Assembly: GCF_001429765.1 (NCBI RefSeq)
Contig: NZ_LMJB01000006.1
Location: 186,001-250,000, forward strand
DNA length: 64,000 nt
Direction of reading: 5' to 3'
Origin: Flavobacterium sp. Root901
Lineage (GTDB): Bacteria > Bacteroidota > Bacteroidia > Flavobacteriales > Flavobacteriaceae
Shown: positions 1 through 64,000 of the stretch, in pieces
Layout of the letters: each line of letters starts with the position of its first letter
Position numbering within the stretch: the first letter of the stretch is position 1
The notes under the pieces: model-generated
What the model was told of the DNA's origin: nothing
What the model saw: only the letters and a program-made list of their open reading frames with translations
Databases searched by the model: none
Made by a program: the position numbers and the translations under genes

Positions 1-3
1 AAT

Positions 4-774
4 ATGGCAAGAATTCATTTGTTCGAATTTGAAGATCAAAATTGGTTACCCGGTTTCCTAAGAAATTATATGACCGATTTTCTTCAATTCCTTTCTAATA
101 AAACTCCAATGTATAAAGGAATTGTGCCAATTATAGATAAAGGGTTAAGAGAAACCAACACCAATCAGATAATAGATCTAGGCTCTGGAGGAGGAGGAGG
201 ATTAATCTGGCTGAATAAAGAATTACGAAAAGAAAAACCCAAATTAAAAATTCTGCTGACGGATTATTTTCCGAATATTCCGGCGTTTGAACACACTCAT
301 AAACAAGCCGATAATTTCGAATTTATAAAAACCAGAGTTGACGCCAGAAATGTTCCCGAAAACCTAAACGGACTCCGGACTCAGTTTTTATCCCTGCATC
401 ATTTTAGACCCAAAGATGCACAGCAGATTCTGCAGAATGCAATTGATACCAATAGTTCCATCGCGATTTTTGAAGGGCAGGAGAGAAGCTTTCAGAGTAT
501 TTTGGCGATGATTTTTTCACCGATCACAGTTTTACTGACCACACCGTTTATAAAACCGTTTCATATCGGACGGATTATTTTTACATACCTGATTCCGATT
601 GTGCCCATTTTGATTTTGTGGGATGGCGTGGTTTCTTCTTTACGAACGTATTCTGTAGACGAAATGAATGCTCTGGTTGCTAATTTAAACAATGCAGCAA
701 ATTTTAACTGGGAAATTGGAAGAGTAAAATCTGGGTCAACTAAGATTTTGTATTTGTTGGGAACGAGGAAGTAA
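4..774 (+). CDS. class I SAM-dependent methyltransferase-like protein
   Basis: Predicted class I S-adenosylmethionine-dependent methyltransferase; substrate unknown. The glycine-rich SAM-binding motif I (IIDLGSGGGGG, residues 56-66) and an acidic residue after the next strand (LLTDYF, D87) are visible. After this Rossmann-like half come two hydrophobic stretches (about residues 165-183 and 191-206), unusual for a soluble methyltransferase and suggesting membrane association. The ATG lies at position 4, so the promoter and any upstream operon partner are outside the window and a longer N-terminus cannot be excluded. It converges on the next gene with only about 21 bp between the stops. The methyltransferase fold is fairly safe; the biological role is not known. 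Confidence 0.7.
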   Translation: MARIHLFEFEDQNWLPGFLRNYMTDFLQFLSNKTPMYKGIVPIIDKGLRETNTNQIIDLGSGGGGGLIWLNKELRKEKPKLKILLTDYFPNIPAFEHTHKQADNFEFIKTRVDARNVPENLNGLRTQFLSLHHFRPKDAQQILQNAIDTNSSIAIFEGQERSFQSILAMIFSPITVLLTTPFIKPFHIGRIIFTYLIPIVPILILWDGVVSSLRTYSVDEMNALVANLNNAANFNWEIGRVKSGSTKILYLLGTRK

Positions 775-795
775 AGTTTTAGTTTAATAAATCGA

Positions 796-1299
796 TTATT
801 TTTCAGGGTCTAAATTTTCAAAAAAATTTATAGGATCAGTAATAAAGCTGAAAGCATTTGATGTTCTTAGACTATTTACAATATCTTTTAATTCAGGTTC
901 AAAAATTTCTCCTTTTAAATCAATTAGTACAAGATCATATCTTTTGCAAAGTTCTAAAATTGATTTAAGAACATTTGTAACATTGGATGCTTTTCTCAAA
1001 TCAATTCTGAATTGAAATTCTTTTATTTGAGTTGCATCATCTGTTAAGTAAATACAGGCATCATTATCTTCGTTATTATTGCCATTGCCTTTCCAGTTTA
1101 AATAAGTTTCGTTACCCCAATCAGCTTTTGGAAGAATTAGATCCAATTCTGAAATAATAGCAGTAATACTGCCACCAAAGTTTTTCCAGAATGAATCAGT
1201 ATCTGGCAAAAATTCAGTTTTATTAGTTTCAAAAATATTGTAATTCTTATCGATTGAATTTTTTGGAACAACGATTAAGAGATATTGCCAGATTGCCAT
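796..1299 (-). CDS. hypothetical protein, 167 aa
   Basis: I do not recognise this family. The protein is acidic and soluble-looking, with no signal peptide or clear membrane segment; its N-terminus (MAIWQYLLIVVPK) looks like a buried beta strand. It lies 29 bp downstream of another minus-strand unknown (1329-1796), so the two may be cotranscribed. Small acidic proteins beside XRE regulators and other accessory genes in Flavobacterium are sometimes immunity proteins, but nothing in this sequence proves that. Confidence 0.6.
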   Translation of the reverse strand: MAIWQYLLIVVPKNSIDKNYNIFETNKTEFLPDTDSFWKNFGGSITAIISELDLILPKADWGNETYLNWKGNGNNNEDNDACIYLTDDATQIKEFQFRIDLRKASNVTNVLKSILELCKRYDLVLIDLKGEIFEPELKDIVNSLRTSNAFSFITDPINFFENLDPEK

Positions 1300-1328
1300 T
1301 TGTAATGTTTTAAACTATTGATTTTTAA

Positions 1329-1796
1329 TCACTCAAATATTCCCCAAATATATCTATCATCTACAATTGCATTTGGATTTTCGCTTACTTTCTCTAAGAA
1401 AAGGCTAAAGTTTTTGTAAGCTCTCAACTTATATATTCTTTGCTGACCCGATTGGTTTATTATTATTTTCCAAACTCTTCTGTTATTAATCATAATCATA
1501 GTCCTCCTGGCTTCGGTAATTGTTGAAAGAGGATATTTAATCAAAGGTTCATTTGGTTTTATTCGGTATAAATTATCTTCATCAAAATAAAAAACAGCAG
1601 ATTTGAATATCAAATTTTCTAAGTAAGGTTTTGGAGCTGATAATCTGTACATTGACCAGAAATCAAGACCTGTTTTTTGTTTAAATTCTATTGCTCTTTG
1701 TTCTTTATAATAATCAATCCAGGATTGAATTTTTGGATATATGAGAAGAAAAATAATAATTAATGCTAAAAAGACCAGAACAATGTTTGTGCCCAT
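1329..1796 (-). CDS. hypothetical membrane-anchored protein, 155 aa
   Basis: Unknown protein with one N-terminal transmembrane helix (about residues 4-21, rich in Val/Leu/Ile) followed by a basic, probably cytoplasmic domain of about 130 residues. The first half of that domain contains EQRAIEFKQKTGLDFWSM and the second half reads like alternating beta strands (RVWKIIINQSGQQRIYKL). This could be a small PH-like domain, but that is a guess from strand pattern. It is the likely first gene of a two-gene minus-strand unit with 796-1299. The start is the ATG complement at 1794-1796. Confidence 0.6.
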   Translation of the reverse strand: MGTNIVLVFLALIIIFLLIYPKIQSWIDYYKEQRAIEFKQKTGLDFWSMYRLSAPKPYLENLIFKSAVFYFDEDNLYRIKPNEPLIKYPLSTITEARRTMIMINNRRVWKIIINQSGQQRIYKLRAYKNFSLFLEKVSENPNAIVDDRYIWGIFE

Positions 1797-1952
1797 ATTG
1801 AGTTTTATTGTTTTTTAAATCAAACATAATAAACTTATTCAAATTTGAAAAGAAAGCCTTAGAGAAAGATAATTTATATGAATTTTGAAAAGCGTATCTT
1901 GCAAAAAAATCTTGTTTTTTACCAAAACCTATTTTCGTTTCAGAATTTTAAA

Positions 1953-1960
1953 TATCTTTG
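1953..1960 (+). promoter_or_regulatory. candidate -7 box of the XRE regulator
   Basis: TATCTTTG matches the Bacteroidota -7 consensus TAnnTTTG exactly and ends 4 nt before the ATG at 1965. With normal -7 geometry the transcript would begin at or within about 2 nt of the start codon. No good -33 TTG is seen at the usual spacing, so the call rests on the -7 box alone. Confidence 0.45.
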
Positions 1961-1964
1961 AAAT

Positions 1965-2357
1965 ATGAGTACAGCAACAAAACCAAAACATATCGGCAGA
2001 AATATAAGCCGTATCAGAGAGCTTAAAGATATGAAACAGGAAGCACTGGCGCAGGCTTTAGGAATGAGCCAGCAGGCAGTTTCTGTTCTTGAAAACAGCG
2101 AAACGGTAGACGAACAAAAACTTATAGAGATTGCAAAAGCTCTTGATGTTTCTGTTGAAGCTATTAGGAACTTTTCAGAAGAAGCGGTTTTAAATATTAT
2201 TGGAAATACTTATCACGATAATGGTATTGTAAATGCCGGACTTAATTATAATTGCACTTTTAATCCTTTAGATAAAGTTGTTGAACTTTACGAACGTTTG
2301 GTGCAAGCTGAAAAAGATAAAGTGAATTATTTGGAGAAGTTATTAAACGGGAAATAA
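1965..2357 (+). CDS. XRE-family helix-turn-helix regulator
   Basis: DNA-binding transcriptional regulator of the XRE/Cro-CI class, 130 aa. The helix-turn-helix domain covers about residues 11-67: a first helix (NISRIRELK), then the characteristic KQEALAQALGMSQQAVSVLE recognition region, then a helix typical of the family (LIEIAKALDVSVEAI). The C-terminal part ends in a charged probable coiled coil (about residues 104-130) that could support dimerisation. It is monocistronic, with a consensus -7 box 4 nt before its ATG and an intrinsic terminator at 2386-2412. Similar free-standing regulators are common in Flavobacterium; the target is unknown. It may control itself or the neighbouring accessory genes, but no operator was identified. 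Confidence 0.88.
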   Translation: MSTATKPKHIGRNISRIRELKDMKQEALAQALGMSQQAVSVLENSETVDEQKLIEIAKALDVSVEAIRNFSEEAVLNIIGNTYHDNGIVNAGLNYNCTFNPLDKVVELYERLVQAEKDKVNYLEKLLNGK

Positions 2358-2385
2358 TTCGTTTTTTGAAGATATTATTAAATTG

Positions 2386-2412
2386 AAAAGAGACCTTGAT
2401 GAGGTCTCTTTT
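2386..2412 (+). terminator. intrinsic terminator after the XRE gene
   Basis: Ten-base perfect arms AAAAGAGACC / GGTCTCTTTT with a 7-nt loop, followed on the plus strand by more T residues, 28 nt after the XRE stop codon. Confidence 0.85.
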
Positions 2413-2419
2413 TTATTCT

Positions 2420-2530
2420 TATCTGGTTCGATTGCTAACGCGAGAGTCCCGCATGTGCACGCTCCAATTGGTTTTTAAATTTCTTTGTGTTCACGAGCGA
2501 GAAGCCCGCGCCAGCAGGGGGGACAGGTGG
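2420..2530. repeat. GC-rich imperfect palindromic patch, possible dispersed element
   Basis: About 110 bp that is clearly richer in G+C than the surrounding sequence. It contains related inverted words (GCGAGAGTCCCGC near 2441 and GAGCGAGAAGCCCGCG near 2497) around an AT-rich centre. It lies between the XRE terminator and the convergent 121-aa gene. The composition and layout resemble REP-like intergenic elements of Bacteroidota, but there is no second full copy in this window. A small open frame here (2396-2578) has no coding character. Confidence 0.45.
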
Positions 2531-2896
2531 TTACTTTTGATTTCTCTTATAATAATAAGCAAATGGTTCGAAAGGTAAATTACCAATAATATTCTCTAAA
2601 AATTGAATTCCCTCTTCGGAGAGTTTTCCCACTTTTGAATATGGACCCCATTGGGAAGGTTTAATAAATTTTCCAACTACTAAAAAAGAATTATCATAAG
2701 TAACTTTAAAAGCTTTATCATTCTTATCGTTTATCTCAAAATATTCTGGTTGCATAGGGACATTTCCATTCCCATTATAATGTGTAATCATTCCACCTAT
2801 AAAATCTTGGTCGGGATTTCCTTCAAAATATACTATGTAATGAAAACCTTGTGTTAAAGCTCGATGCGTTGCTTGTAAAATTGTTCCTCTTTCCAA
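2531..2896 (-). CDS. hypothetical protein, 121 aa (TTG start)
   Basis: Unknown soluble protein. No ATG is available near the 5' end: the frame is closed by the stop of the upstream gene (TAG at 2900-2902), and the only usable initiator is the TTG at 2894-2896, so translation probably begins by coupling to the upstream gene 3 bp away. The protein looks like one compact alpha/beta domain (GFHYIVYFEGNPDQDFIGGM early, PFEPFAYYYKRNQK at the end). It is paired with the three-helix membrane protein 2900-3364, and the tight spacing suggests the two work together. Function unknown. Confidence 0.55.
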   Translation of the reverse strand: MERGTILQATHRALTQGFHYIVYFEGNPDQDFIGGMITHYNGNGNVPMQPEYFEINDKNDKAFKVTYDNSFLVVGKFIKPSQWGPYSKVGKLSEEGIQFLENIIGNLPFEPFAYYYKRNQK

Positions 2897-2899
2897 ATT

Positions 2900-3364
2900 C
2901 TAATTTTTAAAGTTAAAATAATAGATTATTGAAAATCCAATAATTGCAATTACTAAATGCAAAGCCGACATATAATTAGTTCGGTTAAAAATATCTTTAT
3001 TACTATCTGGCTTTTTGATTTCCTCATACAGGGCTTGAAAATTCTCAGCAAAAGTTTCACGCAATTTCTTTGCTCTACTTTGATGTAATTTAATAAAACT
3101 TCTTGTTTTTTGAATGTATAGAATTGCAATTATGTTTGCAACACTAAAAATTAAAGGTAAAACTATATATTTCAATTTGGAGTCAAAGGTTTCACTTATG
3201 AAAGAAAATGCGATTGTAATTGTACTCAATCCAGTTACAAATGAACTTATATAATTTTCTTGACTTTCTAATTTTCCAATTCTATCGTATTGCAAACTAT
3301 GTAAGTTTCTAAAATTCTCTTGATTTATTTTTCTATTTTCTAAATTCAATTCTTCATTTGTCAT
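2900..3364 (-). CDS. small three-helix membrane protein, 154 aa
   Basis: Integral membrane protein of unknown function. Predicted helices lie at about residues 39-57, 66-84 and 131-150, with a charged N-terminal helix (1-36) and a cytoplasmic basic linker of about 45 residues (KTRSFIKLHQSRAKKLRETF) between helices two and three. This layout, short membrane hairpin plus coiled-coil segments, recalls SLATT-type and other small membrane effectors of conflict systems, but I see no motif that assigns it to one. It overlaps no other gene and sits 3 bp upstream of the 121-aa gene, with which it is probably translationally coupled. Confidence 0.6.
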   Translation of the reverse strand: MTNEELNLENRKINQENFRNLHSLQYDRIGKLESQENYISSFVTGLSTITIAFSFISETFDSKLKYIVLPLIFSVANIIAILYIQKTRSFIKLHQSRAKKLRETFAENFQALYEEIKKPDSNKDIFNRTNYMSALHLVIAIIGFSIIYYFNFKN

Positions 3365-3372
3365 TGTTCTTG

Positions 3373-3495
3373 CTCTGTGTCGGTTTTTAATTTACTGCTA
3401 TTGTTCTATCTTGTGGCGAGGTTTGAGAATAAAGATGCGTAATTTTTCCATTAATGCCAAAAATTAATCTTGCCAAGCGGCTGTTAGGGCAAGTA
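3373..3495 (-). other. cassette-boundary-like spacer with GTTAGGGCAAG stem
   Basis: This spacer between the DUF2806 gene and the three-helix gene contains an imperfect palindrome (CTTGCC ... GGCAAG at 3470-3494) around GCGGCTGTTAGGG. On the minus strand it reads CCCTAACAGCCGCTTGGCAAG split over two motifs, which recalls the CTAAC / GTTAG core boxes of integron attC sites. The second core box at the other end is not convincing. It may just be a stem-loop. Confidence 0.25.
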
Positions 3496-3496
3496 A

Positions 3497-4468
3497 TTAT
3501 TCAATTTTAAACTCTTCTTTTACCCATTCCATAAATTTTTCATTAAACTTGGCATCAAAACTATAATCCATTACTCTTCTTAATTCCATTCCAACTTTGG
3601 TAAAACAGGTACAGTTTACTTGCTTTTCAATTTTTACAGAATCATATTGAGGTGTAATTTTATAAACTTGTTTACCTAATGTAAATGGCAAATTGAAAAA
3701 TGCTTGGGAAAAGTTTATTTGAACTCCTATTTCATTTTGTACTAGACCTGAATCTTGTAGCTCTAATATTTCTTTATAGCTTAAATCGAATTCTCGTAAT
3801 GAATTACTTGCAGGACTTTTAAAAGGCCCATGTACAAGTAATGGTGATTCTGGTAATGACAAATTCTGGTAACTTAGTCTACAAAATTTTTCAAAAATTT
3901 TGGCAGTTTCTTGGTCAAGTATAGCAAGAGTCTGTAATGTCTTTAATCCAAAACTACCAGGTTGTTTTATTTCTCCAGACAATATTTTTGAAAGTGCTAA
4001 TTGAACATCTTCATTTGATTTAGTTTCTACTATCCTTGAGAAATTTACTAACCAGTCATCATCAATTTCTTTGTCAGTGTCTTCATTTGGTGTATTTAAT
4101 TTTAAATCTTCTATTGTCTTATCAAATACCTTCTCTCTGTTTAATTGTTCCCTTAAAACTTTTGAACCATAATAGTTTACAGCACGGTTCATTAATTCAG
4201 TATCTTCTATAAAATCATCAGAAGCTTTTTCAATAATTTTTTGTCTGAATATATTTAAAGCTATAGTCTCTCCTTTTATACTTTCGGTTTTAGATTCTAA
4301 AAAGGCTACAGGTATATCAACTAGCCCCGTTATTAGTCTTCCTAATGATTTCCAAAGATTTTTTTTTATTGCTGGTGGTAAGGGTATACCGTCTAAAGTT
4401 GATAATATTGCTTCGGGTTCCATCATTGGTATTTTTTCTAAGTCTTCAGTAATTTTATCTTTGCTCAT
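3497..4468 (-). CDS. DUF2806 domain-containing protein
   Basis: Protein of 323 aa assigned to the DUF2806 family by its central signature, an acidic DDWLVNFSRIVE stretch followed by ILSGEIKQPGSFGLKTLQ and a helical LxxLDxxTAxxFxxFC continuation (about residues 146-200). The N-terminal third is helical and contains a possible amphipathic segment near residues 35-58; the C-terminal third is a mixed alpha/beta region ending in a lysine/glutamate-rich helix. The biochemical function of DUF2806 is not established. Members occur sporadically in variable regions, and the neighbours here are other accessory genes, which fits a conflict or phage-related role only as inference. Confidence 0.75.
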   Translation of the reverse strand: MSKDKITEDLEKIPMMEPEAILSTLDGIPLPPAIKKNLWKSLGRLITGLVDIPVAFLESKTESIKGETIALNIFRQKIIEKASDDFIEDTELMNRAVNYYGSKVLREQLNREKVFDKTIEDLKLNTPNEDTDKEIDDDWLVNFSRIVETKSNEDVQLALSKILSGEIKQPGSFGLKTLQTLAILDQETAKIFEKFCRLSYQNLSLPESPLLVHGPFKSPASNSLREFDLSYKEILELQDSGLVQNEIGVQINFSQAFFNLPFTLGKQVYKITPQYDSVKIEKQVNCTCFTKVGMELRRVMDYSFDAKFNEKFMEWVKEEFKIE

Positions 4469-4504
4469 ATTTTTGTTTTTTATTAGCTCTAACTCATTTA
4501 TATG

Positions 4505-4571
4505 CGAAACAAACCTTCCGCATTTACACCTCTATTTGGTTAGATAGGCGAAGGTTTGATTCGTTTTTTTT
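4505..4571 (+). repeat. orphan hairpin with T-run upstream of the DUF2806 gene
   Basis: Imperfect arms at 4505-4521 and 4548-4563 (core AAACCTTC / GAAGGTTT) followed on the plus strand by eight T residues. It has the form of an intrinsic terminator reading rightward, yet no plus-strand gene lies before it, because the genes on both sides run leftward. It may be the remnant of a removed gene or a mobile-element end. Confidence 0.4.
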
Positions 4572-4735
4572 CTTTGCTTTTCAAATAAATAGTTTTTTTT
4601 CTTACTATACTTTTAGACTTGATGGAGAAAAAATGTTTTTTAGAAGAAAAGAAATCTAAAAAATATTTAAGAAAAAATAATTGAATAAAAAACGACTGAA
4701 ATAAATCCCAATCGTTTTTATATTATAAAAATAAT

Positions 4736-4855
4736 TTACCCCAAGAAAGCCTTCAACTCCTCATAAGTCCCAATCTTTACACTAACTTTCTCCTCATTAA
4801 TAACACTCTCAATTTGAGTAGGAATCTGAAGATTAATTCTCGCTTGTGGCTCTTT
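4736..4855 (-). pseudogene. duplicated 3' tail of thrC (remnant)
   Basis: Read on the minus strand, this stretch encodes a C-terminal fragment (QIESVINEEKVSVKIG then TYEELKAFLG and a stop) that matches the last roughly 38 residues of the intact threonine synthase at 5648-6937. By hand, about 10 of roughly 95 aligned bases differ; the first 60 bases differ at only two positions. The similarity stops abruptly near 4850. It forms a direct repeat with the real thrC end about 910 bp away and brackets the AlkB-like gene, so it marks an insertion or recombination event at the thrC 3' end. The remaining 4469-4735 and 4856-4952 sequence contains no supported gene. Confidence 0.85.
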
Positions 4856-4952
4856 TTAAAATTATAAAAATCAAGCAATCTTTATATTCACCAACGATGT
4901 ACTCACAACAGTATGAGGATCAGTAGGTAGAATTGAAATTAGAATTTATAAA

Positions 4953-5489
4953 TTAGCCTTTTATTTTTCTAAAGGTTATACTTATTCTTTCGTTATTTTC
5001 CTGAGATGAAGATAAAATTGCATGCAGCCAGTCATTTTGAAAATTTTGAGTCATGTATATTAAACTTTGCGACTGAAGTTCCACTTCAAAAGAAATAGAT
5101 TTGTCTTTTTTGTTTTTGAATTTCATTATACGATTTGAACCAAGCGAAAAAATTGCAATTCCGGTATTTTCATATAGAATATCTATTTGATCAGAATGGA
5201 AGCCCATTTTAGAATCGCTTTTGTAGTAATAATTTATTAAACAATTATTTGGATCAAAGTAAATACGTTCTTCTACTATTTTAGCCAATTCAGATATATA
5301 TGCAGGAAACTTCTTTTCAGCATATGTCATATTGTTATAATTATATGGTTTCCCATAACTAGCTGTTTTTCTTGCAGCCATTGAATCATCCCATTCCGTA
5401 TTATTTGCTATTTCATGAAACATTAATGGATCTATAGAATCAATCTTTTCTATAAAAATTAAGTCTTCAGCCAGGTCTTTTAAATTCAT
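4953..5489 (-). CDS. AlkB-like 2-oxoglutarate/Fe(II)-dependent dioxygenase
   Basis: Predicted oxidative nucleic-acid dealkylase of the AlkB superfamily (178 aa, slightly shorter than E. coli AlkB). The iron triad is visible: H98 and D100 in MGFHSDQ and H156 in NDWLHAI. The 2-oxoglutarate/substrate arginines are R168 and R174 in NERISITFR, and the upstream NYYYKSDSKMGFHSD strand is typical of the fold. AlkB enzymes use O2 and 2-oxoglutarate to remove methyl or other small alkyl groups from bases; the exact substrate cannot be read from sequence. The gene lies between two copies of the thrC tail, which suggests it arrived as an insertion. It is probably monocistronic and cytoplasmic. Confidence 0.85.
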   Translation of the reverse strand: MNLKDLAEDLIFIEKIDSIDPLMFHEIANNTEWDDSMAARKTASYGKPYNYNNMTYAEKKFPAYISELAKIVEERIYFDPNNCLINYYYKSDSKMGFHSDQIDILYENTGIAIFSLGSNRIMKFKNKKDKSISFEVELQSQSLIYMTQNFQNDWLHAILSSSQENNERISITFRKIKG

Positions 5490-5573
5490 TTTATATCGTT
5501 TTAATCAAATTTATAAATATTGATCCTAATTCATCAACTTATAAATTTCCCTAAATGTAATAAAATTAATAAA

Positions 5574-5622
5574 TAAAAAAAGCTACAAGATCACAAGAAG
5601 AAAATCTTGAAATTTGCAGCTT
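5574..5622 (-). terminator. candidate terminator after thrC
   Basis: On the minus strand, AAGCT ... CAAGAT pairs with ATCTTG ... AGCTT and is followed by a run of seven T. The stem is interrupted by an asymmetric internal loop, so this is a moderate call. It lies 26 nt after the thrC stop. Confidence 0.45.
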
Positions 5623-5647
5623 ATAGAATTTTATTTAGAAATTAATA

Positions 5648-6937
5648 TCAGCCCAAAAAAGCCTTCAACTCCTCATAACTCCCAATCTTCACACTAACTT
5701 TCTCCTCATTAATAACACTCTCAATCTGTGCCGGAATCGGAAGCGTAATTCCCAGCGCTGGTTCAACAACATCTAAGAATTTAATTGGGTGAGCGGTTTC
5801 TAAGAAAATACCAATGGCGTTAGGATATTTTTCAAGTTCTTTTTTGAGACCTAAATACCCAACCGCGCCGTGAGGTTCTGCGATGTAACCGTCGGTGTTA
5901 TAAATTTTCTTTAGAGCTTCCAGCGTTTCTTCATCGGTATAGCTATAAGAAGAGAAATCTTTTTCAAAAGCCTTTAAATCATTATTGTATAATTCCTGAA
6001 TCCTGATAAAGTTACTTGGGTTTCCAACATCCATTGCGTTAGAAATCGTTGCTTTAGAAGGTTTCGGGTCGTATTTTCCGTTTGCTAAGAATCTTGGCAC
6101 TGTGTCGTTTACGTTTGTAGAAGCCACGAAATGTTCAATTGGTAAACCTAATCTCTTTGCCATAATTCCGGCGCAGATATTCCCGAAGTTTCCGCTTGGG
6201 CAAGAGAAAACCAATGGTTTGTTTTGGTTTTTCAATGCTTTGTAAGCAAAGAAGAAATAAAACATTTGTGGTAACCAACGCGCAATATTAATAGAATTCG
6301 CCGAAGTCAGGTTCTTATGCGCTAAAGTTTCATCCAAAAATGCTTTTTTCACCATATCCTGACAATCATCAAAAACACCGTCAACTTCAAGAGCTTTAAT
6401 ATTCTGCCCTAAAGTCGTCAATTGTTTTTCCTGAATATCACTCACTTTTCCAGACGGATATAAAATCACAACATCAACACCGTCAACACCTAAAAATCCG
6501 CTTGCAACTGCTCCGCCTGTATCGCCGGAAGTTGCAACTAAAACGGTATTTTTAGCGTCTTTTTTATCTTTATTGAAATAACCCAGACAACGTGACATAA
6601 ATCGCGCTCCAACGTCTTTAAACGCCATTGTAGGGCCGTGAAATAATTCTAGCGAATAAATTCCGTCTTCGACTCTCACCACCGGAAAATCAAAAACCAA
6701 AGTATCAGCAATGATTTCTTTCAATTTTGCTTCCGGAATTTCATCGCCCACAAATTGTTTAATTGCTTCATACGCCATTTCTTCGTGGCTTAAACTTTCG
6801 ATTTTATCAAAAAATGAAGGATCAAGAGGTGTAATATTTTCCGGGAAATATAATCCTTTGTCACTCGCTAATCCTTGTATTACAGCTTCCTGAAAAGAAA
6901 CTTTTGGGGCATTATGGTTTAAACTGTAGTAATTCAT
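5648..6937 (-). CDS. thrC: threonine synthase
   Basis: Pyridoxal-phosphate enzyme that converts O-phosphohomoserine to L-threonine, the last step of threonine synthesis (429 aa). The PLP-binding lysine is K107 in HGPTMAFKDVGARF; the phosphate-binding loop (SGDTGGAVASGF, about 136-147) and the N-terminal family start (MNYYSLNHNAP) are present. It is the last gene of the minus-strand thr operon, separated from the 155-aa unknown gene by 435 bp of repeats rather than by the usual short gap. Its last 38 codons are duplicated at 4736-4855 beyond the AlkB-like gene. A run of 7-bp repeats lies directly upstream of its ATG. Confidence 0.96.
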   Translation of the reverse strand: MNYYSLNHNAPKVSFQEAVIQGLASDKGLYFPENITPLDPSFFDKIESLSHEEMAYEAIKQFVGDEIPEAKLKEIIADTLVFDFPVVRVEDGIYSLELFHGPTMAFKDVGARFMSRCLGYFNKDKKDAKNTVLVATSGDTGGAVASGFLGVDGVDVVILYPSGKVSDIQEKQLTTLGQNIKALEVDGVFDDCQDMVKKAFLDETLAHKNLTSANSINIARWLPQMFYFFFAYKALKNQNKPLVFSCPSGNFGNICAGIMAKRLGLPIEHFVASTNVNDTVPRFLANGKYDPKPSKATISNAMDVGNPSNFIRIQELYNNDLKAFEKDFSSYSYTDEETLEALKKIYNTDGYIAEPHGAVGYLGLKKELEKYPNAIGIFLETAHPIKFLDVVEPALGITLPIPAQIESVINEEKVSVKIGSYEELKAFLG

Positions 6938-6942
6938 TATTT

Positions 6943-6973
6943 TAGATTTTTGATTTTAGATTTTAGATTTTCA
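6943..6973. repeat. degenerate 7-bp tandem repeat in the thrC 5' region
   Basis: Roughly four copies of a TTTAGAT-like 7-mer begin 6 bp upstream of the thrC ATG. The same 7-mer, in the opposite orientation, forms a perfect six-copy array after pyrE (46391-46432). Confidence 0.7.
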
Positions 6974-7006
6974 TTCTTTGTCTAAAATTTAATGGTTGTT
7001 TTTTGT

Positions 7007-7072
7007 TTAACCGCAAAGAGCGCAAAGGATTTGTTTCTTTTGAAAACGCAGAGAACGCAAAGCTTTGCGGTA
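7007..7072. repeat. cgcaaag-word repeat
   Basis: Repeated AACCGCAAAGAGCGCAAAG / AACGCAGAGAACGCAAAG words, followed by GCTTTGCGG, form a weak quasi-palindrome. Related words recur at 34060-34100, 49644-49720 and 53759-53875. Confidence 0.6.
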
Positions 7073-7105
7073 CTATTTTTATTTCAATAATTATTTAAGC
7101 GCATT

Positions 7106-7160
7106 TTTTGTCATTTCGACGTAAGGAGAAATCGCACTCGTGATTCCTCACAGTAATTCG
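7106..7160. repeat. truncated copy of the 100-bp palindromic element
   Basis: This carries the left arm (TTTGTCATTTCGACG then AAGGAGAAATC) of the element found complete at 7167-7272, but lacks a matching right arm. It directly precedes the complete copy. Confidence 0.7.
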
Positions 7161-7166
7161 GCAATC

Positions 7167-7272
7167 TTTGTCATTTCGACGGAGGAGAAATCTCCGCAAG
7201 TAGCTCCGTACAGAAAATCTCCAATCTTTGTCGAGTTTCTCGCGGAGATTTCTCCTCCGTCGAAATGACAAA
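7167..7272. repeat. 106-bp perfect-arm palindromic element, copy A
   Basis: Arms of 31 bp (7167-7197 and 7242-7272) are exact reverse complements around a 44-nt centre. A second full copy with the same central words (AAGTAGCTCCG, CAATCTTTGTCGAG) is at 49502-49603. The two copies differ inside the arms by a G-to-A change that is compensated by C-to-T in the opposite arm. It lies in the 435-bp gap between the 155-aa gene and thrC. The rest of 6938-7372 holds a related GACGTCGCTCGGCCTGAC patch and no gene. Confidence 0.9.
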
Positions 7273-7372
7273 CTGTATGTTAATGCTTTGCGTGGGCTTC
7301 GACGTCGCTCGGCCTGACAAACTTTATAGTTTTTATTTATTTTTTTATCAAAAATTATCTAGATAGTGTGAA

Positions 7373-7840
7373 TCATTTCCAAAATTCCCACCAACTTTTT
7401 TGTTTACCTACGTTAGCTTCTGATTCATCATCCATCAAGTTAATAGTAACACTTCCAATTTCATCGACTTCCCAAATGGTTGCAGTTGCTATCTCTATTG
7501 AATTTAAATTTAAGAATGTTTCTATTTTTTGATTTAAATATTCATCCGTAAGATTTTCATCTTTTTTGGCTCTGCTTAATGAAATAATTGATTTGTCATC
7601 ATTTTCAATTCGTTTCATTCTTTCTGCTAACACTACTAAAATATCTTTAGAATAGGTTGAAACAGCATTTTTAGGAATATTATAATCATCATCAAAATGA
7701 AAATAATCAGAAACAAGAATCGAGAAAAATTGATTGTCCCTTTTATCGAAATAAAATATTTCAGAAATTCTTTCTTCTGGCTGGCTGAAACCAATTTTTA
7801 ACCAATTTTCAATTTGCTCTTCTTTTGTTATTTCATCCAT
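7373..7840 (-). CDS. hypothetical protein between thrB and thrC, 155 aa
   Basis: Unknown acidic protein lying 11 bp downstream of thrB on the same strand, hence presumably transcribed with the thr operon although it is not a threonine enzyme. It has no signal peptide or membrane helix. The N-terminal part (KEEQIENWLKIGFSQPEER, then IFYFDKRDNQFFSILVSDYF) faintly resembles UPF0158-type proteins; the C-terminus ends in a tryptophan-rich SWWEFWK tail. Neither is enough for an assignment. The ATG at 7840 is used; an in-frame ATG two codons downstream (7836-7834) is also possible. Confidence 0.65.
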   Translation of the reverse strand: MDEITKEEQIENWLKIGFSQPEERISEIFYFDKRDNQFFSILVSDYFHFDDDYNIPKNAVSTYSKDILVVLAERMKRIENDDKSIISLSRAKKDENLTDEYLNQKIETFLNLNSIEIATATIWEVDEIGSVTINLMDDESEANVGKQKSWWEFWK

Positions 7841-7851
7841 AATTCAAGAAA

Positions 7852-8772
7852 TTACAAAATTCTTACCCCATCCGGATTAATCTTCGAAACGTGAATTTCA
7901 TATGGTAAATTCATTTTTTCGTATACATCGCTCATGGCTTTGGCGATTTGGTCGGCTGTTTCTTTTCCTTTGCTTAAAGCAAAAATCGACGGACCAGAAC
8001 CTGAAATTCCAGAACCTAAAGCACCATTTTCTAAAGCCGTTTGCTTGATTTGGTCAAATCCCGGAATTAAAACACTTCTTAAAGGTTCTACGATTTCATC
8101 GTGAAGCGAACGGCCAATCAAATCGTAATCTTTGGTGTAAAGACCAGCAATCAATCCGCCTACATTTCCCCATTGCATAATGGCGCTTTTTAGGGAAACC
8201 GTTTGTTTTAAAACCGAACGCGCGTCAGAAGTTTTTAACTCAATTTGAGGATGAACCACCGTAGCAAACAATTCTTCCGGACTATCGATTCTGATAATGT
8301 CCAGTGGAGCATAACTTCTTACCAACGTAAAACCGCCTAAAAGGGCAGGAGCAACGTTGTCTGCGTGAGCGTTTCCGCTGGCTAATTTTTCGCCCTGCAT
8401 GGCAAACTGTACCAAATCTTTTCGCGAATACGGTCTTCCTAATAATTCATTAATTCCGAAAACCGCTCCGGCAGAACTTGCCGCACTGCTTCCGATACCG
8501 CTTCCGGCTTTGATGTTTTTATAAATTTCGATTTCAAATCCAAAATCCAACTCGTCTAAAGTTGCCAACATCGCCAAAGCTGCAACACCCGAAACATTTT
8601 TCTCCGTTTCAAGCGGTAAATCGGCACCCACGATTTTAGTAATCCGTACTCCTTTTTGATCTGATTTCCGAACGATCATTTCGTCACCCGCATTGTCTAA
8701 GCAAAGTCCAAGTACGTCAAATCCGCACGAAAGATTTGCGATTGTAGCGGGACAGAATAATTTTATTTCCAT
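7852..8772 (-). CDS. thrB: homoserine kinase
   Basis: GHMP-family kinase that phosphorylates L-homoserine with ATP to give O-phosphohomoserine, the substrate of ThrC (306 aa). The ATP-binding glycine/serine loop (KAGSGIGSSAASSAG, about residues 88-102), the N-terminal PATIANLSCGFD motif and the C-terminal third GHMP motif (GALGSGISGSGPSIFAL) are all present, and the length is normal for the family. It is the second enzyme gene of the minus-strand thr operon, 148 bp after thrA. That gap is filled by a hairpin-forming word repeat, and the unknown 155-aa gene follows 11 bp downstream. Confidence 0.96.
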   Translation of the reverse strand: MEIKLFCPATIANLSCGFDVLGLCLDNAGDEMIVRKSDQKGVRITKIVGADLPLETEKNVSGVAALAMLATLDELDFGFEIEIYKNIKAGSGIGSSAASSAGAVFGINELLGRPYSRKDLVQFAMQGEKLASGNAHADNVAPALLGGFTLVRSYAPLDIIRIDSPEELFATVVHPQIELKTSDARSVLKQTVSLKSAIMQWGNVGGLIAGLYTKDYDLIGRSLHDEIVEPLRSVLIPGFDQIKQTALENGALGSGISGSGPSIFALSKGKETADQIAKAMSDVYEKMNLPYEIHVSKINPDGVRIL

Positions 8773-8775
8773 TTT

Positions 8776-8921
8776 TAAGGTTCTGAGGTTCTAAGATGCT
8801 AAGATTCTAAGGTTTCTTTGCAACTTATTGTTTTTAAGTTTCTAAGGTTTTGAGATTCTAAGATGCTAAGGTTGTTTTGAAAAAAACTCAGACCCTTAGC
8901 ATCTTAGAACCTTAGCACCTT
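8776..8921. repeat. ctaagg/ttc word repeat with 15-bp inverted arms between thrA and thrB
   Basis: Tandem variants of a roughly 9-bp word (TTCTAAGAT / GCTAAGGTT) occupy 8776-8815 and 8836-8873. Their reverse complement occupies 8888-8921. The arms 8857-8871 and 8894-8908 are perfect 15-bp complements with a 22-nt loop. It lies inside the thr operon in the thrA-thrB gap and could affect message processing or downstream expression. Confidence 0.75.
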
Positions 8922-11368
8922 TATATATTACCTATTCGAATTACATCTGCAAAAATTCCTGAAGCTGTAACTGCTGCACCGGCTCCGGCACCTTTTATTA
9001 ATAAAGGCTGATCTACGTAACGATCGGTGTAGAAAAGCACGATATTGTCTTTTCCTTCCAAATTGTAAAACGGATGATCTTTTGGAATAAACTGAAGACC
9101 AACGCTAGCTTTTCCGTTCTCGAATTGTGCTACGTATTTTAATCTTGAATCTTTGGCTAAAGCTTCTTTATAAATGTTTTCAAAATGCGATGCATGTTTG
9201 ATTAAAGAGGCAAAGAAATCTTCGTTGTTTGTTGTTTCCAGACATTCTGCCGGTAAAAACGATTCATTTGCAATGGCATCAATATCCATTTCGTAACCGC
9301 TTTCGCGAATTAAAATCAGGATTTTACGGGCCACGTCGATTCCGCTAAGGTCAATTTTTGGATCCGGTTCAGTAAAACCCTGAACTCCGGCTTCTTTTAC
9401 CACATCGTGGAAAGAATTGTTTTCATCAAAATTGTTGAAAATAAAGTTTAAACTTCCAGATAAAACTGCCTGAATTTTATGCACTTTATCACCGGATGCG
9501 ATTAAGTTTTTTACGGTATCAATAATTGGTAATCCTGCACCAACATTTGTTTCAAACAAAAACGGCGCATTATATTGGCGTGATAAGCTTTTTAATTTTT
9601 TATAATTGTCGTAAGCAGAAGAACAGGCAATTTTGTTGCAGGTTACAACGGCAATACTTTCTTTTAGGAATTTCTCGTACATATCAGAAACGCTTGCATT
9701 TGCTGTGATATCTACAAAAATGCTGTTGCGTAAATTCAGTTCTTTGGCCCGGGCGATAAATTCTGTTGCAATTGCAGCTTCTCCTTTATCTAAAGTCGAC
9801 TGCCAGTCTTTTAAGGAAATTCCATCTTCATCAAAAAGCATTTTTCTTGAATTGGACAAAGCAATTACGCGAACATTAATTTTTAAAACCTCTTTTAAGA
9901 ATTTCTTTTGGTTGTGAATCTGCTCGATGAATTTTTCGCCTACATTTCCAACTCCCATCACAAATAAATTGAGCTGTTTAGTATTTTCTTCAAAGAAATT
10001 CTCGTGCAGCGTATTCAGTGCTTTTTTAACGTCTCTTTCGTTTATTACAGTCGAAATATTACGTTCAGAAGCACCTTGCGCAATGGCACGGATATTCACG
10101 TTGTTTTTTCCTAAAGTGCTGAACATTCTTCCGCTCAAACCCTGATGGTTTTTCATGTTTTCGCCCACCAAAGCAATAATGCAAAGGTCTTTTTCTACAT
10201 AACAAGGATCGATTTTGTTTTGTGCAATTTCGATTTCAAAAGCCCTGTTAATCGCAGCTTCGGCGTTATCAGCATCAGAATTTAAAATTCCGATACAAAT
10301 AGAATGTTCCGAAGAAGCCTGAGTAATAAAAATTACATTGATTTTTTCCTGAGACAATACTTCAAACAAACGTCGGGAAGAACCCGCAACACCAATCATT
10401 CCCGGACCTTCAAGAGTAACAAGCGAAATATTATTAATATGGCTGATTCCTTTTACGACTGTATCTTTTGTTACAACATGATCAGAAATTAAAGTGCCTT
10501 CAGCTTCCGGTTCAAAAGTATTTTTAATTAAAATCGGAATATTTTTTCTTAAAACCGGCTGAATCGTAGGCGGATACAAAACTTTAGCACCAAAATGAGA
10601 CAATTCCATTGCCTCCTGGTACGAAATATTCGCAATTGGCTGTGCTTGTTTTACGATTTTCGGGTTTGCCGTAAACATTCCGTTTACATCAGTCCAGATT
10701 TCAAGTTGTTCGGCATCAATTGCTCCGGCGATAATTGCCGCTGTATAATCAGATCCGCCGCGGCCGAGAGTTGTCGTGATTCCGTCAAGAGTCTGTGCAA
10801 TAAATCCGGGTAAAATATTAATCCTAGATTCATTCTGCCCAAAATATTCCTGAATTAAATTATTAGAAATTTCAAAGTTTACCGCCGCTTTTCCGTAGTT
10901 ATGATCTGTTTTAATTAATTCACGACTGTCTTTGTAAAGAGCTTCTTTATCAGTTTGCTGAAAAGCCTGCGCAATAATATAAGACGAAAGCAATTCTCCA
11001 AAACTTAAAATAGTATCAGCAGTTCTTGGAGATAATTCGCCTAAAAGGAAACAGCCGTCTAATAAAGTTTCTAAATGATTGATGATTCTTTTTACATGGC
11101 TTAACAAACTGCTTTGCTCGCTTACCGGAATAAGTTCTTTAAGAGTGTCAAGGTGTTTTTTCTCTATTTCAGCAACAATTTCCCTAAAACCTTCGTCGTT
11201 TGCCGCTGCTTTTGCTGCTGCAGACTGCAGTAAATCTGTTACTTTGCTAAGTGCAGAAACTACAACAACCAGTTTGTCGCTTTTGGCTTTTTGATTAACA
11301 ATTTCGAGAACGAGTTTTATATTTTGAGCATTGGCAACCGAAGTTCCGCCAAATTTTAATACTTTCAT
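8921..11368 (-). CDS. thrA: bifunctional aspartate kinase / homoserine dehydrogenase
   Basis: Fusion enzyme of 815 aa that catalyses the first and third steps from aspartate to homoserine. The aspartokinase domain starts at once with MKVLKFGGTSVANAQNI (KFGGTS is the family motif) and continues to about residue 290 (LGRGGSDYTAAI, SHFGAKVLYPPT). Two ACT-type regulatory segments follow (about 310-450, including NISLVTLEGPGMIGVAG and LCIIALVGENM). The homoserine dehydrogenase half starts at LNLFVMGVGNVGEKF and carries the conserved GSLNFIFN and EAGVQGFTEPDP motifs. Feedback inhibition by threonine is usual for this architecture. It is the first enzyme gene of the thr operon, preceded by a Thr/Ile-rich leader ORF 186 bp upstream. 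Confidence 0.97.
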   Translation of the reverse strand: MKVLKFGGTSVANAQNIKLVLEIVNQKAKSDKLVVVVSALSKVTDLLQSAAAKAAANDEGFREIVAEIEKKHLDTLKELIPVSEQSSLLSHVKRIINHLETLLDGCFLLGELSPRTADTILSFGELLSSYIIAQAFQQTDKEALYKDSRELIKTDHNYGKAAVNFEISNNLIQEYFGQNESRINILPGFIAQTLDGITTTLGRGGSDYTAAIIAGAIDAEQLEIWTDVNGMFTANPKIVKQAQPIANISYQEAMELSHFGAKVLYPPTIQPVLRKNIPILIKNTFEPEAEGTLISDHVVTKDTVVKGISHINNISLVTLEGPGMIGVAGSSRRLFEVLSQEKINVIFITQASSEHSICIGILNSDADNAEAAINRAFEIEIAQNKIDPCYVEKDLCIIALVGENMKNHQGLSGRMFSTLGKNNVNIRAIAQGASERNISTVINERDVKKALNTLHENFFEENTKQLNLFVMGVGNVGEKFIEQIHNQKKFLKEVLKINVRVIALSNSRKMLFDEDGISLKDWQSTLDKGEAAIATEFIARAKELNLRNSIFVDITANASVSDMYEKFLKESIAVVTCNKIACSSAYDNYKKLKSLSRQYNAPFLFETNVGAGLPIIDTVKNLIASGDKVHKIQAVLSGSLNFIFNNFDENNSFHDVVKEAGVQGFTEPDPKIDLSGIDVARKILILIRESGYEMDIDAIANESFLPAECLETTNNEDFFASLIKHASHFENIYKEALAKDSRLKYVAQFENGKASVGLQFIPKDHPFYNLEGKDNIVLFYTDRYVDQPLLIKGAGAGAAVTASGIFADVIRIGNI

Positions 11369-11554
11369 TTTTGATATTTTTTAATAAGGTGCAAAGATTT
11401 TGAGTAACAAAGTTCAAAGGTTATCAACTATGAACTGAAACTGAAAAACTGTGTCTTCTTTTTCTTTTTGTAAATGTTTTTCATGTATCCAATACCTTTC
11501 TTCTTTTAAGAAAAAAGTATAGATAATCTGGATTATATGTAAAAATGTATACCC
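11369..11554 (-). promoter_or_regulatory. candidate attenuator region between leader ORF and thrA
   Basis: The 186-nt gap holds competing AU-rich stems on the minus strand. A GUAUA ... UAUAC pairing enclosing AUAAUC/GAUUAU ends directly before UUUUUU (terminator-like, about 11510-11553). An alternative hairpin uses the same UAUAC bases as its left arm (AUACUUUU ... AAAGGUAU, about 11492-11520). The stems are weak and found by eye; alternative pairing next to a Thr-codon ORF is nonetheless what attenuation requires. Confidence 0.4.
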
Positions 11555-11563
11555 CTAAGGGGT
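11551..11563. repeat. 13-bp palindrome over the leader stop codon
   Basis: ACCCCTAAGGGGT is a perfect palindrome around a 3-base centre, covering the last Thr and Pro codons and the TAG of the leader ORF. It would form a short strong hairpin exactly where a ribosome finishes or stalls. Confidence 0.7.
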
Positions 11564-11659
11564 AGTTGTAGTTGTAGTAGAAATTGTGGTAACAGCAATT
11601 GCAGCTTCTGTTTGAGCTGTAATAATTGCAGATTGATATTTTATGCTGTTACTTTTCAT
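11555..11659 (-). CDS. thrL: thr operon leader peptide (34 aa, Thr/Ile-rich)
   Basis: Short ORF translated by hand from the ATG at 11659 to the TAG at 11555. It gives MKSNSIKYQSAIITAQ followed by TEAAIAVTTISTTTTTTP. Ten of its 34 residues are Thr and five are Ile, with six consecutive Thr codons just before the end. This is the signature of a transcription-attenuation leader such as E. coli thrL, where scarce charged tRNA-Thr or tRNA-Ile stalls the ribosome. A consensus -7 box lies 11 nt upstream of the ATG, a palindrome covers its stop, and thrA begins 186 nt further on. The leader character is read directly from the sequence; the mechanism is inference by analogy. Confidence 0.85.
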   Translation of the reverse strand: MKSNSIKYQSAIITAQTEAAIAVTTISTTTTTTP

Positions 11660-11670
11660 TTTTGATTTTT

Positions 11671-11678
11671 CAAAATTA
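11671..11678 (-). promoter_or_regulatory. -7 box of the thr operon
   Basis: TAATTTTG on the minus strand fits TAnnTTTG and would place transcription start around 11666-11668, just before the leader-peptide ATG. No clear -33 TTG is seen. In 11679-12032, up to hutH, I found no gene; a weak TTG-16 nt-TAAATTTA pair at 11998-12024 may serve hutH. Confidence 0.6.
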
Positions 11679-12032
11679 CAGCTTTTTATAAAAGTTAAAA
11701 ACCTAAAAAGCCTTTTTGCGAATATTTTAATAATTCAAATCCTTAGATTTCAATATTGAGCATTTGTTAAAATTAGATATGTTAAGTTGCCGTTTTGACA
11801 GATTTCAAGGTGCGATTTTAAGAAATAAACCAAAGCTGAGCATCTTTTTTGATATGAAATTATGTGATTTTAAGTTAAAAACCTCCTGAATTACAGCTTT
11901 GTTTTGTATGATTATTATTGTGAAATAATTAAAATGGTTAAATCTGTTCTGTTCAAATTTTAATTATTGTGATAAAATGTTGCTTTTTAATATTGATTTG
12001 TTGAATTTTGACATCTTAAATTTAAAAATGTC

Positions 12033-13547
12033 ATGAGAGAAATCCATTATATTAGTACTGAAACCATAACTTTAGAAACACTGCACGAGATTTTAGCAAA
12101 TGATAAAATGCTTGAGCTGTCTGAAGAGGCAAAGGTCAATGTTCAAAAATGCCGTGATTATTTAGATAAAAAAATGGCATCGCATACTGCGCCTATTTAT
12201 GGAATTAATACCGGTTTTGGATCTTTATATAGTGTAAAAATCTCCAATGAAAACTTATCAAAACTTCAGGAAAATTTAGTTAAATCTCATGCTTGCGGAA
12301 CAGGAGAAGAAGTTCCGTCCGAAATTGTAAAAATGATGCTGCTGCTTAAAATCCAATCTTTAAGCTACGGACATTCCGGTATTCAGTTAATTACACTGCA
12401 GCGTTTGGCAGATTTTTATAATAACGATATTCTGCCTGTAATTTATACACAAGGTTCACTTGGAGCTTCGGGAGATTTAGCACCTCTGGCTCATTTATCT
12501 CTTCCTTTAATAGGAGAAGGCGAAGTTTATTTTGAAGGTAAAAAAGTGGCTGCGGCCGAAGTTTTAAAACATTTCAACTGGCAGCCGATTGTTTTACAGT
12601 CAAAAGAAGGTTTGGCATTATTAAACGGAACACAGTTTATGAGTGCTTACGGAGCACACATTTTAATTAAAGCTTATAAATATTCATATCTGGCAGATTT
12701 AATCGGAACAATTTCGTTAGAAGCTTTTGACGGAAGAATTGAGCCGTTTAACGAATTGATACATTATATACGTCCGCATAAGGGCCAGATTGTAACAGCG
12801 CAGCGCATAACAGAATTTTTGGACGGAAGCGAAATTATCGTTCAGGAAAAGAAACATGTTCAGGATCCTTATTCTTTTCGCTGCATGCCGCAGGTTCACG
12901 GTGCTTCAAAAGATGCGATTGATTATGTTAGAAAAGTATTTAAAACGGAAATCAACTCCGTTACAGATAATCCAAATATATTTATTGAGGCGGATCAGAT
13001 TATTTCCGGTGGAAATTTTCACGGTCAGCCTTTAGCACTGGCTTTAGATTTTATGGCAATTGCGCTGGCAGAATTAGGAAGTATTTCTGAAAGAAGAACC
13101 TACCAGTTAATTTCAGGGTTACGTAATCTTCCTGCTTTTTTAGTAGATAATCCGGGATTGAATTCCGGTTTTATGATTCCGCAATACACCGCAGCAAGTA
13201 TTGCAAGCCAGAACAAGCAGCTGGCAACTCCGTCAAGTATTGACAGTATTGTTTCCAGCAATGGTCAGGAAGACCATGTAAGTATGGGAGCTAACGGAGC
13301 AACAAAAGCCTTACGAATTTTAGACAATTTAGAGCGTATTTTAGCAATCGAATTACTGAATGCTTCACAGGCAATTGCTTACAGGGAGCCTTTAAAATCA
13401 AGTGATTTTATCGAAATGTTCCTCAGCAGTTACAGAGAAGTCGTTCCATTGGTTAAAGAAGACAGAATTTTACATATAGATATTGAAAATACAGTTTTGT
13501 TCCTAAAGAGTTTCCAAATAGAAAACGATTTGTTAACAATGGCTTAA
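12033..13547 (+). CDS. hutH: histidine ammonia-lyase
   Basis: MIO-dependent aromatic amino acid lyase that deaminates L-histidine to trans-urocanate, the first step of histidine degradation (504 aa). The self-forming MIO tripeptide is A145-S146-G147 in GSLGASGDLAPLAHLSLPLI. The catalytic tyrosine lies in PIYGINTGFG (Y57), and H86 in KSHACGTG together with the glutamate in NGQEDHVSMG fit the histidine-type lyase rather than Phe/Tyr lyases. Other hut genes are not adjacent, so urocanate processing must be encoded elsewhere. It is followed 48 bp later by the phosphate-transport pair, which has its own promoter. Confidence 0.93.
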   Translation: MREIHYISTETITLETLHEILANDKMLELSEEAKVNVQKCRDYLDKKMASHTAPIYGINTGFGSLYSVKISNENLSKLQENLVKSHACGTGEEVPSEIVKMMLLLKIQSLSYGHSGIQLITLQRLADFYNNDILPVIYTQGSLGASGDLAPLAHLSLPLIGEGEVYFEGKKVAAAEVLKHFNWQPIVLQSKEGLALLNGTQFMSAYGAHILIKAYKYSYLADLIGTISLEAFDGRIEPFNELIHYIRPHKGQIVTAQRITEFLDGSEIIVQEKKHVQDPYSFRCMPQVHGASKDAIDYVRKVFKTEINSVTDNPNIFIEADQIISGGNFHGQPLALALDFMAIALAELGSISERRTYQLISGLRNLPAFLVDNPGLNSGFMIPQYTAASIASQNKQLATPSSIDSIVSSNGQEDHVSMGANGATKALRILDNLERILAIELLNASQAIAYREPLKSSDFIEMFLSSYREVVPLVKEDRILHIDIENTVLFLKSFQIENDLLTMA

Positions 13548-13549
13548 CA

Positions 13550-13576
13550 TTGTAAAATATTATTGAAGTAATTTTG
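13550..13576 (+). promoter_or_regulatory. promoter of the DUF47-pit operon
   Basis: TTG at 13550-13552 and TAATTTTG at 13569-13576, spaced 16 nt apart, match the Bacteroidota -33/-7 pattern. The predicted 5' leader is about 15 nt. It shows that DUF47-pit can be transcribed independently of hutH. Confidence 0.6.
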
Positions 13577-13595
13577 CACTATCAAAAATATAAAA

Positions 13596-14240
13596 ATGTC
13601 AATAAACAGTATTTTCCAATTTTTAGTGCCGAAAGACAAGAAATTCTTTCCACTTTTTGAAGAGGCTTCAAGCAATTTAATTGAATTAGCTTCTAACTTA
13701 CACGAAGCTGTAAACCTTCCATTGAAAGAAAGAGAAATTCTTTTTCAAAAAATTGACGAATTAGAACAAAAAGGAGAAGACATTACACGTCAGACCAATT
13801 TAGAGTTAAGCAGAAACTTTATCACTCCATTTGACAGAGAGGATATCCATACATTAATTACTTCTATTGATAACGTTGCCGATTACCTTCACGGTGCGGC
13901 AAGCCGTATGAGATTGTATCAGGTTGATAAGATTACAAAATCTATCAGAAAAATGACTGAAATCAATCTTGAAGCTTGTCAGAATATTGACAGCGCAGTT
14001 AAAGAATTAAGAAATCTACAGAATTTTAAAATCATTAAGGATGCTTGTGCCAGAATTAACAAACTGGAAAACAAATCTGATAATGTATATAACAAAGCAG
14101 TTTTTGAAATTTTTGAAAACGAAACAGACGCTAAAAATATTATTAAATATAAAGAAGTGTTATCTGTTTTAGAATCAGCAACAGACAAATGTAAGAGTGT
14201 TGCGAACATACTGGAATCTATTTCTGTAAAACATTCTTAA
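13596..14240 (+). CDS. DUF47 family (PhoU-like) phosphate transport accessory protein
   Basis: All-helical cytoplasmic protein of the DUF47/PhoU-like family (214 aa). In many bacteria it is encoded directly before a Pit-type phosphate transporter and is thought to regulate it. Visible hallmarks are the repeated amphipathic helices and the conserved DREDIHTLITSIDNVADYL segment (about residues 84-102), which in PhoU-like proteins provides acidic metal-binding residues. The pit gene starts 30 bp downstream, so the two form an operon. The start is the ATG 20 nt after a consensus -7 box. Confidence 0.9.
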   Translation: MSINSIFQFLVPKDKKFFPLFEEASSNLIELASNLHEAVNLPLKEREILFQKIDELEQKGEDITRQTNLELSRNFITPFDREDIHTLITSIDNVADYLHGAASRMRLYQVDKITKSIRKMTEINLEACQNIDSAVKELRNLQNFKIIKDACARINKLENKSDNVYNKAVFEIFENETDAKNIIKYKEVLSVLESATDKCKSVANILESISVKHS

Positions 14241-14270
14241 TTCAATTTTTCATTCTGAAGTTATAATTTT

Positions 14271-15602
14271 ATGACGCTACTTATATTAATTATAGTATTA
14301 GCCTTAATTTTTGATTACATCAATGGTTTTCATGATGCGGCAAATGCTATAGCGACTGTTGTTGCAACAAAGGTTCTGACACCTTTTCAGGCGGTTGTCT
14401 GGGCAGCATTTTTTAACTTTTTGGCTTATTGGGTTTTCGGATTTGGTGTTGCAGATACTGTTGCTAAAACAGCGCACACAATGGAAATTAACCTGGTTGT
14501 AATTCTTGCCGGAGTAATTGCGGCAATCTGCTGGAATTTATTGACTTGGTGGCTAGGGATTCCTTCAAGTTCTTCTCATACTTTAATTGGAGGTTTTGCA
14601 GGAGCTGCGGTTGCGCATGCTATTGCAGTTCATGGTTTTTCTGGTTATGTTGGAGAAGACGGAGCAACACATTACTGGTATGAAATTGTAAGCTGGTATA
14701 AGGCTGGAAAAGATGGCGCAATGCCTTCCGGAGTTCTTATTATCATTGCTTTTATTGTTTTGGCACCATTATTAGGAGCTTTGGCATCGTACTTAATCTC
14801 GATTTGGCTGTTAAATGCTTCCCGTAAAAGTATTGGTCCAAAAATATTCACAATAGTTTTAATGATCGCCACGGTTTGGTTTGTATATTCTCAAATGGTT
14901 CCTTATTCTGAGATAGATAAACCGAGATTTTCCTCTCACTTTTGGAGTGTAGCTTTTGAAGGTCATAATATAAAATGGTTTTTAGTTGCTTTTATTATTT
15001 TAACAGTAAGTGCATTTTGTTTGATATTCAGTAGTTTAAATCTTCATCAGGCAGATGCTGCTTTGAAAAAAATGCAATTGTTATCTTCTGCGGCATTTAG
15101 TTTAGGTCACGGAGGAAATGATTCACAAAAAGTAATGGGTATTATTGCAGCAGCTGTTGCAGTTTATATTAATACAAATCATGGTGTGCATATGGATGCC
15201 TGGCTGGATGTTGTTTTACCTAATGAAGATTTAGGAATTAAAGGACAAATGCCAAGCTGGATTCCGTTAGCATGTTATTCTGCAATTGCAGCAGGAACTT
15301 TAAGTGGTGGATGGAAGATTGTGAAAACAATGGGTTCTAAAATCACAAAAGTAAGTTCTTTTGAAGGTGTTGCTGCAGAAACTGCCGGAGCCCTGACACT
15401 TTATTTTACTGAACACTTAAAAATTCCGGTGAGTACAACGCATACTATTACAGGATCTATTATTGGTGTTGGATTAACAAAACGTGTATCAGCAGTTCGC
15501 TGGGGTGTTACAGTAAGTTTAGTCTGGGCGTGGATCCTTACTATTCCAATTTCAGCAATTTTAGCTGGTTTGGTTTATTTTGTACTAAGCGTATTTATTT
15601 AA
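14271..15602 (+). CDS. pit: inorganic phosphate transporter, Pit family
   Basis: Inner-membrane low-affinity phosphate symporter (443 aa) with about ten hydrophobic helices arranged as two inverted halves. The duplicated Pit signature is seen in both halves: GFHDAANAIATVVATKV near the N-terminus and GHGGNDSQKVMGI near residue 280. The motifs PSSSSHTLIGG and PVSTTHTITGSIIG are the paired serine/threonine-rich substrate segments. It is cotranscribed with the DUF47 gene and ends at a strong intrinsic terminator. Confidence 0.94.
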   Translation: MTLLILIIVLALIFDYINGFHDAANAIATVVATKVLTPFQAVVWAAFFNFLAYWVFGFGVADTVAKTAHTMEINLVVILAGVIAAICWNLLTWWLGIPSSSSHTLIGGFAGAAVAHAIAVHGFSGYVGEDGATHYWYEIVSWYKAGKDGAMPSGVLIIIAFIVLAPLLGALASYLISIWLLNASRKSIGPKIFTIVLMIATVWFVYSQMVPYSEIDKPRFSSHFWSVAFEGHNIKWFLVAFIILTVSAFCLIFSSLNLHQADAALKKMQLLSSAAFSLGHGGNDSQKVMGIIAAAVAVYINTNHGVHMDAWLDVVLPNEDLGIKGQMPSWIPLACYSAIAAGTLSGGWKIVKTMGSKITKVSSFEGVAAETAGALTLYFTEHLKIPVSTTHTITGSIIGVGLTKRVSAVRWGVTVSLVWAWILTIPISAILAGLVYFVLSVFI

Positions 15603-15646
15603 AAAAGATTATTGTAAAATGTGGATGTAAATCACATTTGTTAACA

Positions 15647-15688
15647 TAAAAAAAGGCCGATTTCAAATTGAAATCGGCCTTTTTTTAT
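15647..15688 (+). terminator. intrinsic terminator after pit
   Basis: A near-perfect palindrome of about 19 bp arms (A-rich, GGCCGATTTCAA / TTGAAATCGGCC, T-rich) with a one-base centre, ending in seven T. Confidence 0.92.
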
Positions 15689-15851
15689 GTTTGTGTTCAG
15701 ATCAATAATTGTCTTAAAATGAAAATTAAAAAACTTTTAGGGGATATTTTTAAAGTGTAGTAACAAGACCTTTGCAAAAAAAATAGAGCAGTATTGAAAT
15801 GATGCTTATTTCAACAAGAGCTTAAATTGTTTAATAAAAAATAAAATACAA

Positions 15852-16367
15852 ATGCAAAGAATTAATAGTTTTGCTGCTTCAATTGCGGCTTTAATGTTTA
15901 TTGGTATCGCTTTTTGTTCTTGTGGTAACACTACACCGGATGATATGAGACAGGCTTATTTATTGCAGGATCAGGCTAAAGTTACTGACACTCCAAATGA
16001 AAAAACAGATCCTATTTCTTATTTTGTACAAGAATGTGTAAACATAACGTTGTCAGGTATTAAGACAGATAAATTAAAATATTTTTCAAAAGAAAAAAAC
16101 GATACAATTTTGATTATTGTGAAGGTAGGTGATATGAAAGGTATTGAAAAATCATCCAGAAAAGAATTGTTGTACGCTGTTGAAGACTGCTTAAAAGCGG
16201 CTGATTCTTTAAATAAAAAGAAAATTTATATTGATGTTGAAGGAAGATTTAATACATTATTAGTAAAGAGCCCAGTTAAATCGGATTTAAATGGCAAATA
16301 TGCAGATAGTGATTTAATTTTACCATTTTATGGAAAATCTGTAATTCCTAATAAAGCAGCGAAGTAA
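15852..16367 (+). CDS. putative lipoprotein, 171 aa
   Basis: Predicted exported lipoprotein of unknown function. The N-terminus has a basic start, a hydrophobic core (SIAALMFIGIAF) and a lipobox-like C-S-C-G stretch at about residues 23-25, so lipidation is likely at one of those cysteines. The mature part is a small alpha/beta domain (LIIVKVGDMKGIEKSSRKEL and KIYIDVEGRFNTLLV). The downstream SMI1/KNR4-HEAT gene begins 31 bp later on the same strand and may be cotranscribed. Confidence 0.65.
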   Translation: MQRINSFAASIAALMFIGIAFCSCGNTTPDDMRQAYLLQDQAKVTDTPNEKTDPISYFVQECVNITLSGIKTDKLKYFSKEKNDTILIIVKVGDMKGIEKSSRKELLYAVEDCLKAADSLNKKKIYIDVEGRFNTLLVKSPVKSDLNGKYADSDLILPFYGKSVIPNKAAK

Positions 16368-16398
16368 TTTAAAAGCTAAATTTTATCATAATATAAAT

Positions 16399-17756
16399 AT
16401 GAACCCTGAAAACTTGGATCAAATAAACAGAATCAAAAAGAAACTCATTTTAGCAAAAGATGCTGATAAAGAATTTGAAGTATTTGGTGCAAGTTCTCAT
16501 AAATATGAAATAGGAGAAGCAGTTACAGCTGATGAAATTTTGAAGTTCGAAAAAGAATATAATCTTGATCTTCCGGAATGTTACAAAGAATTTTTAATGA
16601 ATATTGGTAACGGAGGAATATCTTATCAAAATTCTGCTGCTGGACCTTCATATGGGATATTTCCTTTTGGTGAGCATATTGAGGAATTGATTTATATGAA
16701 TCCTGAAAACTGTCTGGCGAAAAATTGTGTGATATATCCAAAGATGAGCGATGAATTCTGGAAGGAATTAACACGCAAAATTGATGAGAATGAAGATATT
16801 TCAGATGAAGAATTTGATGAGGAATTAGGTAAAATGTTTGCGGGAATTTTGCCTAAGGAAGCCAAGGCTGTTCGTATTATTATGGTCTTGTTTTAAATGG
16901 AGAATTTAAAGGAAAAGTAGTAGGAGTTGATTTAGACAGGCAAAAACCTTACTTTGTTTTCGAATCCAATTTTTTAGACTGGTACGAGCGCTGGCTTGAT
17001 GAAATTACGGCTGAAAGCCGAACTGAAGATCGCGATTTGTTTAATTACACATTGGGCGGTTCGGTGTCGCATATTTTAAAAGTGTATGTTTCAACAGAAG
17101 ATGAGGAGATTAAATTGGAGTGTTTGTCTGGAATGCTGCGTAAGAAGAAAATAGATTTAGAAGCTTTAACGTTTTTAGACAAAGAGTTTAAAGCAAGCAA
17201 TGTGGAAATTCAAAAAAGAATTCTTCAAGTGCTTGCCAAATTTGATTATAATCTGGCACGTCCTTATTTGATTGATTTTGTAAAAAGTGATTTATTAACC
17301 GTTTTTCAAACTGTATTTTGGTACGTAAAAGATAAAAGTGCTGATTGGCTAGATGTGATTAATGAAAATGCTGTCAAAATAAACGATAATGAAACATTTT
17401 GTTTTTGTACCTATTTGTTAAAAGAAAGTGGTGCTGATTATGGCACTTTTTTAATTCCGTTTGCTTCACATCAAAACGTTGAAATACGGGTACAAGCTTA
17501 TTATTCACTTGGTCTTTTGAAGAATAAGACTGATTATCTGGATACTTTTATTTTGGGTTTAAATGATGAAGCTAATAGGGTTGTTCATATTACTTTACAA
17601 GCTTTAGACGGTGTAAAAGATAAAAGACTTTTGAAGTATTATAAAACCATTGCTGAGCGTTTTCCGGAGGAACAAGATTATGTTTTAGCGAATCTAAATC
17701 ATCGACTTAAAGATTTTAGTTTAACCAATAAAACGATAAAAAAAGTCAATTATTAA
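16399..17756 (+). pseudogene. SMI1/KNR4 + HEAT-like repeat protein, frameshifted
   Basis: One gene of about 452 codons read in two frames. The first 165 codons (16399-16896) encode a SMI1/KNR4-family domain (YNLDLPECYKEFLMNIGNGG, then GIFPFGEHIEE). The frame is then lost in an ATTATTATGG stretch near 16880-16888 and ends at a spurious TAA. In the -1 frame the protein continues without interruption: GLVLNGEFKGKVVGVDLD, then FLDWYERWLDE, then a helical repeat region to 17756. Both halves keep coding character, so a single-base deletion or a sequencing error is likely. SMI1/KNR4 proteins often act as immunity proteins against secreted toxins; no toxin is visible here. Confidence 0.85.
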
Positions 17757-17770
17757 AATCCTGAAATATG

Positions 17771-17807
17771 AAAGACCGATTTTAAATTGAAATCGGTCTT
17801 TTTATTT
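17771..17807 (+). terminator. intrinsic terminator after the SMI1/KNR4 gene
   Basis: AAAGACCGATTTTAA pairs with TTGAAATCGGTCTTT and is followed by T-rich sequence. It is similar in sequence to the pit terminator and probably also protects the convergent DUF421 gene. Confidence 0.85.
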
Positions 17808-17810
17808 GAA

Positions 17811-18329
17811 TCAAAACTTCTGCAGATTTTTTCGATTATGCCGACGCTTATAATGCGTCTGCTTTAAATTTTTTTGATCTTCAGAAATAATACTTATTGT
17901 ACCGTCAATTTCCAGCATTGCGAGTTTTACGTTCTTAAAAAATTCTATTCCGTGTTCTCTCATGGCCTCTTTTAATTCTTCATCAGAAATATCAAGTCTG
18001 CTTAGGGCTTTAAAATCCAGCTTTCCGTCGTGAATTAAGATTTGAGGTTTATCAAGCAACAACTCGCCAAAAACTTTGTATTTGCGGGTTAGTTTTTTAA
18101 TAATAAAATTGATAATAAACAAAACAAAAGCGGCGACCAATCCGCCAATTAGACTTGTATCTGGTCCAACCATTGCATTTTGAACAGAGTTGCTGATTAA
18201 TAAAATCAGAATTACATCGGCTGTATTTAACTGCGAAAGTTCTTTTTTGCCAAATATGCGTAAAGCTATTGTCATGAAAAAATAAACAGCAATACTTCTC
18301 AAAACAATATCTAAATAAGGAAAATCCAT
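17811..18329 (-). CDS. DUF421 (YetF-like) membrane protein
   Basis: Membrane protein of the DUF421 family (172 aa) with three N-terminal helices (about residues 8-25, 37-53, 60-80) and a C-terminal cytoplasmic alpha/beta domain. The family signature RIFGKKELSQLNTADVILIL and the later LLLDKPQILIHDGKLDFKAL and LAMLEIDGTISII segments are clear. The family has no settled biochemical role; members are linked to envelope or spore functions in Firmicutes. The C-terminal tail is strongly basic. A second, divergent DUF421 protein with an added zinc ribbon is at 55794-56486. Confidence 0.88.
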   Translation of the reverse strand: MDFPYLDIVLRSIAVYFFMTIALRIFGKKELSQLNTADVILILLISNSVQNAMVGPDTSLIGGLVAAFVLFIINFIIKKLTRKYKVFGELLLDKPQILIHDGKLDFKALSRLDISDEELKEAMREHGIEFFKNVKLAMLEIDGTISIISEDQKNLKQTHYKRRHNRKNLQKF

Positions 18330-18351
18330 ATTTTTTATTTTAAAGTTAAAT

Positions 18352-18389
18352 AAAAAAGCTTTGCCAAAGTTGTAAACTTTGACAAAGCT
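18352..18389 (-). terminator. intrinsic terminator after rimK
   Basis: Arms AGCTTTGCCAAAG and CTTTGACAAAGCT (one mismatch) with a 6-nt loop, followed on the minus strand by six T. It lies 37 nt after the rimK stop. Confidence 0.8.
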
Positions 18390-18425
18390 GCTAAATTATT
18401 TATATAGGATTAAGCTGAAATGAAC

Positions 18426-19796
18426 TTAACTGAGCTTGAAATTTTTTTCGATTGCTTTAATCATTTCTCCGGCAATATCTTTGTTTGTCGCGCCTTCGAT
18501 TCCTTCAAGACCCGGAGAAGAGTTAACTTCAAGTAATAACGGTCCTTTTGATGAACGGATAATATCGACTCCTGCTACTTTTAAGTCCATTGCTTTTGCG
18601 GCTTTTATAGCAATCTTTTTTTCTTCAGAAGTTACTTTAATGACAGATGCAGTTCCACCAAGATGAATATTGGCTCTAAATTCGCCCGGCATAGCTTCAC
18701 GCTGAATGGCGGCAACCACTTTTCCATCGATCACAAAACAGCGAATATCTTTTCCGTTTGCTTCTTTAATAAATTCCTGAACTAAGATATTGGCATTTAA
18801 ACTTTTAAAAGCATTAATAACACTTTCTGCAGCTTTTTTAGTCTCTGCCAAAACAACACCTTTTCCCTGCGTTCCTTCTAATAATTTTACAATTAGAGGT
18901 GAACCGCCCACCATTTTAATAAGATTGTCTGTATCCAGCGGAGAATTAGCGAATCCGGTTGTTGGAATGTCAATCCCGCTGTTTAGAAGTAATTGTAATG
19001 AATATAATTTATCCCTGGATTGTGTAATGGCTGTAGCAGAATTTAAGCAGAAAACCTTCAAAGCTTCAAACTGACGCGTTAAAGCACAGCCGTAAAAAGT
19101 AATACTCGGTCTGATGCGTGGAATAATAGCATCAAACTGATTCAGGATTTTTCCGCCTCTGTAATGAATTTCAGGAGTTTTGGCGTCCAATTTCATGTAA
19201 CATTCTTTGATATTCAAAAAATGCATTTCATGTCCTCGCATTTCGCCGGCTTCCATGATTCTTTTATTGCTGTATAATTCCGGATTACTGGCTAAAAGAC
19301 CAATTCTTAAACCGGAACTTGCTTTTTCTGAGTTCTGGTATAATTCTTTTAAGGCTTCGGTGGTAGGCTGTCCAAGTAAATATTTTTCTTCCGGATCAAC
19401 CAATACGCGTCCGCTCATGGCTTCACGTCCTAAAAGCATTCTGAAACCCATTGAGTCACGATTGGTCAAAGTCATTTCAATCGGCCATTTTGCATCGCCA
19501 ATTTTTAAATTTGTCTGAATAACATAACGATGTTCTCTGTAACCGCTTGAACTTTTTACAATTCGTTTGTCTACCAGCGGAGCTTCACAGTGAATAATAG
19601 TTTTAATGTTATTCTGAATCGGGTTAATATCAAATTTTACCCAATTAGCATCATTTTTTATAAAAGGAGCTATGTTTATGGCGTGCATTGCCGAAGTTTT
19701 GGCACCAGAATCTACACGAGCCTTTATTGTCGGGATTCCAAGTTCTGGAAATGAGCACCATTCTTCGCTGCCTAAAATGACTTTGTTTTGAAGCAT
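18426..19796 (-). CDS. rimK: RimB-like protease domain fused to RimK-type ATP-grasp ligase
   Basis: Fusion of 456 aa. Residues about 5-145 form an ATP-dependent zinc protease/RimB-like domain ([18 protein letters not shown] contains the aspartic-protease-like DSGAKTS motif; [11 protein letters not shown] follows). The rest is a RimK-type ATP-grasp ligase, the enzyme that adds glutamates to ribosomal protein S6 ([18 protein letters not shown], then [20 protein letters not shown], then [16 protein letters not shown] as the metal-binding end). I start at the ATG 19796 and not at the TTG 33 nt upstream, because [13 protein letters not shown] is the natural beginning of the RimB domain. Substrate assignment to S6 is by family only. 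Confidence 0.88.
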
Positions 19797-19868
19797 ACTT
19801 TGTTTTTTTGTTATAAAATTTGAATCCAAAAATAGCTATTTGCTTTTACTAAAGATAGTAAATTATCC

Positions 19869-19907
19869 AAAAAAAATACCCGTTAAGTTATGAAAACGTA
19901 ACGGGTA
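19869..19907 (-). terminator. intrinsic terminator after clpC
   Basis: Nine-base arms TACCCGTTA / TAACGGGTA with a 13-nt loop, followed on the minus strand by eight T, about 30 nt after the clpC stop. Confidence 0.88.
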
Positions 19908-19936
19908 GATTATTTTTGTTATAAATTTTGACTAAT

Positions 19937-22483
19937 TTATTGATTTGTCGGCTCTTCGGCTTTATGAATTTCTACCGAAAGTTCTTGTGAATCTTCTTTT
20001 AAATCCATCATAATTTCATCTCCTGAATGTATTTTCGAAGTGATGATTTCTTCTGCTAACAAATCTTCAACATATTTTTGAATTGCTCTTTTCAGCGGTC
20101 TTGCTCCAAATTGCTTATCAAAACCTTTTTCGGCAATAAATGCTTTGGCTTTGTCTGTTAAGCTTAATTTGTAACCTAACTCTGCAATACGGGAATATAG
20201 TTTTTTCAATTCGATTTCGATAATCAAATCAATATCTCCTTTTTCAAGTGCATTAAAGACAATTACATCATCAATCCTGTTTAAGAATTCCGGAGCAAAA
20301 GTTTTTTTCAATGCATTTTCGATAATGCTTTTTGAGTTTTCATCAGCCTGCGCTGTTCTTGCAGCGGTTCCAAATCCAACACCTTGTCCAAAATCTTTCA
20401 ACTGGCGTGCACCAACGTTAGAAGTCATGATAATAATAGTATTTTTAAAGTCAATTTTGCGACCTAAACTATCTGTTAAATATCCGTCATCTAAAACCTG
20501 AAGCATCATGTTGAAAACATCCGGATGCGCTTTTTCGATCTCATCTAAAAGTACAACACAATATGGTTTTCTACGAACTTTTTCAGTTAACTGACCACCT
20601 TCTTCATAACCAACATATCCCGGAGGCGCTCCAACTAAACGCGAAATAGCAAATTTCTCCATGTATTCACTCATATCGATACGAACTAACGCATCTTCAG
20701 AATCGAATAATTCTTTTGCTAAAACTTTTGCTAATTGTGTTTTACCAACTCCGGTCTGACCTAAGAAGATAAATGAACCAATTGGTTTATTAGGATCTTT
20801 AAGTCCGGCTCTGTTACGCTGAATAGAACGTGCAATTTTAAGAACAGCATCATTTTGACCAATTACTTTGTTCTGAATTAATTCAGGTAACTGTGCTAAT
20901 TTGTTGCTTTCTGTTTGTGCAATTCTGTTTACAGGTATTCCGGTCATCATCGACACAACATCGGCTACATTATCTTCTGTAACTTCAATTCTGTTGTTTT
21001 TAGAATCTTCTTCCCATTGTTCTTGTGCTAATGCAAGATCTTTTTCGATACGTTTTTCATCATCACGAAGTTTAGCAGCTTCTTCATATTTTTGTTTTTT
21101 AACAACCATATTTTTAAGCTCACGAACTTCTTCCAGCTGACGTTCTAAATCAAGGATTTGTTTTGGAACATCAATATTGGTAATGTGTACACGAGATCCG
21201 GCTTCGTCCATTGCATCAATAGCTTTGTCCGGTAAGAAACGCTCAGACATATATCTGTTTGTTAACTTAACACAAGCTTCAATTGCTTCTGGAGTATATG
21301 TTACGTTGTGGTGATCTTCGTATTTGTCTTTTACGTTATTCAGAATAGCGATTGTTTCCTCAACAGAAGTTGGTTCAACAATTACTTTTTGAAAACGTCT
21401 TTCAAGAGCACCGTCTTTTTCAATATATTGTCTGTACTCATCCAGAGTAGTAGCACCAATACATTGGATTTCTCCTCTTGCTAATGCAGGTTTGAACATG
21501 TTTGAAGCATCAAGTGATCCTGTTGCTCCTCCGGCTCCTACAATAGTATGGATCTCATCAATAAAAAGAATGATATCGTCGTTTTTTTCAAGCTCGTTCA
21601 TTACGGCTTTCATTCTCTCTTCAAATTGTCCTCTGTATTTAGTTCCGGCAACTAAACTTGCCAAATCTAATGTTACAACACGTTTGTTAAAAAGAATACG
21701 GGATACTTTCTTTTGAATGATGCGAAGAGCTAGTCCTTCTGCAATAGCAGATTTACCAACTCCCGGTTCTCCAATAAGAAGCGGGTTGTTCTTTTTTCTT
21801 CGGCTTAAAATTTGTGAGACACGTTCAATTTCTTTTTCGCGTCCCACTACAGGATCGAGTTTTCCTTCTTCAGCCATTTCTGTTAAATCTCTCCCAAAAT
21901 TATCTAAAACCGGAGTCTTAGATTTTTTGTTTGACTTATTGGCTGGATTATTAAAACTACTTTCCTTTAGACTGTCATCTTGTCCTGAATCGTCATTGTA
22001 CGATTCGTTTCTTGGCAAGTTTTCTAAGAATTCTTCTTCGTTTGGCGTCATGTTTAAATATTGTTCTTTAGCTATGTCATAATCTATTTTTAGCTTATTC
22101 AACAGCTTGGTTGTTGGATCGTTTTCATTTCGTAAGATACATAAAAGCAAATGAGCTGTGCTAATCGACGAACTTTGAAATACTTTAGCTTCCAGAAAAG
22201 TGGTCTTCAGTGCCCTTTCGGCCTGTCGGGTAAGATGAAGGTTTTTCTTTTCGGCATTTACTTCAACGCTGTGGTTGGCGGGACTCAGTATTTCTACCTT
22301 CCTGCGTAAATGGTCTAAATCGACTGCCAGGTTATTAAGTATATGAATAGCTTTTCCGTTACCATCTCTTAAAATGCCCAGCATTAGATGTTCAGTACCA
22401 ATAAAGTCGTGTCCTAAACGAAGGGCTTCTTCCTTACTGTACGTAATAACATCTTTTACTCTTGGTGAAAAATTATCATCCAT
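19937..22483 (-). CDS. clpC: ATP-dependent Clp protease ATP-binding subunit ClpC
   Basis: AAA+ unfoldase of 848 aa that feeds substrates to ClpP. The N-terminal Clp repeat domain (about 1-145) starts MDDNFSPRVKDVITYSKEEA and contains GHDFIGTEHLMLGILRD. The first AAA domain has Walker A GEPGVGKSAI and Walker B VILFIDEIHT-like IILFIDEIHTIVGAGG. A UVR-like coiled-coil insertion (KYEEAAKLRDDEKRIE, about 430-445) identifies ClpC rather than ClpA/ClpB. The second AAA domain has GQTGVGKTQLAK and VVLLDEIEKAHPD. A ClpP-binding tripeptide is plausible near VGFG in the second domain. It is divergent from gyrA across 257 bp. Confidence 0.95.
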   Translation of the reverse strand: MDDNFSPRVKDVITYSKEEALRLGHDFIGTEHLMLGILRDGNGKAIHILNNLAVDLDHLRRKVEILSPANHSVEVNAEKKNLHLTRQAERALKTTFLEAKVFQSSSISTAHLLLCILRNENDPTTKLLNKLKIDYDIAKEQYLNMTPNEEEFLENLPRNESYNDDSGQDDSLKESSFNNPANKSNKKSKTPVLDNFGRDLTEMAEEGKLDPVVGREKEIERVSQILSRRKKNNPLLIGEPGVGKSAIAEGLALRIIQKKVSRILFNKRVVTLDLASLVAGTKYRGQFEERMKAVMNELEKNDDIILFIDEIHTIVGAGGATGSLDASNMFKPALARGEIQCIGATTLDEYRQYIEKDGALERRFQKVIVEPTSVEETIAILNNVKDKYEDHHNVTYTPEAIEACVKLTNRYMSERFLPDKAIDAMDEAGSRVHITNIDVPKQILDLERQLEEVRELKNMVVKKQKYEEAAKLRDDEKRIEKDLALAQEQWEEDSKNNRIEVTEDNVADVVSMMTGIPVNRIAQTESNKLAQLPELIQNKVIGQNDAVLKIARSIQRNRAGLKDPNKPIGSFIFLGQTGVGKTQLAKVLAKELFDSEDALVRIDMSEYMEKFAISRLVGAPPGYVGYEEGGQLTEKVRRKPYCVVLLDEIEKAHPDVFNMMLQVLDDGYLTDSLGRKIDFKNTIIIMTSNVGARQLKDFGQGVGFGTAARTAQADENSKSIIENALKKTFAPEFLNRIDDVIVFNALEKGDIDLIIEIELKKLYSRIAELGYKLSLTDKAKAFIAEKGFDKQFGARPLKRAIQKYVEDLLAEEIITSKIHSGDEIMMDLKEDSQELSVEIHKAEEPTNQ

Positions 22484-22740
22484 AATATATAATTGGTATT
22501 GTAAATTTAATGAATTACAGTTTTAAAAACAAAAACCATACCCATCGAGAACTACTGTCAGCTAATTGACAAAAAAAATAACAATAAAAGCGTTAAAAAA
22601 CGCTTAATTTATTAACCAAAAGCCAAATAAAAGTTGTTAATAAATCATTTAAATAAGTGTAAGGAAATAGCTGAAAAAATTTTAAAAAAACGTATCTTGG
22701 CACGCTTTGAAACTAAATAATTATTTAAACATAACAACTT

Positions 22741-25380
22741 ATGTCTGAAGGAGAAAAGTTAATTCCTATTAACATTGAAGATGAAATGAAATCAGCTTAC
22801 ATCGATTATTCGATGTCAGTAATTGTATCGAGAGCACTTCCTGATGTTAGAGATGGCTTGAAACCAGTGCATCGAAGAGTTCTTTACGGAATGTATGATT
22901 TAGGTGTAACTTCAAGATCTGCCCACAAAAAGTCTGCAAGAATCGTGGGAGAGGTTCTGGGTAAGTATCACCCTCATGGTGATACCTCTGTTTATGATGC
23001 AATGGTTCGCATGGCTCAGGAGTGGAGCCTGCGATATTTATTAGTTGATGGTCAGGGTAACTTTGGTTCTGTCGATGGAGACAGCCCCGCAGCAATGCGT
23101 TATACGGAGGCTAGAATGCGCAAGATTTCTGAGGAAATTATGGCAGATATTGAAAAAGAAACAGTTGATTTTCAGTTAAACTTTGATGATACTATATATG
23201 AGCCAAAAGTAATGCCTACAAGAGTTCCTACTTTATTAGTAAACGGAGCTACAGGTATTGCGGTTGGTATGGCAACTAATATGCCTCCCCACAATTTAAC
23301 AGAAGTTATCAATGGTACATTAGCTTATCTTGATAATAACGATATTGAAGTAGATGAATTAATCACACATATTAAAGCTCCGGATTTTCCAACCGGTGGT
23401 ATAATATATGGATATGAAGGTGTTCGTGAAGCTTTTAAAACCGGTAGAGGACGTATTGTAATGCGTGCAAAAGTTGGTTTTGAAGAAGTTGACGGAAGAG
23501 AATGTATTATTGTTACTGAAATTCCATATCAGGTTAACAAAGCTGAGATGATTAAACGTACAGCTGATTTAGTTAATGATAAAAAAATTGACGGTATTGC
23601 CAATATCCGTGACGAGTCTGACAGAAATGGTATGCGTATCGTTTACATCCTTAAACGTGATGCTACGCCAAACGTAGTTTTAAATACCTTATATAAGTAT
23701 ACACAATTACAATCATCTTTTAGTGTAAATAATATTGCATTAGTAAAAGGGCGTCCTCAGTTGTTGAATCTAAAAGATATGATTCACTACTTTATTGAGC
23801 ACCGTCATGATGTAGTAGTAAGAAGAACACAGTTTGAATTACGCAAAGCAGAAGAAAGAGCGCACATTTTAGAAGGTCTTATTATCGCTTCTGACAATAT
23901 TGATGAAGTTATTGCGTTAATTAGAGGTTCGAAAAACACAGATGAAGCAAGAGAGAAATTAATCGAAAGATTCAAATTATCTGACATTCAGGCACGTGCA
24001 ATCGTAGAAATGCGTTTACGTCAGTTAACCGGTCTGGAACAAGATAAATTAAGAGCTGAATTTGACGAATTAATGAAATTAATCGAGCACTTAAAAGCTT
24101 TATTAGCAGACGTTAATTTAAGAACAGACTTAATTAAAGAAGAGCTTATCGAAATTCGCGATAAATATGGTGATGCACGTCGTTCTCAAATTGAATACTC
24201 CGGAGGTGATGTAAGTATTGAAGATTTAATTGCAGATGAAAATGTAGTCATTACAATTTCGCATGCAGGTTACATCAAACGTACAAACCTTACGGAATAC
24301 AAAACTCAAAACAGAGGCGGAGTTGGTCAAAAAAGTGCCGGAACCAGAGACCAGGATTTCCTTGAGCACATGTTTGTGGCAACAAACCACCAATACATGA
24401 TGTTCTTTACACAAAAAGGAAAATGTTTCTGGATGCGCGTTTACGAAATTCCGGAAGGAAGCAAAACAGCAAAAGGAAGAGCAATTCAAAACCTTGTAAA
24501 TATTGAAAGTGATGATAAAGTTAAAGCTTTCATTTGTACACAAGATTTAAAAGACAAAGATTATATCAATACACATAATCTTGTAATGGTTACAAAACAA
24601 GGACAGGTTAAGAAAACTTCTTTAGAGAAATATTCAAAACCACGTGCCAATGGAGTAGCAGCTATAACAATTAAAGAAGGTGACGAATTACTTGAAGCTA
24701 AATTAACGGATGGAGAAAGCCAGATTATTTTAGCAGTTAAATCTGGTAAATTAGTTCGTTTTGAAGAGACTAAGACACGTCCGATGGGAAGAACTGCTTC
24801 GGGAGTTCGTGGAATTAGCTTAAAAAATGAGAGCGATGAAGTAATTGGTATGGTTACTGTTGCTAAAAATGATATTGCTGATTCACAAATTTTAGTTGTA
24901 ACTGAAAATGGATACGGTAAACGTACCAAATTAGTTGACGATGATGGTGAAGATGTTTACAGAATTACAAACCGTGGAGGTAAAGGTGTTAAAACGCTGA
25001 ATATTACGGAGAAAACAGGAAAACTAATTTCCATTAACGCTGTAACAGATTCTGATGATTTAATGATTATCAATAAATCAGGACTGACAATTAGAATGGC
25101 AATTGAGGATTTACGTGTTATGGGACGTGCAACCCAAGGTGTTAGATTGATTAACCTAAAAGGAAAAGATTCTATCGCTGCTGTGACAAAAGTAATGAAA
25201 GATGACGCAGAAGAAGTTGTAGTTGATGAAAATGGAAATGTTGTAGAGTCTGCTATCGAAAGAATAAAACCAGATTTAGAAGTTCTTGAAGATGACGGAG
25301 CTGCAGAAGAAGATGATGATGATTCTGACGATGTAGTTGAAGACGAAGACGACTCTGAAGAAGAAGAATCGGAGGAATAG
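22741..25380 (+). CDS. gyrA: DNA gyrase subunit A
   Basis: Breakage-reunion subunit of DNA gyrase (879 aa). The active-site tyrosine is Y121 in [10 protein letters not shown]. The quinolone-determining region reads [19 protein letters not shown]; residue 82 (E. coli 83) is Thr and residue 86 (E. coli 87) is Asp, the wild-type state reported for Flavobacterium. The C-terminal DNA-wrapping beta-pinwheel is present, but its GyrA-box is degenerate (QNRGGVG, with a further NRGGKG). The last 45 residues are an extremely acidic tail (runs of Asp and Glu) that may tune wrapping. The TPR gene follows after 48 bp and is probably cotranscribed. Confidence 0.97.
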
Positions 25381-25428
25381 GAAGTAAAAACCACAAGAAA
25401 ATTAAATTAAATATACAAATTGAACATT

Positions 25429-26700
25429 ATGAAAAGTAAATATGTTATACTAGCATCAGCATTACTGATTTCTGTAGCTACATTTGCTCAAAAAGATCAA
25501 ATTAAAAATGCAGAAAAAGCATTAAAAAGCGGTGATGCACAAGGAGCTCTTGCACAATTAAAAGATGCAGAGAACCTAATAGTGAATGCAAAAGATACTG
25601 AGCAGGCGCAATTTTATTTTGTACAAGGAAATGCTTACTTAGACCTTGCAAACAAAAAAGTTGAAGAAAGTAAAAATTTATCTGCTGCTGCAGACAGTTA
25701 TAAAAAATTAATTGATGTTGAAAAAACTTCTGGAAAACAGAAATACTCAACTCAGGCTGCAGCTTCAATTACAAATATCAAAGGTTTGTTGATTAATTCA
25801 GCAATTGCTGATACTCAGGCTAACAAACATTCTGACGGAGCTAAAAAATTATATGATGCCTATTTGTTAGATAAAAACGATACGATTAATCTTTACTATG
25901 CAGCTTCTACAGCGGTAAATGCTCAGGATTTTGATACAGCGCTTCCAATGTATGAAGAGTTGAAAAAATTAAACTATTCTGGTAAAGGAACTTTGTATTT
26001 AGCTACAAACAAAGCAAATAACAATGAAGATAACTTCGCTAATGCAAAAGAAAGAGATTTAGCTATAAAATTAGGAACTCACGAAAAACCTAAAACAGAA
26101 GCTATTCCTTCAAAAAGAGGAGAGATCTACAAAAACTTAGCTTTGATTTTAGTTCAAAAAGGTAAAATCGAAGAAGCTAAAAAAGCAATCGCTGACGCCA
26201 GAAAAACAAATCCAGATGACAGTTCTTTGATTCTTACAGAGGCTAACTTGTACCTAGAAACTAAAGATTACGATCAGTATAAAAAACTAGTTGGAGAAGC
26301 TTTACAAAAAGATCCAAACAATGCAGATTTAGTTTTCAACTTAGGTGTATTGAGTGCAAACGCAAAAAATAATGCTGACGCTGAGAAATATTATTTAAAA
26401 GCAATCGAAATCAATCCAAGCTATACTAATGCGTATTTAAATCTTGCGGCATTAAAATTAGATGCTGAGAAACCAATCATCGACGAGATGAATAAATTAG
26501 GAACTTCTGCAAAAGATATGAAACGTTATGATGTTTTAAAAGCACAAAGAGAAGACGTTTTTAAAGGTGTAATTCCTTACCTTAAAAAAGCAAATGAATT
26601 AGACCCTAAAAACGAAGATGTTGCTAAAACATTATTAGGAGTTTACAAAGCATTAGAAATGACTGCTGAAGCAAAAGCTTTAAAAGCTACAATGAACTAA
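25429..26700 (+). CDS. exported tetratricopeptide repeat protein
   Basis: Periplasmic or surface TPR protein of 423 aa. A signal peptide is evident (MKSKYVILASALLISVATFAQ, cleavage after AQ-like Ala-Gln). I start at the ATG 25429; an in-frame TTG nine bases earlier is less likely because it would lengthen the signal n-region. At least two clear TPR units lie near residues 290-340 (NADLVFNLGVLSANAKNNAD and AEKYYLKAIEINPSYTNAYL), preceded by more divergent helical repeats. It lies directly behind gyrA and ends at a bidirectional terminator. Partner proteins are unknown. Confidence 0.85.
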   Translation: MKSKYVILASALLISVATFAQKDQIKNAEKALKSGDAQGALAQLKDAENLIVNAKDTEQAQFYFVQGNAYLDLANKKVEESKNLSAAADSYKKLIDVEKTSGKQKYSTQAAASITNIKGLLINSAIADTQANKHSDGAKKLYDAYLLDKNDTINLYYAASTAVNAQDFDTALPMYEELKKLNYSGKGTLYLATNKANNNEDNFANAKERDLAIKLGTHEKPKTEAIPSKRGEIYKNLALILVQKGKIEEAKKAIADARKTNPDDSSLILTEANLYLETKDYDQYKKLVGEALQKDPNNADLVFNLGVLSANAKNNADAEKYYLKAIEINPSYTNAYLNLAALKLDAEKPIIDEMNKLGTSAKDMKRYDVLKAQREDVFKGVIPYLKKANELDPKNEDVAKTLLGVYKALEMTAEAKALKATMN

Positions 26701-26720
26701 TTCAGTTATTTCACTTCATA

Positions 26721-26752
26721 AAAAAACCATTCGCCGCAACGAATGGTTTTTT
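26721..26752 (+). terminator. bidirectional intrinsic terminator
   Basis: AAAAAACCATTCG / CGAATGGTTTTTT with a 6-nt loop: A-run before and T-run after, suited to both the TPR gene (plus) and the convergent OsmC gene (minus). Confidence 0.9.
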
Positions 26753-26771
26753 TTATTTAAGAGAATATTAT

Positions 26772-27191
26772 TTAGCTTACTAATGAAGCAGAAAGTGTTA
26801 TAGTAGTATTCAGCAGTTTTGAAATCGGGCAGATTTCTTTTGCTTTTGCCGCAGTTTTTTCAAATTCTTCAGCTGAAATTGACGGAACTTTCCCTTTTAA
26901 ATCTAAATGAATTAAAGTGATCGTGCCATCTTCAAAAGTTACAGTAGCTTCTGTAGACAAATCATCTGCAGTAAATCCGGCTTCATTTAGCAAGAAGCTT
27001 AATTGCATCGTAAAACAGCCGGAATGAGCTGCCGCTACCAATTCTTCCGGATTTGTTCCTACTCCGTCTGCAAATCTTGTTTTAAATGATAATTGAGCGT
27101 TATCAAGAGTTGTACTTTGCGTACTGATAGTTCCTTTTCCTTCCATACCGGTTCCTTTCCAGTTGGCATTTGCTTTTCTAGTAAATTTCAT
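26772..27191 (-). CDS. OsmC/Ohr-family peroxiredoxin-like protein
   Basis: Small cytoplasmic peroxidase of the OsmC superfamily (139 aa), which reduces organic hydroperoxides with a redox-active cysteine pair. Both cysteines are present: C59 in AAAHSGCFTMQLS and C121 in AKEICPISKLL. The early GTNPEELVAAAHSGC segment is diagnostic for the OsmC subgroup. The gene is single, with a candidate -7 box about 60 nt upstream and a bidirectional terminator at its end. Confidence 0.92.
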   Translation of the reverse strand: MKFTRKANANWKGTGMEGKGTISTQSTTLDNAQLSFKTRFADGVGTNPEELVAAAHSGCFTMQLSFLLNEAGFTADDLSTEATVTFEDGTITLIHLDLKGKVPSISAEEFEKTAAKAKEICPISKLLNTTITLSASLVS

Positions 27192-27253
27192 GTTCTTTAT
27201 ATTTAAAATTAATAGTAATAGTATTGTTTGACAGCCAATTAATAGTGTCTACT

Positions 27254-27261
27254 CAAATATA
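27254..27261 (-). promoter_or_regulatory. -7 box of the OsmC gene
   Basis: TATATTTG on the minus strand matches TAnnTTTG; the predicted 5' leader is about 60 nt. No clear -33 TTG is seen. Confidence 0.45.
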
Positions 27262-27318
27262 AAGAATATTTTTCAGTATTATTTTATCTGTTTGTTATTT
27301 GAAAGTAAATTCATAAAA

Positions 27319-27349
27319 AAAAGATGCAATGAATTTCATTGCATCTTTT
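27319..27349 (-). terminator. intrinsic terminator after the DUF349 gene
   Basis: Fourteen-base perfect arms AAAAGATGCAATGA / TCATTGCATCTTTT with a 3-nt loop and a T-run on the minus strand. It lies about 77 nt after the DUF349 stop. Confidence 0.88.
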
Positions 27350-27425
27350 AAATTTGTAAAAAAATCAATTCCAGATTGCGTAATCAATTGGAATTTGGAA
27401 TTAAAAAAAAATGGAATTTTTAATT

Positions 27426-29417
27426 TTATTCCTGATTTAAGTTTCTTAATTGTTTCAGTTTATCTTTCCAAACCTCAAGGCTTTCTTTGTGAATTGCAAT
27501 ATTTTTACGTACCTCAGTAACAATTGAATTCTCTTTTTTAGCATTTTTAGTATTGGTAAAAAACTGAATGTTATTTTCTAACTGGAAAATCTCATTCTGA
27601 ACCTCTTCAATTTTGCGCATAATGAAGATTTTTTCATTATCTAACTTACGAGTATCGTTACTGTCTGATAAAGAATCGATCCTGTTAGAAAAACGCATCA
27701 TTTCAGATTCTTTTTTGCTTAAACTTAATTTCTCAAATAAAGCATCTAAAATTTTATTGAACTTTCCTTCAATGTGGCGTCTTGAAAAAGGCACTTTTCC
27801 ATAACCTTTCCAGATTTCGATATGCTTTTTAATAGCATCAAGATCTGTTTTATGATCTCCTGTAAGCTGATAAGCTCTCAGCGTATCCAAATAAGCTTTT
27901 TTGTTTTCAAAAGCTGCAACCTCATCAGCGTTTTCTTCTGATTTGTGTTCTTTTAATTTATCAAAATAATGGTTGCAGGCATCTTTAAACTCTTTCCAGA
28001 TTTTATCTGAATATTTTTTAGGAACGTGGCCAATCTGTTTCCATTCTTCCTGAATTTGTTTCATGATTGGAGTAGTAGCAGCAAAATCTGTACTTTCCTG
28101 AAGCTCTTTGGCTTTAGCGACAAGAGCTGTTTTTTTGTTTAAATTATCGTTTTGGTCTTTCTTAATGTCTTTGTAGAAAGAATTTTTAAAAGCATTAAAA
28201 TTTCTAACAGCTGTTTTAAACGCAGCCCAGGTTTCTTCATTCACTTCAGACGGAACTTTTCCTGCGGCAAAAAACTCATTTCTAAGTGTTTCTACTTTCT
28301 GAATTTGCACCAGCCATTGCGAGTGCGAATTTACTTTTTCAGTTCCCAAAACCTCAATTTTGGCAATGATGTCTTTTTTAACTTCAAGATTTTGCTGTTC
28401 GCTGGCTTTTTGGCTTTCAAATAAAACTTCTCTCTTGTCGTGTATTTTTTTAGTCAGCTCGCTAAATTTATTCCAGATTGAATCTCTGTGTTCTTTGGAA
28501 ACCGGACCAATATCTTCTTTCCAAAGTCTGTGTAAATCCTGCAATTCACGAAAAGCTTTGCTTACATCAGCTTCATCTACAAGTTCTTCAACCCTTGCAA
28601 TAATTTTTTGTTTCTGCTCTAAATTATGTTTAAAATCAAGATCTCTTGCTTCACGGTCTAAATGCAGGTAATCGTAAAAGTTCTCTACATGAAAATGGTA
28701 GTTATTCCAAACGTGATTGTATTTGTCTTTTGGGATCGCACCGGCATTTTTCCATCTTTCTCTCAAATCGTTAAAATGTTTAAGAGTGTCTTTTATGTTT
28801 GCCTGCGGATTTATAAGCTCTTTTAATTCCTCAACAATGGCAAGCCTGTTGTCTAAATTTGATTTTAGATTAGTCTGAAGATGTTTAAAATGAGCATTTC
28901 TTTTTTCTCTGAAAATATTATAGTATTCATCAAATTTAGATTTTAAAGGAGAATGATATTCAAATTCCTCATTCGGATCTTCTTTTGAAGCATTAAATTC
29001 TTCTCTTTTTTCTTCTAAAAGATGGTTGTATTGTAATAAAAATGATTTTTTAATTTCCTCGATATGATCTTTTACAGACATTGCTTTGTCCAGATTGACC
29101 AGTTTTTTAAGTTCATCTACAAGTGCATCCAAAGAAAAAGTATCATAATCCTTCATAGGAATATCATGACGCTCTTTTAGCGTCTCATCTTCACTTTCTT
29201 CAGCGTTTGAATTTGTTATGGCATCAAGTGCACTTTGATGATCAGTTTCTTCAATTTCTGCTGCTTCTTCAGCTTTATTTTCAGTATTTGAAGCAGGAGT
29301 TTCATTTACAGTTTCAGGCGCTGTAATTTGTACTGTATCATCTTGTGTAGAATCGCCTGTATCGATTCCTGATTTTCCGTCTGCTTCTGGCAGGTTATCA
29401 TTCTTTTCTTCTAACAT
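27426..29417 (-). CDS. DUF349 domain-containing protein
   Basis: Long, highly charged, almost wholly helical protein (663 aa). The N-terminal 90 residues are acidic and low-complexity (rich in Glu, Asp, Thr, Asn). Then several DUF349 units follow, each with a tryptophan-containing helix pair of the type LRERWKNAGAIPKDKYNHVW, LHRLWKEDIGPVSKEHRDSIW and EEWKQIGHVPKKYSDKIWKE. The C-terminus is a coiled coil (NEIFQLENNIQFF). DUF349 proteins are widespread in Bacteroidota; their role is not settled and the repeats look like a scaffold. A near-consensus -7 box (TATCTTTC) lies about 35 nt upstream. Confidence 0.9.
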   Translation of the reverse strand: MLEEKNDNLPEADGKSGIDTGDSTQDDTVQITAPETVNETPASNTENKAEEAAEIEETDHQSALDAITNSNAEESEDETLKERHDIPMKDYDTFSLDALVDELKKLVNLDKAMSVKDHIEEIKKSFLLQYNHLLEEKREEFNASKEDPNEEFEYHSPLKSKFDEYYNIFREKRNAHFKHLQTNLKSNLDNRLAIVEELKELINPQANIKDTLKHFNDLRERWKNAGAIPKDKYNHVWNNYHFHVENFYDYLHLDREARDLDFKHNLEQKQKIIARVEELVDEADVSKAFRELQDLHRLWKEDIGPVSKEHRDSIWNKFSELTKKIHDKREVLFESQKASEQQNLEVKKDIIAKIEVLGTEKVNSHSQWLVQIQKVETLRNEFFAAGKVPSEVNEETWAAFKTAVRNFNAFKNSFYKDIKKDQNDNLNKKTALVAKAKELQESTDFAATTPIMKQIQEEWKQIGHVPKKYSDKIWKEFKDACNHYFDKLKEHKSEENADEVAAFENKKAYLDTLRAYQLTGDHKTDLDAIKKHIEIWKGYGKVPFSRRHIEGKFNKILDALFEKLSLSKKESEMMRFSNRIDSLSDSNDTRKLDNEKIFIMRKIEEVQNEIFQLENNIQFFTNTKNAKKENSIVTEVRKNIAIHKESLEVWKDKLKQLRNLNQE

Positions 29418-29663
29418 TTTAAATGTATAAGGTTTTTACTTTAAACAGTGCGAAAGATAGTAAAGGTGTTTCTAAATACAAAATAAATCGTTTGTTTATG
29501 CTGTATTTTGCGATCAAATTCTTATTCTTTAATTCTATTTGCGCATCTGATATGTTAATTTTTGTAAATTATTTGAAAGATATTAAAATTCTGATTTCAC
29601 ATTATTTTTTAGAAAAACGAATTTAAAACACGTTCGAAAATTAAATTTTTGTTTATTCTGAAT

Positions 29664-30413
29664 TTAAAATAAAACCAGCATTCCGGCTTCTACACCAAAA
29701 TTATAACTTTTGCGATTCCCAAATCCGGCACTCGGATGTAAATATACCATGTCATTTGCAGATATTTTTCTACCAAATTCTATAAAAAAATTATTTGGAA
29801 AGCCTTTGTTTATAGCATTATAACGAAAAGCTGCATCTGCCGCAAGCCAGTTTTTTCCAAAAATAAGCATGAAATAATTTTCAAATGAGGTGGTGTTTAT
29901 ATCACTTCGATTGCCAGATCCTGCAAAACTCAGCTGATTTTCCAGAGAAACAATCCAAATTAAGGCTTTTTTATAAAAGTAAGTACCGTAAAATACAGCA
30001 GGAGCAAAGACCCATTTTCCAGTTCCTAAAGCCGGGTCAACTGCCGAATTTGAAATTATGCGGGCTCGAAAAGCAATTCCTTCCCGGCGGTCTAAGTAGG
30101 GAATATAACTAATCCCGACGCCAATATCTCCAATTCCTGTTTTATTGACAGAAGAAGTATTTGTGGATACCAGCGGAAGATCAATTCTTAAATTCCAGGC
30201 CTTATTACCAATAGGATGCAGGAACCGAATTTGTGTAGTATTTAAGGACCCCGAATCGGTATCTAGATATTCATTAAAAAACAGAATGGTTTTAATATAA
30301 TAATGATATCGGGCTTCTGTATATGGATTTTTCCCCTGTTTTATAGTGTCTTGGGCGTTAATCGAAAAAACGCATATCAGACTCAACCAGTAAAACAGAT
30401 GTAATTTTTCCAT
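29664..30413 (-). CDS. outer-membrane beta-barrel-like exported protein
   Basis: Exported protein of 249 aa with a signal peptide (FYWLSLICVFSINAQ) and a mature part of alternating aromatic and polar beta strands ending in the terminal hydrophobic residues GVEAGMLVLF, the pattern of an outer-membrane barrel whose last residue is Phe. Strands such as TGIGDIGVGISYIPYL and WVFAPAVFYGTYFY support this. It resembles porin/transporter-like proteins (MetA-pathway type) but I cannot name a substrate. It sits alone between DUF349 and aroE. The 246-bp region 29418-29663 before DUF349 contains no supported gene. Confidence 0.65.
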   Translation of the reverse strand: MEKLHLFYWLSLICVFSINAQDTIKQGKNPYTEARYHYYIKTILFFNEYLDTDSGSLNTTQIRFLHPIGNKAWNLRIDLPLVSTNTSSVNKTGIGDIGVGISYIPYLDRREGIAFRARIISNSAVDPALGTGKWVFAPAVFYGTYFYKKALIWIVSLENQLSFAGSGNRSDINTTSFENYFMLIFGKNWLAADAAFRYNAINKGFPNNFFIEFGRKISANDMVYLHPSAGFGNRKSYNFGVEAGMLVLF

Positions 30414-30477
30414 AACTATCTACAAATGAGTAGACTAATGTACGAAATTTACTTTAACTTATTGATTTTTAGGCTTT

Positions 30478-31227
30478 TTATTTATTCCAGATTTTCCATG
30501 CTTTCTCTGCCTGAAAAATAAGCATATCGTATCCGTTTTTAATTACTGCACCTTTTTCTTTTGCATTTTTTAAAAATTGAGTTTCGGCAGGATTGTAAAT
30601 CAAATCGTAAGCAATGTGTTTTTCTGTAAAAAACTCATAAGGCAGATCAGGGCAGGCTTCGATATTCGGACTTGTACCAACTGGTGTACAGTTGATTATG
30701 ATTTGAAAATTATCAAAAGTAGTGGCATTGATCAAATTATAATCGATAATATTTTCTTTGGCTTCTCTCGAAACAAAAGTATAAGGAATAGCAAGTTCAT
30801 CCAGAGCAAAAGCAACTCCTTTTGAAGCACCGCCTGTTCCAAGAATCAACGCTTTTTTATGATGTGGTTCTAATAAAGGTTTCAATGATTTTTTAAAGCC
30901 GTAATAATCGGTGTTGTAACCTTTTAATTTCCCGCTTTTGGTAAATTTAATAGTGTTTACAGCACCAATTAAAGCTGCTTTTTTTGATAGTTTATCTAAA
31001 AAAGGAATTACCTGCTCTTTATAAGGAATCGTAACATTTAAGCCTTTCAGGTCGGGATTGTTTTTAATTAATCCTTTAAAGTGACTAATTTCCGAAATGT
31101 CAAAGTTTTCATAGCTGTTGCCGGTAAAAACTTCATTATTAAATTTTTCTGTAAAATAACCTTTTGAAAAAGAGTAACTAATATTACGGCCCAATAAGCC
31201 AAAACGCCTTTTTAAAATATCAATCAT
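30478..31227 (-). CDS. aroE: shikimate dehydrogenase
   Basis: NADPH-dependent enzyme of aromatic amino acid synthesis that reduces 3-dehydroshikimate to shikimate (249 aa). The shikimate-binding start (GLLGRNISYSFSKGYF), catalytic lysine K70 in LNVTIPYKEQV, the GAVNTIKF and YNTDYYGF motifs with the catalytic Asp, and the Rossmann loop LGTGGASKGV are all in place. The C-terminal NGYDMLIFQAEKAWKIW is typical. It starts only 2 bp after the stop of the TPR gene 31230-32624 and so is translationally coupled to it. Confidence 0.95.
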   Translation of the reverse strand: MIDILKRRFGLLGRNISYSFSKGYFTEKFNNEVFTGNSYENFDISEISHFKGLIKNNPDLKGLNVTIPYKEQVIPFLDKLSKKAALIGAVNTIKFTKSGKLKGYNTDYYGFKKSLKPLLEPHHKKALILGTGGASKGVAFALDELAIPYTFVSREAKENIIDYNLINATTFDNFQIIINCTPVGTSPNIEACPDLPYEFFTEKHIAYDLIYNPAETQFLKNAKEKGAVIKNGYDMLIFQAEKAWKIWNK

Positions 31228-31229
31228 TA

Positions 31230-32624
31230 TTATTTTCTATGTTTTTCGATATAATTTCTAACTGCTTTTTTTGTCCATACTACCGGAAACAAATCTTCGA
31301 TAAGAATGTAATTATCAAAGTTTAAGCGTAAACCATTGCTTAAATGGAATTTTGCTTTTGTATTGTCCTGAATCATAAAGTATAATCCGGCTAAACGATA
31401 TTCGATTTCGTTTTCTTCCGGAAAATATTCTGATGCCTGCAGTAAAGTCTGAATTGCACTTTCAAATTCACCAAGAAACTGAAGGATATCTACCCAATAC
31501 AACCAGGTATCAAGAGCATAATCTCCAAATTCAACCGCTTTTCTGTATCCAAACTCAGCTTCTTCAAAAAAGTTCATTTGTTTGTTTATCGTTGCATAAC
31601 GCTTCCAGTACATGCGATTTTGATTGTCAATGGCCAGCGCCTTATTGACAAAAAACAATGCTTTTTGAAAATTCTTCTGACGAACATGAAAATCCGTAAT
31701 TGCAATCCAGCCTTTATCTAAAAGTGGATCTTCGTGTACGGTCTGGTTGTAATATTGAAGTGCTTTTACAGCATTTCCAAGTTTTTCATAACATTTACCA
31801 ATGCGCAGTAAAGCATACGATGTAGCGTCGTCTAACTCAATTGTACGGTTGTAGCTTTCAATAGCCTCATTGTACTTTTTAAGACGCTCGTAGGCTTTTG
31901 CTTTTTCCATAAATGCACCCAGAAACTCATCGTCAATTAACGTGGCATAATCAAAAGCACGAATTGCATTTTCATATTCTTTTACACCATAATGCAGTCT
32001 TCCAAGCTGATGCCATGCAATTTCGCTGTATGGGTTTTTGTTGATGTACTCGTTTAAATATACGATAGCTTCCTGATTTTGATCTAAAAATTCAAAACAA
32101 TATACTACGTTATATAAGGCAGACTGATCTTCTAAATCTTCTTCAAGACATTTAATGAAGTTCTCTTTTGCCAGTTCAAGATTATCCATAAAAAGATATT
32201 CCATTCCAATCAGGTTGTACACATCGGCGTAATCATCAGTATATTGCAGGGCAATTTTTAATAATTCTACCGCTTTTTCGTGCTGATCTCTTTTAGAACA
32301 GATATTGGCTTTCTGGATATAAATTTCCTCGTTGTTCGGTTCAATTGCATACAACTCATTTAAAAGCTTCTCAGCGATATCAAGTTTGTCTTCGTAAACC
32401 AGCATTTCTACTTGTACTAATTTTAAGCCTGTAGATTTTGGATGTTGGTCTAATGCAAGTTTTAAGGCCTTTTTTGCTAAATTAGCCTTACCTATATCTA
32501 AATAATGAAGAATAATTTCTTCGAATTCTTCAGAATCAAAAAAGAGTACTTTGTTAGTTTTTAACATCGACTCAAATTTTGATAAGGATAGGTTATAATC
32601 TTCTTCTTCGTTGCTCAATTGCAT
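31230..32624 (-). CDS. cytoplasmic tetratricopeptide repeat protein
   Basis: Soluble 464-aa protein made of about 12 TPR units with no signal peptide. Good units are seen at LYAIEPNNEEIYIQKANICS, NKNPYSEIAWHQLGRLHYGV, YNRTIELDDATSYALLRIGK and KALAIDNQNRMYWKRYAT. Such proteins are protein-protein scaffolds. It is upstream of, and tightly coupled to, aroE, an arrangement that is common in Flavobacteriaceae. Its exact role is unknown. Confidence 0.88.
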   Translation of the reverse strand: MQLSNEEEDYNLSLSKFESMLKTNKVLFFDSEEFEEIILHYLDIGKANLAKKALKLALDQHPKSTGLKLVQVEMLVYEDKLDIAEKLLNELYAIEPNNEEIYIQKANICSKRDQHEKAVELLKIALQYTDDYADVYNLIGMEYLFMDNLELAKENFIKCLEEDLEDQSALYNVVYCFEFLDQNQEAIVYLNEYINKNPYSEIAWHQLGRLHYGVKEYENAIRAFDYATLIDDEFLGAFMEKAKAYERLKKYNEAIESYNRTIELDDATSYALLRIGKCYEKLGNAVKALQYYNQTVHEDPLLDKGWIAITDFHVRQKNFQKALFFVNKALAIDNQNRMYWKRYATINKQMNFFEEAEFGYRKAVEFGDYALDTWLYWVDILQFLGEFESAIQTLLQASEYFPEENEIEYRLAGLYFMIQDNTKAKFHLSNGLRLNFDNYILIEDLFPVVWTKKAVRNYIEKHRK

Positions 32625-32781
32625 ACTTTTTTTTTATTTGAAATTAGCCTGTTATAAATTTAGGCAACCATATAATTGATGTGGGGAAGGAAAAATAATT
32701 GTTTTGAACAATTTAATTAACAATGAATTTAAGATTTACGCCCTAAATATAACTATAATCTTTTGATATTTAATAGATTAT

Positions 32782-33975
32782 TTATTCATTGTCTGCTTTT
32801 AATATTTCATCCATAACTTCTAAAATTATGGCACATCCTTCTTTTATTTCTTCTTCAGAAATTGTCAATGGCGGTGTTATACGAATAGCGCATCCTTCAA
32901 ACAAAAGCCAGAACAGTATTAAACCTCTATCCTGACAGTTTAAAATAACCTGATTGGTTATATCTGCACTTTCGGTCATTGCGGCAAGCATTAATCCCTT
33001 TCCTCTAACTTCTTTTATCAAAGGATGTACCAAAAGCGATCTAAAGAGCTTTTCCTTCTCTAATGCTTCCTGCATTAAATTTGTTTCAGTTAATTCCTGC
33101 AAAGTTGCTAAACAAGCTGACGCAATGACAGGATGCCCTCCAAAGGTGGTTATATGTCCCAGTTTCGGGTTTTCTGTTAACAGGTCCATTTTTTCTGCAG
33201 AAGCGGTAAAAGCACCAACGGGCATTCCGCCTCCCATTCCTTTTCCCATGACGACGATATCCGGAATTACATCGTAGTTTTGAAAACCAAAAAGCTTTCC
33301 GGTTCTTCCAAAACCAGGCTGAATTTCATCTACAATCATCAGTGCGCCAACTTGATCACAGCGTTTGCGGACTTTTTGTAAAAAGTTATTTTCCGGCTGA
33401 ATAAATCCGGCTCCGCCCTGAATAGTTTCTAATAAAATAGCTGCTGTTCTGGTTGTTATTTTTTCTAAATCGGCTTCGTTGTTGAATGTTATAAAATCAA
33501 CATCGGGAAGCAATGGTCTGAATGCTTGTTTGCGCTCTTCAAATCCCATTACACTCATAGAACCCATTGTGTTTCCGTGATATGCGTTATGGCATGAAAT
33601 AAGCTGGCTGCGTCCTGTTGTTCGTTTTGCGAGTTTTAAAGCGCCTTCAATTGCTTCTGTACCTGAATTTACTAAATATGTTTTATTCAGAGATTCCGGC
33701 AGGAGTGAAGCCATTAATTTGCAATATTGAACGGCTGGACTTTGTGAGTATTCACCATAAACCATTACGTGCGAATACTTGTCCAGCTGATCTTTTATAG
33801 CCTGATTTACTCTTGGGTGCTGATGCCCAAGTGTACAAGCCGAAACTCCGGCAACAAAGTCTAAAAATTTTTTATTGTTTGTGTCGTATATGTAAGAGCC
33901 AATAGCGTGCGAAACTTCCATTCCTAAAGGATAGGGAGAAGTCTGAGCCTGGTATTTTATAAAATCTGGATTCAT
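32782..33975 (-). CDS. class III aminotransferase (ornithine/acetylornithine type)
   Basis: PLP-dependent omega-aminotransferase of 397 aa. The cofactor lysine is K245 in VVMGKGMGGGMPVGAF, the phosphate-binding site is SGTEAIEGALKLAKR, and the aspartate facing the PLP nitrogen is in LMIVDEIQPGFGRTGKLF (D216). The family includes ornithine, acetylornithine and gamma-aminobutyrate transaminases; the sequence does not let me choose, and no arginine or GABA genes are adjacent. Genes downstream and upstream are separated by repeats, so it is probably monocistronic. Confidence 0.9.
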   Translation of the reverse strand: MNPDFIKYQAQTSPYPLGMEVSHAIGSYIYDTNNKKFLDFVAGVSACTLGHQHPRVNQAIKDQLDKYSHVMVYGEYSQSPAVQYCKLMASLLPESLNKTYLVNSGTEAIEGALKLAKRTTGRSQLISCHNAYHGNTMGSMSVMGFEERKQAFRPLLPDVDFITFNNEADLEKITTRTAAILLETIQGGAGFIQPENNFLQKVRKRCDQVGALMIVDEIQPGFGRTGKLFGFQNYDVIPDIVVMGKGMGGGMPVGAFTASAEKMDLLTENPKLGHITTFGGHPVIASACLATLQELTETNLMQEALEKEKLFRSLLVHPLIKEVRGKGLMLAAMTESADITNQVILNCQDRGLILFWLLFEGCAIRITPPLTISEEEIKEGCAIILEVMDEILKADNE

Positions 33976-34200
33976 TTTTTTTAAGGTTCAAAGTTGCTGA
34001 GATACTTAGGTTCTGAGGTTTCTGTTCCAGTTGTGTGAATTACGACTGAATACTGCGACTAATTTTAACGCAAAGATCGCAAAGATTTGCGCAAAGTTTG
34101 TAAGGTTAAAATTAAGATTACATTTCAATGTTTAGATCTCAAAGTTTGTGAACTGAGACTACGATTAACTTTATCACAAAGACTGGAAACTGAGACTGCG
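33976..34200. repeat. low-complexity word repeats between class III aminotransferase and OstA-like gene
   Basis: A ctaagg/ttc-type stretch (33980-34022), a cgcaaag-type stretch (34063-34100) and a GAACTGAGACTACG / GAAACTGAGACTGCG repeat (34148-34210) fill the gap. No gene is present. Confidence 0.55.
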
Positions 34201-34208
34201 ACTGAAAA

Positions 34209-35888
34209 CTATTTTTTACTTTTAGGAGTTGCAGCTGCAGCCGGAGCAGGTTTCTTTTTGTCGTAGTTTAAAGTCTCTTTCCTGACTTTCATCGGAACGT
34301 TTTTATCCTTTTCTTCCTGTTCTTTTCCTTCTTTAATTAATTTGTCGTTCATTTCATTTTCTTCGTCAGTAAAAATATCATCTTTCGATTTTATTCTTTC
34401 ATCCCCGCGCCAGACAAAACCACGCAGCTTTCGGGCATTTTCAGGCAGATCTTCTTCGGGAAAAATATCTCCGTCTACACGATTAAAAAATGTAATGGTT
34501 TCTACAGCATTATTCTCGAGAATCAGGTTAATTTTACTGCTGACATTTTTATTAATACCAATTAATTCGTTGGCGTCATTCCGCATAAAATAGACAACTT
34601 CGGTATTCTTGACGACATCAACATCATGCAGTTTTCCTTCTTTAAACTTTCCGAACAGATTGAGCCCCTTGACCTGGTTATATCCCGTGCCTAAAGTATC
34701 TTTTGAGATTAAAAACGTATTATTGATAACTTTTAAGGAATCTAATTTTTTGGTATTATTGTCTCCAATCAGGTGCATTACATCGCCTGTTATCTGGCTG
34801 TCGCCATTCCAAAGTATCGGATTTCCAATTAATTTTGTCAAGGCTGTTTTAGAGTTTGAATGTATCGAATCACATTTTCCGCTCATGTCTGTTTTATAAA
34901 AACGAACATTTTTAAAAGCTCTTAAAATTCTTTCACCTTCTTTTCCGGTAACCATTAATTTTTGCCCGTGAATGTATACCGAATCATTTTCGACCAAATT
35001 AATTGCAACAGCCCTTTTAGTTACAAACATAGAATCTTTTAGCTTATAAATTTCGGCATAATGTCCTTTTACAAGTCCTTTATTAATAGAATCTGTAATT
35101 TTTACATTTCGTGTTGCCGAAGCAAATTCGGTATTTCTGTTGTAAAATAAACTGTCTCCTTCAATTAGCCGGTCGTCATATTTTATATACGATTTCCGTA
35201 AAAAATGGGCGAGGTTTTTCTTTGTGTCGTAAAAACCTTTTTCGGTATAAATGTAATTTGCCTTACTGGTAATTGTTGATGGACCGAGCAAATAAGTATG
35301 TCCGGAATTACTGTAATAATCTAAATGATTTGATTTTATTACATATTTAGGATTCGTAATCGTAACTTCTGTCAAAAACTGGAACTTTTTTTCAGCTACA
35401 AAATATTTACCTGATTTACTTACCAGAGTATTGTCTTTATTAACGATTGTTCCTTTTGTATTATAAAAAACTTCCTGCGTATTTCGGTCAAAATTAATAG
35501 TGTCTGTCTGCAAAGTAGCATCCGGAGAAGTCATTACGGCATTTCCAGTGGCAAAAGCTTTTTTTATGTTACCGCTGTATTCAGCATATTTACTGTTCAG
35601 AAATAAAGTATCACCTTGTACCAGTTGTACATTTCCAAAGGCTTTTAAATAATTCTCTTTCTGAAAATAATACGCTTTATTACAAGTAAGAACCACTCCG
35701 TCGTGATTTACTTTTACATTTCCGGTAAGCAGGATTCCATCAGGAACTAAAACCTGATCAACATCTAAAAAATCAGAATGTTCTATGTTGATTTTTTTGG
35801 GTGCCTGCGCATTTTTTGAAGCTTGCGCTGAAATGTTTGGAACACTCAATAAAAGCAGACAAAATATAAAAAAGAGTAATTTCTTCAA
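34209..35888 (-). CDS. OstA-like protein (LPS transport fold), TTG start
   Basis: Exported protein of 559 aa with a signal peptide (KLLFFIFCLLLLSVPNISAQ). The mature part has repeated OstA/LptA-type strands (PDGILLTGNVKVNHDGVVLT and ENYLKAFGNVQLVQGDTLFL) that form an elongated beta-jellyroll in the LPS transport bridge. The C-terminal 70 residues are charged, ending in an Ala/Pro/Lys tail. The only possible initiator is TTG at 35886-35888: the frame is closed upstream by a TGA at 35904-35906, and the following KK-hydrophobic pattern makes this start convincing. A consensus -7 box lies about 16 nt upstream. Role inferred: outer-membrane LPS/OM biogenesis. Confidence 0.85.
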   Translation of the reverse strand: MKKLLFFIFCLLLLSVPNISAQASKNAQAPKKINIEHSDFLDVDQVLVPDGILLTGNVKVNHDGVVLTCNKAYYFQKENYLKAFGNVQLVQGDTLFLNSKYAEYSGNIKKAFATGNAVMTSPDATLQTDTINFDRNTQEVFYNTKGTIVNKDNTLVSKSGKYFVAEKKFQFLTEVTITNPKYVIKSNHLDYYSNSGHTYLLGPSTITSKANYIYTEKGFYDTKKNLAHFLRKSYIKYDDRLIEGDSLFYNRNTEFASATRNVKITDSINKGLVKGHYAEIYKLKDSMFVTKRAVAINLVENDSVYIHGQKLMVTGKEGERILRAFKNVRFYKTDMSGKCDSIHSNSKTALTKLIGNPILWNGDSQITGDVMHLIGDNNTKKLDSLKVINNTFLISKDTLGTGYNQVKGLNLFGKFKEGKLHDVDVVKNTEVVYFMRNDANELIGINKNVSSKINLILENNAVETITFFNRVDGDIFPEEDLPENARKLRGFVWRGDERIKSKDDIFTDEENEMNDKLIKEGKEQEEKDKNVPMKVRKETLNYDKKKPAPAAAATPKSKK

Positions 35889-35904
35889 GTGATTAAATTT
35901 TTGT

Positions 35905-35912
35905 CAAATTTA
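35905..35912 (-). promoter_or_regulatory. -7 box of the OstA-like gene
   Basis: TAAATTTG on the minus strand, giving a 5' leader of roughly 12-14 nt before the TTG start; it supports the TTG start. The rest of 35889-36249 (361 bp) has only AT-rich sequence and short GGTTC/GAACAA words; no gene is seen. Confidence 0.5.
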
Positions 35913-36249
35913 TGAAAAAGGTTATAACCTTAGATTGTTATTAGCATTAATTTATCAATGTTTATTTTTAAGAGGTAAAGGTTCGGAAGAACAAAGGTTC
36001 AACGTTTTTTTGATCCTTCAAATCATATATTGCAGATTTTTAAAACTTTGTTCGTCTCAATCTTTGTTCTTTGAGCTTGTCCAAACTTATCAACAAAATC
36101 CTTAACTCTTTCGTTGTAGTTGACAATAACATCATAGTAAAATAACAAATTTAAAGCGGCTTATGCCGGGTTTTAAAAAATAAACTAAATTTAGAAATTG
36201 GATTTAAATTGTTATTCCAAAAAAATCTGATGCGTTTATATTTAAAACT

Positions 36250-38118
36250 ATGATAAAAAGTAAATTTGTTGCCGCGGGAATGGCCGCTGCAATGTTGTTT
36301 TCGGGCTGCAAAACAAAAGATTTAAAAATGAGTGAAGTAAAAAAAGAGGATTCAAAAGATCATAAAATTGTTGTATACCAAGTTTTTACACGTTTATTCG
36401 GTAATAAAAATAAAACCAATAAACCATGGGGAACGATCGAAGAAAACGGTGTTGGAAAATTTAATGATTTTACAGATAAAGCACTTCACGAAATAAAAGA
36501 TTTAGGTGTAACTTATATTTGGTACACCGGAGTACCTCATCATGCTTTGGTTCGTGATTATACCGCTTACGGAATTTCTAACGATGATCCGGAGGTGGTA
36601 AAAGGCCGTGCAGGTTCGCCATATGCCGTAAAAGACTATTACAATGTAAATCCTGATTTGGCCGTAAATCCGGCAAACAGACTGCAGGAATTTGAAGATT
36701 TGATCGCGCGTACACACAAAGCCGGATTAAAATTGATTATTGATATTGTTCCAAATCATATTGCACGAAAATATGAAGGAAAGAATAATCCTGAAGGTGT
36801 AAAAGATTTTGGGGCCGATGATGATGTAAACGTAGAATACAAAAGGGATAATAATTTCTATTATATTCCAAATTCACACTTTGAAATTCCGGATGGGGAT
36901 ATTCCATTAAATGGAGAAAAAAATGAACTCGTGGATGGCGTTTTTGATGAAAATCCCGCAAAATGGACAGGAAACGGATCGCGAAAAGTAAAACCGGATC
37001 AAAATGACTGGTATGAAACTGTAAAGGTAAATTATGGTATTCGTCCGGATGGTTCAAAAGATTTTCCGGAACTTCCGGCTGGTTTTGATCAAAAGTCTTA
37101 TCAGGAGCATTTTATCTTCTGGCAGGACAAAGATATTCCGGATTCCTGGAAAAAGTTTAAAGATATTGCTATTTACTGGACAGCAAAAGGAGTGGACGGT
37201 TTTCGTTACGATATGGCAGAAATGGTTCCGTATGAATTTTGGAGTTATATGAACTCAGCCATTAAAACGAAAAATCCGGATGCTTTTTTATTGGCAGAAG
37301 TTTATAACCCAAATGAATACAGAAATTATATTCGTCTAGGAAAAATGGATTATTTGTATGATAAGGTAGAAACGTACGATAAATTAAAAGATATTATTCG
37401 TGGAAAATCATCGCCAGATGACTTATCAAATATCCAAAACGGAATGGTGGATATCGAACATCATATGCTCCATTTTTTAGATAATCACGATGAGCAGCGA
37501 TTAGCATCTCCGGAATTTGCAGGAACTCCGGAACGTGGAAAACCTTTAATGGTTGTTTCGGCCACAATAAGCACTTCTCCAACGATGATTTATTTTGGGC
37601 AGGAAGTAGGAGAAGCAGGAAATGAAGATGCAGGTTTTGGAAAGCGTTCGAGAACATCAATTTTTGATTATATTGGAGTTCCCAATCATCAGCGCTGGAT
37701 GAATGAAGGTAAATTTGATGGTGGCCAGTTATCTGAATCTGAAAAAGAACTTCGGGATTTTTATAAACGCCTGTTGAATTTTACAATCAAAAGCAAGGCA
37801 TTAACTGGAAGTTTTGCAGAAATTCAATCGGTTAATAGACAAAATCATAATTATGACCCTTTATTGTATTCCTTTGTCCGCTGGTCATCAAACCAAAAAT
37901 TAATTGTAATTACTAATTTTTCTTCTGAAAGAGAAAGTGAAATTGAATTAAAAATTCCTGCAGAAATAATTTCAAAATGGAATTTAAAAGAAGGTTCCTA
38001 TGTTTTGGTTGATCAGTTGTATCAAAAGAGTAAAACATATCTATATGTTAAAAATGGGGAAGGAGCTGCACAAATTAAAATAAAACCTTCTGAATCATTT
38101 ATTTATGAAGTAAATTAA
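36250..38118 (+). CDS. GH13 alpha-amylase family lipoprotein
   Basis: Glycoside hydrolase family 13 enzyme of 622 aa, predicted to be a lipoprotein: FSGCKTK places the lipid cysteine at C20. The catalytic triad is visible: nucleophile D321 in GFRYDMAEMVP, acid/base E350 in LLAEVYNP, and stabilising D414 in FLDNHDEQRL. The conserved DIVPNHIARKY region marks the start of the barrel. GH13 lipoproteins in Bacteroidota usually cleave alpha-glucans or other alpha-glucosides at the cell surface or in the periplasm. The substrate is not clear and there is no SusC/SusD pair nearby. It converges on the GH130 gene through a shared terminator. Confidence 0.92.
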   Translation: MIKSKFVAAGMAAAMLFSGCKTKDLKMSEVKKEDSKDHKIVVYQVFTRLFGNKNKTNKPWGTIEENGVGKFNDFTDKALHEIKDLGVTYIWYTGVPHHALVRDYTAYGISNDDPEVVKGRAGSPYAVKDYYNVNPDLAVNPANRLQEFEDLIARTHKAGLKLIIDIVPNHIARKYEGKNNPEGVKDFGADDDVNVEYKRDNNFYYIPNSHFEIPDGDIPLNGEKNELVDGVFDENPAKWTGNGSRKVKPDQNDWYETVKVNYGIRPDGSKDFPELPAGFDQKSYQEHFIFWQDKDIPDSWKKFKDIAIYWTAKGVDGFRYDMAEMVPYEFWSYMNSAIKTKNPDAFLLAEVYNPNEYRNYIRLGKMDYLYDKVETYDKLKDIIRGKSSPDDLSNIQNGMVDIEHHMLHFLDNHDEQRLASPEFAGTPERGKPLMVVSATISTSPTMIYFGQEVGEAGNEDAGFGKRSRTSIFDYIGVPNHQRWMNEGKFDGGQLSESEKELRDFYKRLLNFTIKSKALTGSFAEIQSVNRQNHNYDPLLYSFVRWSSNQKLIVITNFSSERESEIELKIPAEIISKWNLKEGSYVLVDQLYQKSKTYLYVKNGEGAAQIKIKPSESFIYEVN

Positions 38119-38138
38119 TTTACTCAAAAATACATAAT

Positions 38139-38177
38139 AAACTTGTTTAGAATAGCCGAAGCTTTCTAAACAAGTTT
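38139..38177 (+). terminator. bidirectional terminator between GH13 and GH130
   Basis: Fourteen-base perfect arms AAACTTGTTTAGAA / TTCTAAACAAGTTT with an 11-nt loop and a long T-run on the plus side. On the minus side it directly follows the GH130 stop. Confidence 0.9.
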
Positions 38178-38180
38178 TTT

Positions 38181-39239
38181 TTAAATCTCTTTTAAAAGGG
38201 AAAGAATTTCTTTGATAGAAAATGAAGCACCACAGACAAATTCATCAGAAGCACCGTAATAAACGGTCAAAGTATCTCCATCCGGTTCCATAATATGACC
38301 GTTGGTAAAAACGACATTTCCAAAAAAACCGCTTAATTCATAATCAGTTTGAGGAAACATAATAGGATCTACAGTTCTGGAGATTACTTTTGAAGGATCT
38401 TCCAAATCCAATAAAAAAGCACCTAAGCAATATTGATGAGATTCATTTGCGCCGTGATAAATTTCAAGCCAGCCTTTTTCTGTCTTTACAGGTGCTGCAC
38501 CTGCGCCGACTCTTTTACTGTCCCAGCTGTCTTTTCTGGTTTTAATGATGCATTTATGATTTCCCCAGTGAATCCCGTCGGGAGATGATGCAATCCAGAT
38601 ATAATTTCCGCCAATGTCTACGCTGCTTGGACGATGCAGCGCATAAAATTTCCCGTTTATTTTTTCTTCAAAAATAGCGCAGTCTTTATTATGCGGAGGA
38701 AATATCATGCCGTGTTTATCAAAATTTATCCAGTCTGTTGTGGTGCGCATTCCAACACCAACGCCATTGTCTGAAACAGAAGTAAAGGTCAAATAATATT
38801 TTCCTTCGATTAAAGAAACACGACAGTCTTCAATTCCAAAAGTTTCCAGTATTCCTTCACCAACCAAATAGGCATAATTTTCTGGTTCGTAAAAATGCTT
38901 TCCATCTTCACTGCATAATAATCTGATATGGGATAGCGTAGTAAGATAATCAATACCCTGATAATTTATCACACGGGCGTCTGTTGCAAATAGTTCAGGA
39001 TGATCTTTTAAAATTTCAATGATTTGAATAGCACCTGTATGAGTAAGTACAGGAAACGAAATAATATTTTCTATTTGCTTTGGTCTTTCGGCGACCCTGA
39101 CCGCCAGCCAGATTTTATTTTGAAATTGAAATACACCGGGATTAAGAAGACATGTTATTTCCAGGCCTTCTATACTTGGCGGTAAATCTGATGGTGATAA
39201 TAATGGATTCTCTATAAAACGATTTGCAATGTCTTTCAT
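38181..39239 (-). CDS. GH130 family glycoside phosphorylase/hydrolase
   Basis: Five-bladed beta-propeller enzyme of 352 aa assigned to GH130, whose members cleave beta-mannosides, often phosphorolytically, to mannose-1-phosphate. The proton-donor region GIEDCRVSLIEGKYYLTFT (family IEDPR; the usual Pro is Cys here), the GVGMRTTTDWINF blade and the C-terminal LTVYYGASDEFVCGASF are recognisable. No signal peptide, so it is cytoplasmic. Exact linkage and whether it is a phosphorylase cannot be read from sequence; phosphate-binding residues were not mapped. Its neighbour in the convergent position is the GH13 lipoprotein. Confidence 0.85.
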   Translation of the reverse strand: MKDIANRFIENPLLSPSDLPPSIEGLEITCLLNPGVFQFQNKIWLAVRVAERPKQIENIISFPVLTHTGAIQIIEILKDHPELFATDARVINYQGIDYLTTLSHIRLLCSEDGKHFYEPENYAYLVGEGILETFGIEDCRVSLIEGKYYLTFTSVSDNGVGVGMRTTTDWINFDKHGMIFPPHNKDCAIFEEKINGKFYALHRPSSVDIGGNYIWIASSPDGIHWGNHKCIIKTRKDSWDSKRVGAGAAPVKTEKGWLEIYHGANESHQYCLGAFLLDLEDPSKVISRTVDPIMFPQTDYELSGFFGNVVFTNGHIMEPDGDTLTVYYGASDEFVCGASFSIKEILSLLKEI

Positions 39240-39273
39240 GTTTTTAAGGTATCTAGTGTTACCCTTAAGGTAT

Positions 39274-39314
39274 AAAAAAAAGCTGACAGATTTTTTATCT
39301 GTCAGCTTTTTTTT
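39274..39314 (-). terminator. intrinsic terminator after the SOD gene
   Basis: AGCTGACAGAT / ATCTGTCAGCT arms with a 5-nt loop, flanked by A-run and T-run. It overlaps the SOD stop region and ends the cdsA-psd-ACBP-SOD operon. Confidence 0.9.
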
Positions 39315-40095
39315 ATACTTTCTTGACCTTCTTGAGGGCTTCGACGTAATATTCGTTTACTTTTTCCCAGTTTATATGTTCATAAAAAGCATCGATATAA
39401 CTTCCTTTCCTATTTTGATAATCCAGATAATAAGCATGTTCCCAAAGATCAATACCTAGAATTGGAGTTCCCGGAATTAAAGCATTTTTCATTAACGGAT
39501 TATCCTGATCTTCAGTTGTTGTGATTTGCAGTTTGCCATATCTGTCTACTACTAACCAAACCCATCCAGAACCAAATTGTTTCTCGGCCTGACCCTTAAA
39601 CTGTGTGGTGAGATTCTTAAACGATCCAAATTCCTTATCTATAGAACTGGCAAGAGTATCTTTTGGAGTCTGCTCTTTTGGAGTCAAAACATTAAAATAA
39701 AGCGTGTGATTGTAATATCCGCCTGCATTCTGACGAAGATTTGCATTGCTGAGATCTATCTTTTTTAAAATATCCTCAATAGGCATATTTTCAAATTCGG
39801 TAGAAACAATTGCTTTATTAAAATTGTTGGTGTATGATAAATAGTGTTTAGAATAATGCGTTTCTAAAGTCAGCGATCGTAATGCAGGACTTAATCCGTC
39901 GTAAGCAAAAGGCAGTTTGGTAAGTTCAAATGAACCCGGGTCTGCTTTTACATCATTTGGAGATCCAATGGTGATTTTTTCTTCTTTAGTTGGCAGTGGG
40001 ACTTCTACAACTTCAGTCAGCTTATTGTTATCGTTACAGGAAAATAATACAAAAAATGAAGCTAAAATGCTGAAACGAACAATGTTATTCTTCAT
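39313..40095 (-). CDS. Fe/Mn-type superoxide dismutase, lipoprotein form
   Basis: Superoxide dismutase of 260 aa that converts superoxide to O2 and H2O2. The metal ligands are evident: His in ETHYSKHYLSY, His in AGGYYNHTLYF, and Asp/His in ILGIDLWEHAYYLDY. The AGGYYNH and DQDNPL segments lean to the manganese or cambialistic type. Unusually for SOD, it begins with a lipoprotein signal (LASFFVLFSCNDNN, lipid cysteine at about C19) followed by a charged linker of about 35 residues, so the enzyme is predicted to be anchored in the periplasm or outer membrane. It starts 9 bp after ACBP and is part of the phospholipid operon. Confidence 0.92.
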   Translation of the reverse strand: MKNNIVRFSILASFFVLFSCNDNNKLTEVVEVPLPTKEEKITIGSPNDVKADPGSFELTKLPFAYDGLSPALRSLTLETHYSKHYLSYTNNFNKAIVSTEFENMPIEDILKKIDLSNANLRQNAGGYYNHTLYFNVLTPKEQTPKDTLASSIDKEFGSFKNLTTQFKGQAEKQFGSGWVWLVVDRYGKLQITTTEDQDNPLMKNALIPGTPILGIDLWEHAYYLDYQNRKGSYIDAFYEHINWEKVNEYYVEALKKVKKV

Positions 40096-40104
40096 AATAT
40101 TAAT

Positions 40105-40374
40105 TTATTTTGATGTTAGTGAATTAATGATTTCAATATAATTCTCCTTTGCTTCATCTGTTGATAAATGGCTGATCTGCATCCAGGCATTCGTTTTAAA
40201 AGCATTTCTCAAATCAAAATTCTCAGACTGATTATAAACGGCAGTTCCAAAAGTGGCTTGCTTATAAAATGCATAAAGTCTTAGCTGCACATCTTGCGGC
40301 AGTGAGGCCTGAGTCATTTTCATTGCAGTTTCTACAGCCTTATTGAAGCGTGTATCTAAATCTTTTTCTGCCAT
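40105..40374 (-). CDS. acyl-CoA-binding protein
   Basis: Four-helix acyl-CoA-binding protein of 89 aa, about the length of eukaryotic ACBP. The signature LRLYAFYKQATFG (tyrosines and lysine that hold the CoA phosphate) and the C-terminal NAWMQISHLSTDEAKENYIE are clear. It buffers acyl-CoA in the cytoplasm. Its ATG directly abuts the psd stop, so it is translationally coupled to phospholipid synthesis genes, which fits a role in supplying acyl chains. Confidence 0.92.
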   Translation of the reverse strand: MAEKDLDTRFNKAVETAMKMTQASLPQDVQLRLYAFYKQATFGTAVYNQSENFDLRNAFKTNAWMQISHLSTDEAKENYIEIINSLTSK

Positions 40375-41028
40375 TTAAGCTTTTGTAGCAATAATAGTTT
40401 TTCCTCCAATTGCTTTTTGGTCTAAAACCACATTAATTGGTGTACCTAAAGGTAAAAATAAATCAACTCTCGATCCAAATTTAATAAAACCGGCATCAGT
40501 ACCCTGAATAACCTGCATTCCTTCCTGAGCATAATTTACAATCCTGCGCGCCAGAGCGCCAGCAATTTGTCTGTAAAGGATAGCTCCAAAAGTATCATTT
40601 TCGATCACTACAGTTGTTCTTTCGTTTTCTTCACTAGCTTTTGGGTGCCATGCCACCAAAAACTTTCCAGGATGATATTTGCTGAATTTTATAATTCCGT
40701 CCATAGCATAACGCGTAACGTGAACATTGATAGGTGACATAAAAATAGAAACCTGCAGGCGTTTATCTTTAAAGTATTCACCTTCATATACTTCTTCAAT
40801 AACCACAACTTTTCCGTCAACCGGAGCAAGAATGTGATCACTATTTCTAACAGCGATTCTTTTAGGATTTCTAAAAAATTGCAGAATAATAATCAAAATT
40901 ATAACCGCTGCAAATTGTACAAGCATTCTCAGCCAGGCAATATCAATGAATTTATCAGCAATTAAAAGTACTGCTACTGTAAAAACAGAACCTAATAAAA
41001 TAGACGGGCCACCTTCTTTATGAAACAT
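40375..41028 (-). CDS. psd: phosphatidylserine decarboxylase proenzyme
   Basis: Pyruvoyl enzyme that converts phosphatidylserine to phosphatidylethanolamine (217 aa). It is the short, Psd-type form: one N-terminal membrane segment (about residues 10-45), the LAPVDGKVVVIEE motif, and the FIKFGSRVDLFLP cleavage site whose Gly-Ser bond self-processes to create the pyruvoyl group. Its start overlaps the cdsA end by 11 bp (41018-41028), and ACBP follows without a gap. Inner membrane. Confidence 0.93.
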   Translation of the reverse strand: MFHKEGGPSILLGSVFTVAVLLIADKFIDIAWLRMLVQFAAVIILIIILQFFRNPKRIAVRNSDHILAPVDGKVVVIEEVYEGEYFKDKRLQVSIFMSPINVHVTRYAMDGIIKFSKYHPGKFLVAWHPKASEENERTTVVIENDTFGAILYRQIAGALARRIVNYAQEGMQVIQGTDAGFIKFGSRVDLFLPLGTPINVVLDQKAIGGKTIIATKA

Positions 41029-41908
41029 AATATAAAATTTGATAAAATAAAAATATAATTGGTGCTACAAATATAACACTATCTAATCGATCTAAGATAC
41101 CTCCGTGTCCCGGCATAATCGAACCACTGTCCTTGATGCCTGCAATTCTTTTAAATTTGGATTCGATCAAGTCACCGATTGTCCCAAAAATGCTGACAAT
41201 TAAAGCAATGATAGTCCATATTAAAATAGATTTACCGCTAAAAGCCGGATTAGGCTGAATATAAAATTTCGAGATTAAAAATCCTGCAAAAGCTGCGAAA
41301 ACCATTCCGCCTAAAAAACCTTCGATTGTTTTTTTAGGAGAAACACGTTCAAATAATTTATGTTTACCCATTGATTTTCCAATCAAATAGGCAAAAGTAT
41401 CGTTTGTCCAGATCAGGATAAATAAGCCAATGATAATTTTTGGATTATAATCGTTAGTTCCAAAGGAAATTTTTACAATAAAAATAAAAGGAAGTGTTAT
41501 ATATCCCAAAAGATATAAATATTTGGAAGATATACTTACTTTTTGAACAGAATCGTAAAACAAAAAAATGATGCATTTAACAGATACAACCAGTGTAATT
41601 GCTAAAAGTACTAAATCTAACTGCTGAATATTGGTTTCTAAATCGAGATTTGATTTAAAAATACTGTTGAGATAATTGGTAGTTTGTTTGTTGTAATGGC
41701 TGACAAGTATTACGCTTGTATATAATAATGTCCCAAATAAAATTGAAAAGATTTTATTAAGATTTACAATATTTGAAAACTCATAAATTGTAATAATTAA
41801 AAAAATACCAAAAAGAATAATAAAGCTTTCAGTAGAAAACAAGATTGACGTTAACAACAGAGCAATATAAACAGCACCAGAAATGGTTCTTTTAAGCGTT
41901 TCGTTCAT
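41018..41908 (-). CDS. cdsA: phosphatidate cytidylyltransferase
   Basis: Integral inner-membrane enzyme (296 aa, about eight helices) that makes CDP-diacylglycerol from phosphatidic acid and CTP. The C-terminal family signature GIKDSGSIMPGHGGILDRLD is intact, with the acidic and histidine residues needed for metal and CTP. The middle motif GKHKLFERVSPKKTIEGFLGG is also typical. It lies 1 bp after the LUD-domain gene and overlaps psd, giving a compact CDP-DAG-to-PE gene order. Confidence 0.95.
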   Translation of the reverse strand: MNETLKRTISGAVYIALLLTSILFSTESFIILFGIFLIITIYEFSNIVNLNKIFSILFGTLLYTSVILVSHYNKQTTNYLNSIFKSNLDLETNIQQLDLVLLAITLVVSVKCIIFLFYDSVQKVSISSKYLYLLGYITLPFIFIVKISFGTNDYNPKIIIGLFILIWTNDTFAYLIGKSMGKHKLFERVSPKKTIEGFLGGMVFAAFAGFLISKFYIQPNPAFSGKSILIWTIIALIVSIFGTIGDLIESKFKRIAGIKDSGSIMPGHGGILDRLDSVIFVAPIIFLFYQILYYVS

Positions 41909-41909
41909 C

Positions 41910-42515
41910 TTAAAGATCTTCTAAGAGCAATAAATACAGATTTTTTGCAACACTCCCATATTGAGTAAAATCTTCTTCTTTTGCCTTTTCGAAATATTTT
42001 ATTGTGGTGATATTAGTTGGATAATCTCTTTCGTATTTACGTTTAATGGCACTTAAACCATCGCTTTTCATTGGAAGTATCTGACTTGTTGTGGCAAGAA
42101 TTACAATATTTGCCGGTAAATCGTTTGGTTTGTTTTGTCTGATTTGTTTTGAAGAAAACAAAATAGAACCTTCATCTGCAATTAAATTTTCGCAGCTTGC
42201 TAATAAAAATTTAGGTTTTGAAGGTGCAATATAAAATAATTTATTCTCCTCTAATAAATGAAAAAGAGCTGGTTCATAACATAAAACTTCACTTTCAAAC
42301 CAGTCATTTTCTTCTAAAATATTTTCGAATTGTTCTGAAACTTCCTGACTGTTTTCACAATACAAAAATTTTCCGCCATTTTTCTTGAAGTTGAAAATGA
42401 ATTGTTCGTCAAGAGACAAATGACTATTCGGGGCAGGAGTTCCTGCGTATTCACTTTCGTGTTCTTCGTCAGAAGCAGATTCGCCGGAACCAAATATTTT
42501 TTTGAAAAAATTCAT
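41910..42515 (-). CDS. LUD domain protein (LutC/YkgG-like)
   Basis: Protein of 201 aa with a LUD domain of the LutC/YkgG type. The first 30 residues are a charged linker (GESASDEEHESEYAGTPAP). The domain itself shows LLEENKLFYIAPSKPKF, a strand AIVILATTSQ-like NIVILATTSQILPM, and the ADEGSILFSS motif. LUD proteins are linked to lactate utilisation in Firmicutes, but in Flavobacteriaceae this gene sits with ftsH and cdsA and its role there is not known. It follows ftsH across a strong terminator, so it starts the second transcription unit of this cluster. Confidence 0.85.
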   Translation of the reverse strand: MNFFKKIFGSGESASDEEHESEYAGTPAPNSHLSLDEQFIFNFKKNGGKFLYCENSQEVSEQFENILEENDWFESEVLCYEPALFHLLEENKLFYIAPSKPKFLLASCENLIADEGSILFSSKQIRQNKPNDLPANIVILATTSQILPMKSDGLSAIKRKYERDYPTNITTIKYFEKAKEEDFTQYGSVAKNLYLLLLEDL

Positions 42516-42565
42516 TTTTTATATGAAATACTTTACATGTTAATTGAAAACGTTCAAAGATAAAA

Positions 42566-42604
42566 AAATCTTAATTCAAAAGCCTGTTTTGAATTAAGAT
42601 TTTA
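42566..42604 (-). terminator. intrinsic terminator after ftsH
   Basis: Seventeen-base perfect arms (42566-42582 and 42588-42604) with a 5-nt loop GCCTG. It lies 28 nt after the ftsH stop, separating rsfS-ftsH from the LUD-cdsA unit. Confidence 0.9.
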
Positions 42605-42631
42605 AAAAATTATTACGTATTTCGTAATTAT

Positions 42632-44557
42632 TTAAGAAACGACCTCTTCTAAATTTTTGTCCCAGGTACGTTTTCCGAAAATTGCTTCAAGATCATCTTT
42701 AAAGATTACTTCCTTTTCGATTAATATGTCGGCAAGCTGATTTAACTTGTCTTTGTTTTCTTCAAGAATTTGAATTGCTCTTTCGTATTGACCTTCAATT
42801 AATTCTGAAATTTCTGCATCAATAATTTTTGCTGTTTCGTCAGAATAAGGTTTTGAGAAATTATATTCACTCTGACCTGTTGAATCGTAATAAGTAACAT
42901 TTCCTATTTTTTCATTCAAACCATAAATTGTTACCATAGCACGAGCCTGACGTGTCACTTTTTCCAAATCACTTAATGCACCGGTCGAAATTCTGTCAAA
43001 AGTTACTTTTTCTGCAGCTCTTCCGCCCATAGTTGCACACATTTCGTCTAACATTTGATCTGTTCTTACGATTTGCCTTTCTTCTGGTAAATACCATGCA
43101 GCACCTAAACTCTGACCACGAGGAACAATGGTTACTTTAATAAGCGGAGCAGCATGCTCTAGCATCCAGCTTACTGTAGCGTGACCCGCTTCGTGTATTG
43201 CAATAGCTCTTTTCTCTTCTGGAGTAATGATTTTGTTTTTCTTTTCAAGACCTCCGATAATTCTGTCAACCGCATCAAGGAAATCTTGTCTGTCAACAGC
43301 AGTTTTATTATTACGCGCTGCAATTAATGCTGCTTCGTTACAAACATTTGCAATATCGGCACCAGAGAATCCCGGAGTTTGTTTTGCTAAGAAATCAAGA
43401 TCAAGCCCTTCAACTTTTTTAATAGGAGCTAAGTGAACTTTAAAGATTTCAGCTCTTTCTCTAATATCTGGTAAATCAACAAAAATTTGTCTGTCAAAAC
43501 GTCCTGCACGCATTAAAGCTTTATCAAGAACGTCGGCTCTGTTGGTGGCAGCCAAAACAATTACGTTAGAGTTTGTACCAAAACCATCCATTTCTGTCAA
43601 TAATTGGTTCAGGGTGTTTTCTCTTTCGTCGTTTCCGCCAGACATATTGCTTTTTCCTCTTGCTCTACCAACTGCATCAATTTCATCGATAAAAATGATA
43701 GCAGGAGATTTTTCTTTTGCCTGTTTGAATAAGTCACGTACACGGGATGCACCAACTCCTACGAACATTTCTACGAAATCAGAACCTGATAAAGAGAAAA
43801 AAGGAACCTGAGCTTCGCCCGCAACAGCTTTTGCCAGTAATGTTTTACCAGTTCCCGGAGGTCCTACAAGTAAAGCTCCTTTTGGAATTTTACCTCCAAG
43901 ATTGGTGTATTTTTCAGGATTTTTAAGAAATTCTACAATTTCCTGTATTTCTTCTTTTGCTCCTTCTAAACCTGCAACATCTTTAAAAGTAGTTTTGATA
44001 TCTGTTTTTTCATCAAAAAGTTTTGCTTTAGATTTTCCGATATTGAAAATCTGTCCGCCTCCGCCAGCGCCTCCGCCAGACATTTTACGCATGATGAAAA
44101 TCCATACACCAATAATGATGATGATAGGAAGTAAGCTGATTAGAATATCGCTCCAGTTATTTTTTTGAAGAAAATTGAAATCTTTTAGTTTGCCTTCGCC
44201 AACAGCTTTTTCAAGTTTAGTCTGAAAGATTTGGTCGTTACCAATCTCTAAAGTATAATGCGGCCCTTTATTAGGGTTTTTAAAAATATCTTTAGATACC
44301 TTTTCATTTGCCGGATCTTTAAGAGCGGCAGTAGTAAGGTATACCTCAGCTTCTGCTTTATTATAAACGATTACTTTTTCAATTTGTCCTTTTTCTAATA
44401 AGGTATTGAATTTAGAAGAAGTCAATTGAGCAGGTTCGCTTAAATTAGATCCTCCGGTTGCAAAACTTATAAATAAAAAAACCAAAAGTATTGCGGTATA
44501 TATTAACCAGGGACTTATTTTAAATTTACTCGGATTTGGATTATTATCTTTAGCCAT
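42632..44557 (-). CDS. ftsH: ATP-dependent zinc metalloprotease FtsH
   Basis: Membrane-anchored AAA+ protease of 641 aa that degrades membrane and regulatory proteins. Two N-terminal helices (about residues 13-32 and 132-153) flank a periplasmic loop. The AAA domain has Walker A VGPPGTGKTLLAKA, Walker B IIFIDEIDAVG and the second region of homology (LMRAGRFDRQIF). The zinc site is the HEAGH motif (AIHEAGHATVSWML). A poly-Gly segment (GGGAGGGGQ) follows the second helix. It is preceded by rsfS with 18 bp between them and is essential in most bacteria. Confidence 0.97.
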   Translation of the reverse strand: MAKDNNPNPSKFKISPWLIYTAILLVFLFISFATGGSNLSEPAQLTSSKFNTLLEKGQIEKVIVYNKAEAEVYLTTAALKDPANEKVSKDIFKNPNKGPHYTLEIGNDQIFQTKLEKAVGEGKLKDFNFLQKNNWSDILISLLPIIIIIGVWIFIMRKMSGGGAGGGGQIFNIGKSKAKLFDEKTDIKTTFKDVAGLEGAKEEIQEIVEFLKNPEKYTNLGGKIPKGALLVGPPGTGKTLLAKAVAGEAQVPFFSLSGSDFVEMFVGVGASRVRDLFKQAKEKSPAIIFIDEIDAVGRARGKSNMSGGNDERENTLNQLLTEMDGFGTNSNVIVLAATNRADVLDKALMRAGRFDRQIFVDLPDIRERAEIFKVHLAPIKKVEGLDLDFLAKQTPGFSGADIANVCNEAALIAARNNKTAVDRQDFLDAVDRIIGGLEKKNKIITPEEKRAIAIHEAGHATVSWMLEHAAPLIKVTIVPRGQSLGAAWYLPEERQIVRTDQMLDEMCATMGGRAAEKVTFDRISTGALSDLEKVTRQARAMVTIYGLNEKIGNVTYYDSTGQSEYNFSKPYSDETAKIIDAEISELIEGQYERAIQILEENKDKLNQLADILIEKEVIFKDDLEAIFGKRTWDKNLEEVVS

Positions 44558-44574
44558 TTAGAAAAATTTTTCTT

Positions 44575-44946
44575 TTAGTATTTGTTTTCGATTGTAGTTA
44601 TTTTGGCGTCACCCCAAAGGCTCTCGATATTATAGTATTCACGAATGTGTTTTTGGAAAACATGTACCACAATATGCACATAATCCATAAGAACCCATTC
44701 TGCATTATCGGTTCCTTCTACGTGCCAAGGTTTGTCTTTTAAGTCTTTAGATACTGTTTTTTGAATTGAGTTTACTATGGCGTTAACTTGGGTATTAGAG
44801 CTACCGTTGCAAATGACAAAATAGTCACAAACCGCTGTGTCTATATCTCTTAAGTCAAGAATGTCAATATCATTTCCTTTTACTTCCTCAATCCCTTTGA
44901 TTATGTTCGCCAGTAGAACATCATTATTAATAGTCTTTTTCGCCAT
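44575..44946 (-). CDS. rsfS: ribosome silencing factor
   Basis: Ribosome-binding RsfS/Iojap protein of 123 aa that binds L14 and blocks subunit joining when nutrients are limiting. The family core is clear: LDLRDIDTAVCDYFVICNGS, then KPWHVEGTDNAEWVLMDY and VHVFQKHIREYYNIESLW. It is the first gene before ftsH on the minus strand. Confidence 0.95.
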   Translation of the reverse strand: MAKKTINNDVLLANIIKGIEEVKGNDIDILDLRDIDTAVCDYFVICNGSSNTQVNAIVNSIQKTVSKDLKDKPWHVEGTDNAEWVLMDYVHIVVHVFQKHIREYYNIESLWGDAKITTIENKY

Positions 44947-45038
44947 GAATTATTTTATATGAATTTGTAAAGTTACCAAATTTTGTGATTATTTTTGAAC
45001 CTTAACAAAATATTAAATTAAGATATTTAAATTATTTA

Positions 45039-45767
45039 ATGAAACTAATCAAACTCGATGCCATAGATTCTACAAATGATTTCCTAAAATCAATGTCAAG
45101 TCAGGATGAACTGGATAATTTTACAGTGGTAACGGCTGAAAATCAGACAAAAGGCAAGGGGCAAATGGGAGCAAAGTGGAACTCTGAAAAGGGTAAAAAC
45201 TTAATTATGAGTATCTTGGTTAAGGATTTTCTGTTTGATAATCAAGAAGTTTTTAATCTTAGTATTGTAGTTTCCCTGGCGGTTTTAGAAACTCTAAAAT
45301 CGTTAAATATTCCTGATTTATGCATAAAATGGCCAAACGACATTATGTCATACAACAAAAAGATTGGTGGCATATTAATTGAAAATACTCTCAAAAGTGA
45401 TGGCAGGATCGTGTCAGTTGTCGGGATTGGCTTAAATATCAATCAGACAAATTTTGATGAACTGCCGCGTGGTTCTTCATTGGCAGTCATTTCAGGAAAA
45501 ACTTTTAATATAAATAATCTAACTCTGTTAATAGCCGAGAAAATACAAGAAAAAACAGCATTGTGGGAAACATCTTCTTCTGTTTTTTGGGAAGATTATT
45601 TTAATTCCTTATTCAGAAAGGGCATTCCAACTCCCTTTAAAAATCTTCAGGACAAGAATTTTATGGGAATCATTCAGGGAGTTTCAGAACAGGGAAAATT
45701 GCAGGTTTTGTTAGAAGACGATTCTATTGCCGAATATGAAATAAAAGAAATTCAGATGCTTTATTAA
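45039..45767 (+). CDS. birA: biotin-[acetyl-CoA-carboxylase] ligase
   Basis: Biotin protein ligase of 242 aa that forms biotinyl-AMP and transfers biotin to carboxyl carrier proteins. The catalytic-domain motifs are present: AIDSTNDFLKS, the glycine-rich TKGKGQMGAKWNSEKGKNL (biotin/ATP loop) and LCIKWPNDIM with the conserved Lys-Trp-Pro. There is no N-terminal helix-turn-helix, so it is a monofunctional ligase and not a repressor. It is divergent from rsfS across 92 bp and ends at a clear terminator. Confidence 0.94.
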   Translation: MKLIKLDAIDSTNDFLKSMSSQDELDNFTVVTAENQTKGKGQMGAKWNSEKGKNLIMSILVKDFLFDNQEVFNLSIVVSLAVLETLKSLNIPDLCIKWPNDIMSYNKKIGGILIENTLKSDGRIVSVVGIGLNINQTNFDELPRGSSLAVISGKTFNINNLTLLIAEKIQEKTALWETSSSVFWEDYFNSLFRKGIPTPFKNLQDKNFMGIIQGVSEQGKLQVLLEDDSIAEYEIKEIQMLY

Positions 45768-45856
45768 AGCTACTAAGGCTCTAAGTTACTAAAATTCTAA
45801 GATTTATTTAGAAACGCATTTTGTCATTTCTCCTTTTGGTGGAAATGAGAAGAAAT

Positions 45857-45886
45857 AATAAAGCCCGATTTTCATCGGGCTTTATT
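45857..45886 (+). terminator. intrinsic terminator after birA
   Basis: Thirteen-base perfect arms AATAAAGCCCGAT / ATCGGGCTTTATT with a TTTC loop. A short ctaagg-type word repeat lies at 45768-45802 just before it. Confidence 0.88.
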
Positions 45887-45915
45887 TATAATTCACAATT
45901 AATAATTAACCATTA

Positions 45916-46308
45916 TTAAAGTTTATTCATATTGTTTGCTAAAGTTTCGATAAACTTGCTAATTGGGCCTTTAATCATCATTGCCATCATAGCGTTAAAT
46001 TCACCTTCAAAAAACAATTGAACTGCGCTTTCTGAATCAGAAATGCTCTCAATATTTGAAGTTAAAGTAAACGGAAGTTTATCACTTGCGGCACCTAAAA
46101 CAATTTTGTTTGGAGCCGTTTTGTCTTTCATTTTAAGTTTGATTTCCGGCATGCCTTTCAATCCAAAAATAAAAGCGTCTTCGCCTGTAACTTCAAATTT
46201 AGCGATGTTATCCGGCATTAATTTTTCAAAATTCTTTACATCAGTCAATTGATCGAATAAATCCTGTGCTGATTTCTGAACAGTAACTTTTGGACTTTCT
46301 AAGTTCAT
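45916..46308 (-). CDS. SRPBCC (START-like) family protein
   Basis: Soluble 130-aa protein with a SRPBCC/Bet v1-like fold, a hydrophobic pocket for lipids or other ligands. Features are the first strand and helix SPKVTVQKSAQDLFDQLTD, a central GLKGMPEIKLKMKDK strand pair and a long C-terminal helix (FNAMMAMMIKGPISKFIETLANN). The ligand is unknown. It is the second gene after pyrE on the minus strand, separated from it by a seven-base tandem repeat array. Confidence 0.82.
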   Translation of the reverse strand: MNLESPKVTVQKSAQDLFDQLTDVKNFEKLMPDNIAKFEVTGEDAFIFGLKGMPEIKLKMKDKTAPNKIVLGAASDKLPFTLTSNIESISDSESAVQLFFEGEFNAMMAMMIKGPISKFIETLANNMNKL

Positions 46309-46390
46309 ATAGTGTTTATTTGTTTTTTATTTAATAAAATTCCAATCTTTAAATCCCAAATTCCAAAAGAGCAAAGCGATTTTAAAAAAT

Positions 46391-46432
46391 CTAAAATCTA
46401 AAATCTAAAATCTAAAATCTAAAATCTAAAAT
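46391..46432. repeat. six perfect copies of the 7-mer CTAAAAT after pyrE
   Basis: CTAAAAT is repeated six times without error (46391-46432), ending at the pyrE stop codon. Tandem heptamers like this can change copy number by slippage. The same word occurs inverted in the thrC 5' region. Confidence 0.95.
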
Positions 46433-47076
46433 TATTCCTGCCCCCAGGTCGATGGGCTAACGCTCCATTCTTGTAAGGTAGATTGCTGGTCTTCTGTAAT
46501 ATATTGCTTTTGAACTGCCAAATCTAATAAGTTTTCGTAGTTACTTAATGTAAACAAATCCACATTAGCTTTTTTGAAATTTTCCTCTGCAACGCCAAAT
46601 CCATAGGTAAAAATGGCAGCCATACCTTTAATATTGGCGCCTTCATTACGTAAAGCTTCAACGGCAAGTAAACTGCTGTTTCCTGTGCTGATTAAATCTT
46701 CAACAACTACAACATTTTGTCCTTTTTGCAAAAAACCTTCAACCTGATTTTGTCTTCCGTGTTTTTTTGGTTCCGGACGAACATAAACAAACGGAAGTCC
46801 AAGACTTTCGGCCACAAGAATTCCAACTCCAATGGCTCCAGTGGCAACACCGGCAATAACATCAGGTTTTCCAAATTGTTTTTCAATGTTCTTGGCAAAC
46901 TCATCCCGAACGTAGTTTCGGATGATAGGAAATGAAAGAATTAACCTATTATCGCAATAAATAGGAGATTTCCAACCAGAAGCCCATGTAAAAGGATTTT
47001 CGGGATTCAATTTAATTGCATTTATTTGCAAAAGCAATTCGGCTGTTTTTTCGGCTGTATCTTTATTAAAAATCAT
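46432..47076 (-). CDS. pyrE: orotate phosphoribosyltransferase
   Basis: Pyrimidine-synthesis enzyme of 214 aa that joins orotate and PRPP to OMP. The PRPP-binding motif VVVVEDLISTGNSSL (with the paired acidic residues) and the conserved N-terminal NPFTWASGWKSPIYCDNRL are present. I choose the ATG at 47076 over a start 33 nt upstream because MIFNKDTAEKTAELLLQINA is the family beginning, and because a full promoter ends 4 nt before it. The gene is divergent from the NUDIX gene with start codons only 7 bp apart, so its promoter lies inside the NUDIX coding region and its mRNA is probably leaderless. Confidence 0.94.
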   Translation of the reverse strand: MIFNKDTAEKTAELLLQINAIKLNPENPFTWASGWKSPIYCDNRLILSFPIIRNYVRDEFAKNIEKQFGKPDVIAGVATGAIGVGILVAESLGLPFVYVRPEPKKHGRQNQVEGFLQKGQNVVVVEDLISTGNSSLLAVEALRNEGANIKGMAAIFTYGFGVAEENFKKANVDLFTLSNYENLLDLAVQKQYITEDQQSTLQEWSVSPSTWGQE

Positions 47077-47080
47077 AGTA

Positions 47081-47109
47081 CAAATGTATAAAGTTTTTGT
47101 GAACGACAA
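47081..47109 (-). promoter_or_regulatory. pyrE promoter inside the NUDIX gene
   Basis: On the minus strand a TTG (47109-47107) and TACATTTG (47088-47081) are 18 nt apart, matching Bacteroidota -33/-7 elements. The -7 box overlaps the NUDIX start codon and ends 4 nt before the pyrE ATG. Confidence 0.7.
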
Positions 47110-47692
47110 ACCACTTTTTTTGACAAATGAAATCTCAAAGGAAACAGATTTTCAATTGTTCTTGTTGGAGAGTATTGATATTGAACAGCTTATAGTTAAA
47201 ATTTTTCAAAATAAAATTCAAAAAGCTATTTTATATCATCCCGACGAAAGTGAAATTATGAAAACCCTTAAAGCCAAAATTCCGGTAAACAAAGCCGGCG
47301 GAGGTTTTGTTTATAATAAAAAAGGCGAGGTTTTATTCATTTTTAGAAACGGAAAATGGGATTTGCCAAAAGGCGGAATCGAAAAAGGGGAAGATATTGA
47401 AACCACCGCAATGCGTGAAGTAGAGGAAGAAACCGGCGTAAATAAATTACGGATTACCAACAAACTTCAAAAAACATATCACGTTTTTAAACGCAACGGA
47501 AAATACAAACTTAAAATCACGCATTGGTTCGAAATGCAGTCTGATTTTGAAGGAACTCCGCAGGGACAAATCGAAGAAGGCATAGAAAAGGTAGCCTGGC
47601 TAAATCCGGAACAAATTAAAGAAGCGCTTAAAAACTCTTATGAAAATATTAAGCTCTTATTTGCAGAAGAAGTAAAAGTCAAAGCAGATTAA
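47084..47692 (+). CDS. NUDIX hydrolase
   Basis: NUDIX-family pyrophosphohydrolase of 202 aa. The NUDIX box is well formed: GGIEKGEDIETTAMREVEEE followed by TG (residues 99-120). An extra N-terminal domain of about 65 residues (KVFVNDKPLFLTNEISKETD) precedes it, as in several Flavobacteriaceae members. The substrate (nucleoside diphosphate derivative) cannot be read. It shares a 7-bp start-to-start interval with pyrE, which is unusually close for divergent genes. Confidence 0.9.
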   Translation: MYKVFVNDKPLFLTNEISKETDFQLFLLESIDIEQLIVKIFQNKIQKAILYHPDESEIMKTLKAKIPVNKAGGGFVYNKKGEVLFIFRNGKWDLPKGGIEKGEDIETTAMREVEEETGVNKLRITNKLQKTYHVFKRNGKYKLKITHWFEMQSDFEGTPQGQIEEGIEKVAWLNPEQIKEALKNSYENIKLLFAEEVKVKAD

Positions 47693-47696
47693 AAAA

Positions 47697-47880
47697 CTTA
47701 GAATCTTAGTATCTCAGAATCTTAAAATTCAGGGCGTGCCAGTATTTACAAAAAGACCCAATCAACTTTGCGTTCATCGGGTCTTTTTGTAAATACTGTC
47801 GGGCTTTCGCCGCTACTTCGGTAGCTTGGCTCTATCCCTCACGCGGAGCTTCACTTTACTTGGTACCTCGATTCAAAAAA
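47697..47880. repeat. NUDIX terminator plus REP-like GC-rich element
   Basis: A ctaag-type word repeat (47697-47728) is followed by 20-bp perfect arms (47740-47759 and 47779-47798), which also serve as the NUDIX terminator. Then comes a GC-rich stretch (GGGCTTTCGCCGCTAC, CTATCCCTCACGCGGAG) to 47865. The GC-rich half resembles Bacteroidota REP-like families remembered from other genomes; I cannot verify the family here. No gene is present. Confidence 0.65.
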
Positions 47881-47888
47881 AATAGGAT

Positions 47889-49007
47889 TTAATTAAGAAT
47901 TTTTAAAGATCTAATGGTTGCTTGGTATTCTCTAAAAGCTTTACCAAATTCCTCAGTTGCCTCATAATTGCTAAATTCATATTCTTCGTTTAATCCTGTA
48001 TTTGTTTTAAGTTTAATTTCTCCATAGCGTACAACAGGAATCTGATAGTTTCCTTTAAATCTCTTATCTGGAGTGCCATTTTTATTAACTTTTGCCCAAG
48101 TTTTATCAATTACTTTAGAGTCTTTTGGAACAAATCCAGTTTCTGTAAATCTGACATAACTCTGGTTAAAAATGATTTCATCAATTCCAATCAGGGCAAA
48201 ATTAGAATTGTTTGAATACATGACGATGAAACTAGGATAAAAATATAAATCTCCACCATTTGCATTTTGAAAATACAAAGCATTAAAGTCTGACTTTATA
48301 TCAGGAAGCGATTTTAAAGCAAATCTAACATCTCTCTTATTTACTAAAGTACTGGCAGAAGACCTAGCAACAACTCTATCTTGATAATGTGCACTTGTGA
48401 CATCCCAAATTTTTTGTGAAAAGGTTAGTTTTTTAAATGCTTCTAAAAGAATTTCATATTGTTCCATGATTTCAGGATCAAATTCTATATCAAGTCTGAC
48501 AAAACTGTTTTCTATTTGCTCATTTGTCTGTTTTATGGCTTCTTTTTTTGCCTCAATATCTATTTTTATATTTTCGGGAATATTTTTTTTAACCAATCCG
48601 TAAACTAAAAAATAGCTTAAACCAAGTTTTAGTTTTGAAGAATTTAATGATTTATGAATCTTTAATAAATCTTTTTTCAGGTCTTTTTTTTGTTGATTGG
48701 CTAAAATAATTGCTTCTTTAATTCCTTGCATATTCTGACTTGTGATTTCATGAATATCGGAACTGAAAATATTGTCAGAAAGTGCTAAAGGTTCATAAAT
48801 TTGTGGTTTTGTATTGTTTTCAGAAGCAGATAATTTATACCTATTGTAAATTCCTAAAACAGGTACAGTTGTATTTAAATAATTTCCTGATTTTCCAAAA
48901 GTTATGCTAGCGCCTTTAACTCCAATCGAAGTACTGATACCACTTTTGCTTAAATTTAAATGAACCCCTGGTATAACTTTAATACGTTTACGAAAACTCC
49001 AAGCCAT
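47889..49007 (-). CDS. DUF4236 domain-containing protein
   Basis: Protein of 372 aa that starts with the short DUF4236 domain: RIKVIPGVHLNLSKSGIS followed by TSIGVKGASITFGKSGNYL, residues 7-45, a small glycine-rich beta domain. The middle (about 100-190) is a coiled coil and the C-terminal half is a mixed fold of unknown function (FNALYFQNANGGDLYFYPSF). DUF4236 is frequent as an N-terminal domain of uncharacterised proteins in bacteria; its role is not known. It is probably monocistronic. Confidence 0.83.
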   Translation of the reverse strand: MAWSFRKRIKVIPGVHLNLSKSGISTSIGVKGASITFGKSGNYLNTTVPVLGIYNRYKLSASENNTKPQIYEPLALSDNIFSSDIHEITSQNMQGIKEAIILANQQKKDLKKDLLKIHKSLNSSKLKLGLSYFLVYGLVKKNIPENIKIDIEAKKEAIKQTNEQIENSFVRLDIEFDPEIMEQYEILLEAFKKLTFSQKIWDVTSAHYQDRVVARSSASTLVNKRDVRFALKSLPDIKSDFNALYFQNANGGDLYFYPSFIVMYSNNSNFALIGIDEIIFNQSYVRFTETGFVPKDSKVIDKTWAKVNKNGTPDKRFKGNYQIPVVRYGEIKLKTNTGLNEEYEFSNYEATEEFGKAFREYQATIRSLKILN

Positions 49008-49136
49008 ATTTTTTATTTTTTAAATTAATGAATATTCAAAAATAAAAACATGTAAAGTGCGAAAATTACGGAAATCCATAATTGATTAATGCCTTGATTA
49101 AAAAACTCTTTAAGAAAGCATCTCACTCGTGGATTA

Positions 49137-49472
49137 TTAACCTCTCAAATGTTTAATGTAGTTATCAAGAAGACTTTGAATCTGCTGACTTGCAACAGGA
49201 TTTGCAGAATGTACATTGAATTTCAAATTTCTTAAATCAAGACCAGATTCGTAAACCAGCCATTTGGCACAAGCGTAGCCATCTTCTGCAACATTGTCAT
49301 TCTCATCAAGACCTAAATCATTATCAAAACTAATTAATTCTGGAAGTCCTTTTTCGAGAATTACTTTTTTAAAATCATTGAAATTTCTAACGATAACAAA
49401 ATTATCATTAGTAAGTTTTTTGTAAACCATGTTTACATCTCTGATATCATCAAGAAAAAGTTTGTATGACAT
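49137..49472 (-). CDS. cyclic-phosphate processing receiver (cREC) domain protein
   Basis: Single-domain protein of 111 aa resembling the cREC receiver-like family. Early KLFLDDIRDVN gives the acidic pocket, LISFDNDLGL the receiver aspartate, and KFNVHSANPVASQ the conserved HSANP motif near the end. cREC domains are proposed to act on cyclic phosphates or in RNA repair and signalling systems, but activity is not proven. It has no output domain, so it may work with a partner elsewhere. Confidence 0.75.
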   Translation of the reverse strand: MSYKLFLDDIRDVNMVYKKLTNDNFVIVRNFNDFKKVILEKGLPELISFDNDLGLDENDNVAEDGYACAKWLVYESGLDLRNLKFNVHSANPVASQQIQSLLDNYIKHLRG

Positions 49473-49501
49473 TTTTAATTTTTAAAATTTATAGAATAAT
49501 C

Positions 49502-49603
49502 TTGTCATTTCGACGAAGGAGAAATCTCCGTAAGTAGCTCCGCAATGTGAATTCAATCTTTGTCGAGCTTCTCGCGGAGATTTCTCCTTCGTCGAAATGA
49601 CAA
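49502..49603. repeat. 102-bp palindromic element, copy B
   Basis: Perfect 29-bp arms (49502-49530 and 49575-49603) and the same centre words as copy A at 7167-7272. The following 49604-49720 holds cgcaaag-type words (GCTTTGCG, ACTTTGCG) with no gene. Confidence 0.9.
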
Positions 49604-49734
49604 ACTTTGGGTAAAAACTTTGGCAAAGTTCTACACCTAAAGCTTTGCGATCTTAGCGTTTTTTCAACTCAATCAAAATCAAAAAAAATCTTGGCGCACT
49701 TTGCGTTAAAAAATATCGGCAAAATAAAAAAAAC

Positions 49735-51462
49735 TCAAAGCACACGATAAACAGGATATTGCAAATGTGCCTTTTCATAATAAACAGAATGTTTATAGAT
49801 CCAATCCAACTGTGCTTCGGGATTTTTAGCAAAAGCGGCATCGGTTTGTTTTTTAGATTCTAATTCTGCTTTTAAAGCCGGGTTTTCTTTTAAAAGATTT
49901 GCGGCTGTATCTTCAAAAATATATTCAGAATAATGTTCTTTTTGCTGTAAAATCGCATCGAAGAAATTCCAGTTGAAAAATGAATCAACTCCTTCCGGTT
50001 CAAAAGCTTCTAAAAGATACTTTACACCTTTTTGATTAGTCGAAACGAAATAATCTCCTTTGGCGAAAGCCAATTTAACGATTTTAGAAGTTACCGTTGT
50101 ATTTCTATGCAAATAATGCCCTTCGTAGGCAGAAGGAACAGTTTTAAAATCGGCAATTCTGTAACTTTCGACTTCAATAATAGTGTCGTTTTTCAGCTGT
50201 GAATATTGAATGTTATTATTTTTCAAAAGTTCAATAATGTTCCAATAACCACGCGGAATGATATAAGCAGATGGAATAACAACTTCTTTTTGTGATTTGA
50301 ATTCTTTAATATACGGAACATCTTTTTTATAAGGCTTGCTTCGGTCGTAATACAAACGTTCGCCTGTGGTGGCTTCACTTTTTTTGTAACCTGCTTCGTA
50401 ACCTAAGAAAGAAAATTTAGTTGTTTTGGTGATGTCCATTTCCCATTTTAAGGTATAGGATTTTTTAGGCTGATATTGTTCCAAGTTTTTGATACGCAGT
50501 TCTTTGATTTTCTGATAATTGGCATCGGTAAAATCCAAAGTCGATTTCATATATTCGTACGTCATTTTTACACGTTCGGCGTATTTTTTCAGCATGTGTG
50601 TTTCTACTACAAAACCAATTGTGTTAAATAACGAAGTATAGCCCGTCGTGTAGCGCGGACTGTCGACAAACTGCCCGAAACCTTTGTCCGGAGTATCTTT
50701 AAAAGAATCGACATACGGGGTAGTTTCGATTTTTTTGCTTTGCAAATCTTTTACCAAAGCCGGCATCATGACATCGTTCATATAATTGCCTAAAACCGTT
50801 CCGAGTTTGTTGTGCTGTGTCATAATATATGTCAGTTTGTATTGATAATCAGAACCATTGCTCACGTGATTATCGATAAAAACATCGGCATTTATTTTCT
50901 GGAAAATCTCAACAAAACTTTTGGTATCTCTGGTGTCCGATTTCATTAAATCACGGTTCAAATCGTAGTTTCTGGCATTACCTCTAAAACCGTAAACTTC
51001 TGGTCCGTCCTGATTGGCTCGCGTTGTAGAATTACGATTTAAAGCGCCGCCAATATTATAAACCGGAATCGTGACCAAAACTGTATTTTTTGGCGCTTTC
51101 AATTTTCCTGTTGCTAAATCTCTGTAAAACTGCATTGTTGCGTCGATTCCGTCCGGCTCTCCGGCGTGGATTCCGTTATTTACAAACAAAACAGCTTTGG
51201 TTTTCTGAATTTTATCAAAATCAAATTCTTTGTCAGGATTAAAAGTAATCATGTGCAATGGCTCGCCAGAATCTGTAAGTCCCATTTCTTTTATTTGAAT
51301 CTTTGGAAAGTCATTTGCCAAAAGCTTAAAATAGCGAATAGTTTCATAATAATCTGCCGATTGATTTCCGTTTCCTTTCTCAAAAAAGGTATCATATTTT
51401 TTATTATTTTGAGCGAAAATGGAGATGGTAAAAAGGGAAATCAGAAGGGTAAAAAGTTTCAT
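49735..51462 (-). CDS. M14 family zinc carboxypeptidase
   Basis: Exported metallocarboxypeptidase of 575 aa. The signal peptide is MKLFTLLISLFTISIFAQ. Zinc-binding H and E lie in GIHAGEPDGIDAT (HxxE), the third ligand His in NHVSNGSDYQYKL, and the catalytic Glu in FVVETHML. The start is ATG 51462; a TTG 24 nt upstream is rejected because it overlaps a -7 promoter box and would spoil the signal peptide. The C-terminal 230 residues are an additional domain without an obvious match (PKKSYTLKWEMDI). It probably trims exported peptides or cell-wall peptides. Confidence 0.88.
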   Translation of the reverse strand: MKLFTLLISLFTISIFAQNNKKYDTFFEKGNGNQSADYYETIRYFKLLANDFPKIQIKEMGLTDSGEPLHMITFNPDKEFDFDKIQKTKAVLFVNNGIHAGEPDGIDATMQFYRDLATGKLKAPKNTVLVTIPVYNIGGALNRNSTTRANQDGPEVYGFRGNARNYDLNRDLMKSDTRDTKSFVEIFQKINADVFIDNHVSNGSDYQYKLTYIMTQHNKLGTVLGNYMNDVMMPALVKDLQSKKIETTPYVDSFKDTPDKGFGQFVDSPRYTTGYTSLFNTIGFVVETHMLKKYAERVKMTYEYMKSTLDFTDANYQKIKELRIKNLEQYQPKKSYTLKWEMDITKTTKFSFLGYEAGYKKSEATTGERLYYDRSKPYKKDVPYIKEFKSQKEVVIPSAYIIPRGYWNIIELLKNNNIQYSQLKNDTIIEVESYRIADFKTVPSAYEGHYLHRNTTVTSKIVKLAFAKGDYFVSTNQKGVKYLLEAFEPEGVDSFFNWNFFDAILQQKEHYSEYIFEDTAANLLKENPALKAELESKKQTDAAFAKNPEAQLDWIYKHSVYYEKAHLQYPVYRVL

Positions 51463-51483
51463 GGTTTTGGTTTTATCGGAAAT

Positions 51484-51491
51484 CAAATATA
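51484..51491 (-). promoter_or_regulatory. -7 box of the M14 gene
   Basis: TATATTTG on the minus strand, giving about 18 nt of 5' leader before ATG 51462. No -33 TTG was found. Confidence 0.45.
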
Positions 51492-51538
51492 GTTTTTTTG
51501 TTTTAAGTTTGATATGCTTTGTGGTTGTTTTTCCTCTC

Positions 51539-51602
51539 GCAGATTTGGCAGATTTCGTAGATTTTTTTTAAATACTTAATCTGCTCAATCTGCCAAATCT
51601 GC
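51539..51602. repeat. cagattt-word hairpin with 16-bp perfect arms
   Basis: Perfect arms GCAGATTTGGCAGATT (51539-51554) and AATCTGCCAAATCTGC (51587-51602) with a 32-nt loop. It lies in the region shared by the divergent M14 and helicase genes, so it is not a terminator for either. Confidence 0.85.
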
Positions 51603-51675
51603 TAGAAATAAAATCTTTTTTCCTGAGGTTAAAAACTTGAAACAAAAGAAAACCTGAAACCTGAAACCTTTTAAT

Positions 51676-51683
51676 TACTTTTG
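51676..51683 (+). promoter_or_regulatory. -7 box of the helicase gene
   Basis: TACTTTTG ends 4 nt before the ATG at 51688, suggesting a leaderless or near-leaderless transcript. Confidence 0.5.
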
Positions 51684-51687
51684 CAAA

Positions 51688-53049
51688 ATGAATAAAAATC
51701 ACCATTCCAACAATATACTTTCGAATTTAGGGATTCAGAGCCTGAATGAAATGCAGGAAACTGCACAAGATGTAATCTTAAATGATAATAATGTTTTACT
51801 GCTTTCGCCAACCGGATCAGGAAAAACACTGGCATTTTTGCTTCCTGTTTTAGAATTGTTACAGCCTGAAATTCTTTCTGTCCAATGCTTAATTTTGGTT
51901 CCGTCACGAGAACTTGGCCTTCAGATTGAACAGGTTTGGAAAAAAATGGGAACGCAGTACAAAGTAAACATTTGTTACGGCGGACACTCAATTGATACCG
52001 AAATAAAGAATTTAAGCAATCCGCCGGCAGTATTAATTGGAACTCCGGGAAGAATCGCCGATCATATTGACAGAGAAACTTTTAGAACAGATAAAATTCA
52101 GACTTTAATTTTAGATGAATTTGATAAATCGCTTCAGTTAGGTTTTCATGAACAAATGTCTTTTATCATTGGGAGATTGCCAAAAGTAAATAAAAGAGTA
52201 TTAGTTTCTGCCACATCTGATATTGAAATTCCGAAATATACACGAGTTGTAAATCCAACTGTTTTAGATTTTATTCCCGAAGAAGAAGAAAAAACAAATC
52301 TTTCGATGAAAATGATTGTTTCGTCTTCTAAAGATAAATTAGAAAGTTTGTTCAACCTTATTTGTTCCTTAAAATCGCAGTCGGCTATTATTTTTTGCAA
52401 CCATCGTGATGCTGCAGAACGTATCAGCGACACTCTAAACGAAAAAGGAATTTACGCGACTTATTATCATGGAGGAATGGATCAGGATGAACGTGAGCGC
52501 GCTTTGATTCAGTTTAGAAACGGAAGTATAAGTTACCTCATCACGACAGATCTTGCCGCACGGGGATTGGATATTCCGGAAATGAAACATGTAATTCATT
52601 ATCATCTGCCTTTAAAAGAGGACGAATTTACGCATCGTAACGGGCGTACAGCACGTATGCAGGCAACGGGTACGGCTTATATTATTATTCATGAAAGTGA
52701 AAAACAACTGGATTACATTGATTATGAGATGGAAATCCTGGATGTAAAAAATGTAGTGAGTCTGCCAAAACCACCGGAATTTCAAACCATATATATTAGC
52801 GGAGGAAAAAAAACAAAATTAAATAAGTTTGATATAGTGGGTTTCTTTTCTCAAAAAGGAAAACTGGAAAAAGATGATTTAGGAATTATTGAAGTAAAAG
52901 ATTTTGTTTCGTTTGCAGCTGTTAAATTTGGAAAGGTAAAAGAACTTTTGAAAAATATTAAAGACGAAAAAATGAAAGGGAAGAAGTTTAAAATTGAAGT
53001 TGCCCGAAATGTTATAAAGAAAGAAGAGGAGAAAAATAAGAAATTTTAG
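51688..53049 (+). CDS. DEAD-box-like RNA helicase with DbpA-type C-terminus
   Basis: Superfamily 2 RNA helicase of 453 aa. Motif I SPTGSGKTLAF, Ia VPSRELGLQI, Ib TPGRIADHI, III SAT, V TDLAARGLDIP and VI HRNGRTARM are all present. Motif II, however, is DEFD instead of DEAD (LILDEFDKSLQLGFHEQM), and motif VI has HRNGRTAR rather than HRIGRTGR. The last 75 residues (FDIVGFFSQKGKLEKDD, then AAVKFGKVKELL) resemble the DbpA RNA-binding domain, which targets 23S rRNA. Likely role: ribosome biogenesis. Confidence 0.9.
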   Translation: MNKNHHSNNILSNLGIQSLNEMQETAQDVILNDNNVLLLSPTGSGKTLAFLLPVLELLQPEILSVQCLILVPSRELGLQIEQVWKKMGTQYKVNICYGGHSIDTEIKNLSNPPAVLIGTPGRIADHIDRETFRTDKIQTLILDEFDKSLQLGFHEQMSFIIGRLPKVNKRVLVSATSDIEIPKYTRVVNPTVLDFIPEEEEKTNLSMKMIVSSSKDKLESLFNLICSLKSQSAIIFCNHRDAAERISDTLNEKGIYATYYHGGMDQDERERALIQFRNGSISYLITTDLAARGLDIPEMKHVIHYHLPLKEDEFTHRNGRTARMQATGTAYIIIHESEKQLDYIDYEMEILDVKNVVSLPKPPEFQTIYISGGKKTKLNKFDIVGFFSQKGKLEKDDLGIIEVKDFVSFAAVKFGKVKELLKNIKDEKMKGKKFKIEVARNVIKKEEEKNKKF

Positions 53050-53226
53050 GCCTTTTAAGATAGTTGTAAAGAGTTAGAATTGTATTTATGTTTCTGTATA
53101 TCAGTTTTTTATGATTTATCGAAGAACATTAACAATTTTGTGTTAAAAAAATAATGAATTGATAGCTGTTTTTTCAATATTTCTGTGTTTTTTTGTTGCA
53201 GTAAAATTGTAAACCCCAAATCCACT

Positions 53227-53673
53227 ATGAAAAAGATTATTACCATTGCCATTTTGTTCTTTAGTTTTGTTTCGTTTGCACAAATTAAAGTTATTGAAAC
53301 AGTTCCTGTAGAGAAATTAGGAAAAGTAAATAACAACTACATTCAGAAAATTGGAGACGAGTATACAGTGTACTACACTAGTATCTTAAACGATGATGAT
53401 TCTTCGCCTTTGAGAAAATTTTCATTCAAAAATGTTAATAATGATTACACGAATCTTTATAACATTATTATAGGAGGTTTTACAGCGACTCCGTTGTATG
53501 ACATTAAATTAGAATTACCAAACAACTACATTTGGTTACACTACACAGGAAATGTGGTGCCGGATAAAGCTACAGTTCAGTTTATGGTTTCAAGCAAAGA
53601 CAGAGATGCTGCTACAAATAGTGTTTCTGAGCCATTAGTAAAAGATCAAATCAGTAAATTATTCCAAAAATAA
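53227..53673 (+). CDS. exported hypothetical protein, 148 aa
   Basis: Small exported protein of unknown function with a signal peptide (MKKIITIAILFFSFVSFAQ). The mature part is a compact beta-rich domain (NYIQKIGDEYTVYYTSIL, LKLELPNNYIWLHYTG-like DIKLELPNNYIWLHYTG). The ATG 53227 is chosen over a start 42 nt upstream because it begins the signal peptide. It is followed by a strong terminator. Confidence 0.7.
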   Translation: MKKIITIAILFFSFVSFAQIKVIETVPVEKLGKVNNNYIQKIGDEYTVYYTSILNDDDSSPLRKFSFKNVNNDYTNLYNIIIGGFTATPLYDIKLELPNNYIWLHYTGNVVPDKATVQFMVSSKDRDAATNSVSEPLVKDQISKLFQK

Positions 53674-53694
53674 TTTGTTTTCAGAAATAAATAG

Positions 53695-53725
53695 AAAAAG
53701 CCGTTCAAAACTGAACGGCTTTTTT
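53695..53725 (+). terminator. intrinsic terminator after the 148-aa gene
   Basis: AAAAAGCCGTTCA / TGAACGGCTTTTTT arms with a 4-nt loop and a T-run. Confidence 0.9.
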
Positions 53726-53760
53726 TATTGTCTGACGTGCTGTACTTTGTGCATTTTTTT

Positions 53761-53936
53761 AACGCAAAGAACGCTAAGTTTTTTAAAGGTATTATGCTTA
53801 TAAAAGTGCAAAGTTCGCAAAGCTTTGAACATAAATTTTGCGAACTTTGCGTAAATATTTGCGTGCTTGCGGTTAAATAACTCTCTAAATAAAATCTTAG
53901 AATCTTAGCAACTTAGAACCTCAGCACCTTAAAAAA
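53761..53936. repeat. cgcaaag- and ctaag-word repeats with 14-bp inverted arms
   Basis: AACGCAAAGAACGCTAAG words lead into perfect arms GCAAAGTTCGCAAA (53808-53821) and TTTGCGAACTTTGC (53837-53850), then TTAGAATCTTAGCAACTTAG words to 53936. They lie between the 148-aa gene and the convergent PhnA-like gene. No gene is present. Confidence 0.75.
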
Positions 53937-53937
53937 A

Positions 53938-54516
53938 CTATATTTTCTTTACATACTGCGTAATAATAACAATTTGCTGTCCATCTACCTTTCCTTCTAT
54001 GTATTCAGCATTTTCGTGATCCAGACGTATATTTCTAACCGCAGTTCCCTGCTTAGCAACCATGCTTGATCCTTTTACTTTAAGATCTTTGATTAAAACA
54101 ACCGAATCTCCGTGCTGTAAAACAACGCCGTTACTATCGCGGTGAATTAATTTATTTTCATCTTCTTCGCCTTCTCCGGTTGCTTGTGCCCAGGCAAGAG
54201 TATCTTCATCTAAATACATCATATCCAGTAATTCCTGAGGCCATCCGGCAGAGCGTAAACGGCTTAACATTCTCCAGGCCACAACCTGAACCGGAATATT
54301 TTCGTTCCACATGCTGTCGTTAAGACATCTCCAGTGATTTAAATCGACATTGTCCGGGTTCTCAATTTGGTCAATACAGGTATTACAAGCTAAAATAGCT
54401 TCATCAATACCGCCTTTTTGTGTTGGTAATACCTGATATACTTTTAGGTTTTCTTCGGCTCCGCAAAGCTCACATTTCGATCCGCTTCGTTTGCTCAATT
54501 CTCTTTCGATGCTCAT
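53938..54516 (-). CDS. PhnA (YjdM)-like zinc-ribbon protein
   Basis: Protein of 192 aa matching the PhnA/YjdM family. The N-terminus has a zinc ribbon (CELCGAEENL and ACNTCIDQI: Cys-x2-Cys pairs), and the C-terminal PhnA domain has the typical GVVLQHGDSVVLIKDLKVKG strand run. Despite the name, members outside phosphonate operons have no proven phosphonate role; none of the phn genes is nearby. Cytoplasmic, single gene. Confidence 0.88.
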   Translation of the reverse strand: MSIERELSKRSGSKCELCGAEENLKVYQVLPTQKGGIDEAILACNTCIDQIENPDNVDLNHWRCLNDSMWNENIPVQVVAWRMLSRLRSAGWPQELLDMMYLDEDTLAWAQATGEGEEDENKLIHRDSNGVVLQHGDSVVLIKDLKVKGSSMVAKQGTAVRNIRLDHENAEYIEGKVDGQQIVIITQYVKKI

Positions 54517-54604
54517 TATTTATGCTTTATTTAAAAATGCGAAATTACTTATAATTTGCTCCGCAGGCAAGTTTGCTGTTTATTGTTTTTTATTTGATTT
54601 AATT

Positions 54605-55174
54605 TTAAAAACAACTCGTTTCATAATCTTTAATAAATTCTATTAAAACTTTTTCATCCTTAATTTTAACTTCATCATTTTTGATTTTTTCATAGGAAGA
54701 TTTGCAATCTTCAATTGCCGGTAACATATCATTTTTGGTAATTAATCTACTTAGTCCCATAGCAGGCATTTTCATATAATTGATATTGTTAGGTTTTTTA
54801 ATAACATATATTCTTATAATGTGACTATGTGATATTTGGTTTAAGATTTTATAAAGTTTTATTTTATTAGAATATAGAATTTGAGCAAAAGCTTTATTAT
54901 CAACACTTTCAAAAGGAATTATTTCTTTTTCTAATTTGATTTTAAAACTTTTTAAATCTTTTGGCAGATAAATTTTGGTAACTCCATTTTCAACAACAGA
55001 AATTTTTTCTTGTAAATTAATTAATCGGTTAACATTAAAAAATCCTTCAAGTTTTACTTCAACAGTTAAAGTATCATTTTTTGGTGTTACAATTTGACCA
55101 AAATATTTTTGACCGAAAGAGATATTGCAAAATATTAATAAAAAAAAGGGAATAATTATTTTGGTTAATGTCAT
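54605..55174 (-). CDS. exported hypothetical protein, 189 aa
   Basis: Unknown exported protein with a signal peptide (IIIPFFLLIFCNISFGQ). The mature part is lysine-rich with beta-strand segments (QIVTPKNDTLTVEVKLEGFF) and a C-terminal helical tail (SYEKIKNDEVKIKDEKVLIE). It is 24 bp downstream of coaD on the same strand and could be cotranscribed, but no functional link is evident. Confidence 0.65.
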   Translation of the reverse strand: MTLTKIIIPFFLLIFCNISFGQKYFGQIVTPKNDTLTVEVKLEGFFNVNRLINLQEKISVVENGVTKIYLPKDLKSFKIKLEKEIIPFESVDNKAFAQILYSNKIKLYKILNQISHSHIIRIYVIKKPNNINYMKMPAMGLSRLITKNDMLPAIEDCKSSYEKIKNDEVKIKDEKVLIEFIKDYETSCF

Positions 55175-55198
55175 TTTTTGAAGAAATTTAAATTGTAA

Positions 55199-55657
55199 TT
55201 ATTTTTGTACTCTAACAGCATCCGGAACTAATAATTCATATTCACCGCCATTTCTCAATACATCACGAACAATACTTGAGCTGATGTAAGAAGTTTTTGC
55301 AGCAGTTAATAAGAATACAGTTTCGATTTTAGAAAGGCGTCTGTTGGTGTGGGCAATAGCTTTTTCGAATTCAAAATCCGCGGGGTTGCGTAAACCTCTT
55401 AAAATGAAATTGGCTTTAAGTTTTTTTGCCAAATCTATTGTTAGTCCTTCATAAGTAATAACAGAAATTTTCGGTTCATCTTTGAAGGTTTCTTCAATAA
55501 AGCGTTTTCTTTCTTCAAGTGAAAACATGTATTTTTTTTCGGCATTGACACCAATTGCAATTACAATTTCGTCGAAAAGAGAAATTCCTCTTTTGATAAT
55601 GTCTTCGTGTCCAAGTGTAATTGGGTCAAATGATCCCGGAAATATAGCTTTTCGCAT
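55199..55657 (-). CDS. coaD: pantetheine-phosphate adenylyltransferase
   Basis: Coenzyme A biosynthesis enzyme (152 aa) that joins 4'-phosphopantetheine and ATP to dephospho-CoA. The nucleotidyltransferase motif FPGSFDPITLGHEDII (T/HxGH) and the C-terminal ISSSIVRDV (ISSTxxR-type) motif are present, and the FILRGLRNPADFEFE core is diagnostic. A consensus -7 box lies about 66 nt upstream. Confidence 0.96.
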   Translation of the reverse strand: MRKAIFPGSFDPITLGHEDIIKRGISLFDEIVIAIGVNAEKKYMFSLEERKRFIEETFKDEPKISVITYEGLTIDLAKKLKANFILRGLRNPADFEFEKAIAHTNRRLSKIETVFLLTAAKTSYISSSIVRDVLRNGGEYELLVPDAVRVQK

Positions 55658-55722
55658 TTGTTTCTTTTTAAGGTTGAAAGCTTCAAGGCCGCAAAGGCAA
55701 AGCTTTTTTAGTTTTGGAGTTT

Positions 55723-55730
55723 CAAAGTTA
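55723..55730 (-). promoter_or_regulatory. -7 box of coaD
   Basis: TAACTTTG on the minus strand. The predicted 5' leader is about 60 nt and includes cgcaaag-type words. Confidence 0.5.
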
Positions 55731-55793
55731 CAAAGGAACTAAATTTGTTAAAGCTTTTTATTGTTTTTATTTTGAAATTGAATTGTATTTTTT

Positions 55794-56486
55794 CTAAGTT
55801 ACCCTGAGCGTGTTTATAGAAGCGACCCATTCATGTTTATGACAAACGTCACATTGTGCAGTTCCGGCTTTTTGTTCTGTAGTATGACCGCAGAAAGTAC
55901 ACGAATATATACCGTCATTTGGTATAATTTTACTTTTTGTACCAAATAATGCCGGCAGTATTGGAAGTCCATAGCCTACATCTTTATCTTCATAATAAAA
56001 AATGCTTACTTCTCCGCTGGTTTCTATAAAAGCGTGTTTTACCTGACCCAGATGTTCGATGGATTTAATTCGAAGTTCTGTAAAAAATTCGTCCTGCGCC
56101 AGACTTTCTTTTTTAAAAGTAGAAACCGAAAACTTACCATCGTTAATTAAACATTCTGTTTTTCCTTCAATAAATTCTTCAAATTTTTTGCTCTTTCCGG
56201 TAAGCCACGTTACGGAGCGATATAAAATAATTATAACTGTAAAAACTACAGCTGCCGGAATAATACCTACATCTTCATAAAACATTGGATCGCCGGCTGC
56301 AGAGCCAAGCGCAATAATAATAACCGTTTCGAATATAGAAAGCTGTTTTACACCTCGTTTTCCTGCCATTTTTAAGGTGAGCAGTAAAATGACAAACATA
56401 ACGGTGGAGCGAAATATAACTTCCAGCAGAAAATTCTGCGGTAGATTATTAAAAAGCAGTCTTTCCCATTCAAAGATTTCTTTCAT
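55794..56486 (-). CDS. DUF421 membrane protein with C-terminal zinc ribbon
   Basis: DUF421 family protein of 230 aa. Helices lie at about residues 20-38, 48-64 and 71-88, then the cytoplasmic DUF421 domain (EFIEGKTECLINDGKF, then HAFIETSGEVSIFYYED). An added C-terminus of about 40 residues carries YSCTFCGHTTEQK ... AQCDVCHKHEW, two Cys-x2-Cys knuckles 14 residues apart, a likely zinc or iron ribbon. The paralog at 17811-18329 lacks this extension. It lies between coaD and ddl but is separated from ddl by a terminator; function is unknown. Confidence 0.85.
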   Translation of the reverse strand: MKEIFEWERLLFNNLPQNFLLEVIFRSTVMFVILLLTLKMAGKRGVKQLSIFETVIIIALGSAAGDPMFYEDVGIIPAAVVFTVIIILYRSVTWLTGKSKKFEEFIEGKTECLINDGKFSVSTFKKESLAQDEFFTELRIKSIEHLGQVKHAFIETSGEVSIFYYEDKDVGYGLPILPALFGTKSKIIPNDGIYSCTFCGHTTEQKAGTAQCDVCHKHEWVASINTLRVT

Positions 56487-56489
56487 TTT

Positions 56490-56530
56490 TTTTAGGTTCT
56501 ATGGTTCTGAGATACTAAGGTACTAAGTTT
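56490..56530. repeat. ctaag-word repeat upstream of the DUF421 gene
   Basis: GGTTCTATGGTTCTGAG followed by ATACTAAGGTACTAAG; partly complementary to the repeat behind ddl at 56630-56677. Confidence 0.6.
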
Positions 56531-56621
56531 TTACAGCAGAAACTTATTTAAATTTCCATGTTTGACAAAAAAAAATTCTTGAAATTTTGATAGTTTTTAG
56601 ATACTTCTAAAAACAAAAGGA

Positions 56622-56658
56622 TAAAAAAAAGGTGCTAAATCTTAGGATCTTAGCACCT
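56622..56658 (-). terminator. intrinsic terminator after ddl built from ctaag-words
   Basis: On the minus strand AGGTGCTAAGATC and GATTTAGCACCT pair with one bulge and are followed by eight T. It lies 16 nt after the ddl stop. It shows that at least one of the word repeats can act as a terminator. Confidence 0.8.
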
Positions 56659-56673
56659 CAGTATCTTAGCATC

Positions 56674-57645
56674 TTAAGCTAAAGCCAGCTCTATTGCATT
56701 TGTAAATAATTCTTCCAGTGAAATTCCGGCTGCTTTTGCCTGCTGCGGAATTAAACTTTCTGTTGTTAAACCCGGAATCGTGTTCATTTCGAGCATATAA
56801 GGTTCGTTGTCTACAATGATAAATTCACTTCTTGAGAATCCTTTCATTTTTAAGACTTCGTAAACACGTTTTGCAGTTTCTCCAACCTTTTGTGTCAATT
56901 CGTCAGAGATTCTGGCCGGTGTGATTTCTTGCGATTTTCCTTCGTATTTTGCCTCATAATCAAAGAAATCATTATCTGAAACAATTTCTGTGATTGGTAA
57001 AACTTTGATTTCGCCTTTGTAATTAATTACACCTACAGAAACTTCTGTTCCGTCAAGGAAACTTTCAATGATAATTTCGTTATCTTCTTTGTAAGCAACT
57101 TCAATTGCGATTGGAAGTTCAGCTTCTGTTTTTACTTTTGAGATTCCAAAACTGGAACCGGCTTTATTTGGTTTTACGAAACATGGTAAACCTACTTTTT
57201 TAACAATTTCAGCCGTATTGATTTCGTCACCTTTATTTAAATAATAAGAAATCGCGGTTTTGATTCCATATGGTTTTAAAACCGATAATAAATCACGTTT
57301 ATTAAAAGTCAACGCCGATTGGTAATAATCGCAGGATGATTGCGGAATACCCAATAATTCAAAATAAGCCTGCATTAATCCGTCTTCGCCCGGAGTTCCG
57401 TGAATGGCATTAAAAACGCAGTCAAATGTAATTTTTTCTCCGTTTACAGTTACAGAAAAATCATTTCTGTCAATTGGGAATTCGGCATCGTTTGCATCTA
57501 CATACACCCATTTTTCTTTGAAGATGTGAACTCGGAATCCGTTGTATTTTGTTTTGTCAAGATATTGGTAAACAACGTTTCCGCTGATAAGCGAAATTTT
57601 GTATTCGCTTGAATATCCGCCCATGATGATGGCAATGTTTTTCAT
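56674..57645 (-). CDS. ddl: D-alanine-D-alanine ligase
   Basis: ATP-grasp enzyme of 323 aa that makes the D-Ala-D-Ala dipeptide of peptidoglycan. N-terminal MKNIAIIMGGYSSEYKIS, the HGTPGEDGLMQAYFELLGIP signature, the GLPCFVKPNKAGSSFGISKV ATP-binding segment and the C-terminal MLEMNTIPGLTTESLIPQQA metal/phosphate loop are intact. The gene is divergent from the PASTA-rluD pair; the 282-bp gap holds a palindromic element. Confidence 0.96.
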   Translation of the reverse strand: MKNIAIIMGGYSSEYKISLISGNVVYQYLDKTKYNGFRVHIFKEKWVYVDANDAEFPIDRNDFSVTVNGEKITFDCVFNAIHGTPGEDGLMQAYFELLGIPQSSCDYYQSALTFNKRDLLSVLKPYGIKTAISYYLNKGDEINTAEIVKKVGLPCFVKPNKAGSSFGISKVKTEAELPIAIEVAYKEDNEIIIESFLDGTEVSVGVINYKGEIKVLPITEIVSDNDFFDYEAKYEGKSQEITPARISDELTQKVGETAKRVYEVLKMKGFSRSEFIIVDNEPYMLEMNTIPGLTTESLIPQQAKAAGISLEELFTNAIELALA

Positions 57646-57712
57646 TGACTTTTTGTTTATTTGTTTAATCGTTAATTTATTAATCGGAATGTTGTATTGA
57701 AAATGAGTCTTT

Positions 57713-57805
57713 TAGCCCTGATGGAAGCGACATCCTTTTGTGTCTCGTTTTTTTTAACGAGACACAAAAGATATAGCGTACAGCAGGAAACAGCTCCTGA
57801 TTATT
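57713..57805. repeat. REP-like element with 15-bp perfect hairpin
   Basis: Core arms CTTTTGTGTCTCGTT (57735-57749) and AACGAGACACAAAAG (57756-57770) with a six-T loop, flanked by GCCCTGATGGAAGCGACATC and GATATAGCGTACAGCAGGAA. The flanking words resemble a Bacteroidota intergenic repeat family I remember; this is not verified. It lies between divergent genes, so it is not a terminator of either. Confidence 0.75.
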
Positions 57806-57899
57806 ATTCTGAAAATTGCTGTTAAACTTTGTTCAGCATGACAATTCAGGACTTTCTTGTTTTAAACAAAATTATCATTTTTTTTGAAATGAAATACTT

Positions 57900-57907
57900 T
57901 ATCTTTG
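57900..57907 (+). promoter_or_regulatory. -7 box of the PASTA-rluD operon
   Basis: TATCTTTG, the most typical Flavobacterium form, 20 nt before the ATG at 57928. It supports that ATG as the true start. Confidence 0.6.
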
Positions 57908-57927
57908 CGACAACTAAAAATAAATTT

Positions 57928-58545
57928 ATGAGTTTACGTAAGTATTTAACCAGCCGGGTGTTTTTTTTACAAGTATTGGCTGCGGCGGCTATCATTGCAA
58001 TTTTAGGTTATTTGTTTATGCATTGGCTGACTTTTACAACTGATCACGGACACGAAATTGCGGTTCCTAATTTAGCAAGACTGACAGAAGAACAAGTTGA
58101 AGAAAAACTAGACGAACTTGATTTAGATTATGTGCTTTTGGACAGCGTTGACTATCGAAGTGAATATCCGAAATTTAGTGTTGTTGAGCAGGATCCGCTG
58201 CCGGGAACTAAAGTAAAAGTAGGACGAAAAATATATATTAAAATTAATTCATCGGGATTTTCGTCTGTGAAAATTCCTGATTTAATTGAGAAAACATACC
58301 GTGAAGCGGTTCCAACTCTGAAAGCTTTAGGACTTGAGCCAGGAACGATTACTTATATTCCGAATCTTGGAAAAGATATGGTTTTGGAAATGCGTTACAA
58401 AGGCAGAAATTTAAAAGTAGGAGACCGTGTTTTGAAAGCGTCTAAAATTGATTTGGTTTTAGGTGACGGAAAAGCGAGTTATGTAGATGATAGTCAGGCA
58501 GACAGTACTGCAGTGCCTGTTGAAACCCCAAGTGATGAACAATAA
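57928..58545 (+). CDS. PASTA domain membrane protein
   Basis: Single-pass membrane protein of 205 aa: short basic N-terminus, one helix (about 11-32), then three PASTA units facing the periplasm (IAVPNLARLTEEQVEEKL, VKIPDLIEKTYREAVPTL and a third, weaker one). PASTA domains bind muropeptides or beta-lactams, fitting the neighbouring ddl. There is no kinase domain. I start at 57928, after the -7 box; a start 99 nt upstream would include it. Its end overlaps rluD by 11 bp. Confidence 0.87.
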   Translation: MSLRKYLTSRVFFLQVLAAAAIIAILGYLFMHWLTFTTDHGHEIAVPNLARLTEEQVEEKLDELDLDYVLLDSVDYRSEYPKFSVVEQDPLPGTKVKVGRKIYIKINSSGFSSVKIPDLIEKTYREAVPTLKALGLEPGTITYIPNLGKDMVLEMRYKGRNLKVGDRVLKASKIDLVLGDGKASYVDDSQADSTAVPVETPSDEQ

Positions 58546-59581
58546 TATTGAAGAAAATTTAGATCTGGAAGACGAATTATTTGAGCATTACAGGTTTGAA
58601 GTCCCAAAAGGTCAGGCGTTTTTGCGTATTGACAAATATTTAATGTATTTGATTCCGAATGCCACAAGAAATAAAATTCAGAATGCGGCAGCGAACGGAA
58701 ACATTTTTGTGAATGATATTCCGGTAAAATCGAATTATAAAGTAAAACCTTTTGATGTAATAACGGTTATGTTATCGCATCCGCCATTTGAAAACCATAT
58801 CCTTCCGGAAGATATTCCGCTGAATATTGTTTATGAAGATGATGCACTTTTGTTAATCAATAAAGAGCCGGGAATGGTTGTGCATCCGGGTCACGGAAAT
58901 TATACCGGAACTCTTGTAAATGCTTTGGCGCATCATTTTGATAATCTGCCAATGAACAGCAGCGAACGTCCCGGTCTGGTTCACCGAATAGATAAAGATA
59001 CGTCCGGACTTTTGGTTGTTGCGAAAACCGAAGCCGCAATGACGCACTTGGCCAAACAATTTGAAGCCAAAACAACAGAACGCGAGTATATTGCTCTTGT
59101 CTGGGGAAATGTTGTAGCCGAAAGCGGAACTATTGAAGGAAACCTTGCAAGACATTTAAAAGACCGTATGCAGATGGCAGTTTTTGCTGATCCTGAAATT
59201 GGAAAACCGGCAATTACACATTATAAAGTTTTGGAGCGTTTTGGTTATGTAACTTTGATTTCGTGTAAATTAGAAACCGGAAGGACACACCAGATTCGTG
59301 CGCACATGAAACACATTGGACATCCTTTGTTTAATGATGAACGTTACGGCGGACATTTAATTTTGAAAGGAACAACGTTTACCAAATACAAACAGTTTAT
59401 AGAGAATTGTTTTAAAGCTTTGCCACGTCAGGCGCTGCATGCTAAAACGCTTGGATTTGTTCATCCAAATACGGGAGAATTAATGCGTTTTGATACAGAA
59501 TTGCCGCAGGATTTTCAGGATTGTATTGAAAAATGGCGTAACTATGTGAAATCGCATAATACAGATGAAGAAGAGAATTAA
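58535..59581 (+). CDS. rluD: 23S rRNA pseudouridine synthase RluD-type
   Basis: Pseudouridine synthase of 348 aa for 23S rRNA helix 69 type targets. An N-terminal S4 RNA-binding domain (FLRIDKYLMYLIPNATRNKI) precedes the catalytic domain; the active-site aspartate is in RPGLVHRIDKDTSGLLVVA (motif II RxD), with GRTHQIRAHMKHIGHPL following. The ATG at 58535, overlapping the PASTA stop by 11 bp, gives the right N-terminus; a start 48 nt upstream would add an unrelated peptide. Confidence 0.94.
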   Translation: MNNNIEENLDLEDELFEHYRFEVPKGQAFLRIDKYLMYLIPNATRNKIQNAAANGNIFVNDIPVKSNYKVKPFDVITVMLSHPPFENHILPEDIPLNIVYEDDALLLINKEPGMVVHPGHGNYTGTLVNALAHHFDNLPMNSSERPGLVHRIDKDTSGLLVVAKTEAAMTHLAKQFEAKTTEREYIALVWGNVVAESGTIEGNLARHLKDRMQMAVFADPEIGKPAITHYKVLERFGYVTLISCKLETGRTHQIRAHMKHIGHPLFNDERYGGHLILKGTTFTKYKQFIENCFKALPRQALHAKTLGFVHPNTGELMRFDTELPQDFQDCIEKWRNYVKSHNTDEEEN

Positions 59582-59634
59582 TTAGATAATTAGTCAATTT
59601 GATAATTAGATAATTATTGGTTACTTATAAAATT

Positions 59635-59654
59635 AAAGCTCCTTTCGGAGCTTT
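59635..59654 (+). terminator. intrinsic terminator after rluD
   Basis: AAAGCTCC / GGAGCTTT with a TTTC loop and a run of seven T. Confidence 0.9.
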
Positions 59655-59656
59655 TT

Positions 59657-60265
59657 TTATAGGGTTTTGATAACCAGATTTTTAATTTCTGTTTTTCCAT
59701 TTGTAATAAAACCTAGTTTTCCTTTGGAGCTGAGATTGTATTTTTCTAAAGAACATTCTAAGGTTATATTGTCATTTACCGTAAATTGAAGCTGGTTGTT
59801 TTGAACTTTGATTTTTACGAGATGCCAGATATTTGATGTAAAATCAAATGGTTTTTTCAAGAGCGTCGGGCCGCCGCGTTTTCCATATTCATCGCTTTTT
59901 TCATTATAAGTCCCTCTTCCAATTATAATGTTTTTGTCAATATTGTAGGCGTAAGCGCGGATATAATTTGTTTTGTCAAAATTAAGCATCACTTCTGTAA
60001 GGTTTCCCGCCAGAAGCTTCATCTCAAAAGTAATTTCATAATTTTCGGGAAGATTCTTCTTAGAAATAATGGCTGCCCAATGTTCGGCAGATCCATTTCC
60101 TTCTAAAATTTTATTTTCTAAGGACCATTCTTTGGCTTCAAATTTCCATTCTTTTTCAAATTTTGTTTTTTCGCTAATTTGATATTCTTTGTCTTTAGTG
60201 GACAGGGTTGGTGAACAAGATATTAAAATAAAAAAAAGAAGGATTCCGGTGGTATATTTTTGCAT
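59657..60265 (-). CDS. lipoprotein with concanavalin-like domain
   Basis: Predicted lipoprotein of 202 aa (signal TGILLFFILISCSPTL, lipid Cys at about 17). The mature part is a beta-sandwich of the concanavalin/LamG or DUF1080 kind: NYEITFEMKLLAGNLTEVML, the IWHLVKIKVQNNQLQFTVND strand pair and a C-terminal KGKLGFITNGKTEIKNLVI. Such domains bind or cleave sugars, but no catalytic residues stand out. It starts 1 bp after the ABC gene and is probably coupled to it. Confidence 0.75.
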   Translation of the reverse strand: MQKYTTGILLFFILISCSPTLSTKDKEYQISEKTKFEKEWKFEAKEWSLENKILEGNGSAEHWAAIISKKNLPENYEITFEMKLLAGNLTEVMLNFDKTNYIRAYAYNIDKNIIIGRGTYNEKSDEYGKRGGPTLLKKPFDFTSNIWHLVKIKVQNNQLQFTVNDNITLECSLEKYNLSSKGKLGFITNGKTEIKNLVIKTL

Positions 60266-60266
60266 T

Positions 60267-61508
60267 TTAATTGAATTCGGGTTGCTGTTTTATTATTCCT
60301 GTTGATCCGGTTTCAGACGGTATAAGTTCAAAAACAGAAGTAGGAGCGAGGCCGGACTCAATTCTGTGGGAAACAAATAAAATCGTAACATTTGTTTCCT
60401 GTTTAATTGTGTTGATGAGCTGAATCACCAAATCTACATTTTCGTCGTCCAGACCTTCTACAGGTTCATCTAAAATTAATAATGGCGGGTGTTTTAAAAC
60501 GGCACGTACGATTAAAGCAACTCTTTGCTGGCCTATAGAAAGATCGATGAAACGTTTTTTTCTTAAATGTGTCATTTCGATTACTTCAAGCCATTGCGAA
60601 ACGATTTGTTTTTGATGCGTTGTCGGCTCAGTATAAAGCCCAATGGAATCGAAAAATCCGGAAAGAATCATTTCTTCCAAAGTATGTCCTTTTTGAAATA
60701 AATCGGTCATGGAAGTGGCGAAGATTCCGATTTGCTTTTTGATGTCCCAAACACTTTCTCCGCTGCCTTTTTTTCTTCCAAACAAAAATAAATCCTGACC
60801 AAATCCTTTTGGATTATCGCCTGTAATTAAAGATAAAATAGTACTTTTTCCGGAACCATTCGGACCAATCAACTGCCAGAATTCACCTTGTTTTATTGTC
60901 CAGGAAATGTTGTCCAGAATTTTTCTTTCCTCATAACTTACCGAAACGTTTTCCAGTTTTATTAATACACTTTCGTGGAAGGAATGCGGCTCAATTGGTT
61001 TTGGAATTGCCGATGTATTTAAGGTTTTAAAATGGCTTTCGGTTTTTGTAATGGGATACAGCTCAAAAGTATTGTCTTTGATTTGTGCTTTGTTGGGAAC
61101 AAATTCCAAAACATCAACAACACGATTTAAAAGCTGAATAATAGCAATTTCCTGAGTTAAATCTTTTAAAGAATCTGCTAAAATTACCCGCGAAGCCTGA
61201 TCCAAATGATCAAACGGATTGTCGAAAATAATAAAATCCGGGTTTTGATTGATGCAGTATTTTAAAAACTCTTTTTTGCGTTCTCCGGATGAAAAAGTAC
61301 GAAGCTGCCGGTGTGATTCAGGAGCAGCTTCTACGCTGTCATACTGATACTCTTTTTCGATGAATTTTTCAATTGCAATATCTGAGAACAAAATTCCTTT
61401 TTGGTCATTAAAAAATGCTAGTTCTCCTTTTGCTTCTCCATTTAAAATATTGTCTATAAAAGCTTTTTTATTTACCTGATTTGATAAAAGTATATCCCAA
61501 TGCTGCAT
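60267..61508 (-). CDS. ModF-like tandem ABC ATPase, degenerate first half
   Basis: Soluble protein of 413 aa with two ABC ATPase halves but no membrane domain, like ModF. The second half is complete: Walker A LIGPNGSGKSTILSL, signature LSIGQQRVALI, Walker B LLILDEPVEGLDD and a switch His. The first half has lost Walker A: no GxxGxGKS before the FSSGERKK signature, and Walker B is FIIFDNPFDHLD with Asn replacing the catalytic Glu. So the first half is likely inactive or regulatory. Molybdate use is only a family hint; no mod genes are near. Confidence 0.88.
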   Translation of the reverse strand: MQHWDILLSNQVNKKAFIDNILNGEAKGELAFFNDQKGILFSDIAIEKFIEKEYQYDSVEAAPESHRQLRTFSSGERKKEFLKYCINQNPDFIIFDNPFDHLDQASRVILADSLKDLTQEIAIIQLLNRVVDVLEFVPNKAQIKDNTFELYPITKTESHFKTLNTSAIPKPIEPHSFHESVLIKLENVSVSYEERKILDNISWTIKQGEFWQLIGPNGSGKSTILSLITGDNPKGFGQDLFLFGRKKGSGESVWDIKKQIGIFATSMTDLFQKGHTLEEMILSGFFDSIGLYTEPTTHQKQIVSQWLEVIEMTHLRKKRFIDLSIGQQRVALIVRAVLKHPPLLILDEPVEGLDDENVDLVIQLINTIKQETNVTILFVSHRIESGLAPTSVFELIPSETGSTGIIKQQPEFN

Positions 61509-61606
61509 TATGGTATCTTAAAATTTGTTGTGTGTATTGAGTTTTTGCCAAGATTTCACAGATTTAAGTGATTGCTGTTTTTAATTCTTCATCTGTGGCA
61601 AAAATC

Positions 61607-62464
61607 TTATTCTGGTTTTTTTAGTGCCATTTCGCGGTCATTTCTCGACCATTCGCTCCAGGAACCTGTATAAAGTTTTGGAATTTCAATTCCGGCATAA
61701 TCCAAAGCCAGTAAAGTATGGCAGGCAGTAACTCCGGAGCCGCAATGTACAATAGTGTTTTCCGATGATTTATTTTTTAAAACTTCAGTATATTTTTCTG
61801 CCAGAACTTTTGAGGTTTTAAAAAGGCCGTTTTCGTCCAGATTTTCGCTAAACGGAACATTTACCGCACCGGGAATATGTCCGGCGATTAAATCAAGAGG
61901 TTCTGTAAGTCCGTCAAAACGGTTTTTGTCCCTTACGTCAATTACGATTTTTTCAGAACTTTTTCTGGCTTTTTCAACGTCTTCAATATCCGCAGTTTTC
62001 AACTTCCATTCTGTAACAGGATAATTTTCTGTTTTTTGAAAATTTTCTATTTCTGAACTAACAGCAAAACCCTTTTTAACCGCTTCCTGCAGACCACCAT
62101 TTAGTACCTGAACTTTTTCATGTCCGGCCGCACGGAGCATCCACCAAAATCTTGCTGCAGCGTTTGATCCGTTTTTATCATCATAAATTACAACATGAGA
62201 TGAAGGTGAAATCCCGAGTTTTGAAAGTACTTTTGAGAATTTTGAAAAAGAAGGCAGAGGATGTCTTCCTCCATTTGCAGGATCTTTTTCAACGGCTGCC
62301 AAATCTTTATTTAAATCTACATACCGCGCGCCTTTTAAGTGTTCTGCCTTAAAATTTTCTTGGGCATTTATTCCGGCTCTGGCATCAATTAAAACAATTT
62401 CTGATTCGTTATTTAGCTTTAATAAATCATCAGCATTTATGATAGGAGAAAGTTTACTGGACAT
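61607..62464 (-). CDS. sulfurtransferase (rhodanese/MST type)
   Basis: Two-domain sulfurtransferase of 285 aa. The N-terminal rhodanese domain (VLIDARAGINAQENF-like VLIDARAGINA) is inactive-type; the C-terminal one carries the catalytic cysteine in VHCGSGVTACHTLLAL. The CGSGVTA loop is typical of 3-mercaptopyruvate sulfurtransferase (SseA) rather than thiosulfate rhodanese. Conserved VIYDDKNGSNAAARFWWML is also present. It is in a minus-strand run behind the ThuA-like gene (11 bp). Confidence 0.92.
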   Translation of the reverse strand: MSSKLSPIINADDLLKLNNESEIVLIDARAGINAQENFKAEHLKGARYVDLNKDLAAVEKDPANGGRHPLPSFSKFSKVLSKLGISPSSHVVIYDDKNGSNAAARFWWMLRAAGHEKVQVLNGGLQEAVKKGFAVSSEIENFQKTENYPVTEWKLKTADIEDVEKARKSSEKIVIDVRDKNRFDGLTEPLDLIAGHIPGAVNVPFSENLDENGLFKTSKVLAEKYTEVLKNKSSENTIVHCGSGVTACHTLLALDYAGIEIPKLYTGSWSEWSRNDREMALKKPE

Positions 62465-62475
62465 TTTAAATCGTT

Positions 62476-63327
62476 TTATTTTTTAGAATTTCCTAACCAA
62501 AGCAATGTATCAAGGATCAGTTTGCTTTGTGTTTTATTTTCAAAAGTATAGGAAAGGGTTTTGTTGGTTCCGCCTTCGTAGTCAATATCATTGTGCCCCA
62601 TATTGACATACAGCATTTTATAGTTTTTGTTGGTCCAGACTACAGGATAATATCCTTCATGCCAGATTTCATGTGCTTTTGGACCGGTTCCTAACGGAAA
62701 ACTGCTTTCGTCAATGGCCAGAAGAATTTTAATATCCGGATTTTTCCTAAGATCATTATTCCATCGGTACCATTCGTTTGGTGCAGATATGAAAGTTTTA
62801 GGAAGGTTTTTAGTAACCGGATGCAGATTTTCAACTCTCAAAACTGCCGACGTTGGCCTCCACGTATTGCTTCCGTATTCGCCTGAACCTAAAAACGTAT
62901 TATGGTACCAATCCCAATTTTGCGGATAAGCTGAATTATTTAAAGCAAATGCCGAAAAATGAAATCCGATAAAACCGCCTCCATTTTCCATATATTGCTG
63001 AAAAGCGGCACGCTGCTCCGGAGTTTCCGGTCTTGTATCTAAAAATAAAACCACCTGATAATTGGCTAAAAATTTTGCGTTTAAATTCTTCCAGTTATCG
63101 GTCGAATCGTAGACAAAATGATTTTCTTCAGCTAGTTTTGGAAACCATTTGTTGGCTTCATGTACAAAACTGATATGTGCCTGATCATTTTTTGCGGTGT
63201 AAAATGCAATTACCTTAAACTTTGGTTTTTCTTTTTTATGCTGAGAAAAAACGGAAAAGCTAATTAAAAAAAGCAGCAGTAAAATACCTTTTTTAGCCAG
63301 CGAATAAATTAGATTAAAATTTGCCAT
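62476..63327 (-). CDS. ThuA-like domain protein, exported
   Basis: Protein of 283 aa with an N-terminal signal segment (GILLLLFLISFSVFSQ) and a ThuA-like, class I glutamine amidotransferase-type fold: YQVVLFLDTRPETPEQRAAF, then GGGFIGFHFSAFALN and GYYPVVWTNKNYKMLYVNMG. In Bacteroidota, exported ThuA-like proteins occur with carbohydrate metabolism genes; trehalose use, as the family name suggests, is not proven. It lies 11 bp upstream of the sulfurtransferase gene. Confidence 0.85.
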   Translation of the reverse strand: MANFNLIYSLAKKGILLLLFLISFSVFSQHKKEKPKFKVIAFYTAKNDQAHISFVHEANKWFPKLAEENHFVYDSTDNWKNLNAKFLANYQVVLFLDTRPETPEQRAAFQQYMENGGGFIGFHFSAFALNNSAYPQNWDWYHNTFLGSGEYGSNTWRPTSAVLRVENLHPVTKNLPKTFISAPNEWYRWNNDLRKNPDIKILLAIDESSFPLGTGPKAHEIWHEGYYPVVWTNKNYKMLYVNMGHNDIDYEGGTNKTLSYTFENKTQSKLILDTLLWLGNSKK

Positions 63328-63339
63328 CGATTTATTGGA

Positions 63340-63729
63340 TTAACCTGGAATTTTTTCAATTAAAATTTCGTTTTGCGCGCTGTCAAAATAAGTACATGTC
63401 ATTTCGATAATGTCAACTCTCCATTTTGCAATACCACATTGCCCCGCATGATTGCAAAAAGTAAGATAATCTGTTTCTCCCTGCTGGTGTTTTACCAAAA
63501 ACTCTATAAAAAGTTCTTTGTTTACAGTTACAGCAATCGAAATTGGATTGTATTTTTCGTCAGATGTAACGCTGTATCCATTTACACCATAATATTCAAC
63601 ATGCCCATCATTTACAAAGGTGTCGTAACCTTTTACACCCAAAATGATTAAGTCTTGTATATAATTTGGAAAATCGGCTCCGCTTTTTACTTTAGCATGT
63701 GCTTCTTTTATTTGATCAATAGTAAACAT
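63340..63729 (-). CDS. DUF1398 family protein
   Basis: Protein of 129 aa matching DUF1398 (YbcV-like): the opening IDQIKEAHAKVKSGADFPNY, then YIQDLIILGVKGYDTFV and the later CTYFDSAQNEILIE. No enzyme activity is established for the family. It lies 12 bp upstream of the ThuA-like gene on the same strand and is probably the first gene of that run. Confidence 0.85.
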   Translation of the reverse strand: MFTIDQIKEAHAKVKSGADFPNYIQDLIILGVKGYDTFVNDGHVEYYGVNGYSVTSDEKYNPISIAVTVNKELFIEFLVKHQQGETDYLTFCNHAGQCGIAKWRVDIIEMTCTYFDSAQNEILIEKIPG

Positions 63730-63771
63730 ATTTATTATTTTAGATTATTAAATTTAGATTCGGGTTTTTTG

Positions 63772-63838
63772 CCGCGAATTACACAAATTGCACTAATTAA
63801 TTCAATGATAACTAAATTAAAATTCGTGTAATTCGCGG
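63772..63838. repeat. cgcgaatt-word hairpin with 13-bp perfect arms
   Basis: Arms CCGCGAATTACAC (63772-63784) and GTGTAATTCGCGG (63826-63838) with a 41-nt loop. It lies between DUF1398 and the hydrolase stop. Confidence 0.85.
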
Positions 63839-63850
63839 TAAAAAAAAATA

Positions 63851-64000
63851 TTATTTCAAAAATACGATTAATGGTTTTATAAATGAATCAAAAGATTCAA
63901 TATGTGGCAAATGTCCTGTATTGGGAACTTCGACTAATTTTGAATTTGGAATTGCTTTTTGTGTTTTTTTACCCAGTTCGGCATAATTTCCCATGGTTTT
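63851..64000 (-). CDS. alpha/beta hydrolase, C-terminal fragment (window edge)
   Basis: The last 49 codons of a gene that continues past the window: YAELGKKTQKAIPNSKLVEV, then PNTGHLPHIESFDSF and IKPLIVFLK with a TAA stop at 63851. The catalytic histidine of the alpha/beta hydrolase fold is in NTGHLPHIE. The 5' part, nucleophile and substrate are not visible. It runs in the same direction as DUF1398, separated by a hairpin-forming repeat. Confidence 0.8.
   Translation of the reverse strand, partial: KTMGNYAELGKKTQKAIPNSKLVEVPNTGHLPHIESFDSFIKPLIVFLK

Follow-up and report, generated by a model that had tools for sequence, protein, structure and literature searches.

The window analysed in this study is a stretch of 64,000 nucleotides from Flavobacterium sp. 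Root901, and its minus strand carries three genes of threonine synthesis that were assigned by family matches, namely thrA (8921..11368), encoding a bifunctional aspartate kinase/homoserine dehydrogenase I (PRK09436), thrB (7852..8772), encoding homoserine kinase, and thrC (5648..6937), encoding threonine synthase. The best relatives of thrA come from Flavobacterium records and are 96% identical. Between thrB and thrC lies an ORF of 155 aa (7373-7840, minus) with no match in Pfam or NCBIfam. A second gene resembling a bifunctional aspartate kinase/homoserine dehydrogenase was noted at G000:C5:185694-188096 (L082) and is 37% identical to thrA, and a Flavo-1 RNA (RF01705; 78.3 bits) lies on the plus strand of the window at 57710-57794. 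Upstream of thrA, the minus strand contains a leader ORF of 34 aa rich in Thr and Ile codons (11555..11659), which was recognised by its sequence and by its conservation in relatives.

Direct reading of 11659-11555 gave the peptide MKSNSIKYQSAIITAQTEAAIAVTTISTTTTTTP*, whose 34 residues include 10 Thr and 5 Ile as stated in the preliminary description, and the ORF is indeed located between the -7 box (11671-11678) and thrA, with 186 nt from its last base to the thrA ATG at 11368. The six Thr codons had been placed directly before the stop codon; they do form an unbroken run (11561..11578, minus), but one Pro codon intervenes before the TAG, and the last Thr codon (ACC) already belongs to the 5' arm of a hairpin that we call P1. 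The claim that the Thr bias exceeds chance agrees with a test in which the 660 nt before thrA were shuffled with their dinucleotides preserved: at least six consecutive Thr in an ATG ORF occurred in 0 of 3000 shuffles and an ORF of at least 15 aa with at least 10 Thr in 4 of 3000. As evidence that the leader ORF is real, its conservation is stronger than the shuffle test. The leader ATG has an adenine at -3, a base that favours initiation in F. johnsoniae according to a part of PMC6847099. A further ORF of 18 codons after the leader (11484-11428, read by hand) was rejected, as it is not conserved and lacks an ATG start in 11 of 16 aligned rows.

A Thr-rich ORF before thrA in related species was the check that the preliminary description had proposed, and such an ORF, ending at or running through P1, was found in every one of the best 80 of 238 relatives, of which 77 are titled Flavobacterium and 3 "Flavobacteriaceae bacterium". 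Apart from L025, and from L031 and L053, whose start was set at an in-frame ATG further upstream, these leaders are 32, 33 or 34 aa long. In L025 (F. johnsoniae CI04) the leader TAG is changed to TCG and the frame extends to 61 aa; the P1 stem is kept with the loop TTC. Most of the close-relative leaders end with TTTTTTP, TTTITTP, TTTTTP or TITTTP. A second parsing script read 71 of 81 leaders, the other 10 being missed by its start pattern, and the stop was TAG in 70 of these 71. Among the same 71 leaders, 39% of the single-base codon differences were synonymous versus 25% expected, in pairs that are related and not independent.

Beyond the close relatives, a genus survey of 199 genomes gave 141 with thrA at E≤1e-200, and 36 of 40 more divergent Flavobacterium upstream regions taken from it satisfied the leader rule. 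The family survey covered 299 genomes, 240 of them with thrA at E≤1e-150, and 60 upstream regions were taken; 57 had a recognisable thrA start (one of them, L084, being again Flavobacterium) and 3 were dropped. An ACCCC-loop-GGGGT hairpin or a near variant, usually ending a Thr/Ile-rich frame, was seen by a loose pattern in 55 of these 57 loci, with the place being off in L131, and 45 of the 57 passed a stricter leader rule. Under this stricter rule, 44 of 218 loci in all lacked a leader (1/81, 12/57, 4/40 and 27/40). In 36 Flavobacterium leaders, Thr occupied codons -4 to 0 relative to P1 in 69, 89, 97, 92 and 100% of cases, and in 45 family leaders the corresponding values were 49, 29, 53, 53 and 100%, with Ile at 27-40% at codons -4 to -1; the figure for Thr at codon 0 is partly circular, considering that leaders and frames were chosen by their Thr/Ile content. 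The leader ends vary (TTTPLG, TPFGV, TPWGC, TTLWGC) because the stop codon starts in the P1 loop in the relatives of the window but after the hairpin in most genera.

In the phylum survey, 183 of 247 genomes had thrA, and 40 upstream regions from other families were read. By eye, the same arrangement of ORF and hairpin was present in three of these families, in 2 of 2 loci (f2), 4 of 5 (f4) and 4 of 6 (f23), the last of which carries the kinship label "same phylum" and so belongs to another class. In f8 (2/2), f9 (1/2) and f11 (1/1), a short ORF had a hairpin near its end, but with another sequence or spacing, and in all four f3 loci a Thr leader was present with a canonical terminator behind it. 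In the remaining families among the 40 loci, nothing clear was seen before thrA. Genera differ in the peptide outside its Thr end but share the Thr codons and P1. This speaks against the reading that the ORF encodes a functional peptide or is a relic, with thrA being driven mainly by an internal promoter; this reading is in our view very unlikely, and the distribution of promoter boxes bears on its second half.

The leader is preceded by the -7 box TAATTTTG (11671..11678, minus), which fits the TAnnTTTG motif and is kept in relatives, and which would place the transcription start near 11666, 7 nt upstream of the leader ATG. According to a part of PMC9723704, the sigma-A box of F. psychrophilum is TAnnTTTG at positions -12 to -5. 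The 45 nt preceding the leader ATG contain this motif in 80 of 80 F. johnsoniae-like, 36 of 36 other Flavobacterium and 40 of 45 family leaders, compared with 0/80, 2/36 and 0/45 in a control window of 45 nt. Between P1 and thrA, strict TAnnTTTG was present in only 0/80, 1/36 and 10/45 of the same three sets, which speaks against an internal promoter as the main source of thrA transcripts. On the other side, a possible internal box AATCTTTG, followed by CACC, lies at 11392..11399 (minus) with one mismatch from TAnnTTTG; transcripts from it would begin about 19 nt ahead of the thrA ATG, and this candidate could feed thrA past the leader. It also looks as if the internal promoter has been exchanged between lineages with a short and a long spacer: CTTTGCnCC close to thrA was found in 33 of 41 long-spacer loci (the window included) and 0 of 40 short-spacer loci, a TTGCA box before thrA in 35 of 40 short-spacer and 7 of 41 long-spacer loci, and TTTACA or a similar sequence in place of TTGCA in 37 of 41 long-spacer loci. 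At 11369-11460 of the window, long-spacer loci have about 78 additional nt that include a promoter-like TTTG...AATCTTTGCACC, and the upstream TTTGCA box is mostly TTTACA-like there. As a separate observation, the block TTATTAAAATATTCGCAAAAAGG (11711-11733, minus), about 45-67 nt before the inferred leader start, ranks with the best conserved stretches that precede the promoter in an alignment of 81 loci and is perhaps a regulator site or an UP-like element.

Four elements were recognised in and behind the leader ORF. P1 (11550..11564, minus) is the hairpin TACCCC-TTA-GGGGTA, in whose loop the stop TAG begins. P0 (11602..11619, minus) is formed within the leader ORF before the Thr run by CAGCT:AGCTG, and it was identified by alignment-free coevolution and by folds; its stems in relatives are CAACTC:GAGTTG and CAGTTC:GAACTG. 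Alignment of relatives gave a conserved motif ACATATAATCC (11530..11540, minus) containing ATAT, which in relatives is mostly located 8-12 nt behind P1, and P_down (11496..11517, minus) is an A/U-rich hairpin CTTTTTTC-loop-GAAGAAAG without a U-run after it. Measured from the last G of P1, the sequence [CT]ATAT follows at a distance of 5-12 nt in 37 of 44 family leaders (8 nt in 15, 10 nt in 7 and 12 nt in 8) and of 11-13 nt in 34 of 36 other Flavobacterium leaders, and the linker between P1 and ATAT shows little conservation in the family.

In an alignment of 98 sequences that was fitted to the structure, paired cells amounted to 94% for P1 and 81% for P_down, covariation was 0.300 versus 0.109 in shuffles (0/500), and all 8 pairs of P_down had changes on both sides. 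On a Flavobacterium sequence alignment, the covariation of P1 and P_down together was not above shuffles (0.140 versus 0.138), one reason being that P1 is nearly invariant in this alignment. An alignment-free permutation test, which lacks the bias of the structure-fitted alignment and used 300 segment pairs per set, gave z values of 5.9 (family) and 4.9 (Flavobacterium) for P_down and of 6.7 (family) and 4.6 (Flavobacterium) for P0. The P_down region also folded better than shuffles in three sets (mean z -1.30, -1.17 and -1.99; control 0.23, 0.09 and -0.35), and in ten f2/f4/f23 loci it did no better than the control (-0.82 versus -0.77). RNAalifold found P1 in the alignment of 54 Flavobacterium sequences, and P_down only with ribosum scoring; with 71 closer sequences, both hairpins were found. 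P_down as a universal terminator was rejected, considering that it has no U-run and that no fold at all was obtained at its position in 6 of 48 family loci, several more having only a weak one. Likewise, a pairing (A:D) between the 5' arm of P_down and the Ile/Thr codons, which had been noticed by eye in one clade, was dropped after a permutation test over 15 loci (p = 0.22).

In the genomes searched, the element is specific to thrA. P1 is the only site with the pattern ACCCCN2-5GGGGT in the 4.99-Mb genome. Two covariance models were built, R1 from 54 Flavobacterium sequences and R2 from 98 sequences, the latter being used in a whole-genome search with stricter filters. R1 found one site in this genome (E 8.7e-17), and among the family loci it matched 52 of 59 at E≤1 and 30 of 59 at E≤0.01. 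At E≤1 it also matched loci of f2 (2), f4 (4) and f23 (4), and it gave no match at this threshold in L195, L201 and L202 (f9, f8). Over 247 Bacteroidota genomes, R2 matched 28 at E≤0.01, with one match each. When coordinates were compared by hand, all 28 sites lay on the thrA strand and on its upstream side; 25 end 1-113 nt before thrA and three (G671, G624, G555) enter it by a few bases. Eight of the 28 genomes are non-Flavobacterium and lie outside the fetched loci (G578, G125, G119, G032, G628, G644, G671, G675), and some of them belong to genera that also supplied training loci. No R2 match at E≤0.01 was obtained in the remaining 155 genomes that have thrA, several family members included. 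In Rfam release 15 (4227 models), no match above the gathering cut-off was found at the leader, Flavo-1 being the only match in the window, and a permissive search at the leader returned 8 matches up to E = 5, all far below the cut-offs and at chance level. The leader ORF, the promoter box, the Thr codons that touch P1, P1 itself, the ATAT motif, P_down and the restriction to thrA can be read from the sequences themselves.

A rival reading is a classical attenuator of the thrL type, with competition, as known from E. coli, between an antiterminator and an intrinsic terminator located after the leader. This genome does contain attenuators of a canonical kind: the hisG (L145:1183-1242), pheA (L146:1342-1422) and ilvD (L147:1237-1314) leaders, with the peptides MISIQLHHHHLHYCSQAMC, MAANRFYFSNNFYFFFSRSQDCAMVI and MMQISIIITSVVVVNVFSTSASGMV, each have a canonical terminator, and a simple terminator rule recognised 7 of 7 controls, namely these three and the four f3 thr leaders. 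Within this phylum, the f3 thr leaders (L197-L200) provide a classical attenuator of the thr operon; the leader of L197 ends with a GGAGGAAG-like stretch that could, by eye, pair with the terminator's CTTCCTCC. P1 with TACATTTTTA in Flavobacterium passes a simple terminator pattern. However, a canonical terminator after P1 was found in only 2 of 175 thr loci (1/81, 0/36, 0/48 and 1/10), all of which had an automatic P1 call, such a call being lacking in 30 of 218 loci. The tail of P1 is U-rich (at least 5 T in 8 nt) in 77 of 81 and 21 of 30 loci of two Flavobacterium sets but in only 11 of 49 from the family, and intrinsic termination at P1 may therefore have been added locally in Flavobacterium.

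A 1:2/2:3/3:4 scheme in Flavobacterium, with GTATA:TATAC and ATAATC:GATTAT and ending in TATAC-UUUUUU, was rejected as weak (-2.2 kcal/mol). Its covariation was not above shuffles (0.105 versus 0.099; 109/500), and pairs changed on both sides numbered 5 versus 3.0, which is somewhat high (21/500). Neither of the two proposed antiterminator/terminator alternatives, this scheme and the A:D pairing, rose above shuffles or permutation. We consider the thrL-type attenuator quite unlikely here. From the "same logic as E. coli thrL" that the preliminary description had proposed, a Thr-sensing leader ORF with a promoter, present only before thrA in the genomes searched, stands, and a canonical terminator and antiterminator were not found in this lineage.

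Leader-peptide control of thrA-thrB-thrC is well supported, and the leader would very probably switch threonine synthesis on when threonine is short. As the best explanation, for which we judge the chances to be slightly better than even, we propose that a ribosome-sensing leader tunes thrABC to charged tRNA-Thr, in that a stalled ribosome would cover P1 and the polymerase would otherwise pause or terminate. Transcription would begin near 11666, and the leader would be translated at once. When Thr-tRNA is plentiful, ribosomes would pass the Thr codons and leave, and P1 would fold behind RNA polymerase. With the polymerase near the conserved ATAT, about 10 nt past P1, the folded P1 would then cause a pause or termination, which is possibly aided by Rho, or may be weakly intrinsic in Flavobacterium, where P1 has a U-rich tail. 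When Thr-tRNA is short, a ribosome would stall in the Thr run and physically cover P1, and the polymerase would proceed into thrA. Hairpin pauses of RNA polymerase work over a limited range of distances between hairpin and polymerase. The narrow range of distances between P1 and ATAT recalls this geometry, and for this reason we propose that P1 acts on the polymerase. We infer this action, the response to Thr and its polarity, the type of termination and the roles of P0 and P_down from the features described above.

A ribosome covers about 15 nt on each side of its P-site, and this footprint was used to compute the effect of stalling. With the A-site at Thr30 to Thr33, P1 was abolished in the window, and the last Thr codons likewise abolished P1 in five relatives. 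In this computation, direct occlusion of P1 by the stalled ribosome would be the simplest reading. A ribosome at the leader stop codon also covers P1 in the computation, so that P1 can form only once the ribosome has been released or when the leader is not translated. In the window, P1 remains intact with stalls at Thr24, 25, 28 and 29, Thr14 and Thr17 lying further up. On the one hand, the free P1 after these earlier stalls would suit a mechanism of opposite polarity, in which an early stall leaves P1 free as an antiterminator or protective form and a ribosome at the stop removes it, and GGGGTA is common to P1 and a possible downstream hairpin. On the other hand, this competing hairpin is weak and poorly conserved, and the Thr codons crowd directly onto P1, so that the opposite polarity seems improbable to a high degree.

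A Rho-dependent form overlaps with our preferred explanation of occlusion by the stalled ribosome. In this form, a C-rich and G-poor leader and spacer would load Rho, P1 would pause the polymerase, and a stalled ribosome would block both. The genome has a rho gene, the canonical terminator is absent, and the leader has 24.5% C and 8.8% G in the F. johnsoniae-like set, although Thr codons alone make a leader C-rich. The region after P1 has 17.7% C and 8.7% G in the family, with C exceeding G in 42 of 45 loci and in 7 of 8 from f2/f4/f23. In Flavobacterium, however, it has 13.7% C and 11.1% G (C>G in 67/80, with a median difference of 1), and 14.1% C and 9.9% G in a second Flavobacterium set (C>G in 20/30), values that are near the 14.0% C and 12.8% G upstream of 39 other ORFs in the window. 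We consider the Rho-dependent form as such unlikely.

Beyond the single operon, we offer a more general proposal, tentatively and as a possibility rather than an expectation. The element may represent a thr leader RNA of Bacteroidota that occurs only before thrA and in which the control codons abut and overlap a short hairpin mostly lacking a U-run; the stalled ribosome itself would be the antiterminator, with no alternative structure needed, and the hairpin with ATAT 8-12 nt behind it may be an undescribed pause or termination signal of the Bacteroidota RNA polymerase. This study adds a conserved, thrA-specific RNA element of Bacteroidota that is missing from the Rfam release used, and it offers a simple system for asking how a stalled ribosome relieves attenuation without a canonical terminator. 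The canonical his, phe and ilv attenuators of the same genome serve as internal controls.

Leader-peptide attenuation in flavobacteria is already in print in general terms, and the thr element matches no Rfam family. The preliminary description regarded amino acid attenuation as less documented in Bacteroidota, and this understates the record. Bacteroid-trp RNA is associated with trp. It (RF01692) belongs to a different operon from thrABC, and it had no match in the window. It is listed as a cis-regulatory RNA of Bacteroidetes in a part of PMC2864571, and leader-peptide-like short ORFs are mentioned for B. thetaiotaomicron in a part of PMC7366714. For F. psychrophilum, of the same genus as our organism, the part of PMC9723704 considered reports strong clues for leader-peptide attenuation before amino acid operons and names the 5' elements of pheA and hisG; a P1-type hairpin or thrA is not described in this part, and the word threonine is absent from the main text. 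Neither "threonine" nor "thrA" occurs in the main text of PMC4833913, and the thr operon is not mentioned in the part of PMC6429828 considered. Across the literature searched, which consisted of parts of open main texts, we found no description of a thrA leader in Bacteroidota.

In this genome, the his, phe and ilv leaders are likewise rich in the regulated amino acid (HHHHLH; FYFFF; IIIT..VVVV), but they differ from the thr leader in that all three carry a canonical terminator, a hairpin whose tail is rich in T. The E. coli thrL attenuator consists of a leader ORF with Thr/Ile codons before the bifunctional thrA of thrABC, where a terminator competes with an antiterminator. The Rfam family Thr_leader (RF00506) gave no match at the present leader in the Rfam scans. 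The Flavobacterium element shares with thrL the Thr/Ile-codon leader ORF before a bifunctional thrA and the thrABC operon. Unlike thrL, it has no canonical terminator with a U-run, its hairpin lies next to the Thr run and the stop codon or overlaps with them, and it carries the ATAT motif and P_down in addition.
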